Shown piece after piece: positions 1-26,333 of a DNA stretch of 26,333 bases; the stretch's first letter is position 1, and each line of letters opens with the position of its first letter. This DNA is from a virus: positions 1-26,333 of IMG/VR virus record IMGVR_UViG_3300022594_000025; one strand, 5' to 3'. Under the pieces are notes generated by a model. It made no database searches. It worked only from the letters and a program-made list of their open reading frames with translations, and was not told where the DNA came from. The translations under genes were made by a program, and so were the position numbers.

Positions 1-71
1 GTAGTGATACTTTAATAGATTTGTTGGGGAAATGCCCTAGAAAAAAACAGTTTTAGAGAGAGGAATTACCA

Positions 72-716
72 ATGTCTTATGATTTTCCAAAAGAAATACC
101 ACCGCCATTGACCTATGAGATGGAGTTTGATGTTTGCCTAAGAGGTGACGAAACAATCAGCCTAGCCCGCCAACTATTCGGTAGCCGATTTGGTTGGGGT
201 GGATGGGGAGAAGTTAGCCGTGCTTGGCTTGGGGAGGCGCTAATCCTGATTAACGATTACCGCCAAACTCATTTGGGCAGAGGTGAAAAGGCTACCGCTA
301 CCCGATTGGAAAAAGCAATCCAATCCCAATACAAGGATAAGACGAATTGGTATAACCGCCGCAGAAACGAGGTTATCCAATCATTGCGCCAATACGCCAA
401 CTATGAACCCGATACCAATCAGAATGCCGATTGGGAACTAGGGGATAATTATGGGAGTGTCTGTATCAACTTTTTGGGCGGTGAGAGTTATGGGGTGCAG
501 ATTAAATTGACCCTAGAGGACAATAAGCCAAAGGTGACCTATTCCATCGTGTTTGGGGAATTTCCGTCAAACAGCATTGAGGAGTTGGCAGAGGCGCTAA
601 AACCACAAGTGTTGGAAAGACGTGCCATTCGCATTGAGAAGATGACCGAGCGCCGTGAAAAGGCTATTGCTATCTTGACCGAAGATGGTATCTCATTGAC
701 CGAGGAGGTGGCGTAA
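72..716 (+). CDS. Hypothetical protein, 214 aa
   Basis: The largest gene of the rightward block. I do not recognise a family. The protein is soluble-looking and mixed in charge, has a glycine/tryptophan-rich patch near residues 37-50 (FGWGGWGEV), and ends in an Arg/Lys/Glu-rich helix (about 180-205), so nucleic-acid or protein binding is possible but unproven. A purine-rich AGAGAGG element lies upstream of the ATG. The stop codon overlaps the ATG of the next gene (TAATG), which indicates translational coupling. Upstream (positions 1-71) is a leader with a CCCTAG motif that recurs in the leaders at 1190-1195 and 2141-2146. Confidence 0.8.
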   Translation: MSYDFPKEIPPPLTYEMEFDVCLRGDETISLARQLFGSRFGWGGWGEVSRAWLGEALILINDYRQTHLGRGEKATATRLEKAIQSQYKDKTNWYNRRRNEVIQSLRQYANYEPDTNQNADWELGDNYGSVCINFLGGESYGVQIKLTLEDNKPKVTYSIVFGEFPSNSIEELAEALKPQVLERRAIRIEKMTERREKAIAILTEDGISLTEEVA

Positions 717-868
717 TGCGAGTGAATTGGAACCGAGCGTATGCGTGGTCAGGTATCGTAGGCGTAGCCTGTGGTATCAGCGCCCATAACTGGTGGGGAG
801 TGTTTTGGGGCTTTTGGGTCACTATTAGTCTGATTGTTCTCATTGCGGATGTTGCGGAGTTGGACTAA
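716..868 (+). CDS. Small membrane protein, 50 aa
   Basis: A short ORF joined at both ends by TAATG overlaps, to the gene before at 716 and the gene after at 868, which strongly supports translation. The peptide has a short basic start (MRVNWNR), a tryptophan-rich hydrophobic stretch that could form one or two membrane passes (about residues 13-45), and an acidic end (ADVAELD). Function unknown. Small membrane proteins in early phage blocks often act on host envelope or exclusion functions, but nothing here shows that directly. Confidence 0.7.
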   Translation: MRVNWNRAYAWSGIVGVACGISAHNWWGVFWGFWVTISLIVLIADVAELD

Positions 869-1104
869 TGACTACTAAATCACTAGAGATTGTAGGTTAT
901 TTCTCCTACGATTGCCAAACTGATGGCTACTGTACCTACGGATGTGGAAAGCGCCCCAATACGATTTGTGCTGGGTGCGCCGACCACGCCCAATGGTTAG
1001 AACCCGACACCGTGCCAACCAACCTACACCCCCTTTACGAGCGTGAGGATGGTCAGCCTGTAGATGTTTGCGACAATTGCGGGGAGGTATTTCCATACTT
1101 TTAG
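868..1104 (+). CDS. Cysteine-rich zinc-binding-like protein, 78 aa
   Basis: Translationally coupled to the preceding gene through TAATG. The protein holds eight cysteines in paired arrangement, including CTYGC near the N-terminus, CAGC in the middle and CDNC near the C-terminus, plus His residues between them. This suggests one or two zinc ribbons or treble-clef knuckles. No catalytic motif is visible. It is the last gene of the first rightward block and is followed by a 107-nt non-coding leader. Confidence 0.75.
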   Translation: MTTKSLEIVGYFSYDCQTDGYCTYGCGKRPNTICAGCADHAQWLEPDTVPTNLHPLYEREDGQPVDVCDNCGEVFPYF

Positions 1105-1117
1105 TATAGGAAAACTC

Positions 1118-1158
1118 TTATGAGTTTCTTATGTTGAGTTTATGTTGTTCTTATGTTG
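1118..1158 (+). repeat. Four 11-bp-phased iterons (TTATGTTG type)
   Basis: TTATGTTG occurs at 1129-1136, 1140-1147 and 1151-1158, exactly 11 bp apart. A degenerate fourth copy (TTATGAGT) at 1118-1125 keeps the same 11-bp phase. The copies would lie on one face of the helix. The stretch is AT-rich and non-coding, between two rightward gene blocks, and begins with a 6-bp inverted repeat (AAACTC/GAGTTT, 1112-1127). This is the architecture of a cooperative protein-binding array: an operator, or an iteron-type replication origin. Confidence 0.6.
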
Positions 1159-1176
1159 ATGTAGTTAGATGTAATC

Positions 1177-1196
1177 ACTAGGGAACAAGCCCTAGT
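1177..1196 (+). promoter_or_regulatory. Leader hairpin ahead of the 1212 gene
   Basis: A perfect 7-bp inverted repeat, ACTAGGG (1177-1183) and CCCTAGT (1190-1196), with a 6-nt loop. It lies 15 nt before the ATG at 1212, and a strong Shine-Dalgarno-like AGAAAGG follows it. There is no U-tract, so a simple intrinsic terminator is unlikely. A related CCCTAG/CTAGGG hairpin is in the leader at 2141-2157. Confidence 0.5.
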
Positions 1197-1211
1197 AGAG
1201 AAAGGAAAAAG

Positions 1212-1385
1212 ATGAGTAATACCAAACAGATTGAGGCATTGTTAAAGATGGAGAAGTCTCTAGCCGAGGCAGTCAAGCAGTTGGACTACCTAAGCAACCC
1301 AATGGAGATTTACTCACAGATTGAGACTATCCAAGAAGTCACAGAGGCTTACAAAGAGGCTCTAGGCGATTTGCTAGTCAAGTAG
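1212..1385 (+). CDS. Small helical protein, 57 aa
   Basis: This gene has a clear ribosome-binding site (AGAAAGG about 9 nt before ATG) and ends at a TAG directly before the hairpin leader of the next block. The peptide is rich in Glu, Lys, Leu and Ile and is predicted to be mainly alpha-helical with possible coiled-coil character (heptad-like Leu/Ile spacing through residues 7-30 and 35-55). No family recognised. It is a monocistronic unit between two leaders. Confidence 0.65.
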   Translation: MSNTKQIEALLKMEKSLAEAVKQLDYLSNPMEIYSQIETIQEVTEAYKEALGDLLVK

Positions 1386-1390
1386 TAGTG

Positions 1391-1446
1391 CCACCGTTGA
1401 TAGCGGTGGTGGATACCCGAAAGCCCCCCTTGCGGGTATCCACCAC
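1391..1446 (+). promoter_or_regulatory. Two overlapping leader hairpins (switch-like)
   Basis: A small hairpin (CCACCG 1391-1396 with CGGTGG 1404-1409) overlaps the 5' arm of a strong 14-bp perfect hairpin (1406-1419 with 1433-1446, 13-nt C-rich loop). The two cannot form completely at once because they share 1406-1409. They start 6 nt after the stop codon at 1385 and lie upstream of the 1491 ATG. There is no U-tract after the large stem. It could be an attenuator-like switch, an RNA-protein site or a processing element. The same two-hairpin layout recurs at 2141-2202. Confidence 0.55.
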
Positions 1447-1490
1447 TCTTATCAAGTAGATGAGAGTATTTAAGTAGAGAGAGATTGAAG

Positions 1491-1649
1491 ATGGGAAAAG
1501 ATACAGACGGTACTAATTGGATGACGGTTAGGTTTATCGCAGAGGTGGATGTTATCGCTGATGACGTTGAGGATGCGATTTTCCACGCCCGACTCACGTT
1601 GGCTGATTACGATTTCACGGACTGTTACGCCGAAGTTGTGGAGGACTAA
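1491..1649 (+). CDS. Small acidic alpha/beta protein, 52 aa
   Basis: This is the first gene of the third rightward block, preceded by the purine-rich context GAGAGAGATTGAAG-ATG that is nearly repeated before the 2242 gene. The protein is acidic, with a beta-strand-like TVRFIAEVDV segment followed by an acidic helix (ADDVEDAIFHA). The same strand/acidic-helix pattern is seen in the genes at 1806, 2242 and 2418, so it may be one of a set of diverged paralogs. Its stop overlaps the next ATG (TAATG). Function unknown. Confidence 0.65.
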   Translation: MGKDTDGTNWMTVRFIAEVDVIADDVEDAIFHARLTLADYDFTDCYAEVVED

Positions 1650-1813
1650 TGGATATGTGGAAGAAATACACCTACGTTTGCGACCCTGATAGTTGCGACA
1701 CCTTGACGGAGATAACAAGCAAGACTGAGCCTAAGCACACCTTGTGTAGCGTTTGTGGCAAGTTCTTTGCGACCGTGGTATCCATCGAGGATGCGGGGGT
1801 AGACAATGAGTAA
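1649..1813 (+). CDS. Small zinc-ribbon-like protein, 54 aa
   Basis: Coupled by TAATG to the gene before and overlapping the gene after by 8 nt. It contains C-x4-C (CDPDSC, residues 11-16) and C-x2-C (CSVC, residues 33-36) with a histidine nearby, a typical spacing for a structural zinc ribbon, followed by an acidic C-terminus. No enzymatic motif. It could be an adaptor or transcription-modulating protein, but the sequence gives only the metal-binding hint. Confidence 0.65.
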   Translation: MDMWKKYTYVCDPDSCDTLTEITSKTEPKHTLCSVCGKFFATVVSIEDAGVDNE

Positions 1814-1952
1814 GCACAAGGCAGAGTTCAGCGTATCGGTTGAGTGGTGGGGTGAGGTCAGCGACATAGAAGCCATTACAGGCGCTATAGCGGATGCCCT
1901 AGCCCGCACGACAGACGGATACAGCATCCAAGAGCAGGTAGAGGTAAGATGA
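1806..1952 (+). CDS. Small alpha/beta protein, 48 aa
   Basis: The ATG lies inside the end of the preceding gene and the stop overlaps the next ATG by 4 nt (ATGA), so it belongs to a coupled cluster. The protein has a strand-like FSVSVEWWGEV segment followed by an acidic/alanine helix (DIEAITGAIADALA). This matches the pattern of the neighbours at 1491, 2242 and 2418. Function unknown. Confidence 0.6.
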   Translation: MSKHKAEFSVSVEWWGEVSDIEAITGAIADALARTTDGYSIQEQVEVR

Positions 1953-2131
1953 GTAGCACGGACATTAGATACCTGTTGCGTGGGATTGGCGTGGCGCTGG
2001 GATTGCTGGTAGGCTATCTGATTGCCAAGCACGACCTACAACACCCGACATTGGGGCATCCTAGTAGCCCTATGCCTGTAGTAGCCCCTGTTGCCATCAT
2101 TGCGCTAGTATTGAGATTGACTAGGAAGTAG
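1949..2131 (+). CDS. Small two-pass membrane protein, 60 aa
   Basis: Overlaps the preceding gene by 4 nt (ATGA) and has an AGAGGTAAG element just upstream of its ATG. Two hydrophobic segments are evident: about residues 10-26 (GIGVALGLLVGYLIA) and 43-56 (PVVAPVAIIALVL). A His/Pro-rich loop lies between them and the C-terminus is basic (RLTRK). Probably inner-membrane; function unknown. It is the last gene of its block and is followed by the paired-hairpin leader. Confidence 0.7.
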   Translation: MSSTDIRYLLRGIGVALGLLVGYLIAKHDLQHPTLGHPSSPMPVVAPVAIIALVLRLTRK

Positions 2132-2140
2132 TAAGCAGTA

Positions 2141-2202
2141 CCCTAGCGATGCTAGGGATGGCGGTACGGGTTGTACCCTCTTTCCGACCCGTACCCCCAT
2201 CC
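2141..2202 (+). promoter_or_regulatory. Two overlapping leader hairpins, second copy of the layout
   Basis: A small hairpin (CCCTAG 2141-2146 with CTAGGG 2152-2157) is followed by, and overlaps by 2 nt, a large stem-loop: 2156-2171 pairs with 2187-2202, 16 bp with a single C-C mismatch and a 15-nt loop. Downstream runs CAAGTAGGAGA and then GAGAGAGATTAAAG before the 2242 ATG, closely matching the sequence after the hairpins at 1391-1446. There is no U-tract. Position and order mirror the first copy although the stem sequences differ, so the structure appears to be what is conserved. Confidence 0.55.
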
Positions 2203-2241
2203 GTAGTATCCAAGTAGGAGATTACGAGAGAGAGATTAAAG

Positions 2242-2418
2242 ATGAGTAATTACGCAGTTAGAGTTGTGGTGGAATACACCGCAGAAGCATTTGACCGCAA
2301 GCGAGCCGAGGAAAAGATTGGCAAGTATGTGGAGGAGTGGGCTAAGCACGACAGCGAGGCTGGAATTATGTGGGATGATGTGGAGTGGTTAGTCACGCCA
2401 CTAGGCGAGGAGAACTGA
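2242..2418 (+). CDS. Small acidic alpha/beta protein, 58 aa
   Basis: First gene of the fourth rightward block, starting after the paired-hairpin leader. It has a strand-like YAVRVVVEYTAEA segment followed by a charged helix (DRKRAEEKIGKYVEEW), resembling the genes at 1491, 1806 and 2418. Its TGA overlaps the next ATG (ATGA). No family recognised. Confidence 0.65.
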   Translation: MSNYAVRVVVEYTAEAFDRKRAEEKIGKYVEEWAKHDSEAGIMWDDVEWLVTPLGEEN

Positions 2419-2573
2419 TGACCGAGTGGTTCAGGAACTACGGAGTGACCTTTACTGTAGAAGCAGAGACAGAGGAACAAGCCGAGGAATTGCTGGATGC
2501 TATCGCCGTTGAGGAGATGGGCAAGTCACTTTTCCGTGATGCTTGGGCTGGGGACATTGAGGCGATTAACTAA
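2418..2573 (+). CDS. Small acidic alpha/beta protein, 51 aa
   Basis: I chose the ATG at 2418, which overlaps the preceding TGA (ATGA coupling), over an in-frame ATG at 2385 inside the upstream gene. The protein has a strand-like VTFTVEAET segment followed by a very acidic helix (EEQAEELLDAIAVEEM), the same pattern as its neighbours. The stop overlaps the next ATG (TAATG). Function unknown; such small acidic proteins could be DNA mimics or host-factor inhibitors, but that is speculation. Confidence 0.65.
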   Translation: MTEWFRNYGVTFTVEAETEEQAEELLDAIAVEEMGKSLFRDAWAGDIEAIN

Positions 2574-2746
2574 TGGATTTTCTAGGTTCGTTGTATCTCG
2601 ACCGCACCAATGGCGCTTACAAGGCAATCATTGACGGCGGGCATTACGAAGTGTGTGGCTACGGCGCAACACGACAGGAAGCCCTGCTAGATGTGCTACA
2701 AGCCTATGACGAGCAGATGGAAGCCTTTGGAGAGCAGATGGTTTAG
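2573..2746 (+). CDS. Hypothetical protein, 57 aa
   Basis: Last gene of the rightward arm, coupled by TAATG. The N-terminal half suggests beta strands (SLYLDRTNGAYKAIIDGG); the C-terminal half is an acidic helix (RQEALLDVLQAYDEQMEAF). The last 4 nt overlap the 3' end of the leftward WhiB-like gene, with no terminator-like hairpin between the converging transcripts. No family recognised. Confidence 0.6.
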   Translation: MDFLGSLYLDRTNGAYKAIIDGGHYEVCGYGATRQEALLDVLQAYDEQMEAFGEQMV

Positions 2747-3126
2747 ATAGAGATTTGCTTACGCTTGCGATAGCGAGCAACTCTGACCTTAGCGTTAGCG
2801 TTGTAAGCATCCACGCAAGGCTGGCAGAAGTTATGGAATGGGTCTTTGGCTCGCTGACGGCGATGCCAAGCCCATCCCTTTTCTGTTCCGTGTTCAGGCG
2901 ATTTACGATTGGGCGCTTGATACCCAAGTGATACCGCAACAATGCGGAGTTGGTGATAGTCCAAGCCAGCCCACACGCCCCACGCCTCTTGATGTTCTAA
3001 TGCCCATTGGAGGCAATCAGAGCGTATGGGACAGCCTAGACAAATGCGTTTCGCATCTTGGATGTGGCGGTCGCTAAACATAACCTCGGTCTTACCGATA
3101 CATTTAGCAAGCCCCCAATCAGCCAT
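2743..3126 (-). CDS. WhiB-family transcriptional regulator with extra C-terminal CxxC tail
   Basis: The protein has the WhiB signature: Cys9, then C-x2-C at 29/32 and Cys38 (four ligands for a [4Fe-4S] cluster), followed by a WhiB-like turn GVWAG (50-54). WhiB proteins occur only in Actinobacteria and their phages; they bind the primary sigma factor and modulate transcription, and phage copies such as WhiB of mycobacteriophage TM4 interfere with host WhiB2. After the core comes an unusual extension: HGT at 79-81, a WHRR segment, a second C-x2-C (101/104) and a basic tail (RVARYRKRKQ) that could contact DNA. Together these resemble a WhiB fused to a small zinc-binding module. The stop overlaps the converging rightward gene; the start abuts the ssb gene, with its first base also the last of the ssb stop. 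Confidence 0.85.
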   Translation of the reverse strand: MADWGLAKCIGKTEVMFSDRHIQDAKRICLGCPIRSDCLQWALEHQEAWGVWAGLDYHQLRIVAVSLGYQAPNRKSPEHGTEKGWAWHRRQRAKDPFHNFCQPCVDAYNANAKVRVARYRKRKQISI

Positions 3127-3491
3127 TAGAAGTCGGGTTCTACTGACTTCTTAGCCCCGCTAGGTGCGGTCTTGGTGACTACAGCAGTTGCCCAGCGTAG
3201 GTCAGGTCCAGCGTTGTTAGCCGTGAGTACTACCTTTTCACGCTTTACGCCGTCCTTCTCGAAACGGTCTTGCGTGATGTAGCCTTCCACGAAGACACGA
3301 GCGCCCTTCTCCACTGATGCGGCGAAGTTCTCAGCGAGTGAACCCCAAGCCGAGCAGTCAAAGTACGAAGTGTATTCCTCTTCACCCTTTTTGCTGGATA
3401 CGGCTACAGAAAAACTAGCAACCGCAATGCCGTTGTTCGTGAAACGTAGTGTCGGGGTGTCTACCAGATTACCCGTAATTGATGTGCTCAT
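3126..3491 (-). CDS. ssb: Single-stranded DNA-binding protein
   Basis: 121 aa OB-fold SSB: SITGNLVDTPTLRFTNNG, then the FSVAVSS strand, the aromatic DNA-contact region (YTSYFDCSAWGSLAENF), and VEKGARVFVEGYI. This matches the bacterial SSB core. The tail ends in EPDF, a short acidic-hydrophobic tip similar to the partner-binding tip of bacterial SSBs. I chose ATG 3491 because AAGAAGGATG precedes it; an upstream in-frame ATG at 3524 would add 11 residues over a hairpin. It coats ssDNA during replication and pairs naturally with the ERF annealing protein. A perfect 14-bp palindrome lies about 48 nt upstream. Confidence 0.93.
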   Translation of the reverse strand: MSTSITGNLVDTPTLRFTNNGIAVASFSVAVSSKKGEEEYTSYFDCSAWGSLAENFAASVEKGARVFVEGYITQDRFEKDGVKREKVVLTANNAGPDLRWATAVVTKTAPSGAKKSVEPDF

Positions 3492-3538
3492 ATTTTCATC
3501 CTTCTTTACTTTGCCTTGTGGCAAGATAAGACTACACC

Positions 3539-3552
3539 ATTGTAATTACAAT
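3539..3552. promoter_or_regulatory. 14-bp perfect palindrome upstream of ssb (operator/-10 candidate)
   Basis: ATTGTAATTACAAT is its own reverse complement. On the leftward strand it contains TACAAT, a good -10-like hexamer, about 48 nt before the ssb ATG; I see no convincing -35. A 5-bp hairpin (TTGCC/GGCAA, 3511-3524) lies between it and the start. Likely an operator or promoter element controlling ssb and the WhiB-like gene, possibly by autoregulation. Confidence 0.45.
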
Positions 3553-3574
3553 AGCAAGTTTTTAATGGATAAAC

Positions 3575-3913
3575 TTATAGACCCGTTTTGCCCAGCATCG
3601 TGACCCATTGTTCAAGGGTCATCACCACGTAGGCATCCTTAGCGGATTTCTGACGGCGCTTAATAATGCTCACGCCAAAGGGTTTTTTGGCGTTTCTAGC
3701 CTCCACGAGAGCCTCTTCCACAATGGTGGATAGGGTTATCTTGGCAAGGTTTTTACACTCGATAGCGTACTCAGCCAGCCCATTGATATCGCCTTTGTCC
3801 TCGGTAGCACCAGCGCCGTAGCGCCTTTCTACCTGTGGGTAGCCACGTTCATTGAAGTACTTGGCAACATCCCGTTCCCATTGCGAACCTTTGGCTTTCT
3901 GTGGTGTAGTCAT
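3575..3913 (-). CDS. PD-(D/E)XK nuclease, Holliday-junction-resolvase (Hjc)-like
   Basis: 112 aa from the ATG at 3913. The motif series E13 (GSQWERDVA), GDIN with D42, and IECK with E52/K54 is the PD-(D/E)XK active-site layout of Hjc-type resolvases and related small nucleases. R30/R31 (VERRYGAG) sit where Hjc-like proteins carry conserved basic residues. Probable role: cleaving branched recombination or replication intermediates, in line with the ERF and SSB genes. An in-frame ATG at 3928 would add five residues, but 3913 lies within an inverted repeat (TGGTGTA/TACACCA, 3902-3919) directly below tandem repeats, which suggests a short or absent leader. Confidence 0.75.
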   Translation of the reverse strand: MTTPQKAKGSQWERDVAKYFNERGYPQVERRYGAGATEDKGDINGLAEYAIECKNLAKITLSTIVEEALVEARNAKKPFGVSIIKRRQKSAKDAYVVMTLEQWVTMLGKTGL

Positions 3914-3929
3914 ACACCAAGCATACACT

Positions 3930-3975
3930 AAGGCTACACTTTCGGGAGTGTTAAGGCTACACTTTCGGGAATGTT
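3930..3975 (-). repeat. Two tandem 23-bp repeats with internal dyads (operator candidate)
   Basis: Positions 3930-3952 and 3953-3975 are adjacent 23-bp direct repeats differing at one base (3948 versus 3971). Each contains a dyad, ACACT-N6-AGTGT, perfect at 3936-3951 and with one altered base at 3959-3974. The array lies 17 nt upstream of the ATG at 3913, where the promoter of the Hjc-like gene should be. Two adjacent identical dyads of this length are typical of cooperative repressor or activator sites. Confidence 0.6.
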
Positions 3976-3991
3976 AAGCAGGGAAAATTAG

Positions 3992-4081
3992 TTATTCCTG
4001 CTCTTCCAGCAACACGCCCATAATGAAGTAGGCGGTGCCTACAAGCCCCAGCAGGGGGATAAACGCTAGTAATCCAATCAT
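3992..4081 (-). CDS. Tiny membrane protein, 29 aa
   Basis: Too short for usual gene finders but supported by context: its ATG overlaps the TGA of the 32-aa gene upstream (ATGA), and GAGG lies about 8 nt before the start. The peptide is almost one membrane helix (GLLAFIPLLGLVGTAYFIMGVLL) followed by an acidic end (EEQE). Function unknown. Confidence 0.5.
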   Translation of the reverse strand: MIGLLAFIPLLGLVGTAYFIMGVLLEEQE

Positions 4082-4176
4082 TGGCAAGCCTCGCAGTACT
4101 CTGGGTTTTCAAGGGAACAGGCGAGCACTTCCTCTGGGGTAAGGGTCACGCCGTTGGTGAAGTCGATTTCGTTCAT
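4078..4176 (-). CDS. Small hypothetical protein, 32 aa
   Basis: A short ORF coupled to the tiny membrane protein by a 4-nt ATGA overlap. Three cysteines fall in the last third (including CEAC near the end), which may form a metal site. There is no clear Shine-Dalgarno; instead a TACAAT box lies 9 nt upstream of the ATG, so the message may be leaderless, a common mode in Actinobacteria. Confidence 0.5.
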   Translation of the reverse strand: MNEIDFTNGVTLTPEEVLACSLENPEYCEACQ

Positions 4177-4185
4177 AAGGGAACT

Positions 4186-4191
4186 ATTGTA
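4186..4191 (-). promoter_or_regulatory. -10-like box for a possible leaderless transcript
   Basis: On the leftward strand TACAAT ends 9 nt before the ATG at 4176, so transcription would start within 2-3 nt of the start codon. A weak -35-like CTGACG is 15 bp upstream. Support is modest. Confidence 0.35.
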
Positions 4192-4208
4192 CCACATGCT
4201 ATTTACCG

Positions 4209-4466
4209 TCAGCCTAATTTATTCAATAGTCGTTGAGTAATTTCCAATGTTCCGGCTAGGCTGCTTACAGCCATTTCGTTATCTTCTAGCACAACGTCGA
4301 GGTAGTCCAGTACCTTGATTACGTCGCAGGGCCACTCCACGTAATACTCGCCACAACCGCACCTATCGCAGTGTGGCGATTCTTCCCCTGTCTTATTCCA
4401 CCATTCGTTGCGACCGTCGCTTGCTCGGTGCTTGTCTCGTAGTGCTTTGCGTTCAACGTGGTTCAC
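4209..4466 (-). CDS. Hypothetical protein with zinc-knuckle-like motif, 85 aa
   Basis: The frame is open to a GTG at 4481, but I prefer the GTG at 4466. It overlaps the upstream stop (GTGA) and has GGGAG 6 nt ahead, while the 4481 start has no ribosome site. The N-terminal part is charged (HVERKALRDKHRASDGR), the middle holds CDRCGCG followed by a further Cys (probable metal knuckle), and the C-terminal half is helical and acidic (about residues 50-85). No family recognised. Confidence 0.65.
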   Translation of the reverse strand: MNHVERKALRDKHRASDGRNEWWNKTGEESPHCDRCGCGEYYVEWPCDVIKVLDYLDVVLEDNEMAVSSLAGTLEITQRLLNKLG

Positions 4467-4615
4467 TTGTTTCTCCCACACTTAAAGCGCAGTTTGGCGA
4501 TTAGCCGTTGCCACCTATTCATTGGTCGGTTTGTAATAACGCCAGCCCATACCGGCATACCAATACGAAGTGTTTTGTCGGTTACAGGAAGTAGTTCGTA
4601 ATAGTTGTCGCTCAT
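4463..4615 (-). CDS. Small basic hypothetical protein, 50 aa
   Basis: Coupled at both ends: its ATG overlaps the TGA of the upstream zinc-ribbon gene and its TGA overlaps the GTG of the next. The N-terminus is acidic (MSDNYYELLPVTDK) and the C-terminus strongly basic (RWQRLIAKLRFKCGRNK), so an amphipathic helix or nucleic-acid contact is possible. Function unknown. Confidence 0.55.
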   Translation of the reverse strand: MSDNYYELLPVTDKTLRIGMPVWAGVITNRPMNRWQRLIAKLRFKCGRNK

Positions 4616-4884
4616 AGTTTCTCTCCACACTTCGGGCAGTAGGCATAATGCTCAAACCACTCCTCAACACCATCTAAATCAACGTGCGAAATACCAATGT
4701 GTTGATGGTTGCACTCATCTGTGGGCAGTACGTCAGAAGTGTCACTTGCACCATAATGTGGGCAATACGGTAAATCAACAGGTTTTTCGGGGTTGCGGGG
4801 AATTAAATGCAAACCTATATTATGTTGGCACTTCGGGTCTGTTTCGCTAACGGGTTCGTGCTTCTCAATTAGTTCAGTTGTCAT
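4612..4884 (-). CDS. Hypothetical zinc-ribbon protein, 90 aa
   Basis: Contains scattered Cys/His pairs (CQHN, CPHY, CNHQH) and a terminal CPKCGEK, a classic zinc-ribbon knuckle, so it probably binds one or two zinc ions. AAAGAAAAG precedes the ATG. It overlaps the 4874-5014 gene by 11 nt and the 4463-4615 gene by 4 nt. No enzymatic motif is visible. Confidence 0.7.
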   Translation of the reverse strand: MTTELIEKHEPVSETDPKCQHNIGLHLIPRNPEKPVDLPYCPHYGASDTSDVLPTDECNHQHIGISHVDLDGVEEWFEHYAYCPKCGEKL

Positions 4885-5014
4885 CTTTTCTTTCTACCTT
4901 TCCGTCCCAGCCGGATACTTTGTTCAGGAACGCTGCAAAGGCGGCTCCGAGTTCATCGGCCTGGATGTTGTTGTCCTCGACGTACTTGTCGAACTCCTTG
5001 AACGCGTCGGTCAT
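4874..5014 (-). CDS. Small helical acidic protein, 46 aa
   Basis: Starts in a 4-nt overlap with the upstream gene (ATGA) and ends inside the start of the next. The peptide is largely helical and charged (MTDAFKEFDKYVEDNN, ADELGAAFAAFLNKV). No family recognised. Confidence 0.6.
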   Translation of the reverse strand: MTDAFKEFDKYVEDNNIQADELGAAFAAFLNKVSGWDGKVERKDDN

Positions 5015-5199
5015 ACCGACCACTTCCAAATCTTAAAGTGGAACTCGAAGAACAGAATCGTCAGGTCCACGCCAAACGCCTTGTTCTGCTTCTTCCAAAC
5101 TCCGTGGAACACCAGCCCGAGGCCGAAGTCTCGGATGCTCAGGTTGACCCAGCCATCGGTGTGCCAGTTGCCTTTTTTAGATACAAACTCTTTAACCAT
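5011..5199 (-). CDS. Hypothetical protein, 62 aa
   Basis: Has a full consensus ribosome-binding site, AAGGAGG, 6 nt ahead of the ATG, one of the best in the window, which predicts high expression. The protein is rich in aromatics and beta-prone residues (WVNLSIRDFGLGLVFHGVW, then ILFFEFHFKIWKW near the end) and looks like a compact beta-rich domain with alternating hydrophobic residues. Function unknown. Confidence 0.7.
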   Translation of the reverse strand: MVKEFVSKKGNWHTDGWVNLSIRDFGLGLVFHGVWKKQNKAFGVDLTILFFEFHFKIWKWSV

Positions 5200-5263
5200 T
5201 GTTCCTCCTTAGGGCCATTACAGCCAGCGCCCAAATTACCAAGATGATGATGATGGGATTCAT
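5192..5263 (-). CDS. Tiny membrane protein, 23 aa
   Basis: Begins in a TAATG overlap with the upstream gene and its 3' end carries the ribosome site of the downstream gene. The peptide is one transmembrane helix (PIIIILVIWALAVMAL) capped by a basic end (RRNNG). It may be a real micro-protein or mainly a translational bridge to the next gene. Confidence 0.45.
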   Translation of the reverse strand: MNPIIIILVIWALAVMALRRNNG

Positions 5264-5451
5264 TAACTGCAACTATTCCAGCGGTCGACGCTAACTTCCC
5301 AAGAGCCATTACGCTCAGTGATTTTGCAACTGGTGTTGTATCCCCTGGCTGGGTAGTCGGCGCGGACGCGCTTGACCCAATACTCTGCTTCATACAAAGT
5401 CGGGAACGTGGCTTCTCGTGCGCTCGTGCTTACATCAACGTAATCAGTCAT
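5263..5451 (-). CDS. Hypothetical protein, 62 aa
   Basis: I chose ATG 5451 (GGGAG ribosome site, 1-nt overlap with the upstream stop) over an in-frame ATG at 5493. The protein looks like a small beta-alpha-beta domain: DYVDVSTSAREATFP, helix LYEAEYWVKRVRADY, then CKITERNGSWEVSVDRW. No catalytic residues stand out. Function unknown. Confidence 0.65.
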   Translation of the reverse strand: MTDYVDVSTSAREATFPTLYEAEYWVKRVRADYPARGYNTSCKITERNGSWEVSVDRWNSCS

Positions 5452-5741
5452 TATTCTCCCTTTACTTTCTTGGTCTTGAACAGCCCTACCCACTCTGGGT
5501 GGTTAAGCATGAGGAACCGTGAGTAGTGAGCCCTGTAATTGTTGTTTAACTTAAAATCACTCTCTGGGTCGTGGGTGTTCAGGTAATAGTCCCAGCGTAG
5601 AACCTCGAACAGCATAGCGATACTAATTCGCCTCCGTCCTCGTTCCCACATCTGCGTGGCTAACTTCTCTAGAGCAAAATACACGGCAGGATTCTCTGTG
5701 TGGAACTGCTCAAATGCTTCCTTGTGTGTTTTCTTCGTCAT
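5451..5741 (-). CDS. Conserved-type phage hypothetical protein, 96 aa
   Basis: A basic, helical protein with an FEQFHTENPAVY start, a GRRRISIAMLFEVLRW segment and FKLNNNYRAHYSRFL followed by a hydrophobic end. I recognise this general pattern from other phage and prophage genomes, where it is an uncharacterised protein near replication genes. The Arg-rich helix followed by a NNNYR motif suggests nucleic-acid binding. It overlaps the replication-initiator-like gene by 4 nt, which supports a replication-linked role (inference). Confidence 0.75.
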   Translation of the reverse strand: MTKKTHKEAFEQFHTENPAVYFALEKLATQMWERGRRRISIAMLFEVLRWDYYLNTHDPESDFKLNNNYRAHYSRFLMLNHPEWVGLFKTKKVKGE

Positions 5742-6256
5742 TTCATTCCTCTCAATGCTGACCTTAAATCAATGTGAGTTGGTTTTGCAACCGACTCAGC
5801 CCTTACCTTATCATACTCTGACTCATCAAAGGTGGATATCGGGAAAATTGTTTCCTTAGGTTTCTTACCAGCATCACGCTCACGCTGTGCCACCATCGTG
5901 TCAAAGTGTTTGCGTAGTTTCTCTGGCGAGAGTATGACCGTGTGCCAGAAGTCGTGACCCTGACACCAATCTATAATCCCTCGTATCTCCTCGGTGGTCT
6001 TACCGTCAAGGCGAATCAAACGCTCAATGACCGACACGGCAGTTTCATTAACTCGTGATGGTCTGCGCCCGTTAGCCTTGATGCGGTCATTTAGTTCGGT
6101 GAGTAGCAACCGAGCATCCTGCCAAGCCTGTGTGTTGCGAGCCTCTTTAACCTCGGCTTGCTCAACTTTTTTGACGGCGGCTCTGATGGTTTCTATATCT
6201 ACAAAACCGTCATTGACCAGGGAATATAGGACTGTGCGATAGTCAATTTCTGCCAT
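5738..6256 (-). CDS. Phage replication initiator/replisome-organiser-like protein
   Basis: 172 aa. The middle region (about residues 85-125) reads as a compact helical domain ending in FWHTVILSPEKLRKHFDTM. That conserved tail pattern (W...D.FW....SP.KLRK.F) is seen in phage replication-initiation and DnaD-like replisome-organiser proteins. The N-terminus has helical heptads and could form the oligomerisation or winged-helix part; the C-terminus is variable and basic. It would load the host helicase or bind the origin. No helicase, primase or polymerase is present in this window. It overlaps the DUF1599-like gene by 14 nt. Confidence 0.5.
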   Translation of the reverse strand: MAEIDYRTVLYSLVNDGFVDIETIRAAVKKVEQAEVKEARNTQAWQDARLLLTELNDRIKANGRRPSRVNETAVSVIERLIRLDGKTTEEIRGIIDWCQGHDFWHTVILSPEKLRKHFDTMVAQRERDAGKKPKETIFPISTFDESEYDKVRAESVAKPTHIDLRSALRGMK

Positions 6257-6536
6257 TGTTCTGTTCCCGAATTAGGTCAAGAGCAATGATGGCATACACG
6301 GCTAAGTCCATAAGAGAGTCCTCGACAGATTCATTAACCATCGTGGAACCGTGGCACCACGCTGATAGTCGGAACATCTTATCATTCATCCGCATCAGGC
6401 AACCAACTACATCGGGTACTCCAATGAACTGACTGCCAGCACGGATGTTGGCGTAGGGGTCGGTGTCTTTGCCGTAGTCCTTACGCTTCTTATCGTGTAG
6501 GGATACCATCTCATCTATAATGTCTTGGAACGCCAC
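6243..6536 (-). CDS. DUF1599 (Nmad1)-like nucleotide-modification-associated protein
   Basis: 97 aa with a GTG start preceded by AGGAG. Features match the DUF1599/Nmad1 pattern: LHDKKRKDYGKDTDPYAN at the N-terminus, a glycine/valine region (GVPDVVG), MNDKMFRL, then NESVEDSLMDLAVYAIIAL at the C-terminus. Members occur in phages and have been linked by context to nucleotide or base modification; the all-helical fold also recalls MazG-like pyrophosphohydrolases. The enzymatic activity cannot be read from sequence alone. The gene starts 1 nt after the upstream stop. Confidence 0.6.
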   Translation of the reverse strand: MAFQDIIDEMVSLHDKKRKDYGKDTDPYANIRAGSQFIGVPDVVGCLMRMNDKMFRLSAWCHGSTMVNESVEDSLMDLAVYAIIALDLIREQNNGRN

Positions 6537-6537
6537 G

Positions 6538-6753
6538 CTACTCCTGCTCTACGTTCAGCCAGCCTTTAGCATCCTGTTCCCAATCCTCCACAGAACCGAG
6601 GCGTACAACGTGAACGCAAGGGTCACCGCCGTCATCCCAGATGATTGCCTCGCTCATTGAGAACGGTGGGCCATCGTGGGTATCGCAGTACTGTTCAGAG
6701 CAAAAGCCCTTGTTGATTCCGTACTGAATCCACTCATCAAAATTCATTTCCAT
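6538..6753 (-). CDS. Hypothetical protein, 71 aa
   Basis: The true start is taken as ATG 6753, with AAGGAGAGG just upstream; the longer open frame back to 6903 overlaps the Rpf-like gene out of frame. The protein contains FDEWIQYGINKGFCSEQYCDTHDGPP, two cysteines with nearby His, then an acidic beta-rich half (CVHVVRLGSVEDWEQD). This cysteine/histidine layout recurs in actinophage small proteins of unknown role. Confidence 0.7.
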   Translation of the reverse strand: MEMNFDEWIQYGINKGFCSEQYCDTHDGPPFSMSEAIIWDDGGDPCVHVVRLGSVEDWEQDAKGWLNVEQE

Positions 6754-6764
6754 AATTCCTCTCC

Positions 6765-6995
6765 TTACCAAGCGGAACAGCCGTACGCATCTGGTACCGG
6801 CAGTCCGTGTTGAATTGTCACTGCTACTGCTACTTGTTGCTCTGGTGTTGCCATCCAAGCGTGGGGGGCATACTTCAGACCTCCGAAGTGTTGCCAGTTC
6901 CAAGCCAGGATACCTAGACCACCCTCATACTTAGCACCTTCGTGCTTCCAGTTAGCGTGAGTCTCACACCACGCCACCTTGTTCCACTTAGCCAT
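6765..6995 (-). CDS. Rpf-like transglycosylase domain, 76 aa or longer
   Basis: The domain reads WNKVAWCETHANW with Glu11 where resuscitation-promoting factors and lysozyme-like transglycosylases carry their catalytic Glu. GGLGILAWNWQHFGG and an ATPEQQVAVA segment follow, both typical of Rpf. Such enzymes cut the glycan chain of peptidoglycan. The start is uncertain: ATG 6995 has no clear ribosome site; ATG 7046 adds 17 residues with a Pro-rich linker and a weak AGAAG; ATG 7253 would add a basic N-terminus and a hydrophobic signal-like stretch but runs through the gene at 7018-7299. It lies away from the lysis cassette. Confidence 0.65.
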   Translation of the reverse strand: MAKWNKVAWCETHANWKHEGAKYEGGLGILAWNWQHFGGLKYAPHAWMATPEQQVAVAVTIQHGLPVPDAYGCSAW

Positions 6996-7017
6996 TACAG
7001 CCGGTGGAACGAGCGGG

Positions 7018-7299
7018 CTACTTTTTACGATTGAACCAGGGGCCATCAAGGAACTTCTGTGCGGCTGCAAGTTCCTCGATGTCGTGGAGCCAAACGCTAT
7101 GTCCGGCATGATTATTTGACTTGCGAGAAGAAGCGATATAAGCAAGGCTCTCCTCAATTTGCTTGTTCTTTTCAACAAGTAGTTCAAGTAGGACTTGTGC
7201 CTGCTTAATCTGCTCACCAAGCAATTCAACTCTTTGTTCTTTAAGAAATTCATCCGAATCCCCCTCGCTAAATTCGTTAAATGCATCTTTAGTCTTCAT
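7018..7299 (-). CDS. Hypothetical coiled-coil protein, 93 aa
   Basis: Starts with a good ribosome site (GAGAAGGATTAAAG-ATG). The protein is acidic at the start (AFNEFSEGDSDEF), then has a long coiled-coil-like segment (about residues 20-60: QRVELLGEQIKQAQ and VLLELLVEKNKQIEESL), then a more polar end. Codon choice looks natural in this frame, so I treat it as the main gene over the overlapping longer frame of the Rpf-like ORF. Function unknown. Confidence 0.65.
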   Translation of the reverse strand: MKTKDAFNEFSEGDSDEFLKEQRVELLGEQIKQAQVLLELLVEKNKQIEESLAYIASSRKSNNHAGHSVWLHDIEELAAAQKFLDGPWFNRKK

Positions 7300-7429
7300 C
7301 TTTAATCCTTCTCATCGTTGGGTGTTGCACCATTGAGCGGAGTCGCTCGTTCTCTAGTGTAATGCGCTCGTTGCACTTACGCAAGTACTGGAGTTCTTTC
7401 TTTAATGCCTTTGCTTTATCTTTTTTCAT
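7289..7429 (-). CDS. Small coiled-coil protein, 46 aa
   Basis: ATG 7429 is preceded by GGAGG, and the gene overlaps the next by 11 nt. The peptide is basic at the start (KKDKAKALKKELQYL) and has heptad Leu/Ile spacing (CNERITLENERLRSMV), so it probably forms a short coiled coil. It may interact with the coiled-coil protein encoded just downstream. The upstream in-frame ATGs (7492, 7447) lie within the preceding gene. Confidence 0.6.
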   Translation of the reverse strand: MKKDKAKALKKELQYLRKCNERITLENERLRSMVQHPTMRRIKDED

Positions 7430-7541
7430 TGTCCTCCAAAGGAACATAGTTGTCTTGTTTCTTCGGGCATCGGTGACTGACTTCCTGAACACGGATAGTC
7501 GTGGCTACGGCTGCTTTACATTCTGGGCAAATCCAGGTCAT
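7416..7541 (-). CDS. Tiny zinc-ribbon-like protein, 41 aa
   Basis: Coupled by ATGA to the Ntn-hydrolase gene upstream. Contains CPEC near the N-terminus and a further Cys-Pro at HRCPKK, so it is a half or complete zinc knuckle. Its 3' end carries the ribosome site of the downstream coiled-coil gene. Function unknown. Confidence 0.55.
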   Translation of the reverse strand: MTWICPECKAAVATTIRVQEVSHRCPKKQDNYVPLEDNEKR

Positions 7542-8023
7542 TTGTTTCCTCTCACTACGGTTAATGGACCCAATGCTAGGGAGTGGTGCTCTACAGATAC
7601 CCTGAGAGCCTCTCTAACGGCCCTCTCAGGCTCTGTATTGAGTTTTGCTAGGGTAGCCAGCGAACCGAGGGCAATCTGGTTAGCGGCCCCTATAGCGGAG
7701 TATTTCTCCTTGACGTGAGCCACGCCCATATGTTCATCAATCTCGTAGATGCCCTTGCGCCCTACTACTAGAACGCTCCATTCAGCCTCCCCTGGGATGC
7801 TCTGCTCGGCTAGGTGGTCCCGCATAGCGTACGGGTCACCTAGACCGAACTTCCGAGCAAGGTTTAGCACACGGATACTGCCAGCCACGCCAACGAGATA
7901 ATCGCCAGCACGCCAGCACTTAGGCTCAGCGAGTACCTGCTTGAGTCCGGTGTCCTCAAAGGCACCTGAATCAGAACCGATAACCCACTGAGTTCCATCT
8001 GTGTATCCGACTACTACTGTCAT
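7538..8023 (-). CDS. Proteasome/HslV-like Ntn hydrolase (putative phage protease)
   Basis: 161 aa. It begins M-T-VVVGYTDG: removal of Met leaves Thr as the N-terminal nucleophile. Numbering Thr as 1, GSDS places Asp at 17, exactly as in proteasome beta subunits and HslV, and a Lys follows at 34, one residue from the canonical Lys33. GDYLVGVAGSIR matches the strand and turn after the catalytic Lys, and AIGAANQIALGSLATL resembles the conserved helix of these proteins. Proteasome-like Ntn hydrolases are known as uncharacterised genes in some phages. No ATPase partner (HslU, Mpa) is visible. The substrate is unknown; host Actinobacteria often carry a 20S proteasome, so interference or partnership is an attractive inference. 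Confidence 0.8.
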   Translation of the reverse strand: MTVVVGYTDGTQWVIGSDSGAFEDTGLKQVLAEPKCWRAGDYLVGVAGSIRVLNLARKFGLGDPYAMRDHLAEQSIPGEAEWSVLVVGRKGIYEIDEHMGVAHVKEKYSAIGAANQIALGSLATLAKLNTEPERAVREALRVSVEHHSLALGPLTVVRGNK

Positions 8024-8157
8024 TTGAACCTATCCGGTACGACTCCCCAATAGGGAACTTGTTGGTTTTCAGGCTTGAACTGAACGTAGCATCGGGAACA
8101 AAACACATTGGGGCTTACCCCGATGTTTAGCAACCACTTATGCTCGCACTTAGACAT
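8020..8157 (-). CDS. Tiny zinc-finger-like protein, 45 aa
   Basis: Sits between the ERF and Ntn-hydrolase genes with overlaps on both sides (TAATG before, ATGA after), so it is translated in series with them. It has a C-x-H (residues 4-6) and a C-x2-C (20-23, CSRC), the usual ligand arrangement of a one-zinc finger. Function unknown. Confidence 0.6.
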   Translation of the reverse strand: MSKCEHKWLLNIGVSPNVFCSRCYVQFKPENQQVPYWGVVPDRFK

Positions 8158-8729
8158 TAGCCCAACGTTACCATAACTCCGAGGATTTCAGCCTCGGTTA
8201 GTTCCCGCAGGTTAGAGATTGAACGCCCGATGGTTTCTTCCACGAACTTCTTACGCTCTTCTGCGGCTGAGTACTTCTTCTCCAGCATCGCACGCATGTT
8301 GTCGTACGGGCTAGTGGTCACCTTAGGGGTGGTCTTGGCTGGCTGGGGCTTTGACTGACTGCCACGGTTGCCATCGTCATCGTCATCCGCTACCAAGCCA
8401 AGTGCCGACATATAGGCATAACGGCGGGCGTAGGTGACGGCGCTACCCTGGCCCTGTGGGTCTTGCTTAGGCAGGTGCAGGGTCATCGTGTGGGCAATGT
8501 ACTGACCCGACTCGTGGATTAGGTAGGTGATGAGTTCATCGTTGCCAATGAACTGACTGATGGCTAGACCGTGCTTAGACAGCACAGGCCCAGCGTGTTG
8601 TACAACATCGGGGAGGGCAGCGTACTTGCTCTTAAAGAACGGGTTGTTGCTTCCCTTAGGTACCGCACTGAACTCGGCTTGTGCGCCTACCAGTGCCTTG
8701 GCTAATTCGTTGATTGCTTCACTCTGCAT
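8157..8729 (-). CDS. erf: ERF-family single-strand annealing recombinase
   Basis: 190 aa. Diagnostic ERF motifs: NPFFKSKYAALPDVV near the N-terminus, then GQGSAVTYARRYAYMSALGLVADDDDDGN, the hallmark of the family. ERF proteins form rings that anneal complementary single strands during phage recombination and circularisation. The C-terminal third (about 130-190) is a Pro/Lys linker followed by a helical domain that may contact SSB. It overlaps nothing on its upstream side but the Cas4-like gene ends exactly at its first base, indicating one operon. Confidence 0.92.
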   Translation of the reverse strand: MQSEAINELAKALVGAQAEFSAVPKGSNNPFFKSKYAALPDVVQHAGPVLSKHGLAISQFIGNDELITYLIHESGQYIAHTMTLHLPKQDPQGQGSAVTYARRYAYMSALGLVADDDDDGNRGSQSKPQPAKTTPKVTTSPYDNMRAMLEKKYSAAEERKKFVEETIGRSISNLRELTEAEILGVMVTLG

Positions 8730-9628
8730 TATTCATCTCCTTTATTTGATACAACACTATTCATAATGTAGACCTCGCCTTGTCCATCCTGCTCGCAGGT
8801 TGTACGGAAAGCACAGTACTCACATTGCCACGCTGAACCACGGGGATTCAGAGATACTACATCACCATCGTCATCCAAAGCGGTTCGCTCTGGCAGGTAA
8901 CCATTCTTAATGGACTCGTTGATGCCGGTCATACGCTTGATTTCGTTGATAGCAAGCAAGCCCCACTCGGAACGGGGAACCTCAAACTCGGCAAGGAAAC
9001 GCCGTACGCCATCAACACCCATGTTAGCGGACTTCTGCTTAGAGAGCGCCTCAAAGGTGATTGAGCCCATAATAATGGTCTGAATCTTGACGAGGGGGTT
9101 TGACTGTTCGATGCCTATAGCGTTCATACCAGCCTGAGCCACAGCCTTAGCCGCTGGGCCAGTCGGTCCCTTGTCGGTGAACGAACCACGCATACGGTTC
9201 CAGCCAACCTGCTTGTCAAACGAGTAGGTACCCATTGTCTTTAATTCGTACAAGACGTGAGTGCCACCGAAGTCGGTTGGCCCCTGCACGGCCTCAATGT
9301 CGCTGATTGGAATCAGGGCATCGCATGAACCACTAACAAAGTCGTTACCGCTGGCTACTTCGAACTCAGCGTTCGGGTAGATACGGCTAATCGCATCCTG
9401 TAGGGCTTCGTGGATAATGGTGCCGAGCCCGGTGACCCAGGCCCCTGCCTCATCCATTGGCTCTGTTGGTTCAGCCCCAAGCGCAGCGTACCCCTGCTGT
9501 CTGCCACACGCAAATGCGGAAGAGTAGCGAAGCGGTGTGCCTAGCGCCGTTGGCTTTGGTGTCTGTGACTTCTCGTGAAGTTCATTCACCAATACATTGG
9601 TAATCACTGGATATAGTGACTCTCTCAT
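8729..9628 (-). CDS. Cas4/RecB-like PD-(D/E)XK exonuclease with Fe-S cysteines
   Basis: 299 aa. Active-site series: H73, D103 in GSCDAL, E128 and K130 in YELKT, the RecB/Cas4 nuclease pattern. One cysteine near the N-terminus (C41, FACGRQ) and three near the C-terminus (C269, C272, C278) reproduce the 1+3 cysteine layout of Cas4/AddB-type iron-sulfur nucleases. It would resect DNA ends to give strands for the downstream ERF protein. No other Cas gene or CRISPR array is present, so this is a phage recombination nuclease, not a CRISPR adaptation gene. It has a strong AAGGAG ribosome site and its own promoter. Confidence 0.88.
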   Translation of the reverse strand: MRESLYPVITNVLVNELHEKSQTPKPTALGTPLRYSSAFACGRQQGYAALGAEPTEPMDEAGAWVTGLGTIIHEALQDAISRIYPNAEFEVASGNDFVSGSCDALIPISDIEAVQGPTDFGGTHVLYELKTMGTYSFDKQVGWNRMRGSFTDKGPTGPAAKAVAQAGMNAIGIEQSNPLVKIQTIIMGSITFEALSKQKSANMGVDGVRRFLAEFEVPRSEWGLLAINEIKRMTGINESIKNGYLPERTALDDDGDVVSLNPRGSAWQCEYCAFRTTCEQDGQGEVYIMNSVVSNKGDE

Positions 9629-9654
9629 CTCAACTCCTTTCGTGAGTTAATTCC

Positions 9655-9683
9655 ACTATACACACGGGGTGTCACACTGTCAA
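9655..9683 (-). promoter_or_regulatory. Strong sigma-70-type promoter for the recombination block
   Basis: On the leftward strand, a perfect -35 TTGACA (9678-9683), a 17-bp spacer and -10 TATAGT (9655-9660, five of six). The -35 overlaps the last bases of the metallophosphoesterase gene. The spacer contains GTGTGACAC and ACACCCCGTGT dyads, so the promoter could be regulated. Transcription would start around 9648, giving a ~20-nt leader with AAGGAG before the ATG at 9628. Confidence 0.85.
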
Positions 9684-10513
9684 GTATTCAGGTGGGGATA
9701 TTTCTTAGCCATGAACTTATCCAGGGGCATACCCTCGTATCGCATACAGAGGTAGTTCAGGCTAATGAACATTGGGTCGTAGGAACCATCGGCTACCTCG
9801 TGGCAGACTACGATTCCTCGCCAGTGTGCGTTTCCTTGCGGGCCTTTGTAGTCCTCATCGTGTAGGTAACATGCGCCAGCAACGAGGCCGTGTTGCGACT
9901 GTCCCGCAACAAAGCGGAGCCCGTAGGCGAGGGTCTGCTGGTGACCCATCGTAAACGAATGACCAATCGCCCTAAGCCTCGCTTCAACGTTGCCACCTAG
10001 CGGCTTCCCTGACATAGGATTGTAAAAGTAATGCGAATACGCCACGCCATCGAGCCACAGTACTTCCAGAAACGGGATAACTTCCCAGCCGGTTCGGGCG
10101 TAATCGAGTTGGTCCGTTGAGAGTACGAACTCAAGTTGAGCATCCATTGAGACAGCCCGGTTGATTCGGTCCTCGTGGTTCCCAAGTAGGATAAACCGCT
10201 TAGGAAGCCAGGGCTTATGTTTTGTTCGTTTCCGGTTGAGATTAAACTTGAGTAATGGCTCGTTAAGGATTCGCCATGCTTCGTTTGCTGCTTCGATGTC
10301 TTGGACATAACGCCTTCCCTCCATTGCCTTCTTGCCCTTGTCGTACATACTCAAACTAGGCATGTCGGCATGGTCACCTAAGTGGATAATCTTTATATCT
10401 TCATCGTGGAATTGCTCCACAATATATTTACCAATCCACCCAAGGTGGTCGGTAGGGACACCGGCCTTAGCCTGTGTGTCGGGAATAACTACATGGACTT
10501 GTGGTTTTCTCAT
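9680..10513 (-). CDS. Calcineurin-like metallophosphoesterase
   Basis: 277 aa. Metal-binding motifs in order: PDTQ (D12), HLGDHAD (G46-D47-H48), GNHEDR (111-116), then SHYF and GHQQ, which supply the later histidines. This is the calcineurin-like phosphoesterase fold; phage members can act as nucleases, nucleotide phosphatases or phosphodiesterases. The first metal motif is D-x-Q instead of the usual D-x-H, which may change metal preference. The start is preceded by AGGAGA, but both lie within a hairpin (10513-10546). The 3' end carries the promoter of the next block. Confidence 0.88.
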   Translation of the reverse strand: MRKPQVHVVIPDTQAKAGVPTDHLGWIGKYIVEQFHDEDIKIIHLGDHADMPSLSMYDKGKKAMEGRRYVQDIEAANEAWRILNEPLLKFNLNRKRTKHKPWLPKRFILLGNHEDRINRAVSMDAQLEFVLSTDQLDYARTGWEVIPFLEVLWLDGVAYSHYFYNPMSGKPLGGNVEARLRAIGHSFTMGHQQTLAYGLRFVAGQSQHGLVAGACYLHDEDYKGPQGNAHWRGIVVCHEVADGSYDPMFISLNYLCMRYEGMPLDKFMAKKYPHLNT

Positions 10514-10546
10514 AGTATCTCCTAGGCTTCCGCCACAAAGATACTA
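10513..10546 (-). promoter_or_regulatory. Hairpin covering the ribosome site and start of the metallophosphoesterase gene
   Basis: Perfect 8-bp arms: TAGTATCT (10513-10520) and AGATACTA (10539-10546), with an 18-nt loop. In the leftward RNA the 3' arm includes part of the AGGAGA ribosome site and the A of the AUG. The loop holds a nested GGC-GGAA-GCC mini-hairpin with a GNRA-type tetraloop. There is no U-tract. Either a translational control element or an operator; it also separates the lysis genes from the replication block. Confidence 0.5.
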
Positions 10547-10557
10547 GCAGGTTATCC

Positions 10558-11055
10558 TCAGTTTGCCTGGCATACTCGTGCGATTTGTGCAGGAGTTCGG
10601 GTGTAGAGGTCGGGCCAGGTTAGGGCATCCGTAAAGCCTGAGAACATAAGGCCAGCAGCCACTAAACCGCTGCAAATCCAGGTGTTTGCCTTACGCAGAC
10701 AAATGCTGTTAGGCAAAAGAATATCAAGGGCGCAAGACAGGATGCTAATAAAGCCGTAAGAAAAGCCAATTTGGAACCTAATAAATTTTAGGAACTCGGC
10801 TTGATTTGCACCCTGAGGTAGTGCTAGAATTTCGTAATTTCCACCCGGAGCGATATCGTCAAGGTACTTGTCGTTCGTCACTCCCTTAGGCTCGGCCTGA
10901 ATTACAAGCCAGTTACCTGAGGAGTCCTGTCGGTCCAGAACTGCCACGTGGTTCCACTTAGAGTACTTCCCGTCACCATCGAAGTGTTGGGCAACTCGAA
11001 TGGCTTTCCCAATAATTCCTGTCGTTCTACAAAATACCAAATCACCGGCTTGCAT
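10558..11055 (-). CDS. Permuted NlpC/P60-like (YiiX/C92-type) peptidase
   Basis: 165 aa. GDLVF at residues 4-8, WNHVAVL with His36, E55 after a hydrophobic strand, and a late ICSGLV with Cys128 form the His...Glu...Cys order of circularly permuted NlpC/P60 papain-like enzymes. Such enzymes cleave amide bonds in cell-wall peptides or lipids. A hydrophobic segment before the Cys (GFISILSCALDILL) may be the domain core or a membrane contact. It overlaps the membrane-protein gene by 14 nt in the lysis cassette, so a lytic or accessory wall-hydrolase role is likely. Confidence 0.7.
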   Translation of the reverse strand: MQAGDLVFCRTTGIIGKAIRVAQHFDGDGKYSKWNHVAVLDRQDSSGNWLVIQAEPKGVTNDKYLDDIAPGGNYEILALPQGANQAEFLKFIRFQIGFSYGFISILSCALDILLPNSICLRKANTWICSGLVAAGLMFSGFTDALTWPDLYTRTPAQIARVCQAN

Positions 11056-11434
11056 CCTTCTCCTTTAACATCAAGTGTATCTCTTTGACAAGTCCGAGGG
11101 CTTCTAAGTCAATCTTGTAGTCCGCTACAGAGTGCTCAGTGTCATGCTTCCCCAACTTCTTTATCTCTCTAAGAATCACGGCATCACGCATCGACTGACT
11201 AGCGACACCAATACCAATAATCGACTCAACTAAGACGGCTAGGTAAGAGAGGTAGTAGTTGAGCCACAAGCGTGCTGGGTCGTGAAACCAAACAGGCACA
11301 GCAAGCCAAGTAAAGGTGATGGTAGAGAATATAACAACGAACCACCAACTGCGGAATATGCCTTGCGACTTCCAACTAAGCCATTCCGAGAAGCGTAAGT
11401 GGTCACCGGTTATGTGGTTCTTGTACTTGCTCAA
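11042..11434 (-). CDS. Two-pass membrane protein, holin candidate
   Basis: 130 aa. Two hydrophobic segments (about residues 29-48, FRSWWFVVIFSTITFTWLAV, and 60-78, YYLSYLAVLVESIIGIGVA) with a short loop, then a charged cytoplasmic tail. Location between two wall hydrolases and beside another membrane protein fits a holin or holin-regulating protein. No family motif allows a firm call; it overlaps both neighbours. Confidence 0.6.
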   Translation of the reverse strand: MSKYKNHITGDHLRFSEWLSWKSQGIFRSWWFVVIFSTITFTWLAVPVWFHDPARLWLNYYLSYLAVLVESIIGIGVASQSMRDAVILREIKKLGKHDTEHSVADYKIDLEALGLVKEIHLMLKEKDASR

Positions 11435-11696
11435 CGTATTCCAATTCAGTTAGGTGGCGCTCAAGGTCCTTGCGAACTCGCTTGATTGCTTTTGCGTTCT
11501 TCTTTTCAGCAGCGGCGATAGCCACTACTGCTGCCTCTATTCGGTCAACGGCATCTCGCATGCTTGACCCGTGGTTCGGTGACATTTCCGCCTTAAAGTG
11601 TTTCCAGACAATACGACCAACAAAGAAAACTACGGGGTAGATGAAAACTGAGATTACGTTTGCCCAATTCGCAATGTCCCCGATATTGGCAAGCAT
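11403..11696 (-). CDS. Small membrane protein with coiled-coil tail, holin candidate
   Basis: 97 aa. One N-terminal transmembrane helix (about residues 10-30, WANVISVFIYPVVFFVGRIV), then NHGSSMRDAVDRIEAAV and a long charged coiled coil. The HGSS-RDAVDRIE segment is a pattern I know from small membrane proteins beside endolysin genes in actinophages. Its start abuts the endolysin stop at 11696 in coupled fashion, which supports a lysis role. Confidence 0.65.
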   Translation of the reverse strand: MLANIGDIANWANVISVFIYPVVFFVGRIVWKHFKAEMSPNHGSSMRDAVDRIEAAVVAIAAAEKKNAKAIKRVRKDLERHLTELEYVEQVQEPHNR

Positions 11697-12214
11697 TATG
11701 CCGCCGGTACTGGTTTAGCGGGGCGAACCCGTGCTTGGTTAAGACGAAGGAAAGTCTGTGGAGTGCGACCATCTACCGGTACGCCCTTGTCGGGAACCAG
11801 TTGTGGGGCATTGACCCAGCAGTAAATAGCGCCATTGTTGTCACCGTAGGAGACAGTCATAATGTCGTGACCGTGGACCTCGATAACCAAAGCAACATGC
11901 TCGCCAGTGCTACCACCGTAAACCACCAAGTCACCAGGCTGAACCTGGTCAATGGTGACGTGGCGGTTGTTAGCCAGCAAGGTGCCGGTGTAGCCGGTGT
12001 GGTTGTAGCCACAGTGGTTGGGGTCGCCCAGTCCTGAGAGCCACGCCAGCAGGGTTACAAAGCCTGAGCAGTCGGTATTCAATGGGAAGTGAAGAGGCCA
12101 CTGTCCGATTGCTTCCATACGCTTAGCACCCTGGGTGTAAGTTTCTTGGGCTGACTTGCCGTGCTTGACGAAGTAGTGAGCCCAATTTACGAGGTCTTGT
12201 GCAGTTGTAGTCAT
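11696..12214 (-). CDS. Endolysin, NlpC/P60-type
   Basis: 172 aa. LNTDCSGFVTLLAWLSGLG with Cys49, PGDLVVYGG, then TGEHVALVIE with His106, is the order and spacing of NlpC/P60 cysteine peptidases, which cut peptide links in peptidoglycan. A tyrosine-rich segment follows and the protein ends in a basic/proline tail (RVRPAKPVPAA) that may help wall binding. No signal peptide, so release would rely on the neighbouring membrane proteins. Confidence 0.85.
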   Translation of the reverse strand: MTTTAQDLVNWAHYFVKHGKSAQETYTQGAKRMEAIGQWPLHFPLNTDCSGFVTLLAWLSGLGDPNHCGYNHTGYTGTLLANNRHVTIDQVQPGDLVVYGGSTGEHVALVIEVHGHDIMTVSYGDNNGAIYCWVNAPQLVPDKGVPVDGRTPQTFLRLNQARVRPAKPVPAA

Positions 12215-12226
12215 GCTGTTCCTTTA

Positions 12227-13210
12227 TTAAGAGATTTGCCCGCCGACAATCCAATAGCCAGCGGAGAGTTGAATAGCGGTAGCGAGTCCCTTGCTGGCAA
12301 CCTTTGGAGTCGATGCGGTGGAGCCAGTACTGATTACGTTCGCACCAGAACCCTGAGCGAACTGAACGGTGGAACTACCGGTGTTAGCAACGTACAGAAT
12401 TGCGCCAACAGGGAATCCAGTTGCGGGCAAGGTGACGGTGGCACTACCGGCGCATTGGTAAACGTTGTAAGAGGTGCTTAGTGTGGGGCTTCCTAAACTA
12501 ACGAGTACAGCGTTAGTAACTTGGTTGACTGGAATAGCAACCACAGTAGGCAGAGCCGTACCGGTCAGTTGCGATGCACCAATCGTCACGGTCGAGGGCA
12601 GGGCGGTTCCGGTCAGTTGCGAAACACCAATGGTCGAAGCCGAGGCAATAGCACCAGTAAGCGAAGAGCCCGGTACTGTTCCAGGTGAACTAATCCAACT
12701 GGCCAAGGAGGTGCTTGGTAGGTTGTGCGAGTGGTCCGAGTGTGCCGCAGAGGTGGCACTACCCAAAGAACCGGTACCAGAACCAATGGCGATGGTGCCA
12801 GGGTTAGCAATAGTTCCACTTGAGCCAGCGGTCAGAACGTGCTTCAAGGTCTGAACAGCGGCGTTGTGCTCAGCAGCCTCGTTGGCACTGAATACTGGAA
12901 TAACTGAAACACCGGCAACGTGGGTAGGAACGCTGGTGCTGGTGCTGTCGTAGTTACGGCTAACGATGGTGAAAGTACCACCGGCGTAGGTGCAGAGAAT
13001 CTTTTCTACGTTCGTGTTTCCGTATTCAACGGCAACAACAATGTTGCTGGATGAGGAAGGGGTGGAACCTGTGGCCACGTCAAAGAAGCCTGTGAGTCCG
13101 GTGACAGTAAAGGTTGAGCCAGCCCCCGCAGTGTTGGGGATACCAGGCGCAGCAAGGGTGGCCGCTGAGGCGGCTCCTATATTCGAACGTACGGGGTATG
13201 TTAAAGACAT
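12227..13210 (-). CDS. Tail fibre/receptor-binding-like structural protein
   Basis: 327 aa, rich in Ser, Thr, Gly and Ala, typical of beta-rich virion fibres. The N-terminal part (about 1-110) is a globular beta domain (VAVEYGNTNVEKILCTYAGG), followed by a histidine patch HSDHSHN (about 157-163). Next are short repeats of SQLTGTALP (197-205 and 213-221), then a compact C-terminal beta domain. His-x-His patches are known to bind iron in some fibre tips. It lies next to the endolysin, the usual place for a fibre or its adhesin in this layout. Confidence 0.7.
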   Translation of the reverse strand: MSLTYPVRSNIGAASAATLAAPGIPNTAGAGSTFTVTGLTGFFDVATGSTPSSSSNIVVAVEYGNTNVEKILCTYAGGTFTIVSRNYDSTSTSVPTHVAGVSVIPVFSANEAAEHNAAVQTLKHVLTAGSSGTIANPGTIAIGSGTGSLGSATSAAHSDHSHNLPSTSLASWISSPGTVPGSSLTGAIASASTIGVSQLTGTALPSTVTIGASQLTGTALPTVVAIPVNQVTNAVLVSLGSPTLSTSYNVYQCAGSATVTLPATGFPVGAILYVANTGSSTVQFAQGSGANVISTGSTASTPKVASKGLATAIQLSAGYWIVGGQIS

Positions 13211-13227
13211 AATACTATTTTACCTTT

Positions 13228-15588
13228 CTAAACTGTTAATGCCGGGGTATAGACGTAACCGCCGATGGTCTTCATAACAACTACGCAGTCACCCTCAAAG
13301 CCGTTTTCGTAGTTATTCCTACGCTTGTGGGGCAGCCAGTCGAGGGATTCGATAATGACGTTGGCAACCAGCGAACCTTCTTGGTATTGAACAATGGTCT
13401 GGTCACGGCGTAGGTTGTCGAGGAATGTGTACTCGGCGTAGGGGTCAACGTACTGTTCCAAGCCATCAACCACGTTGGTGCTGAACAACTGAATAACCGC
13501 CGAGATTGAAGTCTCACTGGATACGGCAGGCCAAGCCTTAGTAGTCCAGCGGTACATAGTTGGGGTAAGTGTCTTGGTGCTGTCAGAGTAAAGGGTCATT
13601 GTGGTCGAAAGGTTCTCGCCACGGTAGGCAGAGTTAATCACTACCTCTGTCTCTGCGTTACCCGTAATTGGGGTAAGAGAGATGGGGCCTTGGAAGTCAG
13701 GGTCGTGCTCATCAATGATGATGGCGGCCTGGGCTGAGGTTCCCAGGGGAATAGAACAGCCGTAGTCAAAGAAGACTGGAATCTTCTTGTCAGGAATTCC
13801 ATACGAGTAGATACCCGACTGAACGTTTCCCGATGAAACGTAGTGGGTGGTGTCCATCCCGTAGATACCATAACCAGGAACACCGAACATTGGGGTTCGC
13901 TTAATGGGGTCCCAATCGAGTGAACGGATTACAGTTCCCGTTCCGGTTGAGGTAACCGTAGCCATGAGGTCAGAGGCATAAACAGGTGTAAGTGGGTCAC
14001 CGTTAATGAACGTACCAAGGTCCAACTTGCCAAGCCCGGTACTGGTGTCATCGTAGTTACTCCAGGTGAACCAGATAAATCGGCCATCACCAACGATGCC
14101 GTACACGGGGTTCGACAAAGGCTGTAGCAGGTTAGGGATTAGCGGCCCTGATTTTAGGTCACCCGAAGCGGTGGCGGTTGGGTCGTAGATGCTAAGGGTT
14201 TGGCACATACGGATACCCTTGTTAGTTCCAACAAAGATAAAGTTGAGGTAGCCCTGGATACAAGTAGGGTATTCATCCGGTGACATTGGCAATGCCTGGA
14301 CCGGGGTGTTCAAGGTAAACGGTTGAATAACCGAAGAGTTGGCAACCGAAGTGGTACCACTGGTAGTTGAGGTGCTGCTGCTCTGCATGTCTGAGCGGTA
14401 CACGGCACCGGAGTAACCAGACGAGCCGTTGGCCACATAGCCAGAGAAGTAGATTTGTGTTGCGCCAGCAGTGGCATCGGACCAGACCCAACTAGGGTTG
14501 ACGTGGGTGTATAGGGTATCTCCGCCAGTACCAGTGGGAGGACCACTAATAGTGTGGGTTGGCAAGAAGGCGTACAGACGTGGGCCTCGTGAGGCAATCA
14601 ACTGGTCGTTAGCCCAGCGAACCATATCGAAACCACCGGTGTATGTTCCAGTTGCTTCTGGGGCGGAGTACTGAGTAAAGACTGTTGGGTTTACATAGGT
14701 GTTGGCGTACCAGATACCCGTGTTAGTTGCGATGTAAACGTAGTTGTCGTTGCTGTCAATAGCAGTAATTACGGTGGGCGTGGCTACCGCCGTCACAGAA
14801 CCACCCGAAACGTAGGTAGCAGCGGAACCACCAGTAACCGTGAAGGTGTTAGAGGTGACCGCAGTAATCGTCTTGTTAGCCAGGTTAAAGGCGCTGGGGA
14901 TAATACCCGTGATGGTGACCTGGTAGTTGATGTAGTAGTTGTGGGCTACAGAAGTGGTGTAGGTTACTGAGCCAGCAGAGTAAACGGCGTTAATAATTGT
15001 GTAGGTTGCAGGGGTTGGCGTGGTGAACGTACAGGCATTAAACGAAGACCAGTCTGGCGTGTACTTTACGGTTGCTCCATCAACAATGTAAACGTTAGGG
15101 CCGGAGCGGCTGGTAAAAAGCGTAGTGCTACTAGTTGAGTAGTACTTTTTTGTGTCGTGAAGAAGTTGGCACTGGTAGGGGTTGGTAAATATGTCAAGGC
15201 CCTTGGACTTGTAAAAGCGGTTCTCCATTGAAGCGCCCTTGCTGTCCAAGAACTGTTGTCCAGCACCAGCGGTCCAGTCGTTCTGCTCACGCCTCCACAG
15301 ACCCTCGGAGTTAACGGTTCCTTCGCCCTGGATGTTAGAGAAGTTAACTGACTGGCGTTGTGCAGGTACAGTACGGTGACGGAAAGCCTCACGGCGGTAA
15401 GGCTCGAACGATGTGTCAACGGCGTATTCGTGGCCCGCAATAGCAACGGCGTATGGCCCTAGAGGTACGGCTGAGACAGTGCTATTAGACAACTGCTGAG
15501 TGTTTGAGTTAAACGCATCAGCAGAGGAAGGTACGGTCTGCGACCAACCAAGCGTTGTAGATTCAATGTCGTAGCCAGTTAATGCCAT
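13228..15588 (-). CDS. Large tail protein, 786 aa (nozzle/tubular-B-like candidate)
   Basis: A long beta-rich protein. The first 170 residues carry conserved-looking RREAFRHR and QGEGTVNSEGLWRREQND segments. Residues about 194-268 form an Ig-like insert with a TITAVTSNTFTV core, and the remainder has repeated strands resembling a beta-propeller (NYVYIATNTGIWYAN, GYLNFIFVGTNKGIRM). Its length is close to T7 gp12 (794 aa), and it follows a neck-like gene as gp12 follows gp11, so a tail-nozzle role is likely by order; I cannot prove it from motifs. It overlaps the adaptor gene by one base. Confidence 0.6.
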   Translation of the reverse strand: MALTGYDIESTTLGWSQTVPSSADAFNSNTQQLSNSTVSAVPLGPYAVAIAGHEYAVDTSFEPYRREAFRHRTVPAQRQSVNFSNIQGEGTVNSEGLWRREQNDWTAGAGQQFLDSKGASMENRFYKSKGLDIFTNPYQCQLLHDTKKYYSTSSTTLFTSRSGPNVYIVDGATVKYTPDWSSFNACTFTTPTPATYTIINAVYSAGSVTYTTSVAHNYYINYQVTITGIIPSAFNLANKTITAVTSNTFTVTGGSAATYVSGGSVTAVATPTVITAIDSNDNYVYIATNTGIWYANTYVNPTVFTQYSAPEATGTYTGGFDMVRWANDQLIASRGPRLYAFLPTHTISGPPTGTGGDTLYTHVNPSWVWSDATAGATQIYFSGYVANGSSGYSGAVYRSDMQSSSTSTTSGTTSVANSSVIQPFTLNTPVQALPMSPDEYPTCIQGYLNFIFVGTNKGIRMCQTLSIYDPTATASGDLKSGPLIPNLLQPLSNPVYGIVGDGRFIWFTWSNYDDTSTGLGKLDLGTFINGDPLTPVYASDLMATVTSTGTGTVIRSLDWDPIKRTPMFGVPGYGIYGMDTTHYVSSGNVQSGIYSYGIPDKKIPVFFDYGCSIPLGTSAQAAIIIDEHDPDFQGPISLTPITGNAETEVVINSAYRGENLSTTMTLYSDSTKTLTPTMYRWTTKAWPAVSSETSISAVIQLFSTNVVDGLEQYVDPYAEYTFLDNLRRDQTIVQYQEGSLVANVIIESLDWLPHKRRNNYENGFEGDCVVVMKTIGGYVYTPALTV

Positions 15589-16604
15589 TACCAGGCACGC
15601 ACCTTCGTGTACTGACGTTGCAGACGGTCAGCCTCTTCGCTAATTCGTTGCATGCGGCGGTTCACCAAAGCATTGACCGAGGCGGCCACAGCGTTGGCTG
15701 GAACTTCCTGGGCCTTGCGTGGGTCAGGCTGAGACTCCATAAAGTTACGGCTAATCTCACGAGGCTGAGTCAGGTCAATCTCTGCACCGAGTGGTGGCAG
15801 GTCAATCATGGTGGCGGTCAAGTTAGATACCGTGTTGGCGGTGTAGCCGTTGTAGGGTGGCGAGTCATCGTTGGTAGAAGGGGTGTCCAGGATGTTGTCG
15901 GCGGTGTCCACGAAGCGAACAAACGGTGCCGAGTAGGTCACATAAATAGGGAGTCCAGGCCAACCTGATTCGTAAATAACCAAACCACGGCCCGATGGGA
16001 ATACCGGGTCAGTTGAAGCCTTGTTCCAGCGAATGACCTTCCAACGCTTAATGGCTGGGAAGGTACGGTAGGGCGGGGCAATACGGTAGCGAACCTCAAG
16101 GATGTCAATAAAGTTATCGGGCAGGTCACCCAGGTCGTAACCAGCAAAGACAGGGTTGTAGGTAATCTCTGCTACGCCTACACGGAACAAGCCGTTGCTG
16201 GGCGAGGACAGCGAACGCAGGTCATCGTTGATTGCCACACCAATGTCGTAGCGTGAATAGCGAGGGTTAATGTAGCAATGGGTATTAGCCAGGTGGGTGC
16301 CGGGTACAGAACCGTAGTAGCCACGGGAGACTATGGCAGTACCAGAGGTGGAGGTAGTGGCGCTCCAAGATTCAATGTACAAAACCTCAAGGTCAATAGC
16401 CAGCAAAACACCGGGGAACAGGGCAGTAGTCTGTGAGCCGTTAAGCGTAATGGTCGTATCGTCTGAGCCGATAGAAGCACCGAGGGTGACTACCTTTTCA
16501 CGGATACCACCCATCGTGCGGCGGTACACCTTTTCAATAAGGTCGCCAAAGGTATAGCCGTTTCCGGTACTTGACGAACCACCGACTGTAATTAAAGTTG
16601 CCAT
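15588..16604 (-). CDS. Neck/tail adaptor-like protein, 338 aa
   Basis: The N-terminal third has a YTFGDLIEKVYRRTMGG start and a small beta domain; the middle holds DDLRSLSSPSNGLF and IDILEVRYRIAPP segments; the C-terminus is helical and basic (VNRRMQRISEEADRLQRQY). The combination of a helical DLIEKVYRR start, strands around residues 40-110 and helical end is seen in adaptor or head-tail connector proteins of short-tailed phages. Its position directly before the large tail protein supports that call. Confidence 0.55.
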   Translation of the reverse strand: MATLITVGGSSSTGNGYTFGDLIEKVYRRTMGGIREKVVTLGASIGSDDTTITLNGSQTTALFPGVLLAIDLEVLYIESWSATTSTSGTAIVSRGYYGSVPGTHLANTHCYINPRYSRYDIGVAINDDLRSLSSPSNGLFRVGVAEITYNPVFAGYDLGDLPDNFIDILEVRYRIAPPYRTFPAIKRWKVIRWNKASTDPVFPSGRGLVIYESGWPGLPIYVTYSAPFVRFVDTADNILDTPSTNDDSPPYNGYTANTVSNLTATMIDLPPLGAEIDLTQPREISRNFMESQPDPRKAQEVPANAVAASVNALVNRRMQRISEEADRLQRQYTKVRAW

Positions 16605-16613
16605 GATTTATCC

Positions 16614-19448
16614 TTAGTTGAGTGTGGCGAAGAAGTTGTAAACGGTGCTTGCTGGAGTGTTTGCACCTACCGCCGCTGGCGTGGTATTTAGACCTGTACC
16701 CCAAGAACTTGTCCGACCATTAAGAACGCCTGCGGCATTAGTAGTGTTAAAGTTCATTAGTGTTGCTACAGCGTTCGGCGAGCCGGTTCCGTTTGCGTCA
16801 CCGGCTATTACGATGTTTGGTGCAGTAGTGCTACCTGTTCCAATTTGTATTACCGCAAAATAATCCGTGTCAGCAGACAGGGCCAACGAACCAACTGCAG
16901 TTAGAGTGAACGTGTTATATCCCGTAGCGGAAACACTTGTACCTAGTGAGGCATAGCCAAGGACTGCGCCAGCGGCGCTGTAAAGAGAAATATAAGAGTT
17001 TGCTAATGACGTGCCACCACCGCTGGAAGTCATAAATCCAATAGTCGTTACGGTTGCGGCTGTGGTCATGTGAATACGAGTTGCGTAGGCTACGCCTTTA
17101 GTTGGCGGAAATGTTGCAGCGTTCATAAACGCAGCAGGGTCAAATGTCCAAGCCTTGACACCGTGTGCTGAGGGGAAGACTGTGGCTGGCGTTATGCCTA
17201 AAGTTCCTCTAGCACCAGAGGCAGTGTTTGAGGCTGTTCCACCGCTTGCAATTTGCACAATCCCACCGAGCGTTGAACTGTTCATTGCGGCTCGTTCAGT
17301 CCAAACACCAGCGTTATAGACAAACGTTTTTGAAGCAAGAGAACCAATTGTCCAGTTTATTGCGCCGGAGGCAACACCTGTGCTTGATTGGTAAGTGATT
17401 GTGTCTGATAAACCACCACGGCTAATAACCGTGCTAATCCCTGAACCGGAAACGATTGTGTTTGTCGTTCCGTTAGGCGGTGCGCTAGGCAACGTGATAG
17501 TCAAAGAGGTGACTGTGGTTATTGAAGTTTCATTAGCGGCGGCAGTTCCACTTGTTGAGTAGAACACCGGCGCAGATGAGCCTGAACTTGGCGTGGAGTA
17601 TTGAAGGCCAGTGGCTCCGGAGTTTACGGTCAGAACCTGACCAGCGGTTCCTAAGCCCAGGCGTGAAACAGTGCTAGAGCCAGTTCCAACAATAAGGTCA
17701 CCAGCAGTGGTGACTGTCGAAAGAGGAATTTTGGTTGTGTCGCTAGGTGCGGTGGTAGTAACGGAAGTAACCCGACCCTTTGAATCGGTGGTCACAATAG
17801 GAACTGCCGTGGCCGAGCCATAGGTGCCAGCGGTACCAGCAGCGGCCAAAGTTGGGTTGGGGTAGGAACCAGTTAAGTCACCACCGGCAGTACCTGATGG
17901 CGGCAACGAAGTAGGCAAAGAGGTGTAGGTTAGGCCCGTTGCACCTGAGTTAACAGATAGAACCTGGTTAGCAGTTCCAATAGTGCTGAGCCCAGTACCA
18001 CCGTTGGCGGTTTGAACAACATCAACCAAGTGGTCTGCGCCGTTGGTTGCAACCATGTACCACTGCGAACCGTTGTAGTTCACGAACGAGTAAGCCCCAC
18101 CAGCAGAGACAGAATAGGTAGTTACACCAGAACCGTTACCAATAGGAACCATTGATGGGGTAAAACTTAGAGTCACCGCAACGGAGGCTTTGTTGATGAC
18201 GGTCCAAGTAGAGCCGTCAATCGGGCCAGATGGGGCAGTAAGAGTTTGACTTGCCGTAGAGCCCGAGAAAATGGTTGTCTCGTTACGGCCTACTGTTGTT
18301 GAAGCAGTGCGAAGCGAGAGGTGCGACGAGATGGTTGTAGTCCAAGTGCCAGGCGTTCCAGCAGTTGTGCAGACCCAAACGGTTCCACTCTGGTCGACTA
18401 CAAAGTCGCCTACAGCAAAGGTGCCGGTAGTAGGAGCACCAGAAGTGGTACCACCGACATAACGAGTAGCCGCTGTGGCACCGGTAAGGCCCATTGGCAA
18501 ACCATTGGTTCCGCCACCACCCGTGATAGTCGTGGGGGTCACATTTGTAATGCGACCATAAGCATCCGTGGTAATAACAGGAACGGTGGTAGCCGAGCCG
18601 TAAGTACCAGCGGTACCAGTAGTGTTTAGCCCAATGTTGGCAGCGGTAGAGGTACCGGAGTTGGTGATTGGGGCGGTAACTGAAACAACACCGGAAGAGC
18701 CGTTAGTTCCATTAGTTCCGTTGGTACCATCAGCACCCTTAGGAATAGTAAAGTTAAGTACAGCAGCAGAACTTGTACCGGAGTTAGTTACAGAAGCAGA
18801 CGTACCAGCCGCACCGGTGGTTGTAGAACCAACTGCGACAGTTGCGGCAGTTCCGTTGAGCCCGTTTGTGCCATTAGTACCATCGGTACCGGCAGGACCC
18901 TGTGGGCCTTGTGCGCCCTGGGGAACGGTGAAATTGAATACTGCGGCGGATGAGGTACCAGAGTTTGTAACGCTGGCAGAGGTTCCAGCGGCTCCTGTGG
19001 TGGTTGTACCCACAGCAACCGTAGCAGCCGCTCCTGGGGTGCCTGGAACGCCCTGAGGGCCTTGTGGGCCTGTAGCACCAGTGGGACCAGCAGGACCGGT
19101 AGGACCAGCAGGACCGGTGGTAAGAATTAAAGAGTCATCGTAAGACCAATACGATTGTGCGCTAGGCGAACCTACTGGGTAGGTGACCTGAACGTAATAG
19201 TCCGTAACAGCGCCAACGGCTAGTTCCCATTGTCCAGGCCCACCAAATTGGGTACCAGTTGTTACAGGGCCGTAGTAGTCAGTGCCAAGGAGGAGTGTGC
19301 CATCAGGGTTAGAGCCACCAGTCGTGGGTGGGGCCTGACCAGCGGAGGGAGCACCTGCTGGGAATAGGGATGCCTTGTAGGCATAGACGTTTGCGCCATT
19401 AAGAAAGCCAGAAGGGCCAGCAACTACACCGGTGAGAACAAGAGCCAT
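16614..19448 (-). CDS. Collagen-repeat tail fibre, 944 aa
   Basis: Residues 112-139 contain Gly-x-y collagen repeats (GPAGPTGPAGPTG), with further Gly-x-y runs at about 178-199 and 238-250. Two copies of a 36-residue beta unit (about 141-176 and 201-236) are nearly identical in protein but use different codons. Later come paired GTYGSAT.VP..TTD..GR.T.VT segments and QVL.VNSGATGL.Y segments, typical shaft repeats of trimeric fibres, and a C-terminal beta-sandwich-like tip (about 760-944) likely to contact the host surface. The N-terminal 100 residues should anchor it to the virion. Confidence 0.85.
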   Translation of the reverse strand: MALVLTGVVAGPSGFLNGANVYAYKASLFPAGAPSAGQAPPTTGGSNPDGTLLLGTDYYGPVTTGTQFGGPGQWELAVGAVTDYYVQVTYPVGSPSAQSYWSYDDSLILTTGPAGPTGPAGPTGATGPQGPQGVPGTPGAAATVAVGTTTTGAAGTSASVTNSGTSSAAVFNFTVPQGAQGPQGPAGTDGTNGTNGLNGTAATVAVGSTTTGAAGTSASVTNSGTSSAAVLNFTIPKGADGTNGTNGTNGSSGVVSVTAPITNSGTSTAANIGLNTTGTAGTYGSATTVPVITTDAYGRITNVTPTTITGGGGTNGLPMGLTGATAATRYVGGTTSGAPTTGTFAVGDFVVDQSGTVWVCTTAGTPGTWTTTISSHLSLRTASTTVGRNETTIFSGSTASQTLTAPSGPIDGSTWTVINKASVAVTLSFTPSMVPIGNGSGVTTYSVSAGGAYSFVNYNGSQWYMVATNGADHLVDVVQTANGGTGLSTIGTANQVLSVNSGATGLTYTSLPTSLPPSGTAGGDLTGSYPNPTLAAAGTAGTYGSATAVPIVTTDSKGRVTSVTTTAPSDTTKIPLSTVTTAGDLIVGTGSSTVSRLGLGTAGQVLTVNSGATGLQYSTPSSGSSAPVFYSTSGTAAANETSITTVTSLTITLPSAPPNGTTNTIVSGSGISTVISRGGLSDTITYQSSTGVASGAINWTIGSLASKTFVYNAGVWTERAAMNSSTLGGIVQIASGGTASNTASGARGTLGITPATVFPSAHGVKAWTFDPAAFMNAATFPPTKGVAYATRIHMTTAATVTTIGFMTSSGGGTSLANSYISLYSAAGAVLGYASLGTSVSATGYNTFTLTAVGSLALSADTDYFAVIQIGTGSTTAPNIVIAGDANGTGSPNAVATLMNFNTTNAAGVLNGRTSSWGTGLNTTPAAVGANTPASTVYNFFATLN

Positions 19449-19780
19449 TAGACAGCCTCGCCCTTGTTGATAGCGGCCTGAGTAGCATCAAGACGTGCGC
19501 CTAGTTTGGTGTTTCCACCAACGCTAGTTCCAGTCTCAACTTCCCACTTAGATACGGCACGGCTTTCCAAAGCAGCAGAACCCTTTACGGTCTTAGGCTG
19601 GAGTCCATCCTTACGAAGTCGCTTGTACGCCTCAGCATCAGCCTGACCACGCTTGGTTTCAATGGCAATAGAACCAGCGTTAGAGCGAGTGGGCATGGCA
19701 GAAGGAGCCAGTGATACTGACTGAATCTTGCACCCAAAGCAATCGGGCGCACAAGTCTCGGAAGGAATGTGTCGTGCCAT
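19448..19780 (-). CDS. Conserved phage hypothetical protein, 110 aa
   Basis: I chose ATG 19780 (the frame is open upstream but overlaps the neighbour). The N-terminus has CAPDCFGCK, a three-cysteine metal-binding patch. The rest contains ADAEAYKRLRKDGLQPKTVKGSAALESRA, a conserved-type segment found next to head and tail genes in other phages of Actinobacteria. Function unknown; it could be a virion component or assembly factor. It shares its first base with the upstream gene's last. Confidence 0.7.
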   Translation of the reverse strand: MARHIPSETCAPDCFGCKIQSVSLAPSAMPTRSNAGSIAIETKRGQADAEAYKRLRKDGLQPKTVKGSAALESRAVSKWEVETGTSVGGNTKLGARLDATQAAINKGEAV

Positions 19781-20172
19781 TATGAAATCAATGCTCCATA
19801 TCCAGCAGCGGTTAGTGCCGCTACCTCTGTGGGGGTTACTTCTTCTGGACCCATGTACACCTTGGTAATCCAAACATCGTGAGCCACGTTAGACACGGCG
19901 GGCCTTGGGGGCCTAACAGTGTAATCAATGTAATACGAAGTGGCGTACGGGGCTGATGGGTCCCAGGGGTTGTACGGGTAAGGAATGTTGGTGTTGCTGT
20001 TTTCAGCAGAAGCGGTGTCTTGAACGAACGTGCCGTCACTTAGCGCAAAGACGTAGATATACCGTGCTCGGTTCTTGTAGTACCGAAACAGACGGTTAGC
20101 AGCACCCATGCCACCCGAATACGGCAGGATGGCTGGGTTGTCATACGCTACGGGCGGCGTGAACGTTGCCAC
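19780..20172 (-). CDS. Hypothetical virion-region protein, 130 aa
   Basis: Located between the major capsid gene and the fibre, so probably structural. Tyr/Pro-rich with a RYYKNRARYIYVFALSDGTF segment and NIPYPYNPWDPSAPYATSYY; mainly beta and loop. No cysteines, no enzymatic motif. It might be a head-surface or connector component. Not recognised. Confidence 0.65.
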   Translation of the reverse strand: MATFTPPVAYDNPAILPYSGGMGAANRLFRYYKNRARYIYVFALSDGTFVQDTASAENSNTNIPYPYNPWDPSAPYATSYYIDYTVRPPRPAVSNVAHDVWITKVYMGPEEVTPTEVAALTAAGYGALIS

Positions 20173-20177
20173 GGCGC

Positions 20178-20417
20178 TTACCGCTTGTTGACTGCAGGAA
20201 GTCCAAGTTTGGTAGCGGCGATGGCATCTGTGGTGCCACGGCTTGCGGAACCATTTACGTTTACTCCGTCAGCAGGAGCGTTGCCTACAGGCTTGCTAAC
20301 ACGGGAGTAGCCGTTCATCATGTTGACTTCAAGAACGGTGGCAGGTGACATATCCACGAAAAAGGAAGTGTCAGCGGCAGTTCCATCAGTGCTGAATTTT
20401 GCATCGTAGCGAGACAT
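20178..20417 (-). CDS. Hypothetical virion-region protein, 79 aa
   Basis: Small, low in aromatic residues, with a Ser/Thr/Ala/Asp composition like virion decoration proteins (RYDAKFSTDGTAADTSFFVD, VLEVNMMNGYSRV). It shares its first base with the end of the upstream gene and stops 5 nt before the next. Function unknown. Confidence 0.6.
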   Translation of the reverse strand: MSRYDAKFSTDGTAADTSFFVDMSPATVLEVNMMNGYSRVSKPVGNAPADGVNVNGSASRGTTDAIAATKLGLPAVNKR

Positions 20418-20674
20418 TAGTTGGCTCCGTAAACTTTGTAGGGGTCAACAACAGGTGCATCGGTGGCAGCGGCGTAGGTAACAGGAATCACGTTAGCGAT
20501 TACTGGTGCCTCTTTAACTCCACGGGCAGTGTTGCTCTCAACGCCACGGTTGGCAGGGCCAGTCGTTTCAGTTGAGGTGACGGGGGTGGGGATGATTCCA
20601 GTGTCGATACTGTTAGCAGCAGTGCTATGCAGGTCGTACTCTGAAACCTGTGCGAAGTTCTTGCGTGATTCCAT
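20417..20674 (-). CDS. Hypothetical virion-region protein, 85 aa
   Basis: ATG 20674 overlaps the preceding stop (TAATG); the longer frame to 20713 runs into that gene. Low complexity, Thr/Val/Pro/Ala rich, with no cysteine and few charges, suggesting an extended or disordered virion protein. Not recognised. Confidence 0.6.
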   Translation of the reverse strand: MESRKNFAQVSEYDLHSTAANSIDTGIIPTPVTSTETTGPANRGVESNTARGVKEAPVIANVIPVTYAAATDAPVVDPYKVYGAN

Positions 20675-20853
20675 TATTTCCACAGTCCATCTGTCATGTC
20701 GCAGCAGCCGCAATAGCAGGGGTCAGATACTTCGCCCTTAACAGCCTTTGCATCGTTTTGAGCGGCACGAGCCGCACGGTTAGGTAGTGGTGAGCCGGGA
20801 GCATCTGCTGTTTCTGGCCCACGAATAAGTCCAAGTCCGGTAGGTATAGTCAT
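20674..20853 (-). CDS. Small cysteine-tipped hypothetical protein, 59 aa
   Basis: Found between overlapping frames: ATG 20853, TAATG overlap with the next gene. The N-terminal two thirds is flexible (Gly/Pro/Ala), and the end holds CYCGCC, four cysteines in six residues, followed by DMTDGLWK. Such a cluster could bind metal or form disulfides. It lies in the head-gene cluster. Function unknown. Confidence 0.55.
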   Translation of the reverse strand: MTIPTGLGLIRGPETADAPGSPLPNRAARAAQNDAKAVKGEVSDPCYCGCCDMTDGLWK

Positions 20854-20862
20854 GTCGCTTCT

Positions 20863-21018
20863 TTAGTTGGGTAATTCTTCTGAGGTGTGTTGGGCTTGTC
20901 GGGAGACAGCACGCCCATCCTTGTCTGTTAGACCGCCACAGATGAGACACATAATCTCGTCTATGCCAGCCTGAATGTCCATGCTTCCGCAGTGAACACA
21001 TTGACGAGGCCAAGGCAT
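20863..21018 (-). CDS. Small zinc-ribbon protein, 51 aa
   Basis: Two knuckles, CVHC (residues 7-10) and CLIC (24-27), separated by 13 residues form a complete four-cysteine zinc ribbon, followed by a polar tail. It lies just after the major capsid gene. Other frames over this stretch look like shadows. Function unknown; zinc ribbons in late operons may be transcription or assembly factors. Confidence 0.65.
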   Translation of the reverse strand: MPWPRQCVHCGSMDIQAGIDEIMCLICGGLTDKDGRAVSRQAQHTSEELPN

Positions 21019-21045
21019 GCTGTCTCCGTTCAAGCCGCCAGCAGA

Positions 21046-22359
21046 CTAAGCCGCTGGGAGGGTAACCGAAGCGGAACCGAGGGTACCGGTGCTGAGGCTG
21101 CTTGCAACCGTGAACGTGTTGTTCGCAGTGTTGACAGCCGTAACAACGTAGGTACCGTTGATTGCCGAGGTGGTAGCACCTGAAATAACAACGGTGTTGT
21201 CCGTTGCGATTCCAGGAGCCGCTGAGGCAGTGAAGGTTGCGAAGCCGGTTGATGGGCTGTTGAACGCAACGCTGCTCAGTGACGTGGTTACTGCTGCACC
21301 TTCGCCAGTGTCGACACCAGGGTTGAAGTTGGTTCCGATGTCTCCACCCAAGAGTGAAGTGGACTCAATACGGATGACCGAAGCCTGACGGAATACACCG
21401 TAAGCACCGAGCCAGTACCAACCCATTGGTACGTAACGGCGGAGGCGGTCGGTGATAGGACCTGGAACAACGTGAGGGAACGCACCGTTGCCATCGACCA
21501 TCGAGTGAGTCTTGGCAAGAGCCTGACGGCCCATGATGATGGTTCCGTAAACGTTGGCCGAGGAAGCACCAGCGCCAGCGTAAACAGGAGCACGTGGGGT
21601 TTCAATCCAACGAACGCCCTCAAATGCGCCGAGTTCACCGGTCCAGATTTCACCTGGCTGAGCGTAAACGTGAGGAGCACGCCATCCCTGGGTGTTGGAA
21701 GAACCAACAATTTCACCCTGGAGGTCAGCAACAAGGTCTGGGTGGATGAATCCAATGTAGTAACCACCGAAGGTAGGTACGTTCATTGCACGCAAACGAG
21801 CACGAGCAACACGGATGTCCAAAGCGGAAATCGTGTTACCAGTTCCTGATACACCGTTAGCAAGTCCAGAACGGCTTGTGACTGAGGACTGCAACGTGGT
21901 TGCACCCAAGCCCGAAGCGTACTGTACGTTGGTACCGCTGTCGAGAGCAGCACGAGCAATCGTGTCGATTGAAACACCAGCGTTGTAACCAACTACGTTG
22001 GCAACGATTGGGTCAATGTCCACGAATGAGGTACCACGCAACTTAGCGGTGGTGAGGACAGCGTTACCGTATTCAGCAAGGGTCAGGGTAACCTGGCTGT
22101 CTGAAAGAGCAACAGTGTTAACATCGATTTGCTCTGACAAAGCCGAAGAGGCGATTGGCAAGTCGTTTACGATGGTGAAGGCTACAGAAGCACCTGGCAT
22201 GCTCTGAGCGGTTGGCTGTACGTCAGCGGCTTGGTCGAAGTACAACTCAGGGCGCAGGGCGAAGTACGCCATGCGGTCATAAGCAGCCTTTGAGAAGTCA
22301 ACAGTCGTTTGGCCCGTGTAGGCATCGGTGCCTAGGGTATTTCCAAATTCGTTAGCCAT
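21046..22359 (-). CDS. Major capsid protein, N4-gp56 family, with Ig-like C-terminus
   Basis: 437 aa. The N-terminal pattern (YDRMAYFALRPELYFDQAA, FTIVNDLPIASSALSEQIDV, LTLAEYGNAVLTTAKL) matches the N4-gp56 type of HK97-fold capsid protein. The final ~80 residues (358-437) form an additional beta domain with VVISG...NGTYVVTAV...NTFTV, an Ig-like pattern, probably displayed on the capsid surface. It follows the scaffold gene with a 33-nt gap, the usual head-gene order. Confidence 0.9.
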   Translation of the reverse strand: MANEFGNTLGTDAYTGQTTVDFSKAAYDRMAYFALRPELYFDQAADVQPTAQSMPGASVAFTIVNDLPIASSALSEQIDVNTVALSDSQVTLTLAEYGNAVLTTAKLRGTSFVDIDPIVANVVGYNAGVSIDTIARAALDSGTNVQYASGLGATTLQSSVTSRSGLANGVSGTGNTISALDIRVARARLRAMNVPTFGGYYIGFIHPDLVADLQGEIVGSSNTQGWRAPHVYAQPGEIWTGELGAFEGVRWIETPRAPVYAGAGASSANVYGTIIMGRQALAKTHSMVDGNGAFPHVVPGPITDRLRRYVPMGWYWLGAYGVFRQASVIRIESTSLLGGDIGTNFNPGVDTGEGAAVTTSLSSVAFNSPSTGFATFTASAAPGIATDNTVVISGATTSAINGTYVVTAVNTANNTFTVASSLSTGTLGSASVTLPAA

Positions 22360-22392
22360 TTTGGCAAACTCTACTTTCTAATGTTAAAAGGT

Positions 22393-22881
22393 TTAGAACG
22401 CACCACGGGAGGACCACATGCCAACTTTTTGGCCTAGTCCACCTTGAACGACCTTCATAACATCTTCCGGGGTAGATGCCTCTGCGAGGGCGGCTAGTAC
22501 TTCCTGGGAAGGGTCTGGCATTGCGCCAGTACTTCCAATGGTTGCACCTTGCGCCCGGCGTTGGGCTTCCAACTCAGAATCGTACGAAATCTCTTCTTGA
22601 ACTGCCTGTTGCGCTGGCTGCAAAACACCGTACTTCTCGGCTTCGGCACGAATGGCATCTAGTGATGCTTCGCCCTCGTAAGCCTTACGGAATAATGCGC
22701 CTGCTCCAGACTCAGGAATCCCAGCCTTTGCGAAGAATGTTTCACGCCTTTCAAGTTCCACTTGGGCCTTGAGCGTTTCTAATTCTTTGCGTGCCTTCTC
22801 CGCCTCCCGCAGTTGCCTACGGATATTGGGGTCTAGCGGTTGGTTTTCTTGCTCGTCTTCAAAGTCATCTTCGTAAGTCAT
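22393..22881 (-). CDS. Capsid scaffolding protein
   Basis: 162 aa. I chose ATG 22881, with GGAG ahead, over 22911. The protein is acidic at the start (YEDDFEDEQENQPLDP), then a long charged coiled coil (REAEKARKELETLKAQVELERRE), then a flexible Gln/Ala segment and a helical C-terminus that would bind the capsid protein. This profile and its place just upstream of the major capsid gene are those of phage scaffold proteins. Confidence 0.85.
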   Translation of the reverse strand: MTYEDDFEDEQENQPLDPNIRRQLREAEKARKELETLKAQVELERRETFFAKAGIPESGAGALFRKAYEGEASLDAIRAEAEKYGVLQPAQQAVQEEISYDSELEAQRRAQGATIGSTGAMPDPSQEVLAALAEASTPEDVMKVVQGGLGQKVGMWSSRGAF

Positions 22882-23029
22882 GTTGGTCGCTCCTTGTCGT
22901 ACGCACTTCACCAGAGGTTAATGAAGCGGATAATTTTTCAGAACTTGTACGCACCCTAAGTCGTTCATTCCCAAGGCGGGGTAATTGGACAGCACGCCCG
23001 TGCGCTACCGGGGCCAAACAACTACTGAA
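22882..23029 (-). promoter_or_regulatory. ~150-nt structured leader of the scaffold/capsid unit
   Basis: Non-coding between the -10 at 23030-23035 and the scaffold ATG. In the leftward RNA it has a GC-rich hairpin (GCACG/CGTGC around 22991-23002) and CCCG/CGGG and CCAA/TTGG complementary pairs. There are also two copies of GTACGCAC (22899-22906 and 22948-22955). It looks like a structured 5' UTR; a complete tRNA or known riboswitch is not recognisable. A ribosome site (GGAG) precedes 22881. Confidence 0.45.
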
Positions 23030-23058
23030 ATTGTATCATTTGCATAGAAGGATGTTAC
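23030..23058 (-). promoter_or_regulatory. Promoter candidate for scaffold/capsid
   Basis: On the leftward strand, -35-like GTAACA (23053-23058, four of six), a 17-bp spacer and -10 TACAAT (23030-23035, five of six). It lies just beyond the end of the 498-aa virion gene, ideally placed to boost capsid and scaffold expression above the upstream structural genes. Confidence 0.55.
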
Positions 23059-23059
23059 G

Positions 23060-24556
23060 CTACTGCTTAGCAGAGCCCAATCCAGTCACGCCCTTAGCAG
23101 TCTCAGCGTAGCCACCACCCTTTTCAAATGGGGCTACACGGGCCTGTTCAGCACGCATTACGGCAGCCTGGGCCTGAACCTGGCTAGTTCCCTGGAATCC
23201 TGCGACCTGAGAACCAATCATGGTATTCACGTCAAGCGGGGTTCCCTGAGCACCAGGGGTAACGCCCATCAACTGAGAGTCCTTGGAGGCTGAAAGCAAG
23301 GCATTGTTAATGCTGGACATTGACTGTGAGCCGTAGGCTGAGCCAGCCCCTAGGTTCACACGGTCTGCCAATTCACGAGCACCCGACTGGCTTAGGCCAT
23401 TTAGGCCAACGCCCTGGGCATATCCAGCAATAGTTGCGGCTGCAACATTCTGCTCAACGGTGTTCAGGCTACGAGCCTGGCCTGTGGCGGTTGCCTTGCC
23501 AAAGCCCTGGCTGATTGAGCCTGGGTCTAGGAAGTAGGCGGCTAGGTCTTGGGTGTTGATACCGTACTGAGACAGCATGGTCTTGGTATTGGCATCGGCG
23601 TTTACAGCCGCCAGGTAGCCCTTGGTGACCCGCTCCTGGAACTCTGAGGCGGATACGTTGTTCTGAACTAGGTCCGAAATCATAGTCTTGGTCAGGGTTC
23701 CGGCTGGCAAGTACTGACCGGCTACGCCCTGGACAGTAGAAACGTACTGTTGGTACTGAGCCTCGGTCATGTGCTCGTCTAGGGTGCCTTTTGTGTTTCG
23801 CTCTACCAAGCCTGGGAAAGCCTCCTGATATGGTGACTTTCCGGTAGCAGGGTTAACATAAGAACGAACCTGGTCGAGTAGGGCATCCTGGTTAACCAGT
23901 TGGCCTGAAGTGTTGGTAACTAGACCCTTAACAAAAGAGTCCATCTGCGAACTGTCAATACCCCAATTCATCAGGGTGTTCTTTACGTTGTCGTAAGCGT
24001 TGGCCTGGGCTTGGCGTGATGCTGAGTAGTCGGCCAATTCCTTGCCCTGTGCAACGGCAATAGGAACGCTGGAGTAATTTGCCTTTGGGTCAATGGAGGT
24101 GAAGTTACCGCCAGTTGAAATAAGGTTAGAATACAACGTGCTAACGGCAGGCCCAAAGTCTTTAGCGTTTGGATTGGGTGGCAACCCATATTTATTAGAT
24201 ATAACGCTATACGCATTAGGCAACGTGCTAAACAATGCTCGCATTGCATCTTGCAACTTTGCATTGCTTGTAGGTGCGCCACCAGCAAATTTACCGTGGT
24301 TAATCGCTACTTGTAGAGACTTGTTAGCAAGGAATCCAGCATCGTGGGCGTTCAGACCCCAGCCTAAAAGGGTGGTTACATTTGGAAATATAAATGACGG
24401 GATTGTTCCAACACTACCGGTAAGGGGGTTGAACCCAACGGCCCCGCCACCTGCTTTTGGTGGCGTTGGCTTTGAAGTTTTTTTAGGGGTTACGTTAGAA
24501 CCCCTAGACGTACTTGTGGTAGTAGTCGGGCTTGTTCCTGTTCCTGCTGTTGCCAT
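23060..24556 (-). CDS. Large internal virion/ejection-type protein, 498 aa
   Basis: The N-terminal 40 residues are low-complexity Thr/Ser/Lys/Pro (flexible). The remainder is mainly helical with Ala/Gln-rich stretches (YQQYVSTVQGVAGQYL, NVAAATIAGYAQGVG). There are no enzymatic motifs. Length, composition and location before the scaffold match internal or ejection proteins of short-tailed phages; the name is by context. Its ATG overlaps the upstream stop (TAATG). Confidence 0.6.
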   Translation of the reverse strand: MATAGTGTSPTTTTSTSRGSNVTPKKTSKPTPPKAGGGAVGFNPLTGSVGTIPSFIFPNVTTLLGWGLNAHDAGFLANKSLQVAINHGKFAGGAPTSNAKLQDAMRALFSTLPNAYSVISNKYGLPPNPNAKDFGPAVSTLYSNLISTGGNFTSIDPKANYSSVPIAVAQGKELADYSASRQAQANAYDNVKNTLMNWGIDSSQMDSFVKGLVTNTSGQLVNQDALLDQVRSYVNPATGKSPYQEAFPGLVERNTKGTLDEHMTEAQYQQYVSTVQGVAGQYLPAGTLTKTMISDLVQNNVSASEFQERVTKGYLAAVNADANTKTMLSQYGINTQDLAAYFLDPGSISQGFGKATATGQARSLNTVEQNVAAATIAGYAQGVGLNGLSQSGARELADRVNLGAGSAYGSQSMSSINNALLSASKDSQLMGVTPGAQGTPLDVNTMIGSQVAGFQGTSQVQAQAAVMRAEQARVAPFEKGGGYAETAKGVTGLGSAKQ

Positions 24557-25212
24557 TAGCGGTTGCCTCCTGATGGTGGTTGTGAGAAGCCCTTGTTAAT
24601 TGCTTCAATGATTTGGTTGGCGGTTTCGTGTGCGGCTGGCGTGTAGGCGTAGCCAAAATTATCGTGGCTAATAATGTGCTGCTTCCACTGCTGTAGGCTC
24701 ATAGGCGCTGGGCGCTCTGTAGCGGGGTCTACGCCACCGGTGAGGGCCATAGCGGATTTAGGGTCAGCCACAAAGTCAGGCTCAAACTGGTCACCTAGCA
24801 TTTGCTTGCCTACCTGACGGTAAGGCTCTACCAGGTGGGCTGTGGGGATACCAGCAGCAATCTGCTTGGCAAACGTAGGGTACAAACCCTGGGCTGTGCT
24901 CTTGATGTATTCCTGGAACGCCTGCAACTTGGCTTCATCCATACCCTGAGTAATGGACTTTATTGAGCCCTCGCTCATTGGCACTAAGTGTAGGTCAGCA
25001 AAGTCCTTGGCTTGCTGGGCTAACTGAGCAGAGTTACCCTCGGCCTTTGGCTTCTTTCCAGAGGGAGCAGGCTTTTTAGCGGGGGAAGGTTTCTTAGCAG
25101 GGGCGGGTTGCAGGCCGCTTAATTCGCCACTTGAGATAGTGCCATTCAAGTTTTTAAACGTATCAATAACGGGCATCTTGCCGTCTGGTGCTGGTAGAGG
25201 TATATTTGCCAT
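24556..25212 (-). CDS. Internal virion protein candidate, 218 aa
   Basis: N-terminal third is a Pro/Lys/Ala-rich flexible segment (APAKKPSPAKKPAPSGKKPK), then a helical domain (AQLAQQAKDFADLH, LQAFQEYIKSTAQGL) and a basic end. The basic linker could bind DNA. It is coupled to the next gene by TAATG and follows the large partial gene by 8 nt. Probably packaged in the virion with the neighbours; family not recognised. Confidence 0.6.
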   Translation of the reverse strand: MANIPLPAPDGKMPVIDTFKNLNGTISSGELSGLQPAPAKKPSPAKKPAPSGKKPKAEGNSAQLAQQAKDFADLHLVPMSEGSIKSITQGMDEAKLQAFQEYIKSTAQGLYPTFAKQIAAGIPTAHLVEPYRQVGKQMLGDQFEPDFVADPKSAMALTGGVDPATERPAPMSLQQWKQHIISHDNFGYAYTPAAHETANQIIEAINKGFSQPPSGGNR

Positions 25213-25220
25213 AATTATCC

Positions 25221-26333
25221 TTACTGACTAGGCATCTTTTGTAGAGCCGAAGTGATGAAAAACGATTGACCTGCGTAGTACGGGTTGTTAGCAATCTGAG
25301 TGCAATAGTCGTACCATGCATTGTACAAGCCGTTGTAAGCCTGAGAGTTTCCTGCTGTGCGGTATTCCGACAGCACGGTGTTGGTCTTCTGATACTCGTC
25401 AACCAACTGAGCAAACTTAGCCCTTTCACCTGGGGCAAATGGGTCGTGCTGCTTGTCGTTAAGTAACTGCTGCATCTCGGTAATGGTCTGCGAAGCAGCG
25501 TTCTTCTTAGCGGCACCAGAGAACTGCTCGTACCAAATGGGGTTGGAATTGTCACCGTACATCTTGGCAGCGTACTTAAGTTCTTTGCTAGCCGTGTAAG
25601 TCAAGTCCTTAACAGTGGTGGTTGTGCCGTCTGCGTTTTGGATTGTCTTAGTCTGAACGTTGTTAGGGTCGGCCATAAGGGATGGCTTAAGGTAATTGTA
25701 ATAGTAGTCATCACCCGTGGCAACCAACAGACCCGATAGGTAATCAGCCGGGGCTTGTCGCTTACGCAATCCCATAGACAGTTCTAACTGGTACGCCTGT
25801 GGCGAGTATTGACCCGAACGCTGCATTAAAAACGCCGCTGCGTATGGGTACTTCTCGACTAATCCGGGGTCACCCTCGAGCAATTTAAGTGCCGAGGTTG
25901 TCTCTGGATATGAGGTGTACTGGCTCTGTGTGTGAGCCGTAAGGTCGTAAATGTTGTTCGGGTATTCCTTAGCAAACTTATCTGCCGCAGCGATAAAGGT
26001 GTAGGGCTTACCGGTGCTTGGGTCGGTCTGGTTCATAATGTTGTTAAACTCAGGAACCCTGCTAAACCGTGCGTTAAGCGACAAAGCCATAGGGCTAAAG
26101 AAGTTAAGCACCGACTTAACCGTAAGCATAAGCATTGTGGATGCCTTAGCCTGGTCCAAGAAACGCTGCTTATTTAATGGGTCATTAAAGAACTCACTTA
26201 CCTTTTGGTCAGCAAGACCGCTAATAGTTAGTTCTTTCTGAGCCTTGGTCATGCCAGACCAGTCATACTCGTTGGCAATCTGCTTGCGGTACTCTGCACG
26301 CATGTTGTCTTCCCAGACAGTCTTATCTTTAGG
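25221..26333 (-). CDS. Large internal virion protein, 5' end outside the window
   Basis: The frame stays open to the window edge beyond the ATG at 26303, so the N-terminus is missing; at least 370 residues are present. The visible part is helical, with a hydrophobic stretch (about 26100-26160: ASTMLMLTVKSVLNFFSP) that could insert into a membrane. It also has aromatic-rich helical segments. It looks like the C-terminal part of a large ejection-type protein. No enzymatic motif is visible. Confidence 0.65.
   Translation of the reverse strand, partial: PKDKTVWEDNMRAEYRKQIANEYDWSGMTKAQKELTISGLADQKVSEFFNDPLNKQRFLDQAKASTMLMLTVKSVLNFFSPMALSLNARFSRVPEFNNIMNQTDPSTGKPYTFIAAADKFAKEYPNNIYDLTAHTQSQYTSYPETTSALKLLEGDPGLVEKYPYAAAFLMQRSGQYSPQAYQLELSMGLRKRQAPADYLSGLLVATGDDYYYNYLKPSLMADPNNVQTKTIQNADGTTTTVKDLTYTASKELKYAAKMYGDNSNPIWYEQFSGAAKKNAASQTITEMQQLLNDKQHDPFAPGERAKFAQLVDEYQKTNTVLSEYRTAGNSQAYNGLYNAWYDYCTQIANNPYYAGQSFFITSALQKMPSQ

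Follow-up and report, generated by a model that had tools for sequence, protein, structure and literature searches.

A compact HslV/proteasome-like Ntn hydrolase gene in the recombination module of a WhiB-encoding phage

Proteasome-like proteins encoded by phages raise the question of how they act when no unfoldase is encoded with them. Such a protein could be a stand-alone peptidase, an enzyme for one defined substrate, a subunit that joins the host proteasome or a homolog retained for binding only. This question was addressed for one gene in a viral DNA stretch of 26,333 nucleotides (IMG/VR record IMGVR_UViG_3300022594_000025), which is referred to as the window. Phage homologs of HslV and of proteasome subunits are an established kind of protein, and the window protein is an ordinary compact member. 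Fuchs, Alva and Lupas described the phage-associated proteasome homologs PPH and AAH in 2021 (PMC8665760). Further HslV/proteasome homologs have been annotated in a Salmonella jumbo phage (PMC7823757), in Alteromonas phage V22 (PMC7289586) and in Citromicrobium phage RXM (PMC8953757), and HslV-family annotations are present in records of Phapecoctavirus, phages of E. coli. Biochemical evidence or a function for any phage homolog was not found in the literature searched.

Gene structure and family membership

A preliminary description of the DNA had placed an HslV/proteasome-like hydrolase at 7538-8023. An open reading frame with exactly these boundaries was confirmed and assigned to the minus strand, which had been left unstated (Table 1). 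The encoded product starts with MTVVVGYTDGTQWVIGSDSGAFEDTGLKQVLAEPKCWRAGDYLVGVAGSIRV... and no alternative in-frame start occurs 5' of the ATG before a stop codon. Thus, the threonine is residue 2 of the protein. With the methionine removed, the predicted catalytic residues are numbered Thr1, Asp17 and Lys34, as had been proposed. The gene is part of a dense minus-strand gene run and shows 4-base ATGA overlaps at both ends.

Table 1. Positions of the peptidase gene, its predicted catalytic codons and selected other genes in the window.
Feature	Position	Strand	Remarks
HslV/proteasome-like Ntn peptidase gene	7538..8023	-	161 aa, ATG to TGA; assigned by profile and predicted fold
Thr1 (residue 2), codon ACA	8018..8020	-	expected nucleophile once Met is removed
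Asp17 (residue 18), codon GAT	7970..7972	-	D in 156/156 distinct homologs
Lys34 (residue 35), codon AAG	7919..7921	-	aligned counterpart of Lys33 in HslV and in 20S beta
45-aa Cys-rich protein (MSKCEHKW...FCSRCYVQF...)	8020..8157	-	directly upstream; ATGA overlap with peptidase start
41-aa zinc-ribbon-like ORF (MTWICPECK...)	7416..7541	-	overlaps peptidase stop; zinc-ribbon matches weak, under Pfam cut-offs
ERF ssDNA-annealing recombinase	8157..8729	-	PHROG 155 8e-45, Pfam ERF 4e-23; upstream neighbor
Cas4/PD-(D/E)XK-like nuclease	8729..9628	-	PHROG 1706 1e-11, PHROG 1990 7e-4
Transglycosylase (Rpf-type)	6765..7286	-	PF06737 3e-12; downstream of peptidase
WhiB-like regulator	2743..3126	-	PF02467 1.7e-14; actinobacterial-host marker

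The window protein matches PHROG 1040 ("peptidase HslV family") at 6.4e-8 over residues 1-141, and this was the sole family matched by its close relatives (13 of 13 scanned). Against a non-circular profile, built from 16 other phage homologs without the window protein and its close relative, it scored 69.9 bits, whereas 2000 shuffles of the same residues reached at most 4.3 bits. The family resemblance is therefore far beyond chance. When PDB sequences were searched with a family profile of 18 sequences, HslV (5e-22) and BPH (3.5e-17) were retrieved together with 20S beta subunits. A profile of the window subfamily only still retrieved HslV (1.9e-5) and BPH (9.7e-5), but not PrcB at E<=1. The single window sequence gave chance matches only. 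The subfamily shares 16-30% identity with the other branches of the phage family.

General and specific models delimit the assignment further. In the Pfam scan the window protein had no match to PF00227, the cut-off of which is exceeded by its relatives from Planktophila phage E7 and Tunturi_5; hits to Pfam RMI2 (0.018) and NCBIfam EutB (0.029) were far under the cut-offs and were taken as chance. It was not matched by the models for HslV proper (TIGR03692 and NF003964), on which phage relatives reach 12-30 bits compared to cut-offs of 137-158, nor by the model for the bacterial 20S beta subunit PrcB (TIGR03690). A PF00227 protein that could serve as a PrcA partner was not found in the window. 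The protein is neither HslV proper, as it stays under the cut-offs and HslU was not found with it, nor PrcB.

Predicted fold and active site

Based on an alignment of 70 sequences, AlphaFold produced a confident model of the window protein (pLDDT 95.5, pTM 0.90) with a four-layer Ntn-hydrolase fold. The N-terminal part contains strands at residues 3-8, 12-17, 20-22, 28-30, 36-39 and 42-47, followed by a first pair of helices (50-58 and 64-73), central strands at 83-88, 91-96, 101-104 and 108-112, a second part with helices 115-127 and 132-146, and a final strand at 155-160. The predicted order of strands and helices is that of an Ntn hydrolase. Foldseek searches of the PDB gave BPH (2.5e-11, TM 0.81; PDB 5ovs, 5ovu) and HslV (E about 1e-11, TM about 0.8) as top matches and the M. 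tuberculosis 20S beta subunit at about 1e-8, all with a probability of 1.00. Viral matches included proteins called HslV or proteasome beta as well as unnamed Gordonia phage proteins.

In the model, Thr2 immediately precedes strand 1, Asp18 directly follows strand 2, and Lys35 immediately precedes strand 36-39. Judged by these strand ends, the three residues occupy the places expected for a proteasome-like triad, which points against the separation predicted if the earlier assignment were wrong. Loss of the triad in homologs, which would likewise have spoken against it, was not seen when 156 distinct phage homologs were aligned. In 155 of these the equivalent of Thr1 is a threonine and in one it is a serine, and the aspartate and the equivalent of Lys33 are present in all 156. 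The description of the lysine as displaced did not hold. Counted from the threonine as residue 1, it is found at position 29, 32, 33, 34, 35 or 36 in 3, 1, 55, 66, 28 and 3 sequences, respectively. As position 34 is the commonest, the apparent displacement reflects an indel, i.e. variation in loop length. In Phapecoctavirus and related phages (L011, L012, L020 and L021) the first hairpin is shortened, so that the aligned aspartate is at about 13 and not at 17; this branch also has a long C-terminal tail.

The serine of the GSG motif supports the active site in proteasomes. In the window subfamily it is replaced by alanine in 12 of 14 distinct aligned sequences and by glycine in the other two, and across the wider phage set the same position is mostly occupied by Cys, Ser, Thr or Ala. 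Judging from these alignments, the altered motif is a real departure of the subfamily. Within the subfamily the Thr, Asp and Lys residues are invariant, and so are His145 and Trp81-Ser82. An equally invariant DSGAFED motif was left out as evidence, because most subfamily relatives had been retrieved by means of this motif.

Comparison with known systems places the protein on the HslV/BPH side (group I). HslV (ClpQ; PDB 1m4y), the best profile match among solved structures, shares Thr1, Asp17 and the lysine with it, but differs in the position of this lysine, in its association with HslU and in matching the NCBIfam HslV models. BPH is the closest by Foldseek and shares about 20% identity; its chains are longer (about 200 amino acids) and carry a longer acidic pore loop. 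Like PPH and AAH, the window protein is phage-borne, compact and of group I, with no AAA+ partner found. By its description PPH has about 140 amino acids and lacks helix H2, whereas a short H2-like helix (64-73) is predicted for the window protein. Ring packing could differ, since this second helix is short. Other members of PHROG 1040, among them those of Phapecoctavirus, phi92, Tunturi_5 and Moorella MTATph1, have the same MT start, Asp17 and lysine, and for these a dedicated HslU is likewise unreported. The window subfamily differs from them by a shorter segment between helix 1 and the next strand and by a GAA/GAG-type motif instead of GSG/GCG.

Genomic context, relatives and host

A second contig carries a nearly identical gene, with DNA of the region about 99.9% identical. 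Further relatives in viral contigs share 71%, about 47-53% and 37-40% identity. Comparison of the window gene with that of contig L002 gave a pN/pS of about 0.2 at saturated synonymous sites, and Jukes-Cantor dN/dS values of other close pairs were 0.02-0.14. Most contigs of the inner clade share the gene order Cas4-like, ERF, Cys-rich 45-mer, peptidase, MazG-like ORF, HJR, SSB and WhiB. The peptidase gene thus belongs to a recombination module in phages that carry WhiB, and purifying selection together with conserved synteny indicates that it is functional. The Cys-rich 45-mer, located between ERF and peptidase, is 38-77% identical across the inner-clade contigs. It was not found in the relatives with 37-40% identity and is therefore no obligatory partner. 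Even in contigs in which it is set apart from the peptidase by a gap, it still adjoins ERF.

Other genes of the window were also noted. A tail-type protein of 944 amino acids with repeated blocks and collagen-like GPAGPTGP stretches is encoded at 16614-19448 (minus strand). An NlpC/P60-type hydrolase is encoded at 11696-12214 and, as judged by eye, possibly a second one at 10558-11055 (both minus strand); with the Rpf-type transglycosylase, the phage thus encodes several cell-wall enzymes. No defence families were found in a PADLOC scan.

The host of the window phage is probably an actinobacterium, as had been suggested before. This is supported by the WhiB gene, which the window shares with several relatives and which was found among 14 control genomes in Corynebacterium glutamicum only; in published work WhiB is taken to indicate an actinophage (PMC10202952, PMC6802176). 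Genome scans with the peptidase gave no match, and scans with the neighboring phosphoesterase hit two contigs only (Blastopirellula and Nevskia bins, 52% identity), which name no host.

Separate branches of the peptidase are carried by other WhiB-carrying phages, namely Planktophila phage E7, DSL-LC01 and Microbacterium phage Pumpernickel, in the last of these as gene 135. Planktophila phage E7 (OX376640) has been cultured (PMC10202952). In the records of Planktophila phages E7 and F5 (OX376640 and OX376641; L010) the HslV-like gene is present without annotation, and 144 viral contig stretches were noted to encode relatives. The large Actinomycetia phage DSL-LC01 from Dishui Lake has three WhiB genes, one of which lies directly downstream of the HslV-like gene (L006, 6001-6954). 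The HslV-like genes of E7/F5, DSL-LC01 and Pumpernickel encode the same triad, and in E7 the lysine is also at position 34, but they are only 21-27% identical to the window gene and lie in other gene neighborhoods. In Aeromonas phage 4L372D two HslV-like genes that belong to different branches lie in tandem (L018, 1501-2954). Both encode the Thr, Asp and Lys residues, and the products might form a hetero-oligomeric pair.

The absence of an ATPase partner, noted before, was borne out by these data. HslU was not found in the window, no AAA_2 (Clp-type) domain was over the cut-off in ten related records, and the longer contigs of the window lineage likewise yielded no classic AAA domain over the cut-off. 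Since these contigs may not cover whole genomes, they could lack a partner gene that the phages do encode. AAA proteins do occur in other actinophages that carry the peptidase. Two of them were considered as partners and rejected: by eye, the protein of the Planktophila phage reads as a RecA/RepA-like helicase and that of L022 as MoxR/CbbQ-like, and neither was found in the window lineage. The gene upstream of the peptidase in Tunturi_5, phAPEC8, phi92 and others showed no resemblance, by eye, to a second proteasome subunit. Likewise, Fuchs et al. found no AAA+ interactor that co-occurs with the novel proteasome homologs (PMC8665760).

Possible activity and alternative explanations

The window gene most likely encodes a compact phage-borne proteasome-like Ntn hydrolase of the HslV/BPH branch (group I), which is predicted to be a threonine peptidase without a phage unfoldase. 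A methionine aminopeptidase of the host would expose Thr1, which together with Asp17 and Lys34 would form an N-terminal threonine nucleophile. The subunits may assemble to an HslV/BPH-like ring or double ring; an unfoldase, if any, would be provided by the host. The earlier suggestion of a stand-alone or activator-independent enzyme is thus plausible. In the phase of infection devoted to DNA metabolism, the peptidase could cut unfolded, small or specifically delivered proteins, to support host takeover or the quality control of the phage's own proteins.

It is highly improbable that the protein joins a host 20S proteasome as an inhibitor, a replacement subunit or a decoy, the last of which had been among the earlier suggestions. 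Many actinobacteria possess a 20S proteasome, and the Foldseek match to the M. tuberculosis subunit shows a fold relationship with PrcB. However, HslV and BPH and not PrcB are the nearest relatives in the subfamily profile search, which makes an HslV/BPH-like stand-alone threonine peptidase likelier than a 20S decoy. The protein is also shorter than PrcB chains (161 compared to 234-291 amino acids), its catalytic residues are kept and not lost, and homologs occur in phages of E. coli, which is not known to have a 20S proteasome.

The replacement of the GSG serine by alanine or glycine could point to a catalytically dead or decaying homolog that is retained for binding only. This is quite improbable, as the Thr/Asp/Lys triad does not vary within the subfamily and is preserved family-wide, and dN/dS is low. 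The same replacement, and the lack of an unfoldase in the window and in the longer lineage contigs, would also fit a monomeric Ntn hydrolase or transpeptidase with one defined substrate, such as a connectase-like ligase or an amidase. Among proteasome homologs, connectase ligates proteins as a monomer (PMC8665760). This explanation is rather unlikely: connectase lacks the first helix pair (PMC8665760), whereas helices of both pairs are predicted for the window protein, and sequence and fold are closest to the ring-forming HslV and BPH. The subfamily, with its kept triad, changed GSG serine and short second helix, might instead represent a phage-specific Ntn enzyme and not a general ring protease. 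Such a single-substrate protease or protein ligase would target a DNA-metabolism protein of host or phage, perhaps aided by the upstream Cys-rich 45-mer; this, too, is considered unlikely.

Within the known phage homologs of HslV and the proteasome, the compact subfamily with an altered GSG motif and the carriage of the gene by WhiB-encoding actinophages are new. Fuchs et al. could find no Actinobacteria-specific phage encoding AAH (PMC8665760). Several WhiB-encoding actinophages are shown to carry the peptidase gene, be it of the AAH, the PPH or a separate group, and some of these are cultured (Planktophila phages E7 and F5, and Pumpernickel). Such cultured phage systems make the role of phage proteasome homologs experimentally approachable.
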